Shown here: piece after piece, positions 1-64,000 of the stretch
Layout of the letters: each line of letters opens with the position of its first letter
Numbering within the stretch: position 1 is the stretch's first letter
Assembly: GCF_023517775.1 (NCBI RefSeq)
Contig: NZ_CP082904.1
Location: 2,232,001 to 2,296,000 of the forward strand
Direction: 5' to 3'
Length of the DNA: 64,000 bases
Source of the DNA: Mixta hanseatica
GTDB taxonomy: Bacteria > Pseudomonadota > Gammaproteobacteria > Enterobacterales > Enterobacteriaceae
Position numbers and translations under genes: made by a program
The notes under the pieces: generated by a model
Database searches by the model: none
The model's input: only the letters and a program-made list of their open reading frames with translations
Told to the model about the DNA's origin: nothing

Positions 1-168
1 CGCCTGATTCACGCTGGCGATTAGCGCCTCATCACAGGGAAAGTCGGGGGCGCCCTGCGCCAGATTAATGGCGTGATGCTGTGCGGAAAGCTGTCCGATG
101 ACGCTAAAGATAGTGGTGCCGACATCCGGCAGTTTTGAGCGCAGCGTTACCGTCGAAGACAAAGTCAT
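1..168 (-). CDS. ybdL: Methionine aminotransferase (YbdL-like), 3' part outside window
   Basis: Only the first 56 residues are in the window; the gene runs off the left edge. They match the N-terminus of the PLP-dependent class I/II aminotransferase YbdL/MtnE: a LPDVGTTIF segment, then INLAQGAPDFP, the conserved substrate-side loop of this fold. The family transaminates methionine and aromatic 2-oxo acids in the cytosol, a step of methionine salvage. The ATG at 166-168 is chosen because an AGG-containing ribosome site lies just upstream and the next upstream ATG is out of frame. A LysR-type gene is divergent 0.1 kb away. The PLP lysine is outside the window, so activity cannot be judged. Confidence 0.8.
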   Translation of the reverse strand, partial: MTLSSTVTLRSKLPDVGTTIFSVIGQLSAQHHAINLAQGAPDFPCDEALIASVNQA

Positions 169-290
169 CCCATACCTCAGTGAATAAATATACATATTAA
201 TTATATATCCATTCAAACCGAGCCCACTTGTGACGGCAAGCGAATTGTTGTCATAATAGCTATGCGTAAAACTCATAGCTCAGGATGCTT
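169..290. promoter_or_regulatory. Divergent promoter region between ybdL-like gene and LysR gene
   Basis: This short AT-rich spacer, including an A/T-only run near 185-210, separates divergent genes in the typical LysR-regulator/target arrangement. I infer that it carries both promoters and the LysR operator. No individual box could be assigned with confidence. Confidence 0.4.
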
Positions 291-1142
291 ATGGTTCATC
301 AACCGCTGCCGCTGAATGCCGTTTATGCTTTTCTGGTTACCGCGCGCCACCTTAATTTAACCCGTGCCGCCGATGAGCTCTGTCTGACGCAGGGCGCGGT
401 AAGCCGTAAAATCGCCGCGCTGGAAAAATGGCTGGGCTTTGCCCTGTTCGATCGTCACGCACGCGGCCTGCATTTGACCGCGCGCGGCGCGGCTATGCTG
501 CCGCAGCTGAAACAGGGCTATGAATTGATGCTGAACGCGGCTGAACAGGCGCGTCAGCCCGATAATGCCCTGAGCCTGCGCGCGCCCAGCTGCGTTATGC
601 GCTGGCTACTGCCGAAGCTGGTGCAGCTGGAGCAGCAGCATCCCGAGCTGCACGTTAAGCTGACGACCACCCTGGCGCATAATTATCAGCTGGAAAATTT
701 CGATGCGGCCATCGTCTACGGCATCGCCCCAGTGGGCAGCCATCTATTGTTTGAGGAACGGCTGACGCCGGTAATGGCAGAGAGCCTGCTGGATAACCCG
801 CCGCTAACCATCGCCGATCTCGCCCGCTTTACTTTTTTGCATCCCACCAATGACGAGCGCGACTGGCAGCTGTGGCTAAAGGCGCAAAAGGTTGAACTGC
901 CTATGCGGCGTAATCAGCACTTCGCCACTATGGATCTGGCTATCGGCGCGGCGATTCAGGGATTTGGCGTGACCGTTGCGGATATCAAACTGGTGAAAAG
1001 CGACCTGGCGGCACAGCGGCTGATCGCCCCGTTCGCCCCTGCGGTGAAAACCGGCGCGGCTTATAGCTTAATCAGCCGCGAAGGAAAAGAAACGCCACCA
1101 CATCTCGCGACGCTGGTGGCGTGGCTCTGTCAGCCCGACTGA
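291..1142 (+). CDS. LysR-family transcriptional regulator (GcvA-like)
   Basis: A LysR-type regulator of 283 residues. The N-terminal winged helix-turn-helix covers about residues 5-65, with the signature NLTRAADELCLTQGAVSRKI. The C-terminal periplasmic-binding-fold sensor follows (WLLPKLVQLEQQHPEL, then DAAIVYG). The sensor resembles the GcvA group. ATG 291 is preferred over ATG 285 because AGGA at 282-285 gives it normal ribosome-site spacing. It is divergent from the methionine aminotransferase gene, which suggests that gene as its target. The effector is unknown. Confidence 0.85.
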   Translation: MVHQPLPLNAVYAFLVTARHLNLTRAADELCLTQGAVSRKIAALEKWLGFALFDRHARGLHLTARGAAMLPQLKQGYELMLNAAEQARQPDNALSLRAPSCVMRWLLPKLVQLEQQHPELHVKLTTTLAHNYQLENFDAAIVYGIAPVGSHLLFEERLTPVMAESLLDNPPLTIADLARFTFLHPTNDERDWQLWLKAQKVELPMRRNQHFATMDLAIGAAIQGFGVTVADIKLVKSDLAAQRLIAPFAPAVKTGAAYSLISREGKETPPHLATLVAWLCQPD

Positions 1143-1159
1143 CAGCCGGGCGCGGACGC

Positions 1160-2827
1160 TTAGAAGGAGACCCACTCATCCGCCGCGCCGCTGGCTACCG
1201 GAGCAGGCTGGCGAGCGGGCGTGTTTTTCAGTACCGGCGTTTTTACCGGCTCCGGCTGCTGCCGATCGTTAGCAGAAAGGCGGAAGCGGGCGACCGAACG
1301 CTGTAAATCTTCGGTTTGACGCTCCAGCGCGGCAGCAGCGGCGGAAACCTCTTCCACCAGCGAGGCGTTTTGCTGCGTGACGCTGTCCATCTCTGCGACG
1401 GCGGTCCCTACCTGCTCGATGCCTTTGCTCTGCTCTTCTGAGGCGGCGGCAATCTGCTTCATGATTTCAGTTACGTCGCTGACCGCTCTGACGATGGCGC
1501 TCATGGTGCTGCCCGCTTCGTTCACCAGCTTCGAGCCGCTATCGACTCGCGCCACGGAATCGCCAATCAGAGATTCGATCTCTTTCGCGGCTCCGGCGCT
1601 GCGCTGCGCCAGATTACGCACTTCGCTGGCCACCACCGCAAAGCCGCGGCCCTGCTCGCCTGCACGCGCCGCTTCTACCGCCGCGTTCAACGCCAGGATA
1701 TTAGTCTGGAATGCGATGCTGTTGATCACGCTGGTAATCTCAGCGATTTTTTTCGAACTGTCGGAGATGCCGGACATGGTCTGCACCACATCGTTCACCA
1801 GCTTGCCGCCCTGGCCTGCGGTCAGCGAGGCGTTATCCGCCAGATCGCTTGCCTGGCGCGCGTTATCGGCGTTCAGCTTCACGGTGGCGGTAAGCTGTTC
1901 CATGCTGGCTGCGGTCTGCTCCAGCGCGGCCGCCTGCTGCTCGGTGCGAGAAGAAAGGTCATTATTTCCCATCGAAATTTCTGCGGCGCCGCGATAGATA
2001 TTTTCCGTACCGCTACGAATGGCGCTGACCGCCTCACGCAGGTTCTCCTGCATGGCGCGCAGCAACGGCACCAGTTTACCCACGCAGTTGCGGCCAATGT
2101 CATCAATCGGCTGGCTTAAGTCGCCCTCGGCTATTTTCCCGAAATGGCCGCGCAGCATTTCCAGCGGGCGTACCAGCATGGTCACCAAATAGCGATCGGT
2201 AAACAGCAGAATCAGCAGACCGCAGATCACGGCAACAATAATGGTTATCCGGGTGATAACGGTAATACGGTCAACGGTGACGCGGGTTTGATCCAGCATC
2301 AGGCCCGCCGCCGCGTTATATTTTTCCGCCACCGCGCCAAATTCGCGGCTGAGCGTCGGGGTTATGCTGTTGGCATGACGACGATAATCTTCCAGTGGCG
2401 CCTGCTGCTGCGCCAGCGCCATCTGCGGCTTAACGCCCTGCTCCAGCAGCTGGCTCCACTTTTCTTCTACGGCAGTTGAAATCTCAGCGTCCATCGGACC
2501 GGGCGCGGCGGCCTTAAACTGCGCCAGCTGCTCCGCCATACCATCCAACGCTTTTTGCACGTTGGCAAAGGCTGCCGCATCCGGCGTACCGCCGGTAGCG
2601 CGCACTTCCATCACCCGCGATAAGCGCGTAACGAAGCGAAAGTATTGATCGTTGCCTTTGCTCAGGATATTCATCTGCGACACCAGTTGTCGATCGACAG
2701 TGTTACCTTCGCTCAGCGCATTTAACGAGTGAACGCTGTACATGCCAACCGCAGACCAAAGCAAACAAAACAGGCCAAGGATGGAAAGCATGACGGCGCG
2801 TATGGTGTAGTTCTTTAATAGCTGCAT
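1160..2827 (-). CDS. Methyl-accepting chemotaxis protein
   Basis: A transmembrane chemoreceptor of 555 residues. It has an N-terminal membrane helix (about residues 7-30), a periplasmic four-helix ligand domain (about 35-190), a second membrane helix (about 192-212), a HAMP linker, and the long cytoplasmic coiled coil with the near-invariant hairpin tip containing [20 protein letters not shown]. It ends in EWVSF, a variant of the xWxxF pentapeptide that tethers CheR and CheB, so it is probably a self-sufficient Tar/Tsr-type receptor. The ATG at 2825-2827 (MQLLKNYT) has a GAGG site in front; a longer frame lacks one. The ligand cannot be predicted. No che or fla genes are in the window. Confidence 0.95.
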
Positions 2828-3065
2828 AGCTGCCTCAGTTCGGTCAATAACCGTAGGATATTCCGCCAACTCTGGCGGGCTTATCGACGGTTATCGGCAG
2901 CAGCGGCGGAAATTATACTGTTTTATAACATCCGCCCCGCCCGATTTTCTGAAGCTACAGGAAAGGCAGTAAATATAACCTTTTGATAATGGTGGTTATT
3001 GCTGACACGTAGCGGTAAAAAAAGCCCAACAAACAATCACTAACGGTGACGGTTTTGTTAAGCAA

Positions 3066-4583
3066 TTACTGAAGTTTTACCATTGCTCGCATTAACAAAC
3101 GCAGCAAACGCAGGCGTACGCGCATAAAACGGTGCTGCAGAATAACCGCCGCCTCGCCTTTGACGCCAAAGCGCAGCGTGACATCATTGCCGGGATGCCA
3201 GGCAGGCCAGGTTGTTTCGCCCGCCAGTTGATGCGAGAACTCTGTCGCGTCATGAGCGAAACGCAGCCAGTATTCGCTGATGCGGCGAGCAAATTGACGA
3301 TCGCCATCGGTAAACGGGCGATCCGCCAGCTGTGGGTTTTCCGCATTCATGGTCTCCATGACGTAAGGAATCTCGTTGCCGTGCCAGCTGCCGTAACGGC
3401 AGAGGTCGCGTGAATTTTCCGATACGTAATCAAAATAGTAGCGCCAGCCCGGTACGCCGCGTCGATGCTGCGCCTGTACCGCCAGCCAGGTAATGGTACC
3501 GAAAGCCATATCCCGCGCCACTTTGCGCCCCAGCCGATGGTCATCATGTTCGTCATACAGCGATTTGATCAGCTTTAACAACAGCGGACGGCGCTGGCGT
3601 AAACGGGTAATGGTGCTGGTGGCATCAACGCCAAAATATTCCAGCACGCTGGCTTCATCGCTGTTGTAACCGATCATCAACGGATGCCGATGCTGGCGAG
3701 CGGCGGCAAACACCTCGACCACCGGCTTCGGCAGCACCCGATCGCCGGCAATTGCGACCGGGCCGTTGCCCAGATGCGGTGGCAATGACCAAAAACTGTC
3801 GGCGGGCAACGCGCGCAGATCTGCCGCGCTGGCCTGTTCCAGCCCCAGATGATGCGCCACCGCCACGCCGTTGTTCAGCGCCTCATCACGCTTTTTATCC
3901 GGCAGGCTGTAAGCGCTTTGCACGATCCCTTTATGAAACAGCCCGTCCGCCAGCGGCGAGGCGAACAGCGACAGGACGCTGCGCCCGCCGGAGGATTCGC
4001 CGAAAAGGGTCACGTTGCGTCGATCGCCGCCAAACGAGGCGATATTGCGCTGCACCCACTGCAGCGCGGCGATCTGATCGAGCAGCGCGAAATTATTGAT
4101 CGCTTCGCCAGGCGGAAACTCGGCATCCAGTGCCGGATGGGCAAAAAATCCCAGGTGGCCGAGGCGATAATTAAGCGTGACCACCACTACGCCGCGCGCC
4201 GCTAACGCTTTACCGTTGTAGGGGGTCAGGCTGCCAGCGCCGATGGTAAAGCCGCCGCCGTGGATCCAGACCATCACCGGCAGCGGGCTCGACGGTTGCA
4301 CGTCGGGCGACCAGACATTGAGATAAAGGCAATCTTCGCTCAGGTTGCCTGGATCGCCGCCGCCCGCCAGTACGCAATATTCACGCTGCTGCCAGCTGGC
4401 GTTGCCCCACTGCGTGGCGTCCCGCACCTCCTTCCACGGAATGGCGGGTTTGGGCGCGCGCCAACGCAGCGGACCAACCGGCGGCGCCGCATAAGGAATA
4501 CCTTTGAAAACAAAAATGCCGTCATCAACTGCGCCGCGCAATGCACCTTCTGCCGTGTGTATTCTTAAAGATTCATTCTTCAT
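3066..4583 (-). CDS. Type-B carboxylesterase
   Basis: A cytosolic alpha/beta-hydrolase of the carboxylesterase/lipase type B family, 505 residues. The oxyanion-hole HGGG is at about residues 108-111 and the nucleophile elbow GESSGG puts the catalytic serine at about 197. An acidic residue in the GYNSDEASVLEYF region and a histidine in SWHGNEIPY are candidates for the rest of the triad. No signal peptide is visible. ATG 4583 (MKNESL) is chosen over an in-frame TTG at 4595 because GGA lies at suitable spacing. It probably hydrolyses carboxylic esters; the physiological substrate is unknown. Confidence 0.9.
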   Translation of the reverse strand: MKNESLRIHTAEGALRGAVDDGIFVFKGIPYAAPPVGPLRWRAPKPAIPWKEVRDATQWGNASWQQREYCVLAGGGDPGNLSEDCLYLNVWSPDVQPSSPLPVMVWIHGGGFTIGAGSLTPYNGKALAARGVVVVTLNYRLGHLGFFAHPALDAEFPPGEAINNFALLDQIAALQWVQRNIASFGGDRRNVTLFGESSGGRSVLSLFASPLADGLFHKGIVQSAYSLPDKKRDEALNNGVAVAHHLGLEQASAADLRALPADSFWSLPPHLGNGPVAIAGDRVLPKPVVEVFAAARQHRHPLMIGYNSDEASVLEYFGVDATSTITRLRQRRPLLLKLIKSLYDEHDDHRLGRKVARDMAFGTITWLAVQAQHRRGVPGWRYYFDYVSENSRDLCRYGSWHGNEIPYVMETMNAENPQLADRPFTDGDRQFARRISEYWLRFAHDATEFSHQLAGETTWPAWHPGNDVTLRFGVKGEAAVILQHRFMRVRLRLLRLLMRAMVKLQ

Positions 4584-4713
4584 TATTTTTTCCAACGTGA
4601 AGCTCGGGCTTATTATTCGCAGGCGCGAATTTATTGTCTATGCTGACGGCGATTTTGCAGATTATGCCGAGGGTAAATTGGCTTTATAAGGTGAAATTCA
4701 GATAAACAGAGGG

Positions 4714-4750
4714 TTTTACCGCTGCGAATGAAGCGACGAGAGCGGTAAAA
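4714..4750. repeat. Inverted repeat, 10-bp arms
   Basis: TTTTACCGCT (4714-4723) pairs exactly with AGCGGTAAAA (4741-4750) across a 17-base loop, in the gap upstream of the esterase gene. It may be a stem-loop at the end of the upstream hglS transcript or an operator. No clear U-run follows on either strand. Confidence 0.45.
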
Positions 4751-4828
4751 ATAAGCGTATGCGGTAAGATGCTTGCCGTGTGCAGGCCTGGCAAAAGGCA
4801 CCGGAATGATAAGAAATATGATTTCTTT

Positions 4829-4857
4829 GGCGCTGGACATTAACGTTCGCCAGCGCC
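4829..4857 (-). terminator. Probable terminator hairpin of hglS
   Basis: GGCGCTGG (4829-4836) pairs with CCAGCGCC (4850-4857), 14 bases past the hglS stop codon. No strong U-run follows, so this is a structural call only. Confidence 0.45.
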
Positions 4858-4870
4858 ACAGATTAATTAT

Positions 4871-6208
4871 TTACCTTAATCCACAGCGTTGCAGGCTGGC
4901 GCTCTGCCGCGCCTCATACAAGGCCATTTCATCAATCACGGCGCTGCCCAATGCCGTTTCAAAGCTGGCCCGGCTGGCTAGCGCTGAAAAGGCTTCCTGC
5001 GGCTGACCGCCGAGATTGGACTGGAAGATACCGGCGGCGCTGACCGGCAAAAAATCCTCATAAACCTGCGGATCGGCAATCAGCAGTCCCTGGTCAATCA
5101 GGGATTCTTTATCAGCAGCGGGCGAGAACCCTTGCCGTTTGCCCTTTTCCGTTAACCGATACTCAAACCAGGCAAGCTGCTGCTGACGCAACAGCCGTTC
5201 ATTATCGGGAAAGTCATGGAACACCTCGGCCAGATGCTGTTGATGCTGCTGGTTACTGACGCCGCTGCCCGCCAGCGCTAAAAGGCTATCGTAACGCTGC
5301 TGCCCCGCCGGCGTGAGCGCAACGCCACGCTGTTCGATCTCGCCAAAGCGTGCCGTGTGGCTGCCTTCGCCGCCATCGCAAAAGATAACCGGCTCTTCCA
5401 GCGCTTTAAAACTGGTCTGACGCAATAAAATCGGCACCTGACGGCGCGGCGGCCCCTCAATTATCGCTTTTGGCACTATCCCTCGCTCCGGCATCAGCGT
5501 CTGCACCCGATCGATATCCAGCGTGCGCGGCGTAAGATGATTGATATGACAACCGGGAAAACAGACCACGTCGGCAATCAGGCGATGCTGCTGATGCAGC
5601 GCCTGATAAGTGGCGCGATCGACGGTGGTCTGGCGATGCCAGCGAAAGGTCTCCAGCGCCTCGCGCACGAATTCGGCGGCAGTTGGCTCGTCAAAGCCCC
5701 CCTGCTGCTGGTGCTGCCTGATTAACGCCAGGCAGCGCGGAGTAAAAATCTGTCGGGCCGCCAGTATCGCCTGCGCTTTTTGTCGTAGCGCAGCATCCTC
5801 AATCAATTCCAGCCGCAGCAATGAGGTGAAGAGCCGAAACGGGTTACGGCGCAGAGCGTCGGCCGCTATCGGCCGAAAAGCCGTGGAGTGAACCGGTACG
5901 CCCGCCGGCGCCAGATCGTAATAGCCCACCGGATGCATACCCATAATGGCAAAAAGCTGCCGTAGCGTGTTCAGCTCCTGCGCGCTGCCAACGCGGATCG
6001 CGCCATGCCGCTCTACGCTCAAACGCGACAGCTCATCCGCCGCCGTTAGCCGCTCGGCCAGCACGCGATCCTGCGCCAGCACCTGCTGATTGACCTCCGC
6101 CACCAGCGTTAATAGAGTGCCGTACTGCGGCACTTCCTGCTGATACATCACGGACATTGCCTGAGAAAAACGTTCCCGCAGCGCGTCCGCGCTAACAAAC
6201 TTTTGCAT
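4871..6208 (-). CDS. hglS: 2-oxoadipate dioxygenase/decarboxylase (HglS/YdcJ)
   Basis: Matches the YdcJ/HglS family (DUF1338, a Fe(II) VOC-like fold) along its 445 residues. Landmarks are the metal-site segment HPVGYYDLAP followed by VHSTAFRP, then CFPGCHINHLTPRTLDID, and IFCDGGEGSHTARFGEIEQRG. The enzyme converts 2-oxoadipate to D-2-hydroxyglutarate with O2 in lysine catabolism. Start ATG 6208 (MQKFVS) has a GGCGG site; the longer open frame has none. In E. coli ydcJ sits beside the LysR gene ydcI, which is absent here. It is the upstream gene on the same strand as the esterase, 0.29 kb apart, so a shared transcript is unlikely. Confidence 0.9.
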   Translation of the reverse strand: MQKFVSADALRERFSQAMSVMYQQEVPQYGTLLTLVAEVNQQVLAQDRVLAERLTAADELSRLSVERHGAIRVGSAQELNTLRQLFAIMGMHPVGYYDLAPAGVPVHSTAFRPIAADALRRNPFRLFTSLLRLELIEDAALRQKAQAILAARQIFTPRCLALIRQHQQQGGFDEPTAAEFVREALETFRWHRQTTVDRATYQALHQQHRLIADVVCFPGCHINHLTPRTLDIDRVQTLMPERGIVPKAIIEGPPRRQVPILLRQTSFKALEEPVIFCDGGEGSHTARFGEIEQRGVALTPAGQQRYDSLLALAGSGVSNQQHQQHLAEVFHDFPDNERLLRQQQLAWFEYRLTEKGKRQGFSPAADKESLIDQGLLIADPQVYEDFLPVSAAGIFQSNLGGQPQEAFSALASRASFETALGSAVIDEMALYEARQSASLQRCGLR

Positions 6209-6350
6209 AACACCGCCTTTTTTTGCGTTTCTCTGCTGCCACTGTAGAGCAAGCAAAAAACGGGCGGAAAAAAGGTATTAAATTTGTGATCGCGATGGTG
6301 AAAGCGGCACGACGCTGGCTGTCACGCCCTCTTTACAAGCGCTACGCCTC

Positions 6351-7661
6351 TCAGCCCCAGCGCTGTTTCGCCAGCAGCATCAGCGAAGTAACAACCGCAG
6401 GCAAAGCCAGCAGCATAAAAATGTGGCTGAAGTGCCAGCCCAGCGCCAGCATTTCCGCCCCGGCAAAGGCGCTAAGGATAGCGCCGATGCGGCCGATGCC
6501 GTGCATCCAGCTGGAGCCGGTCGCGCGTGCCGCTGTGGGATAGTAACTGGCGGCCAGCGCATTCATTCCGGTATTGGCACCGTTAAAACAGAAGCCGCAG
6601 CAAAAAGCGATGATAGCCATCAGCAGCGGCTGGGCCGGCGCGCAGCCCAGCAGAATCGTCGCCAGCGCGCCGCCAAAATAGATGGCCGCCAGCGCCAGGT
6701 TGGCATTGACCCGATCCATTAACCAGCCGGCAAACAGCGATCCCAACGTGCCGCCCGCCTGATACATGGCGGTAATCAGCGCGGCGGCGGTGACGCCTAA
6801 TCCCAGATCGCCTATCAGCGCAGGCATCCAACTGCCGATCAGATAGACCAGAAACAGGCCCATAAAGTAGCCGCCCCACAGCATCAGGCTGCCAAAGCGG
6901 TATTGCCCGGAAAGCACGGTGCGGATACCGCCCGCGCCCGGCAGCGGCGTGGGATAGACAAAGGTACTGCCGGGCGAAGTGCTGCCCGGCCACATTTTTT
7001 CTACGATAGCGCGAATGCGCCAGTGCGGCGCCTGCTGCGCCAGCAAAAAGCGCACCGATTCCGGCAGATAACGCAGCAGTAGCGGCAGCAGCAGCAGCGG
7101 TAAAATGCCGCCCAGCAACAGCACTGCATGCCATCCGTAGGTTGGGATCAGCCAGGAGGCGGCGAAACCGCCGCTGGCCGCGCCGAAGGTAAAACCGCAA
7201 AACACCACGGTAATCAGGAAAGCGCGCTGTCGCTCGGGCGCATATTCAGAGACCAGCGTGCCCACGTTCGGCATCGCGGCCCCCAGCCCCAGCCCGGTAA
7301 GCAGGCGGAACAGCATCATCTGCTCGATGTTTTGCGCCATCGCCGTCGCCAACGTCCAGAGGCCAAAAAAGAATACGCTGCTGATGATGATCCAGCGTCG
7401 TCCGTAACGATCGGCCAGCGGACCGGCAAACATCGCGCCTAAGGCCAGCCCAACCAACGCGGCGCCAATCGCCATACCAAGCTGATGACTGGATATTTGC
7501 CAGGCGCTGCGCAAGGCGGGCGCAATAAAGCCCATCAGCGCAATGTCCATGCCATCCAGCGCGACAATAATAAAGCAGAGAGCGATAATCCGGCGTTGAA
7601 ATGCGCTTATGGCGTGCTGGTTAATGCGCTGGCGAACGTCAATGGCCTTTATGCTGTCCAG
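6351..7661 (-). CDS. MFS transporter, aromatic acid:H+ symporter family (PcaK-like); non-ATG start
   Basis: A 12-helix major facilitator of the AAHS family. It shows ALDGMDIALMGFIAPAL in helix 1, the GPLADRYGRRW loop between helices 2 and 3, and RLLTGLGLGAAMPN in helix 4. It likely imports an aromatic acid such as a hydroxybenzoate. The first ATG (7550) falls inside helix 1 and would delete family-conserved residues. The frame stays open and homologous upstream (RIIALCFIIVALDG) as far as a TAA near 7678. The best upstream start is CTG 7659-7661, preceded by AGGGAG at 7-base spacing, giving about 436 residues. Divergent from a PcaQ-like regulator, its probable controller. The start is uncertain; the family call is firm. 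Confidence 0.8.
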   Translation of the reverse strand: MDSIKAIDVRQRINQHAISAFQRRIIALCFIIVALDGMDIALMGFIAPALRSAWQISSHQLGMAIGAALVGLALGAMFAGPLADRYGRRWIIISSVFFFGLWTLATAMAQNIEQMMLFRLLTGLGLGAAMPNVGTLVSEYAPERQRAFLITVVFCGFTFGAASGGFAASWLIPTYGWHAVLLLGGILPLLLLPLLLRYLPESVRFLLAQQAPHWRIRAIVEKMWPGSTSPGSTFVYPTPLPGAGGIRTVLSGQYRFGSLMLWGGYFMGLFLVYLIGSWMPALIGDLGLGVTAAALITAMYQAGGTLGSLFAGWLMDRVNANLALAAIYFGGALATILLGCAPAQPLLMAIIAFCCGFCFNGANTGMNALAASYYPTAARATGSSWMHGIGRIGAILSAFAGAEMLALGWHFSHIFMLLALPAVVTSLMLLAKQRWG

Positions 7662-7983
7662 AAGTCTGCTCCCTGTGGCTGGTTAACGAATAAAGCGCCC
7701 GGTGAAGATAAAAACGCCTTATGATAGCGAAACGCTGTGCCCTGCCGCCATGACTTTGCGGCTAACTGAAATTTTCTCAACAATGCATTCTGTTTATCCA
7801 TTAGCGCTGCGCTTAACCATGCAGAAAAGTTATGGTCTACAGCGCAAAGATTACCTTCGCAATGGCTAAAAACGGCTATTCCCTGTGCAAAGCGCAATAA
7901 TGTTAAATTTAATTTGCAATAAAGTTAACAAAATTGCAGCCTGCTGCTTGCCTAAATTCTCACAGCCTCTCTACTCTTGCCCT
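7662..7983. promoter_or_regulatory. Divergent control region of MFS transporter and PcaQ-like regulator
   Basis: A 322-base spacer without a convincing gene; the open frame at 7649-7897 is a shadow. It contains a symmetrical element at 7916-7937 made of GCAAT and ATTGC arms around GTTAAC, consistent with a LysR-type operator. Its AT content rises toward the regulator gene. Confidence 0.45.
7916..7937. promoter_or_regulatory. Candidate LysR-type operator
   Basis: GCAAT (7916-7920) and ATTGC (7933-7937) are exact inverted arms placed symmetrically around the palindrome GTTAAC (7924-7929), about 50 bases before the regulator start. This geometry fits a LysR dimer site. Binding is inferred. Confidence 0.4.
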
Positions 7984-8907
7984 ATGGACAAAAACTATCT
8001 GTTTAATCAGCGCATTCGTCTGCGTCATCTTCATACGTTCGTCGCGGTCGCACAGCAGGGTACGCTGGGCCGCGCGGCGGAAACACTCAGCCTGAGCCAG
8101 CCCGCGCTCTCTAAAACGCTTAACGAGCTGGAAGAGCTGACCGGCGTACGTCTGTTTGAGCGCGGACGGCTGGGGGCGCAGCTTACTACCTTCGGCGAAC
8201 AGTTCTTAACTCATGCCATTAAGGTACTTGATGCGCTTAACCATGCCGGCCAGTCGTTCGCCAATCCGGTTAACGACAGGCCGGTGGTGATCCGTCTGGG
8301 GGCGCTGACCACGGCGGCGATGGGCATGCTGCCGCAAATTCTTGACCGCTTTCATCAGCAGCAACCGCAGGCAACGGTGCAGGTCGCCACGCTACACAAT
8401 AACGTGCTGCTGGCCGGGCTGAAAGCCGGTGAGTTTGATATTGGCATCGGCCGCATGGCGGATGCCGAGATGATGACCAGCCTGAACTATGAATTGCTAT
8501 TTCTGGAGTCCTTACGCCTGGTCGTAAGGCCGGAACATCCGCTCTTAAGTGACAACGTCACGCTATCCCGTGCCCTGCAGTGGCCGGTAGTGATTTCTCC
8601 GGAGGGCACCGCGCCGCGCCGTATCGCTCAGGCGATGATGGATGAACAGGGTTGTAAGCTGCCGGCCAGCTGCGTGGAAACCTCATCCACCTCGCTGGCG
8701 CGTCAGCTGGCGCTACGTTACGACTATGTCTGGTTTGTTCCTTCGGGCGCGGTAAAGGAAGATCTGTCACACAGCGCATTGGCGGCGCTGCCTGTAGCTT
8801 CGCACGGGCCTGGCGAACCGGTGGGCATTATCACCCGCTCTGGCCATCCCCTCTCTCTTAGCGCGGAGATCCTGCTGGCGACAATTCGTAAATGCCATTC
8901 TGGGTAA
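7984..8907 (+). CDS. LysR-family regulator, PcaQ-like
   Basis: A LysR-type regulator of 307 residues. Its N-terminal segment RIRLRHLHTFVAVAQQGTLG, followed by a LSLSQPALSKTLNELEELTG helix-turn-helix, is characteristic of the PcaQ/CbhR/GbpR group that controls protocatechuate and related aromatic-acid genes. The effector-binding domain follows (DIGIGRMAD, VVRPEHPL). ATG 7984 (MDKNYLF) aligns with the family start; a longer frame to 7885 is unlikely to be translated, and no strong ribosome site is visible for either. It is divergent from the AAHS transporter. No pca catabolic genes lie in the window, so its regulon here may be just the transporter. Confidence 0.85.
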   Translation: MDKNYLFNQRIRLRHLHTFVAVAQQGTLGRAAETLSLSQPALSKTLNELEELTGVRLFERGRLGAQLTTFGEQFLTHAIKVLDALNHAGQSFANPVNDRPVVIRLGALTTAAMGMLPQILDRFHQQQPQATVQVATLHNNVLLAGLKAGEFDIGIGRMADAEMMTSLNYELLFLESLRLVVRPEHPLLSDNVTLSRALQWPVVISPEGTAPRRIAQAMMDEQGCKLPASCVETSSTSLARQLALRYDYVWFVPSGAVKEDLSHSALAALPVASHGPGEPVGIITRSGHPLSLSAEILLATIRKCHSG

Positions 8908-8944
8908 AAGATGCTGAAGGCTTAGCCGTGAGGCGGGAAATTAA

Positions 8945-8964
8945 CGGCTGGACAGCGCCAGCCG
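8945..8964. terminator. Weak stem-loop between convergent genes
   Basis: CGGCTGG (8945-8951) pairs with CCAGCCG (8958-8964) between the convergent PcaQ-like gene and smrA. There is no U-run, so the terminator role is tentative. Confidence 0.35.
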
Positions 8965-8970
8965 CAGAGA

Positions 8971-9534
8971 TTAACGGCTACGTTTTGCGTGCCGTTCGCG
9001 GTTATCCAGCCGCGCCTGTTCTGTTTTACGCATGCCGACATAAATCGCACCGCTGCCGCCGTGCTGAGGCTGCGCAATGCAGTACGCCTGCACATCGTCA
9101 AACTGCTTAAGCCAGCGTGCCAGGTAGCTGCGCACGATATTGGCGTGCGACTCATCTTCCCGGCCTTTGCCATGCACAATCAGCAAGTTGCGCAGGTTAT
9201 CTTTACGCGCTTCCATTATAAAGGCAAAGACTGCCTGGCGGCATGACTCCACCGGCTGACGCAGCAGGTTAAGGCTGGCATCAAGTTTATATTTTCCCAG
9301 ACGCAGCTTATCAAGCACGCCCTGCTGAATGCCTTCGGCTTTATATTCCAGCGGCTCGCTGAGCGGAACAATATCGAGGTAGCCTCGGGTAAGGAAGTTT
9401 TCCACTTCCTCATTCACCGGCTGGCGCGGCGCTTTGGGCGTCGGTGCTTTTAGCCAGTGAATAGTTGCGCAATCTTTCAGCGGAGTGACATCTTCCATGG
9501 CGTCACGAAACAGATCTTTATCGTCAAGGTTCAT
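8971..9534 (-). CDS. smrA: DNA endonuclease SmrA (Smr domain)
   Basis: SmrA (YdaL) of 187 residues. Its C-terminal Smr domain covers about residues 80-180, with the HGKG nuclease/nucleic-acid-binding motif at 121-124 (NLLIVHGKGRE) and the basic tail NRERHAKRSR. The family nicks DNA in vitro; related Smr proteins act on mRNA on collided ribosomes, so the cellular substrate is open. Start ATG 9534 (MNLDDKD) matches family N-termini; the longer frame to 9630 does not. It sits next to fnr, as ydaL lies near fnr in E. coli. Confidence 0.9.
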   Translation of the reverse strand: MNLDDKDLFRDAMEDVTPLKDCATIHWLKAPTPKAPRQPVNEEVENFLTRGYLDIVPLSEPLEYKAEGIQQGVLDKLRLGKYKLDASLNLLRQPVESCRQAVFAFIMEARKDNLRNLLIVHGKGREDESHANIVRSYLARWLKQFDDVQAYCIAQPQHGGSGAIYVGMRKTEQARLDNRERHAKRSR

Positions 9535-9931
9535 GGGGCTTACCTCACGCCTGATATGTCGTGGCAATGCACGAAGAAGAAAATGACCGTGCGTCCCGGC
9601 AAGTTTACCTGATTGCCAGGGCATTGCCAAAAGCCAATGCCGTCGTCGGGCACAGCGTTAATCAAAGCATATTTATTGACCAGTTAGCAGGCTATTTTTT
9701 GTCAGGTTAGTTAAGTGTTAAAAATAGATTTCTACGTAGCAACATACTAAAAAGTGCTTTGCCGTCATTAATTAACAAAAATATGCATAATTTTTACCCA
9801 TGAAGTTACATTGATGCTATTAATCGATAACGTCCCTGTTTTTTATGCGGTTAAAAGTGCGCTTATGCATTCCATTTCGCTCACGAAGAATGTTAAAATT
9901 GACCTCAGTCAATTATTGTCGAGGATGTATT
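9535..9931. promoter_or_regulatory. Intergenic region upstream of fnr
   Basis: 397 bases with no supportable gene. AT-rich from about 9660. It carries the fnr promoter and the FNR-type palindrome at 9899-9912. The short frame at 9811-10002 looks like noise. Confidence 0.5.
9899..9912 (+). promoter_or_regulatory. FNR autoregulatory site
   Basis: TTGACCTCAGTCAA is a symmetrical version of the FNR consensus TTGAT-N4-ATCAA with one change in each half, 19 bases before the fnr ATG. E. coli fnr has an FNR site in the same place that mediates negative autoregulation. Function is inferred from position and sequence. Confidence 0.7.
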
Positions 9932-10684
9932 ATGATCCCGGAAAAACGCAGCATTCGTCGTATCCAGTCTGGTGGATGTGCCATTCATTGCCAGGACTGT
10001 AGTATTAGTCAACTTTGTATTCCTTTCACCCTGAATGAGCACGAGCTGGACCAGCTGGACAACATTATTGAGCGTAAAAAGCCGATTCAGAAAGGTCAGG
10101 CGCTGTTCAAGGCGGGTGATGAACTGCGTTCATTGTATGCGATTCGCTCCGGGACCATCAAAAGCTACACCATTACCGAACAGGGCGATGAGCAAATCAC
10201 CGGCTTTCATCTGGCGGGCGATCTGGTCGGCTTCGACGCTATTGGCTCCGGTCACCATCCCAGCTTTGCCCAGGCGCTGGAAACCTCAATGGTGTGTGAA
10301 ATCCCATTTGAAACATTAGATGATCTTTCCGGCAAAATGCCTGCCCTGCGTCAGCAGATGATGCGTCTGATGAGCGGCGAAATCAAAGGCGATCAGGATA
10401 TGATCCTGCTGCTGTCTAAGAAAAATGCCGAAGAACGCCTGGCCGCCTTTATCTGGAATCTGGCGCGTCGTTTCGGCCAGCGCGGCTTCTCGCAGCGTGA
10501 GTTTCGCCTGACCATGACCCGTGGCGATATCGGTAACTATCTGGGCCTGACGGTGGAAACCATCAGCCGTCTGCTGGGGCGCTTCCAGAAAAGCGGCATG
10601 CTGGCGGTGAAAGGCAAATATATTACTATTGAGAACCATCCTATGCTGGCCGAGCTGGCCGGTCAAAGCCGCGGCGCTGCCTGA
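9932..10684 (+). CDS. fnr: Oxygen-responsive global regulator FNR
   Basis: FNR, 250 residues as in E. coli. The cysteines C20, C23 and C29 ([11 protein letters not shown]) and the later cysteine in SMVCEIPF bind the oxygen-labile [4Fe-4S] cluster; C16 is also present. A cyclic-nucleotide-like beta barrel and dimerisation helix follow, then a helix-turn-helix with the VETISR recognition helix. Without oxygen the dimer activates anaerobic genes and represses aerobic ones. ATG 9932 has a GAGG site; an upstream in-frame extension to 9845 is not conserved. FnrS, an FNR-dependent sRNA, is encoded in this window at 37145-37266. Confidence 0.98.
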
Positions 10685-10691
10685 TGAGTTG

Positions 10692-10725
10692 GCCGGATCA
10701 CTAATTGTTATTTTATTGATCCGGC
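10692..10725 (+). terminator. Terminator after fnr
   Basis: GCCGGATCA (10692-10700) pairs exactly with TGATCCGGC (10717-10725) just after the fnr stop; a short T-rich stretch follows (CTTTTCCTC). Confidence 0.6.
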
Positions 10726-10802
10726 TAGAACTTTTCCTCTTTTTCCTGACCTGTTAATGGGCTATCTTTAGCTAACACGCTCTGGTGTTTGGAGAAGCCG
10801 TT

Positions 10803-11753
10803 ATGGTTAAGTATCAAAATATTCTGGTGGCGATAGATCCTGAACAGGACGACCAGCCTGCATTGCGCCGGGCCGTTTATCTCAACCAGCGTATCGGCGG
10901 GAAAATTAAGGCTTTTTTGCCTATTTATGATTTTTCCTACGAGATGACCACCCTTCTTTCACCCGATGAACGCACAACTATGCGCCAGGGGGTGATTAGC
11001 CAGCGGACAGAATGGATTCGCGAGCAGGCACACGCTTATCTGGAAGCGGGTGTAGATATCGATATCAAGGTGGTGTGGCATAACCGTCCTTTTGAAGCGA
11101 TTATCCAGGAAGTTCTTGCCGGTCAACACGACCTGGTATTAAAAATGGCCCACCAGCACGATCGGCTGGAGTCGGTTATTTTTACCCCTACCGACTGGCA
11201 TCTGTTACGTAAATGTCCCTGCCCGGTGTGGATGGTGAAAGATCAGCCCTGGCCGGAACAGGGTAAAGCGGTGGTGGCCGTAAACCTTGCCAGCGAAGAA
11301 CCCCACCATGACGGCCTTAATCAAAAGCTGATCCGTGAAACGACCGAACTGGCCGCGATGGTTAACCATACCGAGGTGCATCTGGTGGGCGCCTATCCGG
11401 TTACGCCAATTAATATCGCTATTGAGCTGCCCGATTTCGATCCCAGCATCTATAACGATGCGATCCGTGGTCAACATCTGGTGGCGATGAAAGCGCTGCG
11501 CCAGAAATTCTCTATTGATGAAAAATTTACCCACGTGGCTAAGGGGCTGCCCGAAGAAGTCATCCCGGATCTGGCGGATCACCTGAACGCCGGCGTAGTG
11601 GTGCTAGGCACCATCGGACGCACCGGACTTTCCGCCGCGTTTTTGGGCAATACAGCTGAACAGGTTATCGACCATTTGCGTTGCGATCTGCTGGTGATCA
11701 AGCCGGACAACTTTGCTTCGTCCATTGAGCTGGACGATGATGAAGATGATTAA
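10803..11753 (+). CDS. uspE: Universal stress protein UspE
   Basis: UspE, 316 residues, with two tandem Usp alpha/beta domains (about residues 1-150 and 155-305). The second carries the nucleotide-loop-like [18 protein letters not shown]. It is an acidic cytosolic protein with an acidic tail (ELDDDEDD). The family is induced in growth arrest and affects motility, adhesion and DNA-damage resistance in E. coli. ATG 10803 (MVKYQN) matches family starts. The fnr-uspE order is the ancestral enterobacterial one. Confidence 0.96.
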
Positions 11754-11779
11754 AACGCTCCGGTAATGTTAGCGTAAAC

Positions 11780-11818
11780 AAAAGCCGCTGTTGGCCTGAC
11801 GTCAACAGCGGCTTTTTT
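11780..11818. terminator. Bidirectional terminator between uspE and pntB
   Basis: GCCGCTGTTG (11784-11793) pairs perfectly with CAACAGCGGC (11803-11812). It is flanked by AAAA on the left and TTTTTT on the right, so it can serve both the rightward uspE and leftward pntB transcripts. Confidence 0.9.
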
Positions 11819-11836
11819 ATGGCTTTACGGCCGGCC

Positions 11837-13228
11837 TTACAGCGCTTTAAGTATCGCCTCTACGCTGGCTTTGGCATCGCCAAACAGCATCTGCGTATTC
11901 TCTTTAAAGAACAAAGGATTCTGCACGCCGGCGTAACCGGTATTCATCGAGCGTTTGAATACCACCACGTTTTGCGCTTTCCAGACTTCCAGCACCGGCA
12001 TACCGGCAATCGGGCTGCGCGGGTCGTCCTGTGCCGCCGGGTTAACGGTATCGTTGGCACCGATCACCAGCACCGTATCGGTATTGGTGAAGTCATCGTT
12101 AATTTCATCCATCTCCAGTACCACGTCATACGGCACTTTTGCTTCAGCCAGCAGTACGTTCATATGCCCCGGCAAACGACCGGCCACCGGATGAATGCCA
12201 AAGCGCACATTAATACCACGTGCGCGCAGCTTTTCCGTGATTTCCGCTACCGGATACTGCGCCTGCGCCACTGCCATACCGTAGCCCGGCGTAATGATCA
12301 CCGTGGAGGAATTTTTCAGCAGGTCTGCTGTCTCCTGCGCGTTGATTTCACGATACTCACCGCTCTCCTCATCCTCGCCTGAGCCCGCGCTACTGTCGGT
12401 GCCGAAGCCGCCGGCAATCACGCTAATAAATGAACGGTTCATCGCCTTACACATAATGTAAGAGAGGATTGCGCCCGAAGAGCCCACCAGCGCGCCGGTC
12501 ACGATCAGCAAGTCATTGCTTAGCATAAAGCCCGCCGCCGCCGCCGCCCAGCCGGAGTAAGAGTTCAGCATCGACACCACCACCGGCATATCCGCGCCGC
12601 CGATCGAGGCAACCAGATGCCAGCCGAAGGCCAGTGCTATGACTATCATGATCAACAGCGCGAAGATTTGCAGCCCCACGCTGTCGGTGCTTACGAAGGT
12701 CCACAGCAACAGGAAGGAAACCACCAGCGCCAGCAGGTTAAGCTTATGGCGATGCGGCAGCATCAGCGGGCTTGAAGAGATTTTCCCACGCAGTTTGCCA
12801 AACGCCACCAGCGAGCCGGTAAAGGTCACCGCGCCGATAAAGATGCCGAGGAAAATTTCCGTCAGATGAATATTTTCCATCACCGGCTCAAGGCCGGGGC
12901 CGTGATCGATAAAACTGTTTACCCCTACCAGCACCGCCGCCAGACCCACAAAGCTATGCAGGATCGCCACCAGCTCCGGCATTTCGGTCATTTCGACTTT
13001 TTTCGCCAGATGAATGCCGATTGCGCCCCCGATAATCATCGCCAGCAGGATCCAGGCGATATTGCCGGTATCCGGGCCAAAAATGGTAGCGAAGAGCGCG
13101 ATGCCCATCCCAGCCATGCCGAAAATATTTCCCTGTTTCGAGGTTTCATGCTTTGAAAGCCCCGCCAGGCTACAGATAAAAAGGATTGCGGCAACAATAT
13201 ATGCTGCAGTAACTAATCCGCCAGACAT
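11837..13228 (-). CDS. pntB: NAD(P) transhydrogenase subunit beta
   Basis: PntB, 463 residues (E. coli 462). The N-terminal two thirds is a membrane domain of about nine helices ([15 protein letters not shown] onward). The C-terminal cytosolic NADP(H)-binding domain begins near residue 285, with [18 protein letters not shown] and the [14 protein letters not shown] segment. With PntA it couples hydride transfer between NADH and NADP+ to inward proton movement. It begins 11 bases after pntA, so the two are co-transcribed. Confidence 0.98.
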
Positions 13229-13239
13229 GTTGTTACCCC

Positions 13240-14769
13240 TTAGTTCTTACGAAACATTTTCAGCATGCGCTGAGTTACGGTAAAACCGCCAAAGATGTTA
13301 ATGCTGGCAATCAACACGGCAATAAAGGCCAAAAAGGTGACCCAGCCGCCATGACCTATTTGCAGCAGCGCACCTACCACGATGATCCCGGAAATAGCGT
13401 TGGTCACCGACATCAGCGGCGTATGCAACGAATGGCTGACATTCCAGACCACGTAATAACCCACCACGCAGGAGAGCGCGAAAACAGTAAAGTGCGAAAG
13501 GAAGGCCGCCGGCGCCACGTTAGCCAGGCAGGCAAACAGCACAATCGCCAGCGCCAGCAGCAGATATTTTCGCCACGGCGAGGCGGGCTTCTCCGGCACC
13601 GCCTGCGGCGCGGCGGCGGCTTGCGCGGCTTTGGGCGCGGCGGAAACCTGAATCGGCGGTGCCGGCCAGGTCACTTCGCCAGCGCGCACCGTGGTTACGC
13701 CACGGATCACGACGTCATCGAAGTTGATATCGATTTCGCCATTTTTCTCTTTGCACAACAGTTTTAACAGATTGACCAGGTTAGTGCTGTAGAGCTGAGA
13801 AGACTGGGTGGGCAAACGGCTGGGCAGATCGGTATAGCCAATAATTTTGACGCCGTTCTCAGTAGTGGTCACCTGGTCGGCGACGGTAAGTTCACAGTTG
13901 CCGCCGGTTTGCGCCGCCAGATCCACTACCACGCTGCCGGGTTTCATGCTGGCGACCATATCGCGGGTAATCAGACGCGGCGCAGGTTTGCCAGGGATAA
14001 GCGCCGTGGTAATAATAATATCCACCTCTTTCGCCTGCGCGGCGAACAGCGCCATTTCCGCCTCAATAAAGGCTTCCGACATCACTTTGGCATAGCCGTC
14101 GCCGCTGCCCGCCTCCTCTTTAAAATCAAGCTCAAGGAATTCGGCGCCCATGCTTTTGACCTGCTCTTTTACTTCAGGACGAGTATCAAAAGCGCGCACA
14201 ATAGCGCCCAGGCTACGGGCGGCGCCGATAGCAGCTAACCCGGCGACGCCCGCGCCGATAACCATCACTTTGGCCGGCGGCACTTTCCCGGCGGCGGTGA
14301 TCTGGCCGGTAAAGAAGCGTCCGAATTCATGCGCCGCTTCCACGACTGCGCGATAGCCAGCGATGTTAGCCATGGAACTCAGGGCGTCCAGCGACTGGGC
14401 ACGGGAAATACGCGGCACCGCATCCATCGCCATCACGTTAATCTTACGCGCGGCGAGTTTTTCCATGAGTTGTGGATTCTGCGCAGGCCAGATAAAGCTA
14501 ATCAGCGTACTGCCTTCCCGCAGCAGTGCGATCTCTTCGTCATCAGGCGCGTTCACCTTCAGCACAATATCCGCCTGCAATACCTGCTGGCGATCGACCA
14601 GCGTCGCACCGGCCTGCTGATAAGCGCTATCGGCAAAGCTGGCCGCAGCGCCCGCCTGCTGTTCGATTGCCACGCTAAAACCCAGTTTCAGCAGCTGTTC
14701 CACCGTTTTCGGCGTTGCTGCCACCCGGGCTTCCTTCGGCAACCGCTCTTTGGGTACTCCAATTAACAT
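13240..14769 (-). CDS. pntA: NAD(P) transhydrogenase subunit alpha
   Basis: PntA, 509 residues. The NAD(H)-binding domain covers about residues 1-380, with the alanine-dehydrogenase-like fold and [20 protein letters not shown] as Rossmann loop. A low-complexity Ala/Pro linker follows ([20 protein letters not shown]), then four C-terminal membrane helices. ATG 14769 ([10 protein letters not shown]) has AGGGA upstream and matches family starts. First gene of the pntAB operon. Confidence 0.98.
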
Positions 14770-15282
14770 AGTTTTCCCTTTCATCGGTTAGTGATGATAT
14801 TAAAACGCCGCGGCAGCGCCGCTATACGTTTCAGACTTTGTATCAAAGTGTTTATAACCTACTGAATATATGTCTCGTAATCTACCCGCTCTGGACGGTG
14901 CTAAAAGTTTTTACGCAAATATCCCTCTTCAATTTGCTGGTTCACTATTTTCCCCGCATTAACCGACCGTATTCAGCCATAATCTGCTACGGAAAAGGCG
15001 ATAAAAAAGCATATAAAACGCCACATTATTCTTAATTAACAACTATTTAACTAAATTAGTTGTATCATTAACCGCTTTAACTGATAACACCCGCTTAAAT
15101 CCGATCAAAATGCTCTCATTGCCGGGACGCTTTTTGCTGCTAAAAGCTGGTCGCCTGAATGGCATAAATTGACTGAGACAGCGGCCATTATTACATGCAA
15201 TAATCCACAGCTAATCTGTTACACATCAAGAGTCCAGCACGTTTTCGTACTCAATTTTTGCGTAAGGCGAAGGATTATTTTT
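14770..15282. promoter_or_regulatory. Divergent intergenic region pntA/ydgH
   Basis: 513 bases, AT-rich, with no convincing gene; the small frame at 14838-15035 has no ribosome site or recognisable product. It holds the pntAB and ydgH promoters and an inverted repeat ACAACTA/TAGTTGT at 15039-15063. I see no named operator. Confidence 0.5.
15039..15063. repeat. Inverted repeat in pntA/ydgH spacer
   Basis: ACAACTA (15039-15045) and TAGTTGT (15057-15063) are exact inverted arms around an AT-only-but-one centre. The spacing fits a dimeric regulator site, but none could be named. Confidence 0.35.
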
Positions 15283-16236
15283 ATGAAGCTGAAGAACACT
15301 CTTCTGTTGACCGCTCTGCTGTCATCACTGACGCTGACCGCCCAGGCGGCGCAGGAGCTGTCACCGGAAAAAGCGGCCGCGTTAAAACCATTCGAACGTA
15401 TTAATATTAGCGGTCGTTTCAATTCTATTGGCGATGCCAGCGAGGCGGTCTCCCGTCGTGCAGATAGCCTGGGCGCATCCGCCTTTTATATTCAGGGCAT
15501 AAACGACGCCACCGGCAACAGCGGCAACTGGCGCGTCACCGCCGATCTCTATCACGCCGATGCGCCTGCGGCGGAAAAAAGCGCTAGCTACCGCTACTTT
15601 AGCGGCGTGAAAGAGCTGCCAAAGGCGGAAGCCTATCAGCTGGAACCGTTTGATACCGTTTCAGCCAGCGGCTTTTTCCGTAACCAGCCTGAGGTCAATG
15701 AAGCGATCGGTAAAGCCGCTAAAGAAAAAGGCGCCGCCTCTTTCTTTATTGTGCGTCAGATTGATGCCAACAACGGCGGTAACCAGTACATCACTGCTTA
15801 TGTCTATAAGGCCGATGCGGCGAAACGTCAGGTACAGAGCCCAAATGCGATTCCGCGTAACTCTGAAGCAGGTAAAGCCGCGCTGGCGACCGGCGGCGCC
15901 GCTGCGAAACAGGTTGAGCTGCCTGGCGTAGCCTCTTCGGAAACGCCAAGCAATAAAGTCGGCCGCTTCTTCGAGACCCAAAGCTCTACCGGCGAGCGTT
16001 ATACCGTGCGCCTGCCGAACGGCAAAGAGATTCAGGAAGTAAACGCGATTACCGCTGCGCAAATGCAGCCGTTTGATACCGTTACTTTCACCGGTCACTT
16101 CGGTACGCCAACGGAAATCTCCGAAGCTGTCGCCAAGCGTGCTGCGGATAAAGGCGCCAAGTTCTATCACGTGACGCGTCAGTGGCAGAACCAGAGCGGC
16201 GGCAACCTGACGGTGACTGCCGATCTGTTTAAATAA
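15283..16236 (+). CDS. ydgH: YdgH, periplasmic DUF1471 triple-repeat protein
   Basis: YdgH, 317 residues. A Sec signal peptide occupies residues 1-22 (cleavage after AQA in TLTAQAAQE). Three DUF1471 (YdgH/BhsA/McbA-like) repeats follow, each with the pattern F(D/E)(T/R)(V/I)...G.F......EAV...A...GA..F: about residues 30-90, 110-175 and 255-317. A Pro/Ala-rich spacer lies between the second and third. DUF1471 proteins are linked to stress and biofilm phenotypes; the molecular role is unknown. ATG 15283 is at the signal peptide start. Same position next to pntA as in E. coli. Confidence 0.93.
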   Translation: MKLKNTLLLTALLSSLTLTAQAAQELSPEKAAALKPFERINISGRFNSIGDASEAVSRRADSLGASAFYIQGINDATGNSGNWRVTADLYHADAPAAEKSASYRYFSGVKELPKAEAYQLEPFDTVSASGFFRNQPEVNEAIGKAAKEKGAASFFIVRQIDANNGGNQYITAYVYKADAAKRQVQSPNAIPRNSEAGKAALATGGAAAKQVELPGVASSETPSNKVGRFFETQSSTGERYTVRLPNGKEIQEVNAITAAQMQPFDTVTFTGHFGTPTEISEAVAKRAADKGAKFYHVTRQWQNQSGGNLTVTADLFK

Positions 16237-16245
16237 TTCCCTTTC

Positions 16246-16269
16246 CGGAGCGGCATCCCTGCCGCTCCG
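16246..16269 (+). terminator. Terminator after ydgH
   Basis: CGGAGCGGCA (16246-16255) pairs with TGCCGCTCCG (16260-16269) around a TCCC loop, 10 bases after the stop codon. The downstream tract is only moderately T-rich. Confidence 0.6.
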
Positions 16270-16447
16270 TCATATTCTGAATAATCTGTAGCGCTTTTTG
16301 CATAGACACGCATTGCACGACGCCTCCGCACTCCGTAAAATCCCCGCCTTATTTCAGCGGAAAAGAGGGATTTCACCTCTGCCTGCCTGATTAAAAGTCA
16401 ACCGCTACGCGGTTCCGTGGTTATTTATTCTGTTTCAGGACGGTTTC

Positions 16448-17839
16448 TTGGACAAAAAATTAGGCCTTAGCGCACTGACTGCGCTGGTACTCAGCTCAAT
16501 GCTGGGCGCAGGCGTTTTCAGCCTGCCGCAAAACATGGCGGCCGTGGCCAGTCCCGCCGCACTTCTTATCGGCTGGGCCATTACCGGCGCGGGTATTCTG
16601 TTTCTTTCGCTGGCGTTGCTGCTGTTAACGCGCCTTAAACCGGAACTGGACGGCGGTATTTTCACCTACGCCCGTGATGGCTTCGGCGAGCTGGTGGGCT
16701 TCAGCTCCGCCTGGGGTTACTGGCTGTGCGCCGTGATCGCCAACGTTTCCTATCTGGTTATCGTTTTCTCTGCGCTGAGCTTTTTTACCGACTCGCCAGG
16801 ACATGTGATCTTTGGCGATGGCAATACCTGGCAGGCGATGCTCGGCGCTTCATTGCTGCTGTGGCTGGTGCACTGGCTGGTCTTACGCGGCGTTCAGACG
16901 GCCGCCAGCATCAATATGCTCGCTACGCTGGGTAAACTGGTGCCGCTCGGCCTGTTCGTGGTGCTGGCGATCATCGCCTTTAACTTCGATCGTTTCCGTT
17001 TCGATTTTACCGGTGTTGAGCTGGGCCAACCGGTCTGGGAGCAGGTGAAGCAAACCATGCTGATTACCCTGTGGGTGTTTATCGGCGTAGAGGGCGCCGT
17101 GGTGGTGTCAGCCCGCGCGCGTGATAAGCGCGATGTTGGCAAAGCGACGCTGCTGGCGGTGTTGGCGGCCCTGACCGTCTACCTGCTGGTAACTCTGCTC
17201 TCGCTGGGCATCGTGCCGCGTGCCGAGCTGGCGGAGATGCGTAACCCTTCAATGGCCGGGCTGATGACCAAACTGATCGGCTCCTGGGGCAATGCGGTTA
17301 TCGCGCTGGGGCTGGTGGTCTCGGTATGCGGCGCCTATCTGAGCTGGACAATTATGGCGGCCGAAGTGCCGTTAATCGCCGCGCAACAGGGCGCGTTTCC
17401 GCGCAGCCTGAGTCGACAGAATCGTCATAATGCGCCCTCGGCCTCGCTATGGCTCACCAACGGCAGCGTGCAGGTTTGCCTGATTCTGATCTGGTTAACC
17501 AACTCGGATTACAACACGCTGCTGACCATCGCTTCGGAAATGGTGCTGGTGCCCTATTTCCTGGTGGGTGCCTATCTGCTGAAGCTGGTGTGGAATAAAG
17601 GTGAAATCTGGATGACGGCGGTAGCGCTGGGCGCCTGCATCTATGGCCTGTGGCTGCTCTACGCCTCCGGCCCGTTGCACCTGCTGCTGTCGGTGATCCT
17701 GTATGCGCCGGGGATGCTGCTGTTTCTGTTTGCCCGCCGTGGCGGTCGGGCACTCAGGGCGCTGAGCGTGGTCGAACGTGTCGCCATCGCTCTGCTGGTG
17801 GCTGGCGCCTTCCCGGCGACCTGGATGCTGATGAAGTGA
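16448..17839 (+). CDS. arcD: Arginine:ornithine antiporter ArcD (YdgI)
   Basis: A 463-residue APC-superfamily antiporter of about 12-13 membrane helices, closely similar to E. coli YdgI/ArcD. The N-terminus carries LSSMLGAGVFSLPQNMAAV, the glycine-rich substrate-binding helix, and VFIGVEGAVVVSARA follows in the middle. It exchanges arginine for ornithine at the inner membrane. The start is TTG 16448 (MDKKLGLS), preceded by AGGA; no ATG is available in the conserved N-terminus. It follows ydgH as in E. coli, but the next E. coli genes, folM and ydgC, are missing. Confidence 0.92.
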   Translation: MDKKLGLSALTALVLSSMLGAGVFSLPQNMAAVASPAALLIGWAITGAGILFLSLALLLLTRLKPELDGGIFTYARDGFGELVGFSSAWGYWLCAVIANVSYLVIVFSALSFFTDSPGHVIFGDGNTWQAMLGASLLLWLVHWLVLRGVQTAASINMLATLGKLVPLGLFVVLAIIAFNFDRFRFDFTGVELGQPVWEQVKQTMLITLWVFIGVEGAVVVSARARDKRDVGKATLLAVLAALTVYLLVTLLSLGIVPRAELAEMRNPSMAGLMTKLIGSWGNAVIALGLVVSVCGAYLSWTIMAAEVPLIAAQQGAFPRSLSRQNRHNAPSASLWLTNGSVQVCLILIWLTNSDYNTLLTIASEMVLVPYFLVGAYLLKLVWNKGEIWMTAVALGACIYGLWLLYASGPLHLLLSVILYAPGMLLFLFARRGGRALRALSVVERVAIALLVAGAFPATWMLMK

Positions 17840-18253
17840 TTAATGCGGGGCGGCTGGGAACTGAATAGTCAGCCGCTCCTCCTGCTGCGACAGCGATAAC
17901 GGCTTGCGATATTCGTGATGAATAGCATCAAGCTGATCGCTGGAAAGCGGGTAAGGCAATAAAATATCAAACTGCACGATATGCTGCTGTTCGGCTAAGG
18001 TAATCAGCCGGGCGATATTAATTTCATCGCTAACCTGGGTCGAAATGATTTGCAGCGCTAATTCTTTTAACCGTTCTGACGGTGGGCGTTGCGAATCTGC
18101 AGGATTGCGCGTCACCATACCAAAGATCGGCATTACGCCATAAATCGCATCGACAAAGCTCCAGCGCTTTTTACAGGATGCAGCAAGAAAATCGGTATAA
18201 TTGAAGCAGATGCGGTCACTCAGGCCCGCAGACGCCAGCTGTTTATCTGACAC
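17840..18253 (-). CDS. Uncharacterised protein, 137 residues
   Basis: I do not recognise this protein. It has no signal peptide or membrane helix. The second half (LKELALQIISTQVSDEINIA onward) looks like a helix-rich domain, followed by a beta-type end (RLTIQFPAAPH). The start is taken as GTG 18253 (VSDKQLAS) because AGGAGG lies 9 bases upstream; the frame runs further to 18358 without a better site. It takes the place of folM-ydgC between arcD and rstA and ends base-to-base against arcD. A strong ribosome site and family-like composition support expression. Confidence 0.6.
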   Translation of the reverse strand: MSDKQLASAGLSDRICFNYTDFLAASCKKRWSFVDAIYGVMPIFGMVTRNPADSQRPPSERLKELALQIISTQVSDEINIARLITLAEQQHIVQFDILLPYPLSSDQLDAIHHEYRKPLSLSQQEERLTIQFPAAPH

Positions 18254-18431
18254 CCTCACTCTCCTCCTGGCCAGAAAAAAAGGGTTACAAGCGACATTAA
18301 CAACCCTGCAGATATAATGGCATAGTTTACCCGACTTGTAACAGACATCTTGCGTCATTTAACTGACGTTGATGGTTGTTATTAACTGAAAAGGTTAAGC
18401 TGCTGCCATCCGCAGCCTGAATTATCCCATC

Positions 18432-19157
18432 ATGAATAAAATAGTTTTCGTTGAAGATGATCCTGAGGTAGGCGAGCTGATCGCCGCCTGGCTAAGTCGT
18501 CATGGTCTGGAGGTGATTGTCGAAGGCCGCGGCGATCGTGCTGAAGAGGTAATTGCGCGTGAGCAGCCTGACCTGGTGATGCTGGATATTATGCTGCCGG
18601 GCAAAGACGGCATGACCCTGTGCCGCGACCTGCGCGCCAGCTGGCCCGGCCCGATTGTGCTGCTGACCTCGCTGGACAGCGATATGAATCATATCCTGTC
18701 GCTGGAGATGGGCGCCAATGACTATATTCTGAAAACCACGCCGCCGGCTGTGCTGCTGGCACGCCTGCGCCTGCATTTACGTCAGGCGAGCGTGGCGCAG
18801 CAGGATGAGATCGCCCCGGTGATCAATAGCCAAAAGGCGCTGCGCTTCGGCTCTTTAACTATTGATCCGCTTAATCGTCAGGTCACGCTGGGGGATGAAG
18901 TGATCGCCCTTTCCACCGCCGATTACGATCTGCTCTGGGAATTGGCCATTCACGCCGGGCAAATTCTTAACCGCGACGCTCTGCTGAAAACTCTGCGCGG
19001 CGTCAGCTATGACGGCATGGATCGCAGCATTGACGTAGCCATTTCGCGCCTGCGGAAAAAGCTGCACGACAGCGCAACTGAACCTTATCGCATCAAAACC
19101 ATCCGCAACAAAGGTTATCTGTTTGCGCCGCACGCCTGGGATACTCACACGCAATGA
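18432..19157 (+). CDS. rstA: Response regulator RstA
   Basis: RstA, 241 residues, OmpR/PhoB class. The receiver domain (1-120) has acidic pocket E8/D9/D10, phosphoacceptor D52 (VMLDIMLPGKDG) and a switch Thr/Ser in LLTSLDS. The C-terminal winged helix covers about 135-235 (SRLRKKLHDS...IKTIRNKGYLF). In E. coli it acts under PhoPQ and activates asr and other genes through TACATNTNGTTACA boxes; such a box precedes asr here at 22807-22820. It overlaps rstB by four bases, so the pair is translationally coupled. Confidence 0.96.
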   Translation: MNKIVFVEDDPEVGELIAAWLSRHGLEVIVEGRGDRAEEVIAREQPDLVMLDIMLPGKDGMTLCRDLRASWPGPIVLLTSLDSDMNHILSLEMGANDYILKTTPPAVLLARLRLHLRQASVAQQDEIAPVINSQKALRFGSLTIDPLNRQVTLGDEVIALSTADYDLLWELAIHAGQILNRDALLKTLRGVSYDGMDRSIDVAISRLRKKLHDSATEPYRIKTIRNKGYLFAPHAWDTHTQ

Positions 19158-20458
19158 GAAAACTTTTTATCCAGTTTTATCTGCTGCTGTTTGTCTGCTT
19201 CCTGGTAATGACCATGTTGGTGGGGCTGGTGTATAAATTTACCGCTGAGCGCGCCGGACGGCAGTCGATGGATGATTTAATGAAAAGTTCGCTCTACCTG
19301 ATGCGCAGCGAACTGCGGGAAATTCCGCCGCGCGACTGGAACAAAACCATCAACAATCTGGATCTTAATCTCTCTTTTAAGCTGCATATCGAGCCGATCA
19401 ATAAATATCAGCTGGATACGGGCAGTATGCGGCGTCTGCACGCCGGAGAAATTGTCGCGCTGGACGATGAGTACACCTTCTTGCAGCATATTCCCCGCAG
19501 TCATTACGTGCTGGCGGTGGGCCCGATTCCCTATCTGTTTTTCCTGCATGAAATGCGGCTACTGGATATCGCGCTGCTGGCCTTTATCGGCATGTCGCTG
19601 GCGCTGCCGGTATTTATCTGGATGCGGCCCTACTGGAAAGATATGCTGAAACTGGAGTCGGCGGCGCAGCGCTTCGGTAAAGGCCATCTTGATGAACGTA
19701 TCCATTTTGATAACGCCTCCAGCCTGGTAAGGCTGGGCGTGGCCTTTAATCAGATGGCGGACAATATCAATACGCTGGTCGCCAGCAAAAAACAGCTGAT
19801 TGATAACATTGCCCACGAGCTGCGCACGCCGCTGGTGCGGCTGCGCTACCGGCTGGAGATGAGCGATAATCTCAGCGCCGCCGAATCCACCGCGCTGAAT
19901 CGCGATATCGGTCAGTTGGAGTCGCTTATCGAAGAGTTATTAACCTATGCGCGTCTCGATCGTCCGCAGGTAGAGCTTTTCCTGCAGCCGGTGGATCTCG
20001 CCAACTGGCTCGGCGAGCGTATTGCTGATATTCGTTCGGTTCATCCTGAATATGAGATTGCGCTGGACCTGCCCCAGCGCGAAAATTTTGGCGTTTCCGA
20101 TACGCGCCTGATGGAGCGGGTGTTGGATAACCTGGTGAATAACGCGCTGCGCTATGCGCAGCAGCGGCTGCGAGTGGGCCTGTGGTTCGACGGCAATCTG
20201 GCCTGTTTACAGGTGGAGGATGACGGTCCGGGCATCCCGGCAGCAGAGCGCCAGCGCGTACTGGAACCGTTTGTTCGTCTCGATCCCAGCCGCGATCGCG
20301 CCACCGGCGGCTGTGGGCTGGGTTTGGCGATTGTACAATCCGTAGCGCTGGCGCTCGGCGGTCACGTGATGATCGACAGCAGCCCGTTAGGCGGCGCCAG
20401 CGTTCGCTTTTGCTGGCCGGTTGATTTACCCTTGCGAGGTACGGCGAACCGCCCTTAA
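19154..20458 (+). CDS. rstB: Sensor histidine kinase RstB
   Basis: RstB, 434 residues. Two membrane helices (about 7-27 and 137-157) flank a periplasmic sensor; a HAMP domain follows, then a dimerisation/phosphoacceptor domain with H221 (NIAHELRTPLVRLRYRLEMS) and a HATPase domain with N box (DNLVNNALRYA) and G boxes (DDGPGIP, GCGLGLAIV). It phosphorylates RstA. ATG 19154 overlaps the rstA stop. Confidence 0.96.
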   Translation: MRKLFIQFYLLLFVCFLVMTMLVGLVYKFTAERAGRQSMDDLMKSSLYLMRSELREIPPRDWNKTINNLDLNLSFKLHIEPINKYQLDTGSMRRLHAGEIVALDDEYTFLQHIPRSHYVLAVGPIPYLFFLHEMRLLDIALLAFIGMSLALPVFIWMRPYWKDMLKLESAAQRFGKGHLDERIHFDNASSLVRLGVAFNQMADNINTLVASKKQLIDNIAHELRTPLVRLRYRLEMSDNLSAAESTALNRDIGQLESLIEELLTYARLDRPQVELFLQPVDLANWLGERIADIRSVHPEYEIALDLPQRENFGVSDTRLMERVLDNLVNNALRYAQQRLRVGLWFDGNLACLQVEDDGPGIPAAERQRVLEPFVRLDPSRDRATGGCGLGLAIVQSVALALGGHVMIDSSPLGGASVRFCWPVDLPLRGTANRP

Positions 20459-20476
20459 CTGAGCAAGGAGATCTGC

Positions 20477-21967
20477 GTGTCATCCGCTTATCAACAACTT
20501 ACCCAAACTTTTCAGCGCCTGTCGCGCTTTGGTCATCTTTCCGCTATTGCCGGCTGGGATATGCAAACCATGATGCCGCCAGCCGGCAGCCAGGCGCGCG
20601 GCGAAGCGCTGGCGGAACTTAGCGTATTACAGCATCAGCTGCTTACCGACAGCCGGGTTAAGACGTGGCTGGAGGCGGCGCAGCAGGAATCGCTGAATGA
20701 TGTCGAGCAGGCTAACCTGCTGGAGATGCGGCGCGCCTGGCAGCAGGCGGCGCTGCTGCCCGCGGCGCTGGTGGAAGCGAAATCGCTCGCAGGTTCGCGC
20801 TGCGAACATGCCTGGCGACAACAGCGTCCGGCTAACGACTGGCAAGGGTTTGCCGCGAATCTGAAAGAGGTGGTGCGCCTGAGCCGCGAGGAGGCGGAAA
20901 TCCGCGCGCAGGCGGCGGGCTGTTCACGCTATGACGCCCTGCTCGACCTCTATGAGCCTGGCATGACCAGCGCCCGACTCGACGCCACCTTCGGCGATCT
21001 TATTCAATGGCTACCGGACCTACTGACGCGCGTAGTGGAAAAACAGGCCGCCGAGCCGGTTGATACGCCCGTCGGCCCTTTCCCCATCGAGGCGCAGCGT
21101 CAGCTGGGCTTAGCACTGATGAAGCTACTTGGATTCGATTTTAACGCCGGTCGCCTCGATGTTAGCGCGCATCCATTCTGCGGCGGCGTGCCGGATGACG
21201 TGCGCATCACCACGCGCTATAACCAAAATGAGTTTGTCAGCGCCATGATGGGGGTGATTCACGAAACCGGACACGCCCGCTATGAACAAAATCTGCCGAA
21301 AACCTGGCGTGGTCAGCCGGTCGCGCTGGCGCGTTCTACGGCAGTTCACGAGTCGCAAAGCCTGTTCTTCGAAATGCAGCTGGCACGCAGTGCGCCGTTC
21401 CTGCAGCATATTCTGCCGCAGGTGATCGCGCAGATGGGCGATCAACCCGCTTTAACGCCAGCTAATTTTGTCCGCCTCAACCAGCGCGTGAAACGCGGTT
21501 TTATTCGCGTCGATGCTGATGAGGTGAGTTATCCACTGCATGTAATCCTGCGTTATGAAATCGAACGCGCGCTGATTGGCGGGGATATCGAGGTAGAGGA
21601 TATTCCTGCGTTGTGGGACGAGAAAATGCAGCGCTATTTAGGGCTGGATACCCAGGGCAACTACCGTGACGGCTGCATGCAGGATATTCACTGGACCGAC
21701 GGCGCCTTCGGCTATTTCCCCACCTATACGCTGGGCGCAATGTATGCGGCGCAGCTTTTCCAGGCGCTGAAGCGCGCCCTGCCGCAGCTGGAGACACAAA
21801 TTGCCGGCGGCGAGCTGGAGCCGATCTTTAACTGGCTTTCCCAGAATATCTGGCAGCACGGCAGCCGCTTCCCTACCGCCCAGCTGATTACCCAGGCGAG
21901 CGGCGAAGATCTTAATCCGCTACATTTCCGTCGTCATCTGGAACAGCGCTACCTTGCTACTAACTGA
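20477..21967 (+). CDS. M32-family metallocarboxypeptidase (Taq-type)
   Basis: A 496-residue M32 carboxypeptidase resembling Thermus aquaticus carboxypeptidase. The zinc motif HETGH is at 262-266, with a downstream ES(Q)SLF segment (HESQSLFFEM) supplying the third ligand glutamate. Family motifs DRxxD-like, RVDADEVSYPLHVILRYEIE, and DIHWTDGAFGYFPTYTLG are all present. It removes C-terminal residues from peptides in the cytosol, not adjacent to proline. The start is GTG 20477 with AAGGAG six bases upstream. It lies 18 bases after rstB in the same direction, where E. coli has tus/fumC, so it may be read with rstAB. Confidence 0.93.
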   Translation: MSSAYQQLTQTFQRLSRFGHLSAIAGWDMQTMMPPAGSQARGEALAELSVLQHQLLTDSRVKTWLEAAQQESLNDVEQANLLEMRRAWQQAALLPAALVEAKSLAGSRCEHAWRQQRPANDWQGFAANLKEVVRLSREEAEIRAQAAGCSRYDALLDLYEPGMTSARLDATFGDLIQWLPDLLTRVVEKQAAEPVDTPVGPFPIEAQRQLGLALMKLLGFDFNAGRLDVSAHPFCGGVPDDVRITTRYNQNEFVSAMMGVIHETGHARYEQNLPKTWRGQPVALARSTAVHESQSLFFEMQLARSAPFLQHILPQVIAQMGDQPALTPANFVRLNQRVKRGFIRVDADEVSYPLHVILRYEIERALIGGDIEVEDIPALWDEKMQRYLGLDTQGNYRDGCMQDIHWTDGAFGYFPTYTLGAMYAAQLFQALKRALPQLETQIAGGELEPIFNWLSQNIWQHGSRFPTAQLITQASGEDLNPLHFRRHLEQRYLATN

Positions 21968-21978
21968 TCCTTACCCCG

Positions 21979-22003
21979 CTGGCCTGCTTCCCCCGCAGGC
22001 CAG
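21979..22003 (+). terminator. Terminator after M32 carboxypeptidase gene
   Basis: CTGGCCTGC (21979-21987) pairs perfectly with GCAGGCCAG (21995-22003), 11 bases after the stop codon, followed by a weakly T-rich tract. Confidence 0.6.
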
Positions 22004-22213
22004 ATCCTTCCTTGCACTTTTGATGACGCGCCTGGGCGTGGCGATGTCGCAATCCAGCGCGCTGAAGATTAGCGTTCAGGTAATAATCGACAATGATATT
22101 TTGGTCCATGCCAGCGTTCGCGTTTGCCGTTCGATTGCTAAATCTATTCCGCTTTAACTTGTCGAAGGTGATTATTCATGTGCAATCGACGCTAATAACG
22201 TTTTATATGTGGC

Positions 22214-22231
22214 TTAATTAATTAATTAATT
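22214..22231. repeat. TTAA tandem tract
   Basis: Four and a half copies of TTAA in a row, about 130 bases before the small secreted peptide gene. Such tracts can vary in length by slippage; any effect on expression is speculative. Confidence 0.6.
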
Positions 22232-22358
22232 GCATTAACAACCATTCATACTGACATAACTTTGCAATATTCATTATTAAACTTAAGTTATATGGCTTAT
22301 AAATGTTTCGCAACCTAATGAAAAAACCACGGAAACTGTTTAATTAAGGATATTTATT

Positions 22359-22523
22359 ATGACCAACATATTAAAAGTCACGTTAAGCTCTTTGTTACTT
22401 TCAGGCATGCTATTATCAGCTTCTGCTTCAGCCTTTGAAAAAGTGGCTGCCAGAGAGTGCGCCAAAATCTGCAACTCCAAAGGAGTTTGCGTTAATATAT
22501 GTGATCCTGGCGTCCATCCATAA
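22359..22523 (+). CDS. Small secreted Cys-rich peptide (54 residues, CX3C-X5-CX3C)
   Basis: I do not recognise a named family. The frame encodes 54 residues: a short basic start (MTNILK), a hydrophobic core LSSLLLSGMLLSA, and a likely Sec cleavage after SASA (about residue 25). The mature peptide is about 29 residues and contains C34, C38, C44 and C48, i.e. CX3C-X5-CX3C, the spacing of helical-hairpin peptides with two disulfides. AAGGA lies nine bases before the ATG. It sits alone in AT-rich DNA between the M32 peptidase and asr, with hairpins downstream. A periplasmic or secreted role is inferred from the signal peptide only. Confidence 0.6.
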   Translation: MTNILKVTLSSLLLSGMLLSASASAFEKVAARECAKICNSKGVCVNICDPGVHP

Positions 22524-22657
22524 CATCCTGCCGTCAATCGACCTGCGGGATGATTTCTTATTTTTTAGCAAGATAATTAAAGACGCCATCCTAAAATATC
22601 TGGTCTTTTCTTTTCATTGTTCAAACATAAATAGAATACAGCCTGAAAAGTAAAAAG

Positions 22658-22680
22658 CCACCTCCAAAGGAGGTGGTTTA
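22658..22680 (+). terminator. Hairpin downstream of Cys-rich peptide gene
   Basis: CCACCTCC (22658-22665) pairs with GGAGGTGG (22669-22676) around an AAA loop and is followed by TTTA. It is a plausible but weak-tailed terminator. Confidence 0.5.
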
Positions 22681-22692
22681 AAGCTGAAAATA

Positions 22693-22721
22693 AAAAGCAG
22701 GCGTAATTAACGTCTGCTTTT
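22693..22721 (+). terminator. Second terminator before asr
   Basis: AAAAGCAGGCG (22693-22703) pairs with CGTCTGCTTTT (22711-22721) with one G-U pair around TAATTAA. The run of Ts lies in the stem end. It could insulate asr from upstream transcription. Confidence 0.6.
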
Positions 22722-22806
22722 CCCCTGTACCGGGAGTTTTTTCTTTTTAAATTGTCATTTAATCAAAAGCGCTACATGCTTCTGGTTTATATGGATGGCT
22801 GCGTTG

Positions 22807-22820
22807 TACATTCAGTTACA
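22807..22820 (+). promoter_or_regulatory. RstA box of asr
   Basis: TACATTCAGTTACA matches the E. coli RstA consensus TACATNTNGTTACA at all but one fixed position, about 100 bases before the asr ATG and upstream of a plausible -10. RstA is known to drive asr in E. coli under acid, and rstAB lies 2.5 kb upstream here. Confidence 0.8.
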
Positions 22821-22920
22821 CGCCGATACCAATCACTCACGGAAAACGCGATCGCCTTTCTCTATAGTCTTTTCACCGGCCCCGCAGTGGGCTAATGATG
22901 AAGAAATAGAGGGTTTTGCA

Positions 22921-23202
22921 ATGAAAAAATTATTTGCTCTGGTTGTAGCCGCTGCTATGGGTATCTCTTCCGTGGCTTTCGCAGCGGATACTGCCGCCGC
23001 GCCGGCCGCACCGACTGCTGCTACAACCGCCGCTCCGGCGAAGACTACGCACAAAGTTGCGCATCACAAGCATAAAAAAGCTGCCGCACAGAAAGCGCAG
23101 GCCGCAAAAAAGCACCACAAACACGCCGCCAAGCCGGTAGCACAGAAAGCACAGGCAGCGAAAAAGCACCACAAGAAAGTGGTTAAGCCTGCAGCAAAAT
23201 AA
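22921..23202 (+). CDS. asr: Acid shock protein Asr
   Basis: Asr, 93 residues. Signal peptide residues 1-21 ([21 protein letters not shown]), then an Ala/Thr/Pro-rich segment and a C-terminal half made of repeated Lys/His blocks ([19 protein letters not shown] and a second copy). Exported to the periplasm and processed in E. coli, it protects under acid stress, probably as a basic chaperone-like or buffering polypeptide. ATG 22921 follows GAGGG. Controlled by the RstA box upstream. Confidence 0.95.
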
Positions 23203-23298
23203 GCACTGAAGCACATTTCTGGCGATAGCCGCCGGCCAGGGTGTGGCAAAACGCTGCCCCCTGGCACGGGCAGCGCGGAGGCTGTTTTATCCATCTCA

Positions 23299-23324
23299 AA
23301 CACCCGGTTTACCGGGTGTTTTTT
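23299..23324 (+). terminator. Terminator after asr
   Basis: AACACCCGGT (23299-23308) pairs with ACCGGGTGTT (23311-23320) around TT, followed by a run of Ts. It lies between asr and ydgU, so ydgU is reached by read-through or its own promoter. Confidence 0.85.
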
Positions 23325-23339
23325 CCTGGAGTAGCAGAA

Positions 23340-23420
23340 ATGGTACGTCGCTATCGTTTCGAAATTATTCTCTTTGTGATGATCCTCTGCGGTGCCATTG
23401 CGGCCTGCTTCTACGTTTGA
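23340..23420 (+). CDS. ydgU: Small membrane protein YdgU
   Basis: A 26-residue protein (MVRRYRFEIILFVMILCGAI plus AACFYV) of the same layout as E. coli YdgU: a basic RRYRFE head followed by one hydrophobic helix. It occupies the same asr-ydgU-ydgD position. TGGAG is at suitable spacing before the ATG. It is predicted to be a single-span inner-membrane protein; function unknown. Confidence 0.8.
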   Translation: MVRRYRFEIILFVMILCGAIAACFYV

Positions 23421-23541
23421 TGCACGTAGCGTACTGATATTCCGAATTAAACTCCCTTTTTTGCTGCTCAACGTCTATAGTTACGCATGACGCGTGTTAA
23501 CCCTTTATATTCTTATAATTCTCCCCTTTTTTGAGCGAGAT

Positions 23542-24357
23542 ATGCGCATAACGGCTGTGTTAGTAGTGGGTTTGCTCTGTTTTTCCTGCTTTTCTCATGC
23601 GGATGATGACAGCGAGGACGGCCCAGGGCCGGAAGAGCTTAAGACGCTGTTCTTTGGTCACGACGATCGTAAGCCCATCGAACAGGCTGCCAGCGTGCCC
23701 TGGGAAGCGATTGGCCAGCTGGAAACCGCCAGCGGCAACCTCTGTAGCGCAACGCTGATTTCCACGCATCTGGCGCTAACTGCCGGGCACTGCCTGGTGA
23801 CGCCGCCGGGCAAACTGGATAAGCCGGTCGCGCTGCGTTTTATTGCCAGCGATAGCGGTTGGCGCTATGAAATTCATGATATCGAAGGACGCGTCGACCC
23901 CAGCCTGGGCAAAAAGCTCAAGGCGGATGGCGATGGCTGGATTGTTCCGGCAGCGGCGGCACCGTATGACTATGGCCTGATTGTGCTGCGCAACCCGCCC
24001 TCCGGCATTACGCCGGTACCGCTATTCAGCGGCTCGCGCAGCGATCTGACCGCCGCCTTAAAAACCACCGGCCGTAAAGTTACCCAGGCGGGCTATCCGG
24101 AAGATCATCTTGATGCCCTCTGGTCACACAGCGACTGTCTGATCACCGGCTGGGCGCAACGTTCGGTGCTGTCGCATCAGTGCGATACCCTGCCGGGCGA
24201 CAGCGGCTCGCCTTTACTGCTGCAAACCGCCGACGGCTGGCGGCTGATTGCGGTACAAAGCTCGGCCCCGGCGGCGGCGGATCGCTGGCGCGCCGATAAC
24301 CGGGCGATTGCCGTAACCGCTTTCCATGACGATCTGGAGGCGCTGGCCGCTGAATAA
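23542..24357 (+). CDS. ydgD: Trypsin-like serine protease YdgD
   Basis: YdgD, 271 residues. Signal peptide residues 1-20 (cleavage after SHA). S1 protease fold with catalytic H83 (LTAGHC), D143 (PYDYGLIVL) and S221 (LPGDSGSP), and cysteine pairs typical of the family. A secreted or periplasmic endopeptidase; the substrate is unknown. ATG 23542 (MRITAV) starts the signal peptide; the longer frame to 23494 lacks a ribosome site. Adjacent to asr-ydgU, as in E. coli. Confidence 0.92.
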
Positions 24358-24379
24358 CGTAGCGGCCAGCGTTATTCAG
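24341..24379. terminator. Overlapping hairpins at convergent ydgD/hrpA ends
   Basis: CGCTGGCCGCT (24341-24351) pairs with AGCGGCCAGCG (24361-24371). A second pairing, CTGAATAACG (24350-24359) with CGTTATTCAG (24370-24379), shares bases with it, so the two stems compete. Both span the stop codons of the convergent genes; a terminator or anti-read-through role is inferred. Confidence 0.5.
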
Positions 24380-27300
24380 GCCGCTATCTGTTCCATGGTT
24401 TGCAGGATGCGCTTGTCTGAAATAGGATACGGCGTGCCGAGTTGCTGAGCGAAGTAGCTGACACGCAGCTCTTCAATCATCCAGCGCACCTCCTGCACAT
24501 CCTCATCATCACGGCGGGCGGGCGGCAGCTTATTCAACCAGCTTTGCCACGCCTGCTGTACCTGCTCCACTTTCAGCATCCGCGCCCGATCGCTATGCGG
24601 ATCAACCGGCAGCTTTTCCAGACGACGCTCAATGGCCTGCAGATAACGCAGTGTATCGGGTAGACGTTTCCAGCCGTTCTGGGTGACGAAACCGCGGTAA
24701 ACCAGGCCGCTCATCTGCGCTTTAATATCCGACAGCCCCAGCGCCATGGTCATATCCATGCGCCCCTTAAGCCGTTTGTTGATATTAAATACCGCCGTCA
24801 GGATCTGCTCGACCAGCTTAGCGATTTCCACTACCGTGTCGTTCAGCCCGGCACGTACTTTCTCATGCAGCTGTTGATACGCTTCCTCTTTCCAGGCCGG
24901 TCCGCCATTTTCCGCCATCAGCTTATCAATACCACAGGTAATGCAGTCATCAATCAGCTCCAGTACCTTGCCATAAGGGTTAAAGTAGAGTCCCAGCTTG
25001 GCTTTATTCGGCAGTTTTTCATGCAGATATTTTATCGGCGACGGAATGTTCAGCAGCAGCAGACGGCGCTGCCCACGCCACATCATTTTCTGCTGCTCGT
25101 GCTGGCTGTCAAACAGACGAATCGCGACGCTATCTTTTTCATCCACCAGCGCCGGCCAGGCCTTCACGCTGTAGCTGCCGCGCTTCTGCTCAAACTGACT
25201 GGGCAGATCGCCAAAGCTCCAGATATGCAGGCCGCTCTGCTCCAGCCCGTCGTCGGCCACTTTTGATAACGTCTCCTGCACCTTGCCTTTCAGCGCCGTC
25301 TTCAGCGCCGCCAGGTCTTTGCCCTCTTTCAGCTTGCGGTTGTGCTCGTCCAGCACGCGGAAGGTAATTTTCAGGTGATCGGGCACCTGATCCCACTGCC
25401 AGTCCTCGCGGTCGATGGTCACGCCGGTCATACGGCGGAACTCACGCTCCAGTGCATCCAGCAGCGGCATCTCGGTATGGGTGACGCGCCCTAAAAACGC
25501 TTCTGCGTAGTTGGGCGCCGGCACGAAGTTACGTCGCACCGGCTTCGGCAGCGATTTAATCAGCGCCACAATCAGCTCGCGGCGCAGGCCGGGGATTTGC
25601 CATTCAAAACCGGCCTCTTCCACCTGGTTTAACAGCGGCAGCGGAATGTGCACGGTCACGCCATCGGCATCCGCGCCGGGCTCAAACTGATAGCTAAGAC
25701 GCAGCTTAAGGTTACCCTGCTGCCAAAAGTTGGGATAATCAAGTTTGCTGACCTTATCCGCGCCCTGTTTGATGAGCATCTCTTTATCGAAGCTGAGCAG
25801 ATCGGGCGTTTGCTGGCTGACCGCTTTCCACCAGCTGTCAAAATGACGGGCGGAGACCACCTCATGACCGATGCGGCTGTCATAGAAAGCAAACAGGGTC
25901 TCATCGTCCACCAGGATGTCGCGGCGGCGCGATTTATGCTCCAGATCTTCCACTTCGCTGCGCAGCTTCTGGTTGGCCTTAAAGAAGGCGTGGCGCGTTT
26001 GCCAGTCGCCTTCCACCAGCGCATGGCGAATAAACAGCTCGCGCGATAGCTGCGGATCGATTTTGCCGTAGTTCACCTTACGCGCGTTAACAATTGGCAA
26101 GCCGTAGAGCGTCACCTTCTCCATGGCCATTACTGCGCCCTGCGCTTTTTCCCAGTGTGGCTCGCTGTAGCTGCGCTTCAGCAGATGCTGGGCAATCGGC
26201 TCGATCCATTCAGGATCGATGCGGGCGGCGATACGTCCCCAGAGGCGGCTGGTTTCCACCAGCTCTGCCACCATGGTCCATTTGGGCGGCTTTTTAAACA
26301 GCGCCGAGCCAGGAAAAATAGAGAAGCGGGCGTTGCGCGCGCCGCTGAATTCCTGCTTTTCCACATCCTTCAGGCCGATATGCGACAATAAACCGGTGAG
26401 CAGCGCAGTATGAACTTCACGATACGGCGCCGGTTCGCTGTTGACCGGCATTCCCAACTCACGCACCACTTGACGCAGCTGGGTATAGATATCCTGCCAT
26501 TCGCGCACGCGCAGATAGTTGAGATAATCGGTTTTACACTGACGACGGAAGGCGTTGCCGGAGAGCGCTTTCTGTTGCTCCTGCAGGTAGTTCCACAGGT
26601 TAACGAAAGCGATAAAATCGGACTCTTTATCGGCAAAGCGACGATGCTTTTCATCGGCGGCCTGCTGTTTCTCTACCGGACGCTCGCGCGGATCCTGAAT
26701 AGAGAGCGCCGCGACGATAATCATCACTTCACGCACGCAGCCATATTTCTGCGCCTCCAGCACCATCCGCGCCAGACGCGGATCGACCGGCAGCTGCGCC
26801 AGCTGGCGGCCCGACGGCGTCAGGCGATAGCGGCCGTTTTCCTCTTCGGTGATGGCGCCCAGCTCCTCCAGCAGGCGCACGCCATCCTGAATATTGCGCT
26901 TATCGGGCGCTTCGACAAACGGGAAGGCGCTGATATCGCCCAGGCCGAGCGCGGTCATCTGCAAAATAACCGACGCCAGGTTGGTGCGCAGAATCTCCGG
27001 ATCGGTAAATTCCGGGCGGCTTAAAAAATCCTCCTCGGAATAGAGGCGAATACAGATCCCTTCGGAGACACGGCCGCAGCGCCCTTTACGTTGGTTGGCC
27101 GATGCCTGCGACACCGGCTCGATCGGCAGACGCTGCACTTTTGTGCGGTAGCTGTAACGGCTGATGCGCGCCGTGCCGGGGTCGATAACATATTTAATTC
27201 CGGGCACCGTGAGCGAGGTTTCCGCTACGTTGGTCGCCAGTACGATGCGCCGTCCGCTGTGTGACTGAAACACCCGGTTTTGCTCGGCGTTCGACAGGCG

Positions 27301-28278
27301 CGCGTAAAGCGGCAGGATTTCGGTATGCGGCAGGTCACGCTTGCTTAACGCATCGGCGGTATCGCGGATCTCGCGCTCACCGCTCATAAAGATCAGGATA
27401 TCGCCGCTGCTCTCTTGCCCCAGCTCATCAACCGCATCAAAAATCGCCTGCAGCTGATCGCGATCGCTCTCCTCAACATCGTTCACCACCGGGCGATAAC
27501 GCACTTCTACGGGGTAAGTACGCCCGGAAACTTCCACGATCGGCGCGTTGTTGAAATGACGGGAAAAGCGCTGCGGGTCGATGGTCGCCGAGGTAATAAT
27601 CACTTTTAAATCAGGACGGCGCGGCAGCAGCTCACGCAGATAGCCCAGCAGAAAATCGATATTCAGGCTACGCTCGTGCGCTTCATCGATAATGATGGTG
27701 TCGTACTGCATTAGCAGCCGATCCTGCTGAATTTCCGCCAGCAGAATACCGTCCGTCATGAGTTTGATTTGGGTATTGTCGCTGACCTGATCGTTAAAGC
27801 GCACTTTATAACCCACGCAGCCGCCGAGCGAGGTTTCCAGCTCATCGGCAATTCGGTTGGCGACGGTACGCGCCGCCAGACGACGCGGCTGCGTATGACC
27901 GATCAGCCCTTTTACGCCGCGCCCCAGCGTCAGGCAAATTTTCGGCAGCTGGGTGGTTTTACCGGAGCCGGTTTCCCCCGCTACGATAACCACCTGATGG
28001 TCGCGAATAGCCTCGGCGATCTCCTGCTGTTTCTGGCTAACCGGCAGATTTTCCGGAAAGCGAATGGTTGGCGTCGCCGCCTGCCGCTGCAGTAAACGCT
28101 GTTCGGCCAGCGCAAACTCTTTCTCCAGCTCTTCGGCAATATTTTGCTGAGCCGTGGGGCTTTTGACCTTTTTCGCGCCGTGCAGGCGACGTTGCAGACG
28201 CTGGCGGTCCCGCAGCGTCATGTTATCCAGCCGCTCCCAGAATGGGGCCAGCGGCGATGTGTTTGATTCGACAGACAT
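24376..28278 (-). CDS. hrpA: ATP-dependent RNA helicase HrpA
   Basis: HrpA, 1300 residues, the E. coli length. DEAH-box helicase: Walker [10 protein letters not shown] at 101-109, DEAH in [18 protein letters not shown] motif (ITSATID), and [18 protein letters not shown] as motif VI. Winged-helix, HA2 and OB-like domains and the long HrpA C-terminus follow. It resolves stalled ribosome/mRNA complexes and processes fimbrial mRNA in E. coli. ATG 28278 (MSVESNTS) has AAGG upstream; the frame extension to 28398 is not conserved. Confidence 0.97.
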
Positions 28279-28486
28279 AGTAATTACCTTATTAACACAG
28301 CGGCTTTTGATTGCTGTTATGGCCGCCGCGTGGTCGGCCCTGGCCGACATAATATTTATTGATTGCGGCGTATGGTAACACAGGCCGCCTGTGGGCAAAG
28401 ATCGCCTCTACGCTTGTTCAGGAATTTTGAATATAGGACTCGAAATATTGCGCTTTCACTGTTGCGATAAACTCCCTACAGTGTAA

Positions 28487-29131
<645 letters not shown>

Positions 29132-29138
29132 TGACTGC

Positions 29139-29163
29139 GCTGGCCGCTGTCGCAGCGGCCAGC
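29139..29163. terminator. Terminator between convergent azoR and ydbL
   Basis: GCTGGCCGCTG (29139-29149) pairs perfectly with CAGCGGCCAGC (29153-29163) around TCG, 8 bases past the azoR stop. There is no U-run, but the stem is very stable. Confidence 0.55.
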
Positions 29164-29181
29164 ATGCAATGGTTTATCCGG

Positions 29182-29508
29182 CTACGGCTTTCTTACCCAT
29201 CTGCCGTTAATGCCCTGCACATATTCCCCAGCGGCGGCGCGCTGCACCAGTTTTTCTCCAGCGATGCGCGCAACCTCAGCGGTAGAGAGCTGATTACGCT
29301 GCGCCACTTCCCGATAGCGTTGTTCCCGTTGCTGATTAATCTGCGCGATAAGCGCCGCTGTTTCCGCGTCCTGCTGACGCGGCGCCAGATAGCCGCTTAG
29401 CGTTTCGCCGACGCGCCCCTGTTGACGCGCTTCATTCAGCGTTAGCGCCTGCGCTGGCGAAGCGGCCAACAGGCACAGTAAAGAGAAGGTGACCCAGCCT
29501 TTCATCAT
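29182..29508 (-). CDS. ydbL: YdbL family periplasmic protein
   Basis: YdbL (DUF1318), 108 residues, with a signal peptide (about 1-21, cleavage after AQA) and the conserved LTLNEARQQGRVGETLSGYL start of the mature protein. In E. coli YdbL acts with YnbE and YdbH, apparently modulating assembly of the YdbH-YnbE bridge. ATG 29508 and ATG 29505 are both possible. Third gene of the ydbH-ynbE-ydbL operon, eight bases after ynbE. Confidence 0.92.
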   Translation of the reverse strand: MMKGWVTFSLLCLLAASPAQALTLNEARQQGRVGETLSGYLAPRQQDAETAALIAQINQQREQRYREVAQRNQLSTAEVARIAGEKLVQRAAAGEYVQGINGRWVRKP

Positions 29509-29516
29509 GCCGTCCC

Positions 29517-29702
29517 TTAAAAGAGATTTTGATCTTTCAGCAGCGCTTCCACATCTTTATCAACCTTGATATGGATTTCATGCTCGATTTTTACATTCAT
29601 ATTGATGGTAATTGGCTCTTTGGGCGCAGCGACCTCAATACGCGGTACGCAGCCGCCTAAGCCCAAACAGCAGACCAGCAGCAGCATCCGATTAATTCTC
29701 AT
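29517..29702 (-). CDS. ynbE: YnbE outer-membrane lipoprotein
   Basis: YnbE, 61 residues. Lipobox LGGC gives an acylated cysteine at about residue 18; the mature part is mostly beta-forming (ITINMNVKIEHEIHIKVDKD). In E. coli YnbE multimerises by beta-strand stacking and connects the C-terminus of YdbH to the outer membrane. Its start overlaps the ydbH end by 11 bases, indicating coupled translation. Confidence 0.95.
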   Translation of the reverse strand: MRINRMLLLVCCLGLGGCVPRIEVAAPKEPITINMNVKIEHEIHIKVDKDVEALLKDQNLF

Positions 29703-32325
29703 GCTTTGAGTCCTTTTGTGAAGGCAGAGTCGCGTTTTGCTCTACCCAGGATTGCAAATTATCGCCAAACCGCAGGCTACGCCACAGCTGAAATAGATTC
29801 TCCTGATGGCGATAGTTCAGGTTCACATGCTGATTGCGGTTGCTGAAACGGCTGGTGCCGTTAACCTCCGCCTGTAGGGTAAGATCGCCGATGGTATTCA
29901 AATTCAGCGTGGCCCAGCTGCGCGAGATCTCCATATAGCGCAGCCAGTCCAGCGCGGCCCCGGCGGCCATATTATTCCGTGTGATGGCGTCCGCCATCTG
30001 TTTATCCAGCCGCAGCGTCAGGTTGCCGCTATTGGCGATCCAGCCATCCTTCACCAACCACGGGGAATTATCCAGCCACAGCGGCAACTCGCCGTTGATG
30101 CGCCCGGACATGGCGATCTGCTTTGGCTTCAGGGCGGTGATCAGCTCGCTCAGGCTAAGATCGCGTAGACGAATAATTGCCGGCTGATGCTGCGGCAAAC
30201 GCAGCTGCGACAGGCTCAGCGTGCCGCCCAGCAGCGCCAGGCTGACGTTGCTTAGCGTAAGCGGTTCACTCTCTTGCCACGGCCAACTGCCCCGTAGCTG
30301 CGCGGTGACGTCGTGGATCAGGAACTGGTTGTTGATGCTTTTGATACGCAGCGAAACCGGACCGTGCGTGCCCAGCGACCAGCGGCTCTGATGCAGACGA
30401 AACGGCAGCGAGAAATCCACGCCTTCGATACTGTTGTCCGGCATCCACAACGCGCCATTTTGCACCACCCAATGGCCGCCAGCGGTAAAGCCCTGTTGTT
30501 CGGCGGCGGAAAAGGCCACCTGCGCGCGCAGGCTGCCGCCGGTAATGTTCATTTTCAACTCGGGACTGAGCAACGGCTGGAAAACCGTTAGCGACTGCTC
30601 CGGCCACCAGGCCTGTCCGCGCAGCCGTTCGCCATCCCAACGGCCATTCACGCGCACCGGTCCGATCGGTTGCGCCTGCAGGCTGCCGTTAAACAGAAAA
30701 TGCGCCGGATCGCGGCCTTTGAGCGCCAGCGTCAGACGTGACGGCGGCAGATATCCGCCGCTGTCGAAACGGGTAGCGGCGGCATCCAGACTCATCTCGC
30801 CGTAAAAGGCGGCCTGCCCGGCATCACGCTGCCAGACCAGTGGCTGCGCCAGCCGCAGCCGGGGCTGATTCACCGTGGTCATGCCGTAGTGAAGTCTGTC
30901 GAACCCGGTAGAAAGCGTCGCCAGCGTCAGCGCGCTATCTTGCCAGCTTCCGCTGCCCTGCACATCCCATTTTGCATCCAGCGGCGCCAGATAGCCGTTG
31001 CCCCAGTAGCGCCAGGCCCAGCGTCCGCGATCGGGCCAAAATTCTTTGGCACGGCCATCAAGATGCAGCGTAAAACGCCCTTTCTGCCTGTCGTGCGCAC
31101 TAAGAATCGCCTGCAAGCGACCATTAATCCCCGACGCCGAGAGGCTAACGCCCGCCAGCGGCCAGCGCGCCTCATCAACTTCCAGCGTGGAAAGCAGGCG
31201 ACCGCGCATACGCAGCAGCGCGCCCGGCGCGATATGCAATTGAGGATTTAGCAGCGAGCCCTGCAGCGTGCCGGGTAATGAAGCATAAAACTGTAGCGCC
31301 GCCAGCTTGCTTTCACCGGTAAGGCGCAGCGGCAGCTGACTGTCGGTCAGGGAGAGACGCCCCGGTCCAAGGCTCAGCACAATATTGCCTTTGCCGCCGC
31401 GGCCCTGCGTCAGCATATTCAGCCGCCCGCTGATTTCGGTCGTCTCCAGCCCCTGTTGCCAGTGAGAGAACGCCAGCGCGACGCCGCCCGCCAGCGGTTG
31501 CGCCGCCCACGGCCAGCGCCAGCGGCCGCCCTCAATGCGGATCTGCTGCGGCGTAACCTGCCAGGGCAAATCCACCAGCGGCTCGTCATTCTGCGGCGTT
31601 TGCAGCATTAGCCGGCCCTGCTGTTGCTGCCATACCAGCGCAAAACGCAGCGGATGCGGCACCTGCGTCAGGGTGAAATCGCCGCCCAGCTCGCCGCTTT
31701 CCGGCACCCCATTAGCAAATTCCGTCAACTTTAGCGTACCGTGCAGGCTGACCGGTTCGCTAAGCGCGGGCGCCTGCAGCGTCAGCTGACGCAGCGCAAG
31801 CTGCTGTCCGTGTAAGTCAGCCCGCAGGCGCAGGTTATCGCCCTGATAGTCGAGCTGCTGCGCGTCGGGGTCCAGCGTCAGACGCAGCGCGCCGGCCCAG
31901 CTCTGGTAAGGATTAACCATCAGCCGATCGATCGTCACATCGGCGGGCGGCAGCAGCGCCTGCCATTGCGCCAGCGAACGCGGCGCGCCGGCGGCCTCTT
32001 TTTCGGCGGGCAAGCGGCTCAGGCAGGCCGAATCCAGCGCCAGACGCTGCGCTCGCGCCTGCCAGCGCCCGTTCTGATAGCCCAGGGAGAGATGCTGTAG
32101 CTCGGCCAGCAGGCAGTCAGCGGCCAGATAGCGTACCGCCGGAAACCAGAGCGCGCCCTGCCGCCAGCGCGGCGCGGCGTCCAGCGCGATGCGCGTACCC
32201 GCAGGCAGCCAAATGCCGGCTAGACGCGGCAGCCAGTGCGTTACGCTGCTCACCAGCGCCAACACCAGCAGAACCAGCGCCAGTAGCGAGGCCAGAACAA
32301 AAGATAAGCGCCGACGCTTTGCCAT
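29692..32325 (-). CDS. ydbH: YdbH, AsmA-like intermembrane phospholipid transport protein
   Basis: YdbH, 877 residues. One N-terminal membrane helix (about 8-28) is followed by a long periplasmic beta-taco body with a dicarboxylate-like DUF748/AsmA-type repeat. YdbH is one of three partly redundant bridges (with TamB and YhdP) carrying glycerophospholipid to the outer membrane; YnbE completes it at the outer membrane. ATG 32325 (MAKRRRLS) gives the expected positive-inside start. Divergent from ldhA, as in E. coli. Confidence 0.93.
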   Translation of the reverse strand: MAKRRRLSFVLASLLALVLLVLALVSSVTHWLPRLAGIWLPAGTRIALDAAPRWRQGALWFPAVRYLAADCLLAELQHLSLGYQNGRWQARAQRLALDSACLSRLPAEKEAAGAPRSLAQWQALLPPADVTIDRLMVNPYQSWAGALRLTLDPDAQQLDYQGDNLRLRADLHGQQLALRQLTLQAPALSEPVSLHGTLKLTEFANGVPESGELGGDFTLTQVPHPLRFALVWQQQQGRLMLQTPQNDEPLVDLPWQVTPQQIRIEGGRWRWPWAAQPLAGGVALAFSHWQQGLETTEISGRLNMLTQGRGGKGNIVLSLGPGRLSLTDSQLPLRLTGESKLAALQFYASLPGTLQGSLLNPQLHIAPGALLRMRGRLLSTLEVDEARWPLAGVSLSASGINGRLQAILSAHDRQKGRFTLHLDGRAKEFWPDRGRWAWRYWGNGYLAPLDAKWDVQGSGSWQDSALTLATLSTGFDRLHYGMTTVNQPRLRLAQPLVWQRDAGQAAFYGEMSLDAAATRFDSGGYLPPSRLTLALKGRDPAHFLFNGSLQAQPIGPVRVNGRWDGERLRGQAWWPEQSLTVFQPLLSPELKMNITGGSLRAQVAFSAAEQQGFTAGGHWVVQNGALWMPDNSIEGVDFSLPFRLHQSRWSLGTHGPVSLRIKSINNQFLIHDVTAQLRGSWPWQESEPLTLSNVSLALLGGTLSLSQLRLPQHQPAIIRLRDLSLSELITALKPKQIAMSGRINGELPLWLDNSPWLVKDGWIANSGNLTLRLDKQMADAITRNNMAAGAALDWLRYMEISRSWATLNLNTIGDLTLQAEVNGTSRFSNRNQHVNLNYRHQENLFQLWRSLRFGDNLQSWVEQNATLPSQKDSKHEN

Positions 32326-32469
32326 AACGGTCCTGTTCTGTAAAAAATCCTGGCGGCTATGATGGCATGTTCATTACAGAGGGTGAAGAGGCGTCGGCAA
32401 CAGATTAAAGGTTACGCTGTAGGGCTGCCGGTCTAGAATGAATGAAGAGACAATAATAAGGAGTCGACA

Positions 32470-33462
32470 ATGAAACTTGCGGTCTACAGCACCAAACAGT
32501 ACGACAAAAAATATCTCGATAGCGTCAATCAGCGCTTCAGTTTCGATATTGAGTATTTTGACTTTCTGCTTACCGAGCGGACTGCGATTAACGCCGTCAA
32601 TTGTGAAGCCGTATGTATTTTCGTCAATGATGACGCCAGCCGTCCGGTGCTGGAGATCCTGAGCGCCCAGGGCGTAAAGATTATCGCGCTACGCTGCGCT
32701 GGTTTTAATAATGTAGATCTGGCGGCAGCGGCGGAGCTGGGGATGAAAGTGGTGCGCGTACCGGCCTATTCGCCGGAAGCGGTGGCGGAACATGCGGTAG
32801 GCATGATGATGACGCTTAACCGACGTATTCATCGCGCCTGGCAGCGTACCCGCGACGCGAACTTTTCTCTGGAGGGGTTAATCGGGTTCAATATGCATGG
32901 CCGCACTGCTGGCGTGGTGGGCACCGGCAAAATCGGCATCGCAACGCTGCGTATTCTGAAAGGTTTCGGCATGCGGCTACTGGCGTTCGATCCTTACCCG
33001 AATCCGCAGGCGCTGGATCTGGGCGCGGAATATGTCGATATTAAAACCCTGTTTAAAGAATCGGATGTGATCACCCTGCACTGCCCGCTGACGGCGGATA
33101 ATCATCATCTGCTGGATGCTGCCGCCTTCAGCCAGATGAAGGATGGCGTGATGATTATTAATACCAGCCGTGGCGGACTGGTGGATTCGCAGGCGGCGAT
33201 TGAAGCGTTAAAACAGCAGAAAATCGGTTCGCTTGGTATGGACGTGTATGAAAATGAGCGCGATCTGTTCTTCGAAGATAAATCCAATGACGTGATTCAG
33301 GATGATGTTTTCCGTCGCCTCTCCGCCTGCCATAACGTGTTGTTTACCGGACATCAGGCATTTTTAACCGCTGAGGCGCTGATTGCCATTTCTGAAACCA
33401 CGCTTTCTAACCTGCAACAGCTGGCAAAAGGCGAAGCCTGCCCGAATGAGGTCAACATTTAG
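32470..33462 (+). CDS. ldhA: D-lactate dehydrogenase (fermentative)
   Basis: LdhA, 330 residues (E. coli 329). Rossmann loop GVVGTGKIGIATLRI, the NTSRGGLVD segment with the catalytic arginine, a glutamate in MDVYENE and the catalytic histidine in FTGHQAFLT. It reduces pyruvate to D-lactate with NADH during fermentation. AAGGAG sits before ATG 32470. E. coli has hslJ directly downstream; it is missing here. Confidence 0.97.
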   Translation: MKLAVYSTKQYDKKYLDSVNQRFSFDIEYFDFLLTERTAINAVNCEAVCIFVNDDASRPVLEILSAQGVKIIALRCAGFNNVDLAAAAELGMKVVRVPAYSPEAVAEHAVGMMMTLNRRIHRAWQRTRDANFSLEGLIGFNMHGRTAGVVGTGKIGIATLRILKGFGMRLLAFDPYPNPQALDLGAEYVDIKTLFKESDVITLHCPLTADNHHLLDAAAFSQMKDGVMIINTSRGGLVDSQAAIEALKQQKIGSLGMDVYENERDLFFEDKSNDVIQDDVFRRLSACHNVLFTGHQAFLTAEALIAISETTLSNLQQLAKGEACPNEVNI

Positions 33463-33467
33463 TTAAC

Positions 33468-33498
33468 CTGGCGGGTGCGCCCTGCGCGGACCCGCCAG
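33468..33498. terminator. Terminator between ldhA and ydbJ-like gene
   Basis: CTGGCGGGT (33468-33476) pairs with ACCCGCCAG (33490-33498), directly after ldhA and against the stop codon of the convergent lipoprotein gene. TTAA flanks extend the symmetry, so it may work in both directions. Confidence 0.65.
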
Positions 33499-33771
33499 TT
33501 AAAAGCGCGCGCAGCTTCCGCTTTCCAGCGCGCTTTCACTACAGCGACGACCGTTCGCTAACTGACACATCCCCGTGCTGCTGCCATCCAGCTGACGTGA
33601 AAACGCTAAAGTTCCTCCCGCGCTGGCACAGTTGCTTTCTGCCAGAGAAGACATGCTGACTCTGGGCTGAACGTGAGCGGCGGTGGCCTGTTGCGGCGGT
33701 TCATTGTCGCTATTGCTGCATGCGCTAAGCAGCAGCGCAGCGCCGGCCAGCAGAAAGGGGGCTGCTTTCAT
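33499..33771 (-). CDS. ydbJ: DUF333-family lipoprotein (YdbJ-like)
   Basis: A 90-residue lipoprotein: signal peptide with lipobox LLSAC (Cys at about residue 18), a short Pro/Gln/Ala-rich tether, then a DUF333 domain (about 47-90: NCASAGGTLAFSRQLDGSST, GMCQLANGRRCSE, ending SGSCARF) with four cysteines probably paired. E. coli has the related ydbJ beside hslJ-ldhA, which supports the symbol. Function unknown. Confidence 0.8.
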   Translation of the reverse strand: MKAAPFLLAGAALLLSACSNSDNEPPQQATAAHVQPRVSMSSLAESNCASAGGTLAFSRQLDGSSTGMCQLANGRRCSESALESGSCARF

Positions 33772-33912
33772 TCGTCGGGCTCCGGGAATTGTTGAGGTGA
33801 AGGCTTTGCCAGCATAAGCGACGTTTATACGGGCGTCGAGAGTTGAAACATCTTTTTACCTTATTTTTTCATTAGAAAGTCACCAGGAATACTCTCGTTT
33901 CGCTTACGGAAT

Positions 33913-35465
33913 TTACTGAATTAACCCCTCTACCCGATTGCGTCCATTACTTTTGGCCTTATACAGCGCCTTGTCGGCCCGCTCTTTTAGCCGTTCTGCT
34001 TCGCCCTGCTGGCCGCTGGCGATAAGGGTGCAACAGCCTGCGCTAATGGTCACCACCTTATCAGGTAGCTCACTGCTCAGGTGCGGGATATGTGCGTCAT
34101 GGATCGCTTTTACGGCGCGTTCAGCAAACTGCTTTACATCAAGTGAGTTAGTAAAGGGCAGAATAATGGCAAACTCCTCACCGCCGTAACGGGCCACCAA
34201 ATCAGTATGTCGATGAGGAAGCCCTTTTAATATGCCGCCGACTTTGCGCAAACAGTTATCCCCTTCCACGTGTCCATTGGTATCGTTGTAGCGTTTAAAA
34301 AAGTCGATATCGATCATAATCAACGACAGCGGTTCGCCAGATTTATGCGAGCGTTGCAGGCTCTGCTCCAGCATCGCATCAAATTGTCGGCGGTTGGCGA
34401 GGCCGGTGAGTCCATCAACTAACGCCATCGCCTGCAGCGTATGGTTAATGGTTGTTAATTCATCTCTTACCAGCGTCAGTTCAAGTTGATTTCGCAGATT
34501 CGCATTTACCTGACGCAGAATAAACCATCCCATGATGGTTATCATGAGGAGCAAAATCAGGTTAAGAATCACATCCGTAAGGTTTGCGGTTAGCCAGCTG
34601 TGCCAAATGGCTTCCCGGTCGTAACCTGCCGTCACTACCAGCGGGTACCGCTCCAGCCGCGCGTAACCATAAATCCTTTCAACGCCGTCCAGCGCCGAGC
34701 GCCAGGTCGCGCTTCCGCTGGCTGAATTTTTCAGTACGGTTTTAAATAAGGGGCTGGAAGAGAGGCTTTTATTAATAACCGAGTCAGGCATTGGTCGAAT
34801 ATAGACTACCGAGGTATCAGATAAAATCAGCCCCAGGACGTCGCGTTCGCCGAGAATATAGTAATTATAAAACTGCCTGAAATAGTCGATTTTGACCGTA
34901 GCCAACGCCACGCCGGCAAACTTACCCGCGCGGTCGTTCAGACGCACTGATACCGGAATGACCAGGTCGCCGGTGGAGCGGCTGCGGATAACGTGGTTGA
35001 TATGAACGCCTTTCTCGTTATGCGTCTGGTGCCAGATAAAATATTCCCGGTCGGCATTGCTGGCCTTCGCCGGAATATAGTTACCCGATGTGGTTATCCA
35101 GTTCCCCTGAACATCATAAATAAACAGGCCGTGCAACTGCGGCAGCTTGCCGTGCTGTTCTTTTAACTGCCGTGAAAATGCTGCGGATGAAGCATACTCA
35201 ACGCCATGCTGGTTAAGCTGGCGGACCACATCAGAGAGGGTAATGTCTATTTGCAAAAACGCATCCTCAGCCTGTTTTGCCAGCGAAACAGAAAGGTTAT
35301 GCGCCCCGCTCTCCTGCTCAATAAGTTTCTGATGCCATGAAAACCACAACGACAGGCGTTAATCGCGATGACCGCCAGGCCTGTCAGCAACAGAAAAAAG
35401 GCCATATTTCTGCCCAAAGGGGTTCGTAATAAAGAAGGGAGCGAAGTAGCGGCTTTAGTCTTCAC
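33913..35465 (-). pseudogene. Diguanylate cyclase with dCACHE sensor, frameshifted near N-terminus
   Basis: The main frame (33913-35349) encodes a periplasmic dCACHE-like sensor, a membrane helix (about residues 262-285) and an intact GGDEF domain with active site GGEEF and the RxxD inhibitory site five residues before it (RHTDLVARYGGEEF). It opens at a TTG just after an in-frame TAA (35359-35361), without the first membrane helix. That helix (LGRNMAFFLLLTGLAVIAIN) is encoded upstream in another frame, starting at GTG 35465 or ATG 35504. A one-base-type indel near 35345-35358 explains this. If real, the sensor is cut from its first anchor; sequencing error is possible. Intact, it would make c-di-GMP. 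Confidence 0.75.
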
Positions 35466-35657
35466 GTGCTTTATTTCCCGACAGTCCAGATAATTGTAAA
35501 GCATAACTTATCAATCAAGGGCCGGAAAGGACGTTTAAGCCCTAAAAAGTGACCGCGCAGGCAAAAAGCGCCTCTGTCGGTTCCGGCAAGGCTGCGCAAC
35601 AGACGGAACTGCCGATTTTGCATAAAAAGACGAACAGAAACCGTACTTTTGCTGTTC

Positions 35658-35878
35658 AGTTGCAGGTCGTAAGGGATACAGCTGTAAAACGTACTGGAAT
35701 TCGGCGGCGTAATCCGTACCATACGCGCCATACTTACGCATACCGGCTGCTGGCTTTCGGAGCTAATCCGCTATTGCTGGCGAACCAGATGGGGCATGAG
35801 AACACGCAAAGCGTATATATATACTCCACCTGGATTAATGGAATGGCGACCGGACAGATATGCTGCATGCGCGACTGA
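35658..35878 (+). pseudogene. Tyrosine integrase C-terminal remnant next to ttcA
   Basis: The frame encodes the last part of a phage-type tyrosine recombinase: GIRRRNPYHTRHTYAYRLL (catalytic His/Arg box) and QMGHENTQSVYIYSTWI with the nucleophilic tyrosine region. The N-terminal DNA-binding arm, the catalytic core start and the first arginine are missing; upstream residues of the frame (from 35549) do not look like integrase. It points into the ttcA 5' end. In E. coli the Rac prophage and its integrase sit at ttcA, so this looks like the scar of an element that used the same site. Confidence 0.7.
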
Positions 35879-35932
35879 TACAGTAAAAACGTTACCCGGC
35901 GTATGCCCTTTTGGTTCCCGAGATAAGATCAA

Positions 35933-36868
35933 ATGCAAGAAAATCAACCAGCTAACAAGAAAGAACAATACAACCTGAACAAGCTGCAGAAACGTCTGCG
36001 CCGTAACGTGGGCGAAGCGATCGCTGATTTCAATATGATTGAAGAAGGCGATCGCATTATGGTTTGCCTTTCCGGCGGGAAAGACAGCTACACCATGCTG
36101 GAGATCTTACGCAACCTGCAGCAGAGCGCGCCGGTTAATTTCTCTCTGATTGCGGTTAACCTCGATCAGAAACAGCCTGGCTTCCCGGAACATGTGCTGC
36201 CGCAGTATCTGGAATCTATTGGTGTTGAATATAAAATCGTCGAAGAAAATACCTACGGCATCGTTAAAGATAAAATCCCTGAAGGGAAAACCACCTGCTC
36301 GCTCTGTTCGCGTCTGCGTCGCGGCATTCTTTACCGTACCGCGACGGAGCTGGGCTGCACCAAAATCGCGCTGGGGCATCACCGCGACGATATTTTGCAA
36401 ACGCTGTTTTTAAACATGTTCTATGGCGGGAAAATGAAGGGCATGCCGCCGAAGCTGATGAGCGATGACGGTAAACATATTGTCATTCGTCCGCTGGCCT
36501 ACTGCCGTGAAAAAGATATCGAGCGCTTTGCTATTGCCCGCCAGTATCCGATTATTCCGTGCAACCTGTGCGGTTCGCAACCTAATCTGCAGCGTCAGGT
36601 TATTGCGGATATGCTGCGCGACTGGGATAAGCGCTATCCAGGACGGATTGAAACCATGTTCAGCGCGATGCAAAACGTGGTGCCTTCCCATCTGGCGGAT
36701 ACTTCGCTGTTTGATTTTAAAGCGATTCAACACGGCAGCGAAGTAGTGGATGGCGGCGATCTCGCCTTCGATCGCGAATCTTTGCCGTTACAGCCGGCTG
36801 GCTGGCAGCCGGATGAAGAAGATGATGCGCCGGTTGGAGAGCGGCTGGATATTCTTGAGATAAAATAA
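35933..36868 (+). CDS. ttcA: tRNA 2-thiocytidine synthetase TtcA
   Basis: TtcA, 311 residues. PP-loop SGGKDS (adenylation of C32), the CSLC pair ([12 protein letters not shown]) and the CNLC pair (PCNLCGSQ) that hold the [4Fe-4S] cluster. It thiolates cytidine 32 of certain tRNAs. The ATG 35933 start matches E. coli. The gene is complete despite the integrase remnant 55 bases upstream, so any integrated element restored it or lay outside the coding part. Confidence 0.97.
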
Positions 36869-36875
36869 GCTCGCT

Positions 36876-36907
36876 GGCGCCATTGCGGGGACATCCGCTA
36901 TGGCGCC
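36876..36907. terminator. Strong hairpin after ttcA
   Basis: GGCGCCAT (36876-36883) pairs with ATGGCGCC (36900-36907), and inside it GCGG pairs with CCGC. It starts eight bases after ttcA and ends before the convergent proline-rich gene. No clear U-run follows, yet position suggests a shared terminator. Confidence 0.55.
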
Positions 36908-36921
36908 CGACTTGCGGTTAG

Positions 36922-37077
36922 CTATTTCATATGCGGCGGCGGATCAAGGATGGGTTCTGGATCCGGCATAGGGTCAGGAACTGGCTGCGGCTGTGGGATA
37001 GGCTCTGGTACCGGCACCGGATCGGTCGGTATTGGGTCGGAAGCGGAGATCCGGTTAGTCATTCTCGAAGTCGACAT
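36922..37077 (-). CDS. Proline-rich small protein, 51 residues
   Basis: I do not recognise a named family. A perfect-looking AAGGAGG site five bases before ATG 37077 supports translation. After a polar head (MSTSRMTNRISAS), residues 14-48 are a degenerate repeat of (D/E)P-hydrophobic-P units, with about 20 prolines, ending in PPPHMK. No signal peptide or membrane helix. The repeat would form an extended polyproline rod, as in the TonB spacer, though here acidic. It begins 67 bases after the FnrS terminator on the same strand and converges with ttcA; E. coli has dbpA in this interval instead. Confidence 0.6.
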   Translation of the reverse strand: MSTSRMTNRISASDPIPTDPVPVPEPIPQPQPVPDPMPDPEPILDPPPHMK

Positions 37078-37144
37078 AATGTCCTCCTTATTTTGCCTGG
37101 TTTTTTTAAGCTTAGGAGAAATTATGCAAGGATGGCGAAGCGGC

Positions 37145-37171
37145 AAAAAAAAAGCCGGCTTTAAGGCCGGC
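37145..37171 (-). terminator. Intrinsic terminator of fnrS
   Basis: On the minus strand GCCGGC (37171-37166) pairs with GCCGGC (37159-37154) around CTTAAA, followed by nine Ts. A textbook terminator; it doubles as the Hfq-binding tail of the sRNA. Confidence 0.95.
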
Positions 37172-37266
37172 GTCGTACGAATCAATTGTGCTATGCAGTA
37201 ATTCAAAAAAAGGAAGTAAGACAATATGGAGCGCAACGCCCATCGCTTGACGTTGCATTCACCTGC
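37145..37266 (-). ncRNA. fnrS: Small RNA FnrS
   Basis: The minus strand from 37266 reads GCAGGTGAATGCAACGTC, then GATGGGCGTTGCGCTCCATA, TTGTCTTACTTCC, and an oligo-T linker before the terminator. This is nearly identical to E. coli FnrS, including its 122-nt length and the two mRNA-pairing loops. FnrS is Hfq-dependent, made without oxygen under FNR, and represses aerobic-metabolism and oxidative-stress mRNAs (sodB, maeA, folE and others in E. coli). It lies next to zntB, the same neighbour as in E. coli. Confidence 0.95.
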
Positions 37267-37301
37267 GAGAGAGAGTTTGCCCCAGCCCCGCTGAGGGTTT
37301 A

Positions 37302-37315
37302 TTGACGTCGATCAG
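37302..37315 (-). promoter_or_regulatory. FNR site of fnrS
   Basis: TTGACGTCGATCAG (plus strand) fits TTGAT-N4-ATCAA with one change per half. Its centre is about 42 bases upstream of the predicted fnrS 5' end at 37266, the class II activator position. Confidence 0.75.
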
Positions 37316-37351
37316 CTTTTTCCCCCTTTTCCGCTTGTCTGTTTGCTTTCC

Positions 37352-38335
37352 CTATAGCCACTTACGTTTGTGTAACCACAGGGCAACGCCTGCCACCAGC
37401 AACACTAACATCAGGCAAAAAATCGCAAAGCCATAGTGACTTTCTGCGCCCGGAATGCCGCCGAGGTTCACGCCGAACAAGCCGGTAAGAAAGGTTGTGG
37501 GCAGGAAAATCATCGCCAGCAGCGACATGGTATAGGTGCGTCGGTTCATCGCCTCCTGCATTACCGAGGCAATCTCATCCGCCAGCACCGCCGTGCGCGC
37601 CACGCTGGCGGCTAAATCATCCAGGCCGCGTCCAAGGCGATCGGCAATCTCCTGCATGCGGCGCCGTTCGTCATCATCCATCCAGCCCAGCTTTTCGCTG
37701 GCCAGCCGCGCATAGACATCACGCTGCGGCGTCATATAGCGACGCATCACAATCAGCTGCTTGCGCAGCAGCGCCAGTTCGCCACGGGCCGGTACGCGCT
37801 GATCCATTAACGCATCTTCCAGCTCGATAATTTTATCCTGCAGGTCCTCAATGAATTCGCTGGTGTGATCGGTCAATACATCGCACAGCTCCACCAGCCA
37901 GCTGCCGCCATCGACCGGGCCATTACCGTTTTGCAGCTCAGCCAGCACTTCATCGATAGCGTTAACCTTGCGCCGCCGCGTAGAAACAATCAGCTTATCG
38001 TTGATAAAAACCCGAATGGCGACCAGCTGCTCGGGCCGAGAGTCGCTGTTGCGGTTCACGCTGCGTAGCGTAATCATAAAGCCGTCGCCCAGTCGGCTCA
38101 CGCGCGGCCGCAGACTGTCTCCTGCCAGCGCATCGCGCACCGCATCCGGAATAAGCGGCGTAGAAGAGAGCCACTCGGCGCTTTCGCGATGGGTATAGTT
38201 CAGATGAAGCCAGCAGGGGCGCTCGCAATGAATCACATCTTTATCTTCAATCGGGATCAGTCCGCCCTGCCCGTCAAGCTGACAGGCGATAATCGCATCT
38301 GACACCTGTAGCGCTTTTCCTTCAATGACGTTCAC
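37352..38335 (-). CDS. zntB: Zinc transporter ZntB
   Basis: ZntB, 327 residues, exactly the E. coli length. CorA-superfamily: a large cytosolic funnel domain, a long pore helix, then two C-terminal membrane helices with GVN (LFGVNLGG) as the GMN-type signature. It moves zinc, coupled to protons. The start is taken as GTG 38335 (VNVIEGK), which has GAGG at proper spacing and aligns with the E. coli start. An ATG at 38347 is the alternative. Confidence 0.95.
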
Positions 38336-38514
38336 GTCATGCCTCATAATCAGCTGAATGCAAACGATACAGTCTAGCCTGACGCCAGGCAGAATCAATC
38401 CCGTGCAGCGACAGACGTACCGCAGAATGAATCGCAGCGCGGCCTGCGCGCCAGATAAGCGAGCAACGAGGCGGCCATTGCGTCTGTGATAACGCTATGG
38501 TCGCCCCGCCGGTT

Positions 38515-40131
38515 TTAGTGCTTGAGGATATAGAGCTGACGACTGTAGGCGACGTCTTCGGGGTTGTTGATGGGGTAACCCTTCACCCAGGGCTTGATTA
38601 AACGCCCGTTGGTATATTGATAAATCGGTGCGATCGGCGCCTGCTCATCAAGGATTTGCTCGGCGCGATTGTAATCTTCATTGCGCGCCTGCTCGTTGTT
38701 TTCACGGCTCGCCTTGGCCAGCACGGCATCGTAATCCGTATGGTGAAACTTAGCGATATTGCCGCTGTGGCTGGAGGTCAGCAGGCTCAGGAAGGTGGAA
38801 GGCTCATTATAATCCCCAATCCACGAGGCGCGGATAACATCGAAATTGCCGCTGTTGCGGCTGTCGATGTAGGTTTTCCACTCCTGATTTTGCAGCTTCA
38901 CCTCAACGCCCAGATTTTTCTTCCACATTGAGGCTACGGCGATAGCAATCTTTTGATGGTTTTCCGAAGTGTTATACAACAGGGTTAGCCGCAGCGGCCG
39001 ATTCGGGCCATAGCCAGCCGCAGCCAGCAGCGCTTTCGCCTGGGCATTCAGCTCCGCCTGCGAATGCTGCTGCAAAACAGAGGGTTTGGGATGAAAACCG
39101 GCCACTACTTCCGGGGTAAGATGCCAGGCTGGTTTCTCACCGGTGCCCAACACTTTCTCGGCAATAATACGACGGTCAATGCTCCAGGAGAGCGCCCGGC
39201 GTACGCGCGCATCGGCGGTGGGCCCGCGCTGCGTATTAAACGCATAATAGTAGGTGCCCAGTTGATCGGGGGTATACACCTCATCCGGCAGGGTTTTCTT
39301 CAGCATGCCGTAAAGGTTTTTCGGGAAGGACTCGGTAATATCGATATCCCCGGCGCGATAGCGCTTGGTGGCGCTGGACTCTTCATTAATCGGCAAAAAA
39401 GTTACCTGATTCAGTACTGAGTGGGCGTTATCCCAGTAGTGCTGATTACGCACCAGCACGATTTTTTCATTGACCACGCGCTGCTGTAGCTGATAAGCGC
39501 CGTTGCCGACCAGGTTGCCCGGCCTCGTCCAGGCATCGCCCCATTTGGCAATCACTTTTTGCGGCACCGGATACAGGCTGACATGCGCCGTCAGGCTGGG
39601 GAACCAGGCGACGGGCCGATCCAGCGTCACCTTAAGATGCGTGTTATCCAGCGCGATGACGCCCAGGCTTTCCGGCGGCTGTTTCCCCTGGGTAATCGCT
39701 TCTGCGTTATGAATCGCCGCCAGCCCGGCAAACCAGGCAAAAGGCGACCCATTTTTACTGTCTACCAGCCGCCGCCAGCTATAGACGAAATCATGGGCCG
39801 TTACCGGCGAGCCGTCTGACCAGCGCGCATCCGACCGCAGGGTAAATACCCAGCTTTGGTTATCATTACTCTGCCAGCTTTGCGCCACGCCCGGCACGAT
39901 TTTTCCCTGTGCATCTTGGTTAGTAAGCCCTTCAAACAGATCGCGCATCACCTGAATTTCCGGCAGCCCCACCGCTTTCAACGGATCGAGCGACGCCGGT
40001 TCATCTTTAATATGACGCACAATGTTTTGACGTTCTGCCAGCTGGGTGCCGGGCGGTACCTGCGCGGCCTGCGCCGCGCTTATCAGCGTGGCGGTTAAAA
40101 AGGCTCCCAGCGCTATGCGAAATGATTTCAT
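38515..40131 (-). CDS. mppA: Murein tripeptide-binding protein MppA
   Basis: MppA, 538 residues, an OppA-family periplasmic binding protein (SBP family 5). Signal peptide residues 1-22 (cleavage after AQA). Family signature WSDGSPVTAHDFVYSWRRL near residue 105-125. In E. coli MppA captures L-Ala-D-Glu-meso-DAP for uptake through Opp, recycling cell-wall peptide. Divergent from mpaA, which acts on the same tripeptide, as in E. coli. Confidence 0.93.
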   Translation of the reverse strand: MKSFRIALGAFLTATLISAAQAAQVPPGTQLAERQNIVRHIKDEPASLDPLKAVGLPEIQVMRDLFEGLTNQDAQGKIVPGVAQSWQSNDNQSWVFTLRSDARWSDGSPVTAHDFVYSWRRLVDSKNGSPFAWFAGLAAIHNAEAITQGKQPPESLGVIALDNTHLKVTLDRPVAWFPSLTAHVSLYPVPQKVIAKWGDAWTRPGNLVGNGAYQLQQRVVNEKIVLVRNQHYWDNAHSVLNQVTFLPINEESSATKRYRAGDIDITESFPKNLYGMLKKTLPDEVYTPDQLGTYYYAFNTQRGPTADARVRRALSWSIDRRIIAEKVLGTGEKPAWHLTPEVVAGFHPKPSVLQQHSQAELNAQAKALLAAAGYGPNRPLRLTLLYNTSENHQKIAIAVASMWKKNLGVEVKLQNQEWKTYIDSRNSGNFDVIRASWIGDYNEPSTFLSLLTSSHSGNIAKFHHTDYDAVLAKASRENNEQARNEDYNRAEQILDEQAPIAPIYQYTNGRLIKPWVKGYPINNPEDVAYSRQLYILKH

Positions 40132-40285
40132 CTTGTCCTACCCTTAAAGCTGCCGGTTTGGCAAAGCGTTTTCGTCTCTTATGCTAACCGGCACTCTAAC
40201 GCAAATAATTGATCCTGAACCAGCTGTTTTGCTTATTGCGGAGGCCGTACCGCCGGTTCTGCGACCTTTTTCACAGGAGCGAATG

Positions 40286-40993
40286 ATGACTATGCAACAG
40301 CCGCGTTCACAACGCGGCGCGCTGAAGGCGGAAATGAGGCATTACGGTTTGTCGGTGCTGGGCGCGCCGCTGCTGTGGTTCCCGGCGCCGCTGGCGCAAC
40401 GCGACAGCGGGCTAATTCTGGCCGGCACCCACGGCGATGAAGGCGCCGCGCTGGTTACCCTCTCCTGCGCGCTGCGTACGCTACCCGCACAGCTGCGACG
40501 GCATCATCTGGTGCTGGCGGTTAATCCCGACGGCTGCCAGCTCGGCTTACGCGCCAATGCCAACGGCGTCGATCTGAACCGTAACTTTCCAGCGGCGAAC
40601 TGGCAGTCTGGCGATACGGTCTATCGTTGGAACAGCATAGCCGAACAGCGCGACGTGCGGCTCTCTACCGGCACGCGGGCGGCATCGGAGCCGGAGACCG
40701 CAGCGCTCTGCCAGCTGATTCATACACTGCACCCCGCCTGGGTGGTTTCCCTGCATGAGCCGCTGGCCTGTATTGAGGATCCCCAGCATAGCCCGCTCGG
40801 CGGTTGGCTGGCTGAACAGATGGGGCTGCCGCTGGTCTCCAGCGTCGGCTACAGCACGCCCGGATCGTTCGGCAGCTGGTGCGCGGATATCGGCCTGCCC
40901 TGCATCACCGTCGAACTGCCGCCGATTTCCGCCGATGAGGCGACGGAACGTTATCTGCCCGCCTTAACGGGATTGCTTCACTGGCAGCCCTGA
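40286..40993 (+). CDS. mpaA: Murein tripeptide amidase MpaA
   Basis: MpaA, 235 residues, M14 zinc carboxypeptidase. Zinc ligands in AGTHGDEGA, the DLNRNFPA substrate-binding arginine motif, a third zinc histidine in VSLHEPLACIEDP, and a late glutamate in TVELPPIS. It cleaves the gamma-D-Glu-DAP bond in the recycled tripeptide, in the cytosol. ATG 40286 is chosen among 40283, 40286 and 40292 because AGGAG ends six bases before it. Confidence 0.94.
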   Translation: MTMQQPRSQRGALKAEMRHYGLSVLGAPLLWFPAPLAQRDSGLILAGTHGDEGAALVTLSCALRTLPAQLRRHHLVLAVNPDGCQLGLRANANGVDLNRNFPAANWQSGDTVYRWNSIAEQRDVRLSTGTRAASEPETAALCQLIHTLHPAWVVSLHEPLACIEDPQHSPLGGWLAEQMGLPLVSSVGYSTPGSFGSWCADIGLPCITVELPPISADEATERYLPALTGLLHWQP

Positions 40994-41020
40994 AACCTGA
41001 ACGCGCCTCGGGAAAAGACG

Positions 41021-41998
41021 CTAGCTCGCGGCGGTAAGATCGATTTCACCGCTGCTAAAGCGCAGACCCGGCTCCACATCCGCCGCCAGCCAGGTCGGGC
41101 CGTCGAGATCGATTAGGCTGGCGCGCGGTACCAGCGGCAGCGCGGCGCCGATCGCGCGCGATGTGCAAAGCATACAGCCCAGCATCAGCGTAAAACCCGC
41201 CTCTTCCGCCGCTTTAGCCAGCGCCAGCGCTTCGGTCAGGCCGCCGGTTTTATCCAGCTTGATATTGATCATTTCATAGCGCTGACGCAGAGCCGGCAGG
41301 CTGCTGCGCGTGTGGCAGCTTTCATCAGCGCAGACTGGCAAAGGATGAATAAAATTCGCCAGCGCCTCGTCCTCACTGGCCGGTAACGGCTGTTCCAGCA
41401 TTTCAACACCCAGGTCCGCCAGTAGCTGGCAGCGCGCCGCCAGCCCTTCGCTATGCCAGGACTCATTAGCATCGACAATCAACCGCGCCTCAGGCACCGC
41501 GCTGCGGATCGCCATCAGCCGTTCGGTAATCAGGTGATCGTCCAGCTTAATTTTTAATAGCCTGGCGCCGTTTTCCCAGAGCGCCAGCGCGCTGCTGGCC
41601 ATAGATTCCGGCGTATCCAGCGTCACGGTTTGCGCCATGCTCACCCGACCAGGCAGCGTGACAGCCAGCTGCTGGCAGAGCGTTTGCTTCTGCTGACGGG
41701 CGGCGAGATCCCACAGTGCAGAGTCAATCGCGTTGCGTGCCGCGCCTGCCGGCAAGGCTTCCTGTAACGCTTCCCGCGTCAGGCCCCGCTCCAGCTGCGG
41801 CAGCAGCAGGCTAATTTGCGCCAGTACTGATGCCTCGCTTTCGCCATAGCGGCGATAAGGCGTACATTCTCCCACGCCTTTGACGCCATTTTCCTCCAGC
41901 TCTACCACCACCACGCCAGCCTGCTCACGGCTACCGCGTGAAATAACAAACGGCTTATTAAGCGGCCAGGCTTCAGGATAAACTTTAACCGTCCTCAT
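41021..41998 (-). CDS. ycjG: L-Ala-D/L-Glu epimerase YcjG
   Basis: YcjG, 325 residues, enolase superfamily (muconate-lactonizing subgroup). First catalytic lysine pair KxK in LLKIKLD, metal ligands in LIVDANESW, EQPLP and CADESC, second lysine in INIKLDKTGG. It epimerises L-Ala-D-Glu to L-Ala-L-Glu, following MpaA in murein peptide recycling. Convergent with mpaA and divergent from tpx, as in E. coli. Confidence 0.95.
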   Translation of the reverse strand: MRTVKVYPEAWPLNKPFVISRGSREQAGVVVVELEENGVKGVGECTPYRRYGESEASVLAQISLLLPQLERGLTREALQEALPAGAARNAIDSALWDLAARQQKQTLCQQLAVTLPGRVSMAQTVTLDTPESMASSALALWENGARLLKIKLDDHLITERLMAIRSAVPEARLIVDANESWHSEGLAARCQLLADLGVEMLEQPLPASEDEALANFIHPLPVCADESCHTRSSLPALRQRYEMINIKLDKTGGLTEALALAKAAEEAGFTLMLGCMLCTSRAIGAALPLVPRASLIDLDGPTWLAADVEPGLRFSSGEIDLTAAS

Positions 41999-42163
41999 AT
42001 TTTTCTCTCGTTAGTCAGAAGAGGCGTTCAGCGCCAGGTACTGCGAAAAACAGCGGGCGCTGCTGGCGATAACCGGTTTTGTCTGCTGTATAATTTCACT
42101 GTCTCACCTTTGCTCGTTCCTTTACACTGTTAATCTTGTTAAGCAAAAGTAAAAGGATAGATT

Positions 42164-42667
42164 ATGTCTCAGACCGTTCATTTTCAGGGTAATCCGGTTA
42201 GCGTAGCAGGTCAGCTACCGCAGACAGGCGAAAAAGCGAAGCCGTTCACATTAGTTGCCAAAAATCTGGCTGATGTTTCCCTTGCTGAGTATGCTGGTAA
42301 GCGCAAAGTACTGAACATTTTCCCCAGCATTGATACCGGCGTATGTGCCGCGTCGGTGCGTAAGTTTAATCAGCTGGCAGGCGAAATGGAAAACGCCGTG
42401 GTGCTGTGTATTTCTGCCGATCTGCCTTTTGCCCAGTCGCGCTTTTGCGGCTCCGACGGCCTGTCAAACGTGGTGACCCTCTCCACTCTGCGCGGCGGCA
42501 ACTTTAAAGACGACTACGGCGTAGCGATTGCTGATGGTCCGCTGCAAGGCCTGACGGCGCGTGCGGTTGTGGTGCTGGATGAAAACGATACGGTGCTGTA
42601 TAGCCAGCTGGTCAATGAAATTACCACCGAGCCAGATTACGATGCTGCGCTGGCCGCGCTGAAATAA
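42164..42667 (+). CDS. tpx: Thiol peroxidase Tpx
   Basis: Tpx, 167 residues, atypical 2-Cys peroxiredoxin. Peroxidatic C61 ([14 protein letters not shown]) and resolving C95 (SRFCGSDGL); a third cysteine, C82, is also present as in E. coli. It reduces alkyl hydroperoxides with thioredoxin in the cytosol/periplasm boundary debated in the literature. AAAAGG lies before ATG 42164. Confidence 0.97.
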
Positions 42668-42682
42668 GCCAAAGATAACGTT

Positions 42683-42708
42683 ATCGCCCCCGCCGGGGCG
42701 ATATTTTT
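42683..42708 (+). terminator. Terminator after tpx
   Basis: ATCGCCCC (42683-42690) pairs with GGGGCGAT (42695-42702) around CGCC, followed by ATTTTT. Confidence 0.9.
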
Positions 42709-42803
42709 AATAGCGCCACGCGCCTTACCTTTATCAAGCCATCTTTATTCCACACGTCATTTAATTAACGTATCATATTACCGTTAATTCTACTTAGTAA
42801 TAA

Positions 42804-43157
42804 ATTATATATATTATTGAAAACAGTACGCTTATAAAAATAAGCAATACCCTGACTGAAAATATTAACTGGGAAAACGGCTGTTTTCCATCGGGACTTA
42901 AATACAAACTTGAAGAGAGCATTCAGGAAGGGCGTCTGCCTAAGTTTAACAGATTACAGGACAGCTTTAACGGAATGGGCATTAGCGTTCACGATACCTG
43001 GGCTACCCATATTACGCTAAAGTCCTTACTTATTGAGAAAAATCGCTACTATGCACGAGTGCATTATCAGGTGCAGGATCACTTTGGCTTTAAGCCTTTT
43101 ATGACCAATATGAGTGCCGATATTGAAATTACCGGAGGGCCCAATGCAGATAAGTAA
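42804..43157 (+). pseudogene. DUF3289-family gene remnant
   Basis: An open frame bounded upstream by stacked stops encodes about 117 residues, without an ATG until 42975. Segments such as NGMGISVHDTWATHITLKSL and YARVHYQVQDHFGF match the middle of DUF3289 proteins. The N-terminal half is missing, and the region that should follow DHFG is deleted, joining directly to a KPFMTNM end. DUF3289 proteins are often encoded beside DUF943 genes in enterobacterial accessory loci, some near type VI secretion genes. This copy looks dead. Confidence 0.65.
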
Positions 43158-43541
43158 AAACGCGCTGTTCTGCTGCTGGCTGCTGCCGCGCTGCTGGTTT
43201 ACCTGCTCTGGCTCTTTTTGCGTCCGGTAGAAATTATCGCGGCTCATCATAAAAACGGTTTCACCGATATTTTAGTTAAAAACTTCCCTTTTACCGATAG
43301 GGGGAAAATCAACTGGTGGCTGGAAAATCGCGCTATGCTAAAAGAGAAGTATAACGCCCCCTATCTTGATGAGGATGGCACTTTTTGGGCCACCATTTTT
43401 CTGTTTGGTGAGGGTTATCAAAAAGATATAATTGATGAGCGGCTCTGCTTTGATGAAATAAAAAGCGAGCTGCGCTGCATCGATAAGAATGCCGTAATGA
43501 CCGTTTTCAGCAACCGGGACAAACAGGTTTTTTCAGTGTAG
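43144..43541 (+). pseudogene. DUF943-family gene with -1 frameshift
   Basis: ATG 43144 opens a frame (MQISKN) that diverges at an A5 run (43156-43160). In the adjacent frame the reading continues as RAVLLLAAAALLVYLLWLFL, a membrane helix, then RPVEIIAAHHKNGFTDILVK and the rest of a normal DUF943 protein to 43541. One missing A explains it. The start overlaps the end of the DUF3289 remnant, the usual coupled arrangement. DUF943 proteins are small single-span inner-membrane proteins of unknown function. Either a pseudogene or a homopolymer sequencing error. Confidence 0.7.
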
Positions 43542-43688
43542 GTAAGGGAAAATAGATATTAAGAAACAATGATGAAATTAATAAGCTTGAATAAACCTCT
43601 GCCATCCATTCCTGTATAACCATAGCAAGCACCCCGATATCGCCAGCGGGCGCCGGAAGCGCCCGAGACTTATCTAATAACGCCGCGT

Positions 43689-45254
43689 TTAGCTTTCCGG
43701 CTCGCCCTTTTTCTGACTCAGTCCATATTCACGCAGCTTATTAGCGATAGCGGTATGAGAAACCCCCAGTCGTTTCGCCAGCTTGCGCGTGCTGGGATAG
43801 GAAAGATAGAGGCGCGTCAGCACCGAACGTTCGAAGCGGCTGGTGATCTCGTCCAGCGAGCCCTCCATCGCCTGCTCATCCAGCGCCAGCTGTTCGGTAA
43901 ATTCCGGCAGCATGATGTCCTGCGGGCGCAGTTCATACCCTTCCAGCTGCGCCAGCGCGCGATAAATGGCGTTTTTCAGCTGGCGCACGTTGCCCGGCCA
44001 GTTATAGCGCGCCAGAAAAGCGTTCAGCTGCGGCGACAGGCGCGGACGCGCTACGCCCTGCTCGTCGGCGAAGCGCGCCACAAACAGCTCGGTTAATGGC
44101 AAAATATCCTGCGGCCGATCGCGCAGCGGCGGCAGATTCAGCGTCAGCACGTTCAGGCGATAGAACAGATCTTCACGAAACTCGCCGCGCTGCACCAGTT
44201 CGGTGAGGTTACGCTGCGTGGCGCAGATCACCCGCACGTCAACATGCACCTCATGCTCTTCTCCGACGCGGCGGAAAGTGCCATCGTTCAGAAAGCGCAA
44301 CAGCTTGGTCTGCATGCGCGGCGACATTTCACCAATTTCATCCAGCAGCACCGAGCCGCCGTTAGCCTGCTCAAAGAACCCTTTTTTGCCTTCCAGCGCG
44401 TTAGGGTAAGCGCCCGGCGCATGGCCAAACAGCTCGCTTTCCGCCACGTCATCCGGCAGCGAGGCGCAGTTCAGCGCCAGAAAAGGTTTTTTACCGCGCG
44501 CGCTGCGCAGATGACAGGCGCGCGCCAGCATATCTTTACCGGTGCCGGTATCACCGACTATCAGCAGCGGAGCATCCAGCATGGCCAGCTTGCGCGCCTG
44601 TTCAATAACCTGACGCATTTTTGGACTTACCGCGACGATATGCTGAAATTCGCTGTCATCGTTAACCGCCAGATTTTGCAGCTGGCGTCCCATCCGCGCG
44701 GTTGATTTTAGCATTACCATCGCGCCGACCGGCAGCGTGGCGCCCTCTTCTTCCGCGGTATAGACCGGACGCGCCTCCAGCAGGAAGTCGCGGCCATGGA
44801 TCACCACGTGCTGGGTCTGCGCTTCAATCCGCTCGCTTTCCAGCCAGCGGGTAAAGTTAAAGCCGGAAATCAGCGAGGTGATGGTATGGTTGCGTATTTT
44901 ATGCTCATCCAGATCGAACAGGCTGTGCGCCGCCGGGTTCGCCAGCTCTACTTTGCCTTTCATATCAATGGAGACTACCGGCTCCGGCATGGCGGTGAGC
45001 AGCGCGCTCAGCGCCCGGTGCTCGCGCTCGGAGGGCATATAAGAGATAGTGCGAACGTCCGTCACCCCAGGGATGCGGCGAATTTCCGCCATCAACTGGC
45101 TAAATTGCTCAAAGGCGATAGCGGAAAAACTAAGGTAAATGCGGCCTATCGGCGCAATTTCGATACCCCGTAAATCGATGCTGCGTTCTACCAGCAGATC
45201 GAGCAATTCACGGGCGAGACCAATTCGGTCCTGACAAAAGACTTCCAAACGCAT
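43689..45254 (-). CDS. tyrR: Aromatic amino acid regulator TyrR
   Basis: TyrR, 521 residues. N-terminal ACT domain (MRLEVFCQDRIGLARELLDL), PAS domain, AAA+ domain with Walker A GDTGTGKD, and C-terminal Fis-type helix-turn-helix (TRKLAKRLGVSHTAIANKLR). The sigma54-contact loop GAFTGA is replaced by GAYPNA, as in E. coli TyrR, which acts on sigma70 promoters. Binding tyrosine, phenylalanine or tryptophan, it controls aromatic amino acid synthesis and transport. The start ATG 45254 is the conserved one. It follows the decayed DUF pair rather than tpx directly. Confidence 0.97.
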   Translation of the reverse strand: MRLEVFCQDRIGLARELLDLLVERSIDLRGIEIAPIGRIYLSFSAIAFEQFSQLMAEIRRIPGVTDVRTISYMPSEREHRALSALLTAMPEPVVSIDMKGKVELANPAAHSLFDLDEHKIRNHTITSLISGFNFTRWLESERIEAQTQHVVIHGRDFLLEARPVYTAEEEGATLPVGAMVMLKSTARMGRQLQNLAVNDDSEFQHIVAVSPKMRQVIEQARKLAMLDAPLLIVGDTGTGKDMLARACHLRSARGKKPFLALNCASLPDDVAESELFGHAPGAYPNALEGKKGFFEQANGGSVLLDEIGEMSPRMQTKLLRFLNDGTFRRVGEEHEVHVDVRVICATQRNLTELVQRGEFREDLFYRLNVLTLNLPPLRDRPQDILPLTELFVARFADEQGVARPRLSPQLNAFLARYNWPGNVRQLKNAIYRALAQLEGYELRPQDIMLPEFTEQLALDEQAMEGSLDEITSRFERSVLTRLYLSYPSTRKLAKRLGVSHTAIANKLREYGLSQKKGEPES

Positions 45255-45484
45255 TGGGTGGCCTTATTGAGTTTGGTAACAGCGAATTAGGAAATAATAC
45301 GCCAACTTGCGATAAGCCAGAAGCGATCTGTCAGGATAAGTTGACAGAGACCGGCAACGGCGAACAGGAGTGTAGCGGAAGTGTTAGAGATAATCATGCG
45401 CTTCCGCCATTTTTTAGAGGTTTATAACAAATTCTCTACAACTGACAGAACAGTACCATGTTAATGCTCTGTTTTGTGGTTTTA

Positions 45485-45506
45485 TGCCGCTGAGGGCTCA
45501 GCGGCA
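45485..45506. terminator. Hairpin after ycjF
   Basis: TGCCGCTGA (45485-45493) pairs perfectly with TCAGCGGCA (45498-45506) around GGGC, 20 bases past the ycjF stop. There is no U-run on the minus strand. Confidence 0.5.
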
Positions 45507-45525
45507 GAATGACTACGCGTCGGGA

Positions 45526-46557
45526 TCAGGACTTTTTAAGCTGATTAAGCAGCTCACGACGGAAATCGGCGAGTTTGGGGCGATCGTCGATCCACGGCAG
45601 CGGCCGACACAGCTCCATCGCCTTAATGCCCAGCCGGGCCGTCAACAGGCCCGCACCAATCCCCTGCGCGGCACGGGCGGAAAGCCTGGCGGCCAGATCC
45701 TGCGACAGCCAGTCCATTCCCACTTCGCGCACCAGTTCAGAGGCGCCGGCAAAAGCGATATTCAGCAAAACCAGGCGAAACAGGCGGATACGGCTGAAAT
45801 AGCCAAGCTGGATGCCGTACACCGCCGCAATACGGTTGATCATGCGCAGGTTGCGCCAGGCGATAAAGGCCATATCCACCAGCGCCAGCGGGCTGACGGC
45901 AATCATTAATGTCGCTTCGGCGGCGTTTCGCCCGATTTCCGCGCGGGCCTGGCGATCAAGCACTGGCTGCACCAGTTGAGCATAAAGCGCGACCACTTCC
46001 CGGTCATTATGCGTTTCATGCAACGCAGCCTGCCAACGCTGTAATGCAGGATGCCCCTGATCCAGCCCCGCCTGCTGCGCCAGCTTTTCACAGAATGCAC
46101 GGCCGCGCCCCATTCCGTGGCTGTTTAGCAGCTCGCGGCCAACTTCACGCTCTTCGGCGCGCTGACGCAGCTGATACAAATGCCGCCATTCCGTCACCAG
46201 CGCGCCGACGCCCGCCAGGATAATCAGCAGCCCGGCCGCGCCAGCGCCCAGCGCAAACCATGCCTGACTATGCCAGGCATCCAGCATCCACTGCACGCCC
46301 TGCGCGACCGTGCTGGCCACAAACAGACCAACGCCGGCCATGGCGATGCGCCGCCAGATACTGCGCTTCGGCCGCAGGGCGGCTTCAACTGCCTGCTCGC
46401 CGCGCGGCTCTTCCAGCAGCGGATCGTTCTCCTGCTGTAGGGTAAAGTGAAGATCGTCCGCAGCGTCAAAATGCTGTGCGGGCTTCACCACGCTTTCCTT
46501 TTCGCTTTCCAGCGGCTGTGCAAAATCGATGCGCGTTTTTAACGGCGGTTGACTCAT
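45526..46557 (-). CDS. ycjF: YcjF inner-membrane protein (DUF697)
   Basis: YcjF, 343 residues. A cytosolic N-terminus (about 1-65), two membrane helices (about 70-90 and 100-120), then a helical DUF697-type domain (about 190-320) with the pattern [20 protein letters not shown]. Co-transcribed with ycjX (four-base overlap) and linked to the psp regulon. Its function is not settled. Confidence 0.93.
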
Positions 46558-47951
46558 CGCAGTTTATCTCCCAGTAAAAATTCCAGCGCGGCATCCATAC
46601 GAATATGCGGCAGCGGCCGATCAACATTCAACTGCTGCGGCCGGAATTGTTCAAAATGAAATCCCTGCTCCTGCCAGAAGCGCTGTTCCGGCAGGCGCGA
46701 CGGCACCTCGCCGGGAAAGACCGTCAACGGCGCGCCGTCGCTCAGCCGATGCCCGCGCAGGGCGGGAATTTTTTCACCCTGGTGATCCACAATGCCGCTT
46801 TGCGTCGCCTGCACCGAGGCCAGGCCGATGCAATCCATATTAATGCCTTCAAATGCCGCATTTTGCCAGGCGTCCTGTACCAGCTGCTGTAGCAGCGATA
46901 CCAGACCAGCATGCTGGTCGGCGGTGATATGGTCCGCTTTGGTCGCTGCGAACAGCAGCTTGTCGATCACCGGCGAGAACAGACGGCGGAACAGTGTGCG
47001 CTGGCCGTAATGAAAGCTTTGCATCAGCTGCGTCAGCGCCAGGCGCATATCGTTAAATGCCTGCGGCCCGCTGTTGAGCGGCTGAAGACAGTCCACCAGC
47101 ACGATTTGGCGATCGAAGCGCAGGAAATGGTTTTTATAAAAACCTTTCACCACATGCTGACAGTAGTAGTCATAACGAGCGCGCAGCATGGCAAGGTTGC
47201 TGCCTTTATCCGCCTGCGCCAGCCGCGCCTCGTCAACCTCATTGAGTTGTGGCCAGGGAAAAAACTGCAGCGCGGGCGCACCCGCCATCTCGCCCGGCAA
47301 GACAAAACGCCCCGGCTGGATAAAGTGCAGTCCTTCCTGCTTACAGCGCAGCAGATAAGCGGTCCAGGCGGCGGCAATCTCCGCCAGTTGGTTTTCATCC
47401 GCCGGTGCCAGCGGATCGAGCTTAGCGCACAGCCGTTTCCACTCTGCGGCCCACGCCGCACGATCGCCCTGCAGTAAACCGTTCATCTGACGCGACCAGC
47501 TTAAATAATCCTGCGCCAGCATCGGCAGATCGAGCAGCCACTCGCCGGGATAGTCCACAATTTCCAGATAAAGGGTGGCGGTTTGTTTGAAGTGACGCAG
47601 CAGCGAATCCTGCGAACGGAAGCGCAGCGCCAGCTGCATCTCACTGACGCCGCGCGTCGGCGTCGGCCACGCGGGCGGGCTGCCGTAGAGCTGCGCCAGC
47701 CCTTCATCGTAAGTAAAACGCTGAATGCCCATATCACGCTGCGGCACCCGCTTGACGCCCAGCAGGCGATCTTCGCGTACCACGGAGAATAGCGGCAGAC
47801 GTGCGCCGCCGTGCGTGTTCAACAGTTGATTAACCAGCGAAGTAATAAAGGCGGTTTTACCGCTGCGGCTCAGGCCGGTTACCGCCAACCGTAAGTGCCG
47901 ATCGACGCCGCGATTTACCCATGCCGCCAGTTCATTTTGAAGTCGTTTCAT
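46554..47951 (-). CDS. ycjX: YcjX, DUF463 GTPase-like protein
   Basis: YcjX, 465 residues, P-loop protein with Walker [11 protein letters not shown] near residue 26-35, a switch-like [11 protein letters not shown], and ATKADHIT as the specificity-type motif. Family members bind GTP/GDP; the cellular role is unknown but it belongs to the psp-associated ycjXF pair. ATG 47951 (MKRLQN) is chosen; the upstream frame to 48017 is not conserved. Confidence 0.93.
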
Positions 47952-48064
47952 CAGGCTCGTCCCTGCTGCAGCAAAAACAGGCCGGGATAACAGCAGGCAT
48001 CCCGGCAGATTGACCATCAGTGTAATGCAAAAAGAACGGATAATGTGAGAGGCGCCGCGCCGGA

Positions 48065-48280
48065 TCAGCGCAGGCGAGAGGCGAGACGGGTGGCGACCTT
48101 TTTCAGCAGCGGCTCCAGCGCAAAGGCGATCAGCAAACGTAGCGGCTTACGCGCGACGGCTTTTACCGCCCAACCACTGATGCCGACCGGCGCCAGCATC
48201 AGGCCATGAATCAGAAGCTGTTTGCCTGCGCGTTTCAGCACGGGCGTAGCGCGGATTGCGCGCTGACGAAAATTCGACAT
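48065..48280 (-). CDS. pspD: Phage shock protein D
   Basis: PspD, 71 residues: a basic, amphipathic protein with one hydrophobic stretch (LLIHGLMLAPVGISGWAVKA). AAGGAG precedes ATG 48280. Last gene of pspABCD; a peripheral or single-span inner-membrane protein of unclear role. Confidence 0.9.
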   Translation of the reverse strand: MSNFRQRAIRATPVLKRAGKQLLIHGLMLAPVGISGWAVKAVARKPLRLLIAFALEPLLKKVATRLASRLR

Positions 48281-48335
48281 ACCACTCCTTATCGTGATAA
48301 CTGGCTGCCCGGACCGTAGCGGACGCAGCCCGGTT

Positions 48336-48695
48336 TTAAAGCTGACGGAAACGACTGCGCACGCTAAAGGTTTCTGAGGTGACATAACGCTCAAGCTGAC
48401 GCAGCTTGTGTTCGTTCTGCGCCATTTCATCGCTTAGCGCGTCGAGCAGCTCATCCGCCCGCAGCGGCGTTGCCTGTTCCGCATGAGGCGGCATCGGCTC
48501 CAGCACGTAGCTGAGCGCGATGTAGGCGATCAAGGTAAACATAAACAGGCCGAATATCATCGACAGCACCACAATCACCCGGACCAGGGTAACTGGAATA
48601 TCCAGATAATGGGCGATGCCGGCGCAGACGCCTTTAACCTTCCCCTGCTGCGGAATACGCCACAGTTTTTTTCCACTGAATCGGCTTTTATTCAT
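48336..48695 (-). CDS. pspC: Phage shock protein C
   Basis: PspC, 119 residues. PspC domain with KGVCAGIAHYLDIPVTLVR, a membrane helix (about 40-63), and a C-terminal cytosolic helix-rich tail (ADELLDALSDEMAQNEHKLR). It is an inner-membrane sensor that, with PspB, releases PspF by binding PspA. Start ATG 48695 overlaps pspB by four bases. Confidence 0.95.
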   Translation of the reverse strand: MNKSRFSGKKLWRIPQQGKVKGVCAGIAHYLDIPVTLVRVIVVLSMIFGLFMFTLIAYIALSYVLEPMPPHAEQATPLRADELLDALSDEMAQNEHKLRQLERYVTSETFSVRSRFRQL

Positions 48696-48916
48696 GGCTG
48701 CCTCCATTTCGGATGCTCTGCGTCGAGGATCTCTTCCAGCGTCTGAATGCGTTCACGCATGCGCTGCGCATCCTGCGTCAGCTGTTGCAGACGCTGCATA
48801 TCGCCGGAAGAGAGGCTGGCGCCGTTCTGACGATTGCTGTAATGCAGCCACAGCCAGACCGGTGCAACAAACAGCACAAAAATAGTCAGGGGTATGGCAA
48901 GAAATAGTGAGCTCAT
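48692..48916 (-). CDS. pspB: Phage shock protein B
   Basis: PspB, 74 residues. One N-terminal membrane helix (about 3-25: SLFLAIPLTIFVLFVAPVWL) and a cytosolic coiled coil (QRLQQLTQDAQRMRERIQTL). Partner of PspC in sensing inner-membrane stress. Confidence 0.95.
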   Translation of the reverse strand: MSSLFLAIPLTIFVLFVAPVWLWLHYSNRQNGASLSSGDMQRLQQLTQDAQRMRERIQTLEEILDAEHPKWRQP

Positions 48917-49006
48917 TCTCTCTCCTTGAAGGTGTCGCCCTCTCAGGGCACATCGGCTTAAACGGTAAAGCGTGCCCTGCCATCAGCAGGGCGTGACCGC
49001 CCGGCG

Positions 49007-49672
49007 TTATTCGCTGCGGTTCATTTTCGCTTTTAATGCCGCCAGCTGTTCGCCGATTTCATCGTCCGCTTTCAGTTCGGCAAACTGCTGATCCAGCGTT
49101 TTGCTTTTACCAAAACGATGGCTTTCCGCTTCCGCTTCCATATGGTCGATACGGCGCTCAAAAGATTCAAAGCGCGCCATGGCATCATCCAGCTTGCCGC
49201 TATCCAGCTGACGGCGCACATCGCGAGAAGAGGAAGCCGCCTGGTGACGCAGCGTCAGCGCCTGTTGGCGCGCACGGGTTTCACCCAGCTTTTTCTCCAG
49301 TTCGGCAATTTCGCCTTTCATCCGTGCCAGAGTTTCATCAATCTGCGTCACTTCCTGCTGCAGTGAAGCAACCAGTTCGGTGAGCTTCTGTTTTTCAATC
49401 AGCGCGGAGCGTGCCAGATCGTCTTTGTCCCGACGCAGCGCCAGCTCAGCCTTTTCCTGCCATTCATTCTGCTGGATTTGCGCCTGTTCAATACGACGCA
49501 GCAGCTGTTTACGTTCCGCCAGGCCGCGTGCAGAGGTGGAACGCACTTCAACCAGCGTATCTTCCATTTCCTGAATCATCAGGCGCACCATTTTTTGTGG
49601 ATCTTCCGCTTTATCCAGCAGCGTGTTGATGTTGGCGTTTACGATATCGGCGAAACGAGAAAAAATACCCAT
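49007..49672 (-). CDS. pspA: Phage shock protein A
   Basis: PspA, 221 residues, ESCRT-III/IM30 family: an N-terminal amphipathic helix ([20 protein letters not shown]), then a long coiled coil with heptads to residue 190. It binds PspF and holds it inactive; under membrane stress it is released, assembles on the inner membrane and maintains the proton gradient. Expressed from the sigma54 promoter at 49723-49738. Confidence 0.97.
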
Positions 49673-49722
49673 AATTTACTCCTCCAGTTTTTAGCGCTTA
49701 ATCACGCTGTTGTGTCTTACTT

Positions 49723-49738
49723 ATCAAGTTCCGTGCCA
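49723..49738 (-). promoter_or_regulatory. Sigma54 promoter of the psp operon
   Basis: On the minus strand TGGCACGGAACTTGAT gives the -24 element TGGCACG, four bases, and TTGAT as a -12 element (consensus TTGCW). It lies 50 bases before pspA. PspF would activate it from enhancer sites in the remaining pspA/pspF spacer. Confidence 0.75.
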
Positions 49739-49835
49739 ACTTTTAATTCATTGTTATTATTAAACTTTTATTTTTGACCCTGCGAGCAATCGTTCCTATA
49801 GTGGTTATTAAAACCAACTTTTAGTGAAAATAGCC

Positions 49836-50888
49836 ATGAGCGAAGCGAACGAGAATCTGCTGGGCGAAGCCAATAACTTTCTGGAGATGCTGGAACAGGT
49901 TTCGCGCCTGGCGCCGCTGAATAAGCCGGTACTGGTAATTGGCGAGCGCGGCACCGGTAAAGAATTGATTGCCAGCCGCCTGCACTATCTTTCCGAACGC
50001 TGGCAGGGCCCGTTTATTTCGCTTAACTGCGCGGCGCTGAATGAAAATCTGCTGGATTCCGAGCTGTTTGGCCATGAAGCAGGCGCTTTTACTGGCGCGC
50101 GGCAGCGTCATTTGGGGCGTTTTGAGCGTGCCGATGGCGGCACCCTGTTTTTGGATGAACTGGCGACGGCGCCGATGCTGGTGCAGGAGAAACTGCTGCG
50201 GGTGATTGAATATGGGCAACTGGAGCGCGTAGGCGGCAATCAGTCGTTGCAGGTGAACGTACGCCTGGTGTGCGCTACGCACGCTAACCTGCCGGAACTG
50301 GCGCAGCAAGGGCAGTTCCGCGCCGACCTGCTGGACCGGTTGGCGTTTGATGTGGTGCAGCTGCCACCGCTGCGCGAGCGCCGCAGTGATATTTTGCTGC
50401 TGGCCGATCATTTTGCCATTCAGATGTGCCGCGAGCTGGGCCTGCCGCTGTTCCCAGGTTTTTCTGCCGGCGCGCAGCAGACGCTGCTCGATTACCCCTG
50501 GCCGGGTAATATTCGTGAGCTGAAAAACGTGGTGGAACGTTCCGTTTATCGTCATGCCTCAGTTGATGAAGAACTGGATGAGATCATTATCAATCCTTTC
50601 GCGTCACGAAGTGCGGTGCAGCCGCAGGCGGCAGAGCATCCATCGATGCCGCAACAGGCGGCAGCCCTCTCTTCTCAGGCGCTTTCCGCCCCCTCGGATG
50701 CGCTTTCTCTCCCGGCACTTCCGCTCGACCTCAGAGAATGGCAGTCACACCAGGAAAAAGCGCTGATGGAAAAAAGTTTGCAGCAGGCTAAATTCAATCA
50801 GCGCCGTGCGGCAGAACTGTTGGGTGTGACCTATCACCAGTGGCGCGCCATGCTAAAGAAGCATGAAATGACGCCGCGCCCGGTATAA
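49836..50888 (+). CDS. pspF: Sigma54 activator PspF
   Basis: PspF, 350 residues. AAA+ domain with Walker A GERGTGKE, the GAFTGA loop that touches sigma54 and Walker B TLFLDEL, then a Fis-type helix-turn-helix (NQRRAAELLGVTYHQWRAML). Unusually long Gln/Ala/Ser-rich linker (about 265-295) compared with E. coli (325 residues). There is no regulatory N-terminal domain; control is by PspA. ATG 49836 (MSEANENLL) aligns with E. coli; GTG 49824 is an alternative. Divergent from pspA. Confidence 0.96.
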   Translation: MSEANENLLGEANNFLEMLEQVSRLAPLNKPVLVIGERGTGKELIASRLHYLSERWQGPFISLNCAALNENLLDSELFGHEAGAFTGARQRHLGRFERADGGTLFLDELATAPMLVQEKLLRVIEYGQLERVGGNQSLQVNVRLVCATHANLPELAQQGQFRADLLDRLAFDVVQLPPLRERRSDILLLADHFAIQMCRELGLPLFPGFSAGAQQTLLDYPWPGNIRELKNVVERSVYRHASVDEELDEIIINPFASRSAVQPQAAEHPSMPQQAAALSSQALSAPSDALSLPALPLDLREWQSHQEKALMEKSLQQAKFNQRRAAELLGVTYHQWRAMLKKHEMTPRPV

Positions 50889-50900
50889 ATGTCGGCGACC

Positions 50901-51929
50901 TCAACCCGCAAGCGGCTTCGTCGCCGTCAGCTTTTTCTGCGTAAAGCAGGCGTTGATCGGCTGCTCGATCAGGCGCCATGTCAGCACGCCGGCAATCAGC
51001 GCGCTGACAAGCAGCAGCAATACGAACAGCGGCTGGTTTTGCGCCAGCTGCAGCTTATGCAGGATCAGGGCGCCGGGCGAAAGAATAAAAGGATGAATCA
51101 GATAGAGTGAATAGGAGGCATTTCCTAACAGGATCGCGCCGTTCTTTCCCGGGAAAACGCTGTTGCCGATAACGGATTCCAATCCCACGCTGCCGATAAA
51201 AATTAATAGCATCGGCACGCCAGCGCTGAGTACCCTGCCCGCTGAAGAAGCGTAAACCCCGTAGTGGTTTTGCAGAATAAGTAAGACTACGCCAACTGCC
51301 AGCAACAACAGAGAGAGCGCTGACGACAACGGTACCCGGCGCAAAAAGATAAAAGCCAGCATACCTAAAATAAATTCAGCGAAAATTTTATCGGTTAAAA
51401 ACTTTAGCGTCGGCTGCTGCGGCTGGAAATATAGCCCCAGCAGCACCATTATCGTTAGCGCCAGGGAGGAGAAAACAATCTGCTTGCGCAAAGCGCTCGT
51501 CAGCAAAAACAGCGCAAAAATCAGGTAAAAGACAAGTTCATAGCTTAGCGTCCAGCCATTCTGCACTAACAGCTTGTTTCCCGTAGGGATCAGCGTCCAG
51601 GAAGAGAAAATACTGGTCTCGCCACCAGAAGCGTTAACCATAGAAGGCGCTACCAGATAGACCACCAGCGCCGCGGCGGTAACGATCCAATAAAGCGGGA
51701 TTATTCGTTTAATCCGGTTGGCGATAAAGCGCGTACAGCTCACCCTTTTCTGGCTGGTGGCATGGCACATAATGTAGCCAGAGATAATAAAAAAGAGATC
51801 CACGCCAAACGAGCCAATATGAAAATCATTAAGCGCATCATTACGATATTGTTCTGCTTTGTCAGCGATATGCTGCATGACCACCATCAGCGCCGCCAGC
51901 GCGCGCAATGTTTGTACTGAAATCAGCAT
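50901..51929 (-). CDS. Acyltransferase family 3 membrane protein
   Basis: A 342-residue OafA/YrhL-type acyltransferase 3 protein with about ten membrane helices. Family signatures: LRALAALMVVMQHI (with the H of the active-site region), GVDLFFIISGYIM, and ASYSLYLIHPF near the C-terminus. Such proteins O-acylate surface or secreted glycans (O-antigen, succinoglycan). Convergent with pspF, 12 bases apart. No glycan gene cluster is nearby, so the acceptor is unknown. Confidence 0.9.
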   Translation of the reverse strand: MLISVQTLRALAALMVVMQHIADKAEQYRNDALNDFHIGSFGVDLFFIISGYIMCHATSQKRVSCTRFIANRIKRIIPLYWIVTAAALVVYLVAPSMVNASGGETSIFSSWTLIPTGNKLLVQNGWTLSYELVFYLIFALFLLTSALRKQIVFSSLALTIMVLLGLYFQPQQPTLKFLTDKIFAEFILGMLAFIFLRRVPLSSALSLLLLAVGVVLLILQNHYGVYASSAGRVLSAGVPMLLIFIGSVGLESVIGNSVFPGKNGAILLGNASYSLYLIHPFILSPGALILHKLQLAQNQPLFVLLLLVSALIAGVLTWRLIEQPINACFTQKKLTATKPLAG

Positions 51930-52191
51930 GATTCATCCCTTGATAATCGACCTTTGCGGGGCGCGCCACGGAGACCAGCGCAACGATGGCCTCGCCTCGC
52001 CCTCACGGCGCATCGCCCCTCACGCGTCAAAATAGAGCAAAGAAATTTATATATCTTGCTGGTTATCAATTAAAGCGCAGTCGTGCCGGGAAAAGTATGA
52101 TGGAACGTCTGATAAAGCAGAAGGCTGATTTAGTTCAGCATTTTTAAGAATTATTCGCAGGGAAGGATGCAGGCGGTGATCAGGATGAAAT

Positions 52192-52212
52192 AGCGCCACC
52201 GACTGTGGCGCT
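52192..52212 (-). terminator. Terminator after hiuH
   Basis: AGCGCCAC (52192-52199) pairs with GTGGCGCT (52205-52212) around CGACT, 15 bases past the hiuH stop. The U-tail on the minus strand is weak (ATTTCATCC). Confidence 0.55.
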
Positions 52213-52226
52213 CCGATAGCGCAGCG

Positions 52227-52637
52227 TTAGCTGCCGCGGTAAGTGGAGAACCCATACTGGCTCAGCAATAGTGGAATATGGTAATGCTCTTGCGTATTGG
52301 AGACCTGGAAATTCACCGGCACATCCGGGAAGAAAGTCGACTGATGTTGTTGCTGGAAATAGTCGCCGGTATGGAAGGTGACCCGGTACTGACCCGCGCT
52401 GAACGTATTGCCTTCCGGATAGAAGGCGCCGATTCGGCCATCTTTATCGGTGATTTTGCTTGCCAACGTAACCCATTTACCGCTCTGCTGCTGCTCCAGA
52501 TCTACTTTAACGCCTGAGGAAGGTTTCCCGGTCTGGGTATTTAGCACGTGAACGCTAATCGGGTTACGCGGCGCGTCAGCCAGCGCGTTGCCCATCATCC
52601 CCAGACCAGCCAGCAATAAGACAGATTGAATTTTCAT
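52227..52637 (-). CDS. hiuH: Periplasmic 5-hydroxyisourate hydrolase
   Basis: A transthyretin-like HIU hydrolase of 136 residues. Signal peptide residues 1-21 (cleavage after ALA). Motifs: ISVHVLNTQTGKPSSGVKV with the active-site histidine, an RIGAFYPEG segment, and the C-terminal YRGS tetrapeptide that marks the hydrolase rather than hormone-binding transthyretin. It hydrolyses 5-hydroxyisourate in urate breakdown; E. coli HiuH is also periplasmic. AAGGAG lies before ATG 52637. The same frame stays open up to 53006 through the RyhB gene, but that is chance. No other urate genes are near. Confidence 0.93.
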   Translation of the reverse strand: MKIQSVLLLAGLGMMGNALADAPRNPISVHVLNTQTGKPSSGVKVDLEQQQSGKWVTLASKITDKDGRIGAFYPEGNTFSAGQYRVTFHTGDYFQQQHQSTFFPDVPVNFQVSNTQEHYHIPLLLSQYGFSTYRGS

Positions 52638-52735
52638 TTGCTTCTCCTTAATAGTTTTCACCGCTGAGCCTACAGGCCGTGGTGAAAAAGATCGCAAAAA
52701 GCCGGTCAGATCTGAAATTTCCTGGAAAAGCGGAC

Positions 52736-52824
52736 AAAAAAAAGCCCGCACAGGCGGGCAAGTAATACTGGAAGCAATGTGAGCAATGTCGTGCTCTTCT
52801 TCGGTAGAGCCACCGTTGAAGCGC
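52736..52824 (-). ncRNA. ryhB: Iron-stress small RNA RyhB
   Basis: The minus strand carries the RyhB core exactly (AGCACGACATTGCTCACATT then GCTTCCAGTATTACTT at 52795-52761), followed by a GCCCGC/GCGGGC terminator (52744-52759) and eight Ts. The 5' end near 52824 starts GCG and folds a small CGGT/ACCG hairpin, giving about 89 nt as in E. coli (90). RyhB pairs with mRNAs of iron-using proteins (sodB, sdh, iscS and others) with Hfq when iron is low. A TACTAT -10, TTTACA -35 (52831-52860) and Fur-type boxes lie upstream. It sits between hiuH and sapA. Confidence 0.93.
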
Positions 52825-52832
52825 AAATGAAT

Positions 52833-52851
52833 AGTAATCATTCTCAATATC
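52833..52851 (-). promoter_or_regulatory. Fur box of ryhB (promoter-overlapping)
   Basis: AGTAATCATTCTCAATATC (plus strand) matches the 19-bp Fur consensus at 14 positions and overlaps the ryhB -10/-35 spacer, the usual place for Fur repression. Confidence 0.75.
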
Positions 52852-52870
52852 GTTTGTAAAGCGGTTTGTT

Positions 52871-52889
52871 GAGAATTCTTCTCATTACC
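52871..52889 (-). promoter_or_regulatory. Second Fur-like box upstream of ryhB
   Basis: GAGAATTCTTCTCATTACC (plus strand) read on the minus strand matches the Fur consensus at about 14 of 19 positions; it contains the inverted pair TGAGAA/TTCTCA. A tandem arrangement would strengthen iron repression. Confidence 0.55.
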
Positions 52890-53022
52890 ACACAGAGTCT
52901 GGGTTTCCTTCGCCGCAGCGAACGCCAAATGGTGGAAAAAACAGCGGCCGCCCCGCCAAACTTTGGGACAACCTGCAGAGTGCGATACACTCAGCCTGTC
53001 ATCCATTGAATGTTAACTTCCT

Positions 53023-54651
53023 ATGTTGAAATTATTATCCAGGCTGCTGTCAGGCGTGTTGCTGTTCAGTGCGGCCAGCCATGCCGCGACGCCAGAAGAT
53101 ATTCGTAACGGCGGTTTCGTCTATTGCGTCAGCGGCGTCATGAATACGTTTAACCCACAGCTGGCCAGTAGCGGGCTGGTGGTTGATACGCTTTCCGCGC
53201 AGCTTTATGATCGTCTGCTGGATGTCGATCCCTATACCTATCGTCTGATACCCGAACTGGCGGAGCGTTGGGAAACCCTGGATAACGGCGCGACCTACCG
53301 CTTTCATTTGCGCCATCATGTCTCTTTTCAAAAAACCGCCTGGTTTACCCCCGACCGCGCCATGAACGCCGATGACGTGGTGTTCAGCTTTGCGCGCATT
53401 TTCGATCGTCACCATCCGTGGCATAACGTTAACGGCGGCGACTATCCCTATTTTGATAGCCTGCAGTATGCCGACGCGGTGAAAAGCGTTAAAAAAATTA
53501 ATAACGATACCGTCGAGATCCGTCTGAAAAGTCCGGATGCCTCTTTCCTGTGGCATCTGGCTACCCACTACGCGCCGGTATTATCTGCAGAATATGCTCA
53601 GCAGCTGACGGCGCGCGATCGCCAGGAAGAGATGGATCGCCAGCCGGTCGGCACCGGGCCTTTTATGCTAAATGAATACCGTGCCGGGCAGTATGTACGG
53701 CTGGCACGTAACCCGCACTACTGGAAAGGCGTGCCGCGGATGCCGCAGGTGGTGATTGATATGGGCGTAGGCGGCACCGGCAGGCTATCGAAACTGCTGA
53801 CCGGCGAATGCGATGTACTGGCCTATCCCGCCGCCAGCCAGCTTACCATTCTGCGTGACGACCCGCGTCTGCGGCTGACGCTGCGTCCGGGAATGAATAT
53901 CGCCTATCTGGCATTCAATACCAACAAAGCGCCGCTGGATCGCGTTGAGGTGCGTCAGGCACTGGCGCTGGCGATTAATAACGAACGTCTGATGGAGTCA
54001 ATCTATTACGGTACGGCAGAAACCGCCGCCTCGGTGCTGCCGCGCGCCTCCTGGGCTTATGACAGCGATGCCAGGATCACCGAATACAATCCCGATAAGG
54101 CGCGGGAAATGCTTAAACAGCTGGGAGTGGAGAATCTGGAACTGACGCTGTGGGTGCCTTCCGCCTCGCAGTCCTGGAACCCCAGCCCGTTGAAAACCGC
54201 CGAACTGATTCAGGCCGATCTGGCGCAGATTGGCGTAAGCGTCTCTATCGTGGCGGTAGAGGGGCGTTTTCAGGAGGCGCGTCTGATGCAAATGAACCAC
54301 GATCTAACGCTGACCGGCTGGGCGACCGACAGTAACGACCCGGACAGTTTTTTCCGTCCGCTGCTCAGCTGCGCAGCGATTAATTCCCAGACGAACTATG
54401 CGCACTGGTGCAATACTGAATTTGACGCGGCGCTACAGCAGGCGCTGCTTTCGCAACAGCTGGCGTCGCGCATTGAGCATTACGACCGCGCCCAACAGAT
54501 ACTGGCACGCGAGCTGCCGGTGCTGCCGCTCGCCTCTTCTCTGCGTTTGCAGGCCTACCGACACGATATACAGGGGCTGGTGTTAAGCCCGTTTGGCAAT
54601 GCCTCTTTTGCGGGCGTTCATCGCAACAACGGCGAGGAGTCGAAACCGTGA
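53023..54651 (+). CDS. sapA: Peptide-transport periplasmic protein SapA
   Basis: SapA, 542 residues, SBP family 5 (DppA-like). Signal peptide residues 1-21 (cleavage after SHA). Family region [15 protein letters not shown] and two mature cysteine pairs ([32 protein letters not shown]). First gene of the sap ABC transporter, linked to antimicrobial peptide resistance and, in E. coli, putrescine export. It overlaps sapB by four bases. Confidence 0.96.
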
Positions 54652-55613
54652 TTATCTATACGCTGCGCCGCCTGGTGCTGCTGGTGGTGACGCTGTTTAT
54701 GCTGACGCTGGTGGCCTTCAGCCTGAGCTACTTTACGCCGCATGCGCCGCTGCAGGGCGCTTCACTGCTGGATGCCTGGTGGTTCTGGTTTACCGGCGTT
54801 TTCCAGCTTGATTTTGGCGTCTCCAGCATTAACGGACAATCGATCAATTTACAGCTGCGTGAGGTTTTTCCCGCCACGCTGGAGCTCTGTTTGTTGGCTT
54901 TTAGCGTGGCGCTGCTGGTGGGCATCCCGCTGGGGATTATCGCCGGCGTGATGCGTAATAAGTGGCAGGATCGGGTGATTAGCGCCTTTTCCCTGCTTGG
55001 TTTTTCGATGCCGGTATTTTGGCTGGCGCTGCTGCTGACGCTGTTTTTCTCGCTGAATCTCGGCTGGCTGCCGGTTAGCGGCCGTATCGATCTGCTGTAT
55101 CAAATGAAATCGGTAACCGGCTTCGCGCTGATTGATGCATTTATCAGCGACTCGCCCTGGCGCCGGGAGATGCTGACCAATGTGCTGCTGCATATGGTGC
55201 TGCCGGTCACCACGCTGGCAATTGCGCCCACCACGGAAGTGATCCGTCTGCTGCGCAACAGCACCAGCGAGGTGATTGACGCCAATTATATTAAAGCGGC
55301 CGCTACCCGTGGGCTATCACGCTTTACGGTGATCCGACGTCATGTGCTGCATAATGCGCTGCCGCCGGTCATTCCGCGTCTGGGCCTGCAGTTTGCCACC
55401 ATGCTGACGCTGGCGATGATTACCGAAGTGGTGTTTAGCTGGCCGGGTTTGGGCCGCTGGTTGATCAACGCTATTCGCCAGCAGGATTACGCCGCAATTT
55501 CCGCCGGCGTGATGGTGGTGGGTAGCCTGGTGATCCTGGTCAATGTGTTATCCGACATCCTTGGCGCCATGACAACACCGCTGAAGCATAAAGAATGGTA
55601 TGCGCTGCGATAA
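54648..55613 (+). CDS. sapB: SapB inner-membrane permease
   Basis: SapB, 321 residues, ABC permease of the DppB type with six membrane helices. The EAA loop is [20 protein letters not shown]. Starts at GTG 54648, overlapping the sapA stop (GTGA). Complete to the conserved end HKEWYALR. In most enterobacteria sapC follows at once; here 2.66 kb of unrelated DNA intervenes. Confidence 0.97.
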
Positions 55614-55747
55614 AAGCATTTCGCTGCTTTAAAGCACAGAAATGTACCCTGTGTGGTACATGCCCTTTCCCCAATGAGTTCAAGAGGGGCTGCACCCGGG
55701 CAGGCTACAGCATCGTAATTTTTATACTGCGGCATTTTCACCGTCTC

Positions 55748-55753
55748 TATAAT
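55748..55753 (+). promoter_or_regulatory. -10 element upstream of the MDR oxidoreductase gene
   Basis: A perfect TATAAT about 100 bases before the ATG; the -35 region (TACTGC) is poor, suggesting activator dependence. Two direct GTTCAAC copies lie just downstream in the leader. Confidence 0.4.
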
Positions 55754-55856
55754 GGTTCCATGTAACAAAAAAGACCGGGTTCAACAAAGTGACCCTATGA
55801 TTTATGTTGTTCAACCGGTTATTACATAAAACTTATGCTGTTACAGGAGATTTATC

Positions 55857-56870
55857 ATGAAAGCAGTAACGCTCAAAGCGCCCGGCGGTCTGGAAAACAT
55901 TACCGTGTCAGATATCGCTGATCCGGGCCGGCCCGGCAAAGGCGAAATTCGAGTTGCTGTTAAAGCCAGCTCCCTGAATTATCATGATTTGATTGTTGCA
56001 ACTGGACAGTTTCCCACCAAAGACGGCCGGATCTTGCTGTCAGATGGTGCGGGCATCGTAGAAGAAGTGGGAGAAGGCGTTGAAGCGTTCAAAGTGGGCG
56101 ATCATGTAGTCTCCACATTTTTCCCCATCTGGCTGGCAGGCAGGCCTATACCCGCTGTGAGCGGCTTTACCCATACGCCCGGCGACGGTGTTGATGGCAT
56201 GGCCAGTGAATATGTTGTACGTTCGGAAAGTGCCTTCACTCATGCGCCGAAGGGATGGAGCCACACAGAGTCAGCGACCATCACCACCTCTGCCTTAACG
56301 GCCTGGCGGGCGCTCGTAACAGATGGCCACCTTAAAGCAGGAGAAACGGTGCTGGTTCAGGGTACCGGTGGAGTTTCCATCGCGGCCCTGCAAATAGCTA
56401 AAGCAATGGGGGCCAAAGTCATTGCTACCTCTTCCTCCGATGAAAAGCTTGCCTTTGTCCGGCAGCTGGGCGCTGATGAGACCATCAATTACAGAACTAC
56501 GCCTGAATGGGGAGATAAAGTTCTCGAAATGACGCAGGGGTTTGGCGTAGACCACGTGGTGGAAGTGGGCGGCCCGGCAACATTGAATGAGTCCCTGAAA
56601 TCCATCAAAGTGGGCGGTCATATTGCGCAGATTGGTATTCTTTCAGGCGATGAGGCCGCCGTGTCGGTATTTTCTCTTCTGGCGAAACAGGTACAGATCA
56701 AAGGCGTGATTGTGGCAAGCCGCCAGGATCAGGCTGATTTTGTCAAAGCCCTGGAGATAATGAACCGCAAGCCGGTTATTGACCGTACCTTCAAATATGA
56801 AGCGCTCAGCGAGGCCTTCACCTACCTGCAAAGCGGTGCCCACCTGGGTAAAATCTGCGTCGAGTGGTGA
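55857..56870 (+). CDS. Zinc-independent-type MDR alcohol dehydrogenase/quinone oxidoreductase
   Basis: A 337-residue medium-chain dehydrogenase/reductase. GroES-like N-terminal domain (about 1-140), then a Rossmann domain with VLVQGTGGVSIAALQIAKAM at about 164-184. The catalytic-zinc cysteine of classic alcohol dehydrogenases is replaced (SSLNYHDL), and no structural zinc cysteine cluster is present, so it is probably an NADPH quinone or enone reductase. AGGAG precedes ATG 55857. Intact cargo of the sapB/sapC insertion; substrate unknown. Confidence 0.85.
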   Translation: MKAVTLKAPGGLENITVSDIADPGRPGKGEIRVAVKASSLNYHDLIVATGQFPTKDGRILLSDGAGIVEEVGEGVEAFKVGDHVVSTFFPIWLAGRPIPAVSGFTHTPGDGVDGMASEYVVRSESAFTHAPKGWSHTESATITTSALTAWRALVTDGHLKAGETVLVQGTGGVSIAALQIAKAMGAKVIATSSSDEKLAFVRQLGADETINYRTTPEWGDKVLEMTQGFGVDHVVEVGGPATLNESLKSIKVGGHIAQIGILSGDEAAVSVFSLLAKQVQIKGVIVASRQDQADFVKALEIMNRKPVIDRTFKYEALSEAFTYLQSGAHLGKICVEW

Positions 56871-57022
56871 TATTGCTGGCGGTAAGGAATCACTTTCCTT
56901 GCCGTAGCCGGAAGCTACTGCCGAAACGATTTTGTACGGTTTAAACCATTGGCAACGGCAAATCTGGCACCGACACCCCCAGCCAGGCCAGCTCCCGCTA
57001 CTGGAGAGCTGGCTGTGATTCG

Positions 57023-57530
57023 TTACTCCCTGGCGGAAAGAGCCCGGCGAGAAGAGGCACGGAAAGCCTGTCTGATGTCCCAGATACTCTCTTCCCGTCC
57101 TACCGCAAGGGCAAACAGCACCCCGCCTACAATGGAGAACAGGCCCAGAACCCCCCATGCCAGCGTCATATCGGTACCGCCACCCAGATGCTTGAGATAG
57201 CCGGCAACCAGCGGGCCGCCAAACTGTCCAATGAAATTGCTGCATGCACCTACGAATGCCACCGCAGGTACCGCTTTTCTCGTGGGCAGGATTTCAGTCA
57301 GCCGGACATAAACTAACGGCACAAGCATCTTCATTGTCAGGCCGACAAACATAAATAGTGCAATCTGCACCCAGTAATATGACAGCGGAACACTGGCCGC
57401 AGCCGACAGAGCGATACCGCATAAAACAGTAGGAATAGCCAATAAGCATCAGCCATAGCGCAGGTATTTTCAGGATGGCCCATAATGGGTCATTCTCCTC
57501 ATCACAGACCATCAATATCATCAACGGAGT
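57023..57530 (-). pseudogene. MFS transporter fragment (C-terminal, frameshifted)
   Basis: Two minus-strand frames together encode only the C-terminal half of an MFS transporter: DPLWAILKIPALWLMLIGYS in one frame, then AIPTVLCGIALSAAASVPLS and LTEILPTRKAVPAVAFVGAC through to the end in another. They are joined by an indel near 57425-57445. The N-terminal six helices are absent. It is a dead remnant, presumably once paired with the neighbouring oxidoreductase gene. Confidence 0.75.
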
Positions 57531-57559
57531 TGACCACGTTGAGGCGCATGCGAATGCGC

Positions 57560-57582
57560 AAAAAAACCGCCCGGAGGCGGTT
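57560..57582 (-). terminator. Terminator of the small H/CxxC protein gene
   Basis: On the minus strand AACCGCC (57582-57576) pairs with GGCGGTT (57571-57565) around TCCG, followed by a run of Ts. It overlaps the end of the gene. Confidence 0.85.
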
Positions 57583-57802
57583 AAATTTTTATGCGATATT
57601 TTTTCGGATTATCGAAGCATTCTGAACAGGGAGCGGTAGCAACATGCCGCAACCGAGACACTTTTACTGCGTCCCGCTCGTGGTAAAAGGTTCCCAAAAA
57701 ATCCCGTTTACCCCAGGCAGGCAGCAACGCGCAGCCTTCAGAATGGACCTGATATTTAATCGTCTGCTGTGATAGTTTCTCAACGTAATAAAACTTCGCC
57801 AT
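57581..57802 (-). CDS. Small protein with HxxGC and CxxC motifs, 73 residues
   Basis: No named family is recognised, though the pattern VHSEGCALLP, then LGTFY, then a distal CSEC pair recalls short hypothetical proteins seen scattered in many bacteria. H and three C residues could bind one metal. AGGGAAAAAG is an adequate ribosome site for ATG 57802 (MAKFYYVE); a frame extension to 57844 is unlikely. It has its own strong terminator, so it is probably expressed. Part of the sap insertion. Confidence 0.6.
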   Translation of the reverse strand: MAKFYYVEKLSQQTIKYQVHSEGCALLPAWGKRDFLGTFYHERDAVKVSRLRHVATAPCSECFDNPKKYRIKI

Positions 57803-57844
57803 CTTTTTCCCTTCATTGTTTTTGTAACAAAAAAAGGTAGTCAT

Positions 57845-58272
57845 AAAATAAAAATCGGCCCTAAATTTTCACCTATCAAATCGATAGCTTTTATCTAAAA
57901 AGATGAACTGACATGACAGGCATGGCGTGTGCTGGGTCCTTTATCGCTCTTGAATTTCAAGGATTCGTTGCTGCCGCCGAACTCTCGCCGGAGACAATGC
58001 TACAGAGGGAGTTTCACCTATGCTAAGCTGTACAGGTTTACCCTGCTATCGGTAGCGGTAAAGGAATGAAGCCTTCCTAAGGGGAGTGGCTGCCAGCACC
58101 TGTATACTCCCGGTCAAACTATACAACAGGGTAGATAAAAACCCTGAATCAGGACGACGCAAACCCAATCGCGCTAATGCATCCCAATCCAATGAAACGA
58201 CTTAAACGATTGATATGAAGTCAAAAAATAAAGAAAATCAACACACGTTCGAACAGCCTACAGTGGGGATGT
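57845..58272. other. Non-coding tail of the sap insertion, stem-loop rich
   Basis: 428 bases without a supportable gene. A cluster of stem-loops sits at 58031-58146: TACAGGT/ACCTGTA (58031-58037 with 58098-58104) encloses TTTACC/GGTAAA with an inner GCTA/TAGC, and GGAA/TTCC; CAGGGT/ACCCTG (58127-58146) follows. It could be a structured RNA, an end of the inserted element, or chance. Any promoter for sapCDF should be here or in the last 70 AT-rich bases. Confidence 0.4.
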
Positions 58273-59163
58273 ATGCCCTCCGATAATATTTACGCCGAGA
58301 AGCGTCTTCCCAGCCCGTTTCGCTATACGTGGCGGCTTTTCTATCACGACACCAGCGCAATGGTGGGTTTTTACGGCTTTATCGCTCTGCTGCTGCTCTG
58401 CCTGTTTGGCGGCTGGCTGGCACCGTACGGCCTTGACCAGCAATTTCTGGGCTATCAGCTGCTGCCGCCCTCCTGGTCGCGCTATGGCGATGTTTCGTTT
58501 TTTCTCGGCACCGACGATCTCGGCCGCGACGTGCTGAGCCGTTTACTGAGCGGCGCAGCACCGACCGTAGGCGCCGCGCTGCTGGTGACGCTGGCGGCGG
58601 CGCTCTGCGCGGTAGTGCTGGGCGTACTGGCGGGGATAACGCGCGGGTTACGCTCAGCGGTGATGAATCACATTCTGGATACGCTGCTCTCGATCCCGTC
58701 CCTGCTGCTGGCGATCGTGGTGGTGGCGTTTATTGGGCCAGGCCTGGGACACGTGATGCTGGCGGTCTGGCTGGCGCTGCTACCGCGTCTGGTACGGGCG
58801 ATTTATACCGCCGTGCATGATGAGCTGGAAAAAGATTATATTGTCGCCGCGCGTCTGGATGGGGCCAGTAACAAGAATATTCTCTGGCATGCCATTCTGC
58901 CCAATATTCTGCCGCTGCTGGTGAGTGAATTCACCCGCGCGCTCTCTATGGCCATTTTGGATATTGCGGCGCTCGGCTTTCTCGATCTCGGCGCGCAGTT
59001 GCCCTCGCCGGAATGGGGTTCGATGCTGGGCGATGCGCTGGAGCTGATCTACGTCGCCCCCTGGACAGTGATGCTGCCTGGCGCCGCGATTATGCTTAGC
59101 GTTTTGATCATCAATCTGTTGGGCGACGGAATTCGCCGCGCCATCGTGGCGGGAGTGGAATAA
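58273..59163 (+). CDS. sapC: SapC inner-membrane permease
   Basis: SapC, 296 residues, ABC permease of the DppC type with six membrane helices and the EAA loop [20 protein letters not shown]. The N-terminus [20 protein letters not shown] aligns with E. coli from the first residue, so the insertion did not clip it. A GGGG tract is the only ribosome site. Stop overlaps sapD start (TAATG). Confidence 0.96.
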
Positions 59164-60155
59164 TGCCGTTACTTGATATTCGTAACCTGACCATTGAATT
59201 TATGACTGCCGATGGGCCGGTCAAGGCGGTCGATCGCGTTAACCTGACGCTGAACGAAGGGGAAATTCGCGGGCTGGTGGGGGAATCCGGCTCCGGTAAG
59301 AGCCTGATTGCCAAAGCTATTTGCGGCGTGACCAAGGATAACTGGCGCATCAGCGCTGACCGTATGCGCTTTAATGACATTGACCTACTGCGCCTTTCGC
59401 CGCGTGAGCGTCGTCGCATCGTTGGCCATAATGTCTCGATGATTTTTCAGGAGCCGCAATCCTGTCTCGATCCCTCCGCCCGCGTAGGTCGTCAGCTGAT
59501 GCAGGCGATCCCCGGCTGGACCTGGAAAGGCCGCTGGTACCAGCGCTTTCGCTGGCGCCATGCGCGCGCGATTGAATTGCTGCATCGCGTCGGCATTAAA
59601 GATCATAAAGATATTATGCGTAGCTATCCTTATGAGCTGACCGAAGGGGAATGCCAGAAGGTGATGATTGCGATAGCGCTGGCCAACCAGCCGCGTCTGC
59701 TGATCGCCGACGAGCCGACCAATGCCATGGAGCCGACCACCCAGGCGCAAATTTTCCGCCTGCTGAGTCGCCTTAACCAGAACAACAACACCACGATTTT
59801 GCTGATCAGCCACGATTTGCGCACCATGAGCCAGTGGGCCAACCGTATTAATGTACTTTACTGCGGACAAACGGTAGAAACCGCCGCCAGCCAGGATTTG
59901 ATCGCCACGCCGCACCACCCTTATACCCAGGCGTTGATCCGCGCCATGCCCGATTTCGGCAGCGCACTGCCGCATAAAAGTCGGCTGAATACCCTACCGG
60001 GAGCGATCCCTTCGCTAGAGCATCTGCCTATCGGCTGTCGGCTTGGTCCACGCTGCCCTTATGCGCAGAAAAAATGCATCGAAACACCGCGCCTGGCAGG
60101 GGCGAAAAATCATCTGTTCGCCTGCCACTTCCCGCTGAATATGGAGAAACCCTGA
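59163..60155 (+). CDS. sapD: SapD ATPase subunit
   Basis: SapD, 330 residues, ABC ATPase of the peptide/nickel type. Walker [10 protein letters not shown]-loop FQEP, Walker [14 protein letters not shown]-loop ISHDL. The signature reads LTEGE in place of LSGGQ, as in E. coli SapD. The C-terminal oligopeptide-type extension with [11 protein letters not shown] cysteines suggests an Fe-S or disulfide motif typical of DppD/OppD. SapD also binds ATP for Trk potassium uptake in E. coli. Confidence 0.96.
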
Positions 60156-60967
60156 TGGTTGAAACGCTGCTGGAAGTGCATAACCTCAGCAAAACCTACC
60201 GCTATCGCACCGGCCTGTTTCGTCGTCAGCACGTTGAGGCGGTTAAAGATGTCAGCTTTACCCTGCGCGAGCGGCAGACGCTGGCGATTATTGGTGAAAA
60301 CGGCTCGGGAAAATCGACGCTGGCGAAAATGCTGAGCGGTATGGTCGAGCCCAGCGCCGGCGAGATGGTGATTAACGATCGTCCGCTGCGCTACGGCGAC
60401 TATGGCTTCCGCAGCCAGCTGATCCGCATGATTTTCCAGGACCCGTCCACCGCGCTTAATCCCCGCCAGCGTATCGGCCACATTCTTGATTTTCCGCTGC
60501 GTCTTAACAGCGATCTTGATGCGCCCGCGCGTGAAAAACGCATTAACGCCACGCTGCGTCAGGTGGGCCTGCTGCCCGATCACGCCGCTTACTATCCGCA
60601 TATGCTGGCACCGGGACAGAAGCAGCGCGTTGGCCTGGCGCGGGCGCTGATCCTGCAACCGAAAGTGATTATCGCCGATGAGGCGATGGCGTCGCTGGAT
60701 ATGTCGATGCGTTCTCAACTGGTTAACCTGCTGCTGGAGCTGCAGGAAAAGCATGGGCTTTCCTATATTTTTGTCACCCAACATATCGGCATGATGAAAC
60801 ATATCAGCGATCAGGTGCTGGTGATGCATCAGGGCGAAGTAGTCGAGCGCGGCGGCACCGCCGACGTGCTGGCTGCGCCGCTACATGATTTAACCCGGCG
60901 GATGATCGCCAGCCACTTCGGCGAGGCGCTAACCGCGGACGCCTGGCGGCGCGATACGCCGGTTTAA
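60155..60967 (+). CDS. sapF: SapF ATPase subunit
   Basis: SapF, 270 residues, ABC ATPase. Walker A GENGSGKST, Walker B VIIADEAMASLDMS, H-loop TQHIG. The signature is LAPGQ, a departure from LSGGQ. ATG 60155 overlaps the sapD stop by one base; an upstream in-frame ATG at 60074 lies inside sapD and is not used. Last gene of the operon. Confidence 0.96.
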   Translation: MVETLLEVHNLSKTYRYRTGLFRRQHVEAVKDVSFTLRERQTLAIIGENGSGKSTLAKMLSGMVEPSAGEMVINDRPLRYGDYGFRSQLIRMIFQDPSTALNPRQRIGHILDFPLRLNSDLDAPAREKRINATLRQVGLLPDHAAYYPHMLAPGQKQRVGLARALILQPKVIIADEAMASLDMSMRSQLVNLLLELQEKHGLSYIFVTQHIGMMKHISDQVLVMHQGEVVERGGTADVLAAPLHDLTRRMIASHFGEALTADAWRRDTPV

Positions 60968-61125
60968 CCACCGCTCATTCCGTCAGCTGCGGCGCTTTTC
61001 GCCAACTGACAGGTCGGATTAACGCTATTGACAGACTCGTGCTAGAATCGCCGGGTCGATTAACGCGGTTGCGCATTTTTTGAGCTAAGCAGCCGCCAAC
61101 AACAATGACCATAAGGATTACAGCT

Positions 61126-61914
61126 ATGGGTTTTCTTTCCGGTAAGCGCATTCTGATTACTGGCGTTGCCAGTAAACTCTCCATCGCCTACGGTATTGCA
61201 CAGGCGATGCACAAACAGGGCGCCGAACTGGCTTTCACCTATCAGAACGATAAACTGAAAGGCCGTGTTGAAGAGTTCGCTAAAGATCTCGGCTCTGACA
61301 TCGTTCTGCCCTGTGACGTTGCTGAAGATGAGAGCATCACAGCGCTGTTTACTGAACTGGCAAAAACCTGGCCTAAATTTGACGGTTTCGTTCACTCCAT
61401 CGGTTTCGCCCCGGGCGATCAGCTGGATGGCGACTATGTGAACGCCGTTACCCGTGAAGGTTTCAAAATCGCGCACGATATCAGCGCCTACAGCTTTGTA
61501 GCGATGGCGAAAGAGTGCCGTGCGATGCTAAACCCGAATTCAGCCCTGCTGACGCTTTCTTACCTGGGCGCCGAGCGCGCTATCCCTAACTATAACGTTA
61601 TGGGTCTGGCGAAAGCCTCTCTGGAAGCTAACGTTCGCTACATGGCTAACGCGATGGGTCCTGAAGGCGTGCGTGTTAACGCCGTTTCCGCCGGTCCGAT
61701 TCGTACGCTGGCGGCATCCGGCATTAAAGATTTCCGCAAAATGCTGGCGCACTGCGAAGCGGTTACCCCGATTCGCCGTACCGTGACCATTGAAGATGTG
61801 GGTAACTCCGCCGCCTTCCTGTGTTCCGATCTGGCGGGTGGTATCACCGGTGAAGTGGTTCACGTTGACGGTGGTTTCAGCATCGCTGCGATGAACGAAC
61901 TGGAACTGAAATAA
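61126..61914 (+). CDS. fabI: Enoyl-ACP reductase FabI
   Basis: FabI, 262 residues, NADH-dependent SDR. Active-site Y156 and K163 (Y-x6-K), with Y146, and the triclosan-contact G93. It reduces trans-2-enoyl-ACP in fatty acid elongation, an essential step. AAGGA precedes ATG 61126. The sapF-fabI order matches E. coli apart from ycjD. Confidence 0.98.
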
Positions 61915-61922
61915 GGTTCTCT

Positions 61923-61948
61923 GGGCGAGGCAACCGTCTCGCCCTTTT
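61923..61948 (+). terminator. Terminator after fabI
   Basis: GGGCGAG (61923-61929) pairs with CTCGCCC (61938-61944), followed by TTTTCTT. Confidence 0.9.
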
Positions 61949-62120
61949 CTTACTCTCACGTCCCCCATTCTTTTTGTTAACGTTATAGCTTTCTGCTATT
62001 TGTTATCACCGAACATTCTTTGCTGCTGCGCAGCGCTTGTTGCAGGATAGCCATGCCGTTCTGACCCGGTTTTACCGCATTTTATTTCGCTGGGTTGGCT
62101 AACTTGTGAAAGGAATGAGC

Positions 62121-63260
62121 ATGGAACCACGCCGTTATTCCGGCAACAGCCACTGGTATCATGAAACTCAGGCCAGCGCGCGCGCTGAACAAACGCCCCC
62201 GCTTTATCCTGAAGCCGCAGAGGTTGAGGATCGTTTCTTGCTGGGACTGCAGCAGAATGAATCGATCCTGACGCCGCTTTTCCAGGCTTGCCGTCCGCTG
62301 CTGTGCGCGGGACAAGCCCTGAGCCTGCTGTTGTTTCCGGACAGCATGACGCCAACGCTTACCCATACGCTGACGCTCTATGACCGACTGGCGATCGCCC
62401 TGACGGTAGCCCAGGTAACTGGTATTCAGCGCTTGTGCAATCACTATGCGGCGCGGCTTAATCCTCTGCCCGGCCCTGACTCCTCACGCGAAAGCAACAA
62501 CCGTCTGACCCAACTGACCCAGTATGCGCGCCAGCTGGCTGGCCAGCCGGCGGTGATTGACGCCGCTGCGCTGCGCCGGCTGGATGACGTGGGCTTAACC
62601 ACGCCGGATATTGTCACTCTGAGCCAGATTGTCGGTTTTGTTAGCTACCAGGCGCGTATTGTCGCTGGTCTACAGGCGTTGCTGGGGATGCCGGTGTGCT
62701 GGCTGCCCGGCCTCAATGAGTGCATTGATGCCCCGGCGCACTGCTTTGCGTTAGCTGGCGAGTACCATTTTCGCCTGCCGCCGCTGGAGCGTCGCTACGC
62801 CAGCGAGCAGCAGCTGACGGCGATAGCGGCGGCGCAGGCATTGCCTGAGCTTGCCGACATCGTTTGGCTACTGGCGCATGATGCGCCTGCCCTGCACGCC
62901 TGGAGCCACCTGCAAAGCTTGCCGCCCGCAGCAGCAAACGCCGAAGAGAGCCTGGCGCAGGCGGTAGCCGCGCGGATTAACGGCAGTCCGGTCTGTTTCC
63001 GGCGTTATCAGGGAGATTTTTTATTGGCGCTGCAAAATGGGATTGATGAAGCACTGGCCGCCAGCCGCCGCCAGCCGTTAAATCATGCAGTGATTCAGCT
63101 GGCCGCCCAGCTAACGCGCGCGTCGGATCGCCTTAGCGCCGCGCATCTGCAACCGCTGCTGACGCAGGGCATGACGCAGCATCAGCTGTTTAACCTGATC
63201 CAGCGGGTAGCGCTGGCAAACTGGCATAACCGGCTGCAGCAAACGCTGGGGGAGTGTTAG
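62121..63260 (+). CDS. yciW: YciW, carboxymuconolactone-decarboxylase-like oxidoreductase
   Basis: YciW, 379 residues. Conserved N-terminal YSGNSHWYHETQ, CNHYAARLNPLPGPDSSRES and LTTPDIVTLSQIVGFVSYQA; the last belongs to an AhpD/CMD-like fold, but the usual CxxC of AhpD is absent. The C-terminal third is more variable. YciW is linked to cysteine/methionine metabolism in E. coli; its reaction is unproven. ATG 62121 (MEPRRYS) has AAAGGA; GTG 62106 and ATG 62115 are less likely. E. coli has pdeR and rnb between fabI and yciW; both are missing here. Confidence 0.88.
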   Translation: MEPRRYSGNSHWYHETQASARAEQTPPLYPEAAEVEDRFLLGLQQNESILTPLFQACRPLLCAGQALSLLLFPDSMTPTLTHTLTLYDRLAIALTVAQVTGIQRLCNHYAARLNPLPGPDSSRESNNRLTQLTQYARQLAGQPAVIDAAALRRLDDVGLTTPDIVTLSQIVGFVSYQARIVAGLQALLGMPVCWLPGLNECIDAPAHCFALAGEYHFRLPPLERRYASEQQLTAIAAAQALPELADIVWLLAHDAPALHAWSHLQSLPPAAANAEESLAQAVAARINGSPVCFRRYQGDFLLALQNGIDEALAASRRQPLNHAVIQLAAQLTRASDRLSAAHLQPLLTQGMTQHQLFNLIQRVALANWHNRLQQTLGEC

Positions 63261-64000
63261 CCTTCGCTGAGGATGCGCCGTACTTCATCAAAAAAGTGCT
63301 GTGATAGCGGCGTGGCGCGCCCCGGCTCGGCAATCACCACTGCGGCATGACGCGCCATTGGCGCAATGGCCAGCGGTCTGCTGTGCAGATCGGGGTTCAT
63401 ATCCGGCAACAGATGCCCCACCGGGGCTATCAGGCAGCCCAGCCCCACCTGCACGCCCTGTAACAGCTGAAAAATTGAGGTGCTTTCCAAAATTACGCGT
63501 TGGGTTAAGCCCGCTTCGCGGAAGCTGGCATCCAGATAGCGGCGGAAGTAACGCGTAGGCTCAGCCAGACAGAGCGGCAGCACAGCAATATCCTCCAGCC
63601 GCAGGCTGTCGTAACTATCCAGTTGAGGAAAGTGCGCAGGATGATAAACCAGCTCGACGCCGTTATCCGTTAGCGACTCTGCCTGGAAATGCAGTTCACG
63701 CAGCGTCGCCAGCTCAAAAAAACCGATCCCGACGTCTACGGTATGGCTGTTCAGCGCTTCAAGCAGCTGATCGGCGCTCAGCACCGCGACGCGGTAATCG
63801 AGCTGAGGATAGCGATCGCTAACCATTTTCAGCAGCAGCGGCAATGAAACGCTGCACTGAGGCACCACGCCGATACGCAAAGTCCCGTTTACGCCATGCT
63901 TGAGCGATTCCACTTCCAGTTTTAGTCCCTGATAAACAGAAACTATCTCACGCGCCCAGGCCAGTACCCTTTCCCCTTCAGCCGTAAAGCCATCAAAGTT
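63257..64000 (-). CDS. LysR-family regulator, 5' end outside window
   Basis: The gene continues past the right edge. The 247 visible residues begin after most of the helix-turn-helix (NFDGFTAEGERVLAWAREIV, the linker helix) and include the full effector domain (GTLRIGVVPQCSVSLPLLLK, DVGIGF, VQVGLGCLIAPVGHLLPD). It ends four bases inside the convergent yciW. The effector and targets are unknown. Confidence 0.85.
   Translation of the reverse strand, partial: NFDGFTAEGERVLAWAREIVSVYQGLKLEVESLKHGVNGTLRIGVVPQCSVSLPLLLKMVSDRYPQLDYRVAVLSADQLLEALNSHTVDVGIGFFELATLRELHFQAESLTDNGVELVYHPAHFPQLDSYDSLRLEDIAVLPLCLAEPTRYFRRYLDASFREAGLTQRVILESTSIFQLLQGVQVGLGCLIAPVGHLLPDMNPDLHSRPLAIAPMARHAAVVIAEPGRATPLSQHFFDEVRRILSEG

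Follow-up and report, generated by a model that had tools for sequence, protein, structure and literature searches.

The sap locus and the contents of the insert

The window, i.e. the whole stretch of 64,000 nucleotides that was analysed, carries five sap genes, each of which scored above the cut-off of its NCBIfam model:

53023..54651, + strand: sapA, intact (SapA model, 1076.9 bits against a cut-off of 560)
54648..55613, + strand: sapB, intact, with the C-terminus YALR-stop (SapB model, 621 bits against 432)
58273..59163, + strand: sapC, intact (SapC model, 573.8 bits against 379)
59163..60155, + strand: sapD, intact (725 bits against 627)
60158..60967, + strand: sapF, intact (546.4 bits against 452)

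The initial annotation had described both sapB and sapC as complete, and the model scores bear this out. The two genes are separated by 2.66 kb of DNA, in which the following features were distinguished:

55857..56870, + strand: intact gene of the zinc-type alcohol dehydrogenase/quinone oxidoreductase family (Pfam ADH_zinc_N and ADH_N)
57023..57442, - strand: partial MFS transporter gene (MFS_1 matched over positions 64-176 of 347; score 33.1 bits, cut-off 33.4)
57565..57582, bidirectional: predicted intrinsic terminator
57581..57802, - strand: gene for a 73-aa protein with H and CxxC residues, matching phage family phrog_4298 of unknown function (E 3.2e-8)
57968..58069, - strand: what is left of a phi80-family tyrosine integrase gene (34 codons from the N-terminal region, interrupted by one stop)
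58090..58270, + strand: phage attachment arm between the integrase and sapC, alignable with the integrase-sapC spacer of loci with an intact integrase

The oxidoreductase gene, the MFS fragment and the small H/CxxC gene had been recognised correctly in the initial annotation. The last ~470 bp before sapC lie beyond these three cargo frames. Two further statements, that the insert ends in a structured non-coding tail and that no integrase is left, proved to be wrong: the tail is really the 5' fragment of the integrase gene (57968-58069, - strand) together with the attachment arm. An Rfam search of the insert at gathering and relaxed thresholds gave nothing credible, and no family reached its gathering score. 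Phage structural genes were not detected in 55614-58272 by inspection of open frames, by Pfam or by a phage-family search, and a tRNA search was negative throughout the window.

The integrase remnant was identified by tblastn, using as a query the full tyrosine integrase (domains Phage_integrase and Arm-DNA-bind_3) that lies immediately before sapC in genome G029. The two share 67.6% identity, with E 5e-10 in a search of three sequences and E 1e-8 in a larger set. The fragment has the same orientation as the intact integrases, reading away from sapC, and lies at a similar distance from this gene. A second remnant, 81% identical in DNA to that of the window over 96 columns, was found in G006, a genome of the same genus. 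The stop codon of the window remnant falls on a Trp codon that is retained in G006; the two remnants therefore do not have this lesion in common. The insert contains no complete integrase, only the 34 codons with their stop, and a search of the window's own genome detected no integrase of this type at a threshold of E 1e-60. An active prophage or integrative element would be expected to carry a complete integrase, which this insert does not. For this reason we also rejected an active SpyCI-like switch, in which excision would restore the operon. As this case illustrates, a few dozen codons beside an attachment core can reveal the nature of inserts labelled as having no integrase.

For the oxidoreductase gene, the dN/dS ratio is 0.085 against the homologue in G001 and 0.063 against that in G007, and for the gene of the 73-aa protein 0.067 against G005 and 0.096 against G007 (the value against G001 was not computable). 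The oxidoreductase resembles PIG3-like proteins and acryloyl-CoA reductases. Its scores lay below the NCBIfam cut-offs for all of the 25 models listed (of 28), so we claim no specific function for it. Copies of the gene occur elsewhere in G001 (86% identical) and G007 (85% identical), and in G001, where the neighbourhood was viewed, the copy sits among ordinary-looking chromosomal genes. Since such a gene is atypical for a phage and has these copies elsewhere, part of the insert cargo may be a later arrival.

Borders of the insert and occupancy of the site

Comparison with relatives in which sapB and sapC are contiguous defined both borders of the insert. In these genomes the two genes overlap and the overlap is present once, whereas in the window a 16-bp core is found at both ends of the insert:

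55598..55613, + strand: left core copy (attL), 16 bp, at the end of sapB; the sapB/sapC overlap stretch of the empty relatives
58271..58286, + strand: right core copy (attR), 16 bp, at the start of sapC, identical to the core of the empty site in G004

Positions 951-966 and 3624-3639 of the query taken from this region of the window map to one and the same 16-bp stretch in the relatives. The two copies in the window differ by two mismatches, both synonymous in sapB. The core was absent from the 20 direct-repeat families listed (of 39) and was recognised instead from the sapB/sapC overlap. It precedes sapC at 20 other occupied sites, and at the 10 others in which both ends are visible it is present at both ends. 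In all 11 sites with both ends in view, the window included, the attL copy encodes YALR-stop.

Among 60 genomes (the window's own included), 29 could be placed for both sap halves, the match positions being read by eye. Twenty-six of these are contiguous, with overlapping sapB and sapC. The remaining three carry an insert, namely the window, G006 and a genome of another genus, G029, in which the sapB and sapC halves lie on two separate contigs. The insertion between sapB and sapC proposed in the initial annotation thus stands as the derived state. Of the two findings that it had named as refuting this view, an ancestral layout shared by related genomes is contradicted by the same count. The other, an assembly join at either border, is unlikely, as judged from the position of the window inside a 4.3-Mb contig and from other genomes, where inserts of the same class start at this very base in front of sapC. 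The mechanism, site-specific integration at the sapB/sapC overlap with a remnant of the integrase still in place, had been missed.

The integrase was then used to survey occupied sites. Among 392 genomes of the family, 37 contained a match at E 1e-60 (41 matches in total). Thirty of the family loci were examined, and sapC lies within the 1.5-kb flank in 8 of them, next to an open integrase gene in 6 cases and a broken one in 2. The named collection contains 26 loci that encode relatives of this integrase; in 18 the integrase adjoins sapC, and 8 of the 18 are broken. Open integrase genes precede sapC in Serratia, Rahnella, Ewingella, Mixta, Lonsdalea (two), Enterobacter, Citrobacter, E. albertii and Pantoea brenneri, a description that refers to the state of the integrase and does not imply a whole prophage. 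Broken ones were found in K. oxytoca, two Salmonella subspecies, Hafnia, P. conspicua, P. agglomerans, an Erwinia MAG and Winslowiella iniecta. In the 7 of the 8 broken loci with sapB in view, the inserts are 1.7-5.5 kb long and their cargo differs (sapB and sapC matches under 50% identity were excluded from the layout listing). The integrase of E. albertii is intact, yet the distance between sapB and sapC is only ~7.2 kb.

In E. coli, 5363 of the 5371 genomes with a match (from a total of 5426) have a contiguous junction, at least 80% of the query lying in one place. Megablast with the E. albertii integrase detected 1 of the 5426 E. coli genomes, and there too the integrase adjoins sapC. A Klebsiella prophage record contains sapC together with the integrase, Bet, Gam and CI. 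A pattern search of viral contigs yielded 10 loci. Nine lie on contigs known from the earlier searches; the remaining one (L201) carries both the integrase and the leader frame described below. The sapB/sapC overlap is already known as a site of phage entry in enteric bacteria.

The set of 21 occupied sites used below consists of the 18 loci of the named collection, L070, G006 and the window. It does not include L090 (the contig ends beside the integrase gene), L093, L094 and L095 (other sites), or L100-L103 (integrases 31-33% identical, no sapC).

The history of the site within the genus was followed with a local tree (4089 columns) built from sapA, sapB, sapC and one further gene (49007-49672). 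Its topology is ((window,(G004,G005)),G006), with 100% support for the group of the window, G004 and G005, 100% for this group with G006, and 59% for G004 with G005. The sapB-sapC junction is empty in G004 and G005, although both branch inside the clade that contains the window and G006. This points either to two integrations or to one integration followed by precise loss. The open frames of the window and G006 inserts are different.

The leader frame and expression of sapCDF

Integration separates sapC from its native Shine-Dalgarno sequence. At empty sites this is an invariant AAGGA, placed inside the sapB codons K-E-W, with an energy of -6.2 kcal/mol in 12 of 12 cases. Two features of the window lie around the start of sapC:

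58215..58286, + strand: leader reading frame of 23 aa ending in YALR-stop and overlapping the start of sapC by 14 nt (putative function)
58262..58270, + strand: strong Shine-Dalgarno-like sequence for sapC (-5.6 kcal/mol), as in both scars of this genus

All 21 occupied sites have such a leader: an ATG-started frame in the arm runs into four sapB-type codons and ends at a stop inside the start of sapC. The number of codons ahead of the sapB-type end is 9 (seven sites), 12 (one), 18 (one), 19 (eleven) or 27, the last by way of an earlier ATG (one). In sequence resampled from a first-order Markov model, the chance of at least 8 leader codons is 7-24% per site. Neither of the other two frames exceeds 5 codons, a length reached in a single site, and over the last 18 codons the three frames contain 6, 53 and 37 stops. 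When the sites were reduced to 11 representatives below 65% identity, the leader frame was present in 11 of 11 and each of the other frames in 0 of 11. The frame survives an in-frame length change in Serratia, and in the Erwinia MAG it begins at another start codon. The differences between leaders are spread over the codon positions as 79/96/103 (16 pairs) with no clear third-position excess, which indicates that the frame is kept while the peptide is not visibly conserved. Since the arms are related, the counts weigh less than their number suggests, and a shared motif fixes the stop in one of the control frames.

The core was also present in the available DNA of 13 of 88 loci, which represent 10 distinct contexts (viral contigs and one E. 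coli genome), some of them among the 21, and the leader was found in each. Of the remaining 75 loci, 64 have at most 108 bases past the integrase match. In L113, which extends 1003 bases beyond it, no match to the core pattern was found; its core is presumably of the Ewingella type.

The Shine-Dalgarno sequence of sapC is above -4 kcal/mol at 18 of the 21 occupied sites. It is stronger in E. albertii (-4.4 kcal/mol), the window (-5.6 kcal/mol) and G006 (-6.9 kcal/mol), and in the latter two the leader's own Shine-Dalgarno is nil (+0.3 and +0.4 kcal/mol, respectively). Predicted folding at the start of sapC averages -6.6 kcal/mol for occupied and -10.8 kcal/mol for empty sites; the window (-10.2 kcal/mol) and G006 (-14.9 kcal/mol) are folded more tightly than the occupied mean, which works against easy initiation there.

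We tentatively propose, at somewhat less than even odds, that the arms of this integrase subfamily carry a substitute for the end of sapB, which would keep the downstream half of the operon translated in the lysogen. The short leader, with its sapB-like codons crossing the start of sapC, would replace the reading of sapB at this point. Dead elements would keep the leader, while in this genus the strong Shine-Dalgarno sequence directly before sapC would have superseded it in both scars. If true, this would be a simple case in which a phage preserves a host operon where it integrates. There is close to an even chance that the leader arose by accident in a conserved attachment arm, whose sequence is kept for binding of the integrase or host factors and not for translation. 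In favour of this, the integrases are related to one another and motifs in the arm are conserved, among them the repeated GTGTACAC; the chance that a given leader reaches its own length in resampled sequence is 4-18%; a TAAA motif common to the sites places an invariable stop in one of the control frames (most sites have 3 open codons there); and the leader's own Shine-Dalgarno is weak on average (mean -2.3 kcal/mol, against -1.0 kcal/mol after plain shuffling). Such an accident fits less well with the persistence of the frame among arms below 65% identity, through the Serratia length change and the altered Erwinia MAG start codon, and with the distribution of stops among the three frames. Our search of open-licence full texts revealed no report of this leader, which is weak evidence for its absence from print. 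The leader frame in the phage arm is what is new here, the splitting of an operon by insertion being already known.

With regard to transcription, dN/dS is 0.056 (against G004) and 0.023 (against G005) for sapC, and 0.019 and 0.002, respectively, for sapD. These low pairwise values span both lineages and reflect lasting constraint on the two genes, not their present level of expression. The predicted bidirectional terminator argues against simple read-through into sapCDF, and a new promoter inside the insert is an almost balanced possibility. It would agree with the strong constraint that persists on sapC and sapD, with the location of the terminator upstream of the sapC arm, and with the available description of SpyCIM5, in which a promoter in the decayed int keeps the downstream genes expressed in one strain (PMC3430984). 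Promoter-like sites are no more frequent than expected by chance: two were found toward sapC in 57450-58400 against 1.2 expected from shuffles, and in the 150 bp before sapC, scanned at the 21 sites with approximate promoter weights, the median p was 0.55 and the best site of the window had p 0.17. Apart from a new promoter and read-through, which were the options given in the initial annotation, there is a third: expression of sapCDF may, by analogy, be lower than in a strain with an empty site. In S. Typhi the islet at sapB-sapC is described as lowering sapD/sapF transcription and protamine resistance, an effect reversed by excision (PMC7845599), and by this account an insertion at the junction is not harmless to the operon.

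Origin of the insert and known systems at this junction

With a probability of roughly 0.92, the insert is what remains of a prophage, or of a prophage-like integrative element, that used a phi80-family tyrosine integrase to recombine at the sapB/sapC overlap. Its borders lie at this overlap with a duplicated core, and a phi80-type integrase remnant adjoins sapC. The integration event, which we infer from the integrase piece, the arm and the cargo that are present, would have taken place at a core of ~15-16 bp formed by the stop of sapB and the start of sapC. Because the core is the overlap itself, such an event leaves sapB whole at attL and sapC whole at attR, and separates sapAB from sapCDF. 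Overlapping stop and start codons can thus serve as an attachment site that spares both genes. The element would then have lost nearly all of its genes, so that a piece of int, the arm adjoining sapC and a few cargo genes persist.

As 34 integrase codons and no phage structural gene are left, the remains do not distinguish a prophage from a satellite. We consider it unlikely that the source was a satellite or genomic islet using the same type of integrase and not a full phage, even though the E. albertii gap is small beside its intact integrase and the published sapB-sapC insertions include a Salmonella cargo islet (PMC7845599, as far as its description goes). Two phage records with this integrase beside sapC carry recombination genes, one of them also CI, and the small cargo gene of the window matches a phage protein family. 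It is far less probable still that the segment owes its position to a transposon or to illegitimate or homologous recombination, with the integrase piece as a bystander. The resemblance of cargo genes to chromosomal genes of sister species would suit such an origin. It is opposed by borders placed exactly at the overlap, by the recurrence of the core at the other occupied sites and by the orientation and spacing of the int fragment; duplication of the core, seen at both ends of ten other inserts as well, contradicts it. On the favoured reading, a prophage or prophage-like remnant, the split operon is explained as a trace left by phage entry at a recurrently used site.

The integrase of phage phi80 is 49.8% identical to that of G029 and the attachment sites differ: phi80 itself uses the tonB region. 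A closer sister of the G029 integrase than that of phi80 occupies tonB-yciA.

SpyCI islands provide a parallel for a divided operon, since they split the co-transcribed mutS-mutL genes at a gene start, according to the available account (PMC3430984). Rescue of the downstream genes there is ascribed to the promoter in int, whereas for the window a leader frame is proposed and the promoter scans were negative.

Other elements have been described at the sap junction itself. In representative Salmonella serovars, the artB islet/GICT18/1 is reported between sapB and sapC (PMC7845599; see also PMC3176500); judged by this published description, it resembles the insert of the window in its junction and in being a small islet, but differs in its cargo. 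Stx2a prophages of STEC CC119 are described as lying at sapB, where their 13-bp attB overlaps the coding sequence of sapC (PMC10132054); these are large, whereas the window holds a remnant, and the likeness lies in the attachment site. Close counterparts are the K. pneumoniae prophages ST16-OXA48phi5.1, ST11-VIM1phi8.2, ST846-OXA48phi9.2 and ST974-OXA48phi18, which by the published description lie between intact sapB and sapC (PMC7371120). In all four records the integrase is about 69% identical to that of G029, and in the two records examined for its position it stands immediately before sapC. The K. pneumoniae elements are prophages, whereas the window carries a remnant with other cargo.

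Cargo of other sapC-side insertions

The insert of Winslowiella iniecta (L110, 5888-12141; sapB lies outside the flank covered) contains what we take, from naming by eye, to be several oxidoreductase-like genes and a gene for a TetR-type regulator. The scar of Salmonella diarizonae (L099, 7134-8126) carries a frame that may encode a metalloprotease-type secreted effector. An integrase of this type also adjoins sapC in one E. coli genome (L192, NZ_LS992185.1), where it is followed by a RecT gene (annotated as frameshifted) and a RecE gene.

Small RNA matches elsewhere in the window

Two Rfam matches were detected:
37150-37266, minus strand, frnS (fumarate/nitrate reductase regulator sRNA)
52736-52798, minus strand, RyhB

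Attachment arms and the empty junction

Alignment of the arms revealed that the probable integrase start is flanked in most of them by two GTGTACAC palindromes, which possibly represent operator or arm-type sites. As read from the sequence, sapB of G005, a relative with an uninterrupted sapB-sapC junction, stops earlier owing to a change in this empty junction (L004, near 1504).

Sister integrases at another site

Sister integrases (67-68% identical) adjoin a yciA-like gene at L094 5339-7218 and L154 2339-4218. The former site was confirmed by E. coli matches as tonB-yciA; the placement of the latter was judged by eye. The attachment site seems to have switched within this integrase subfamily.
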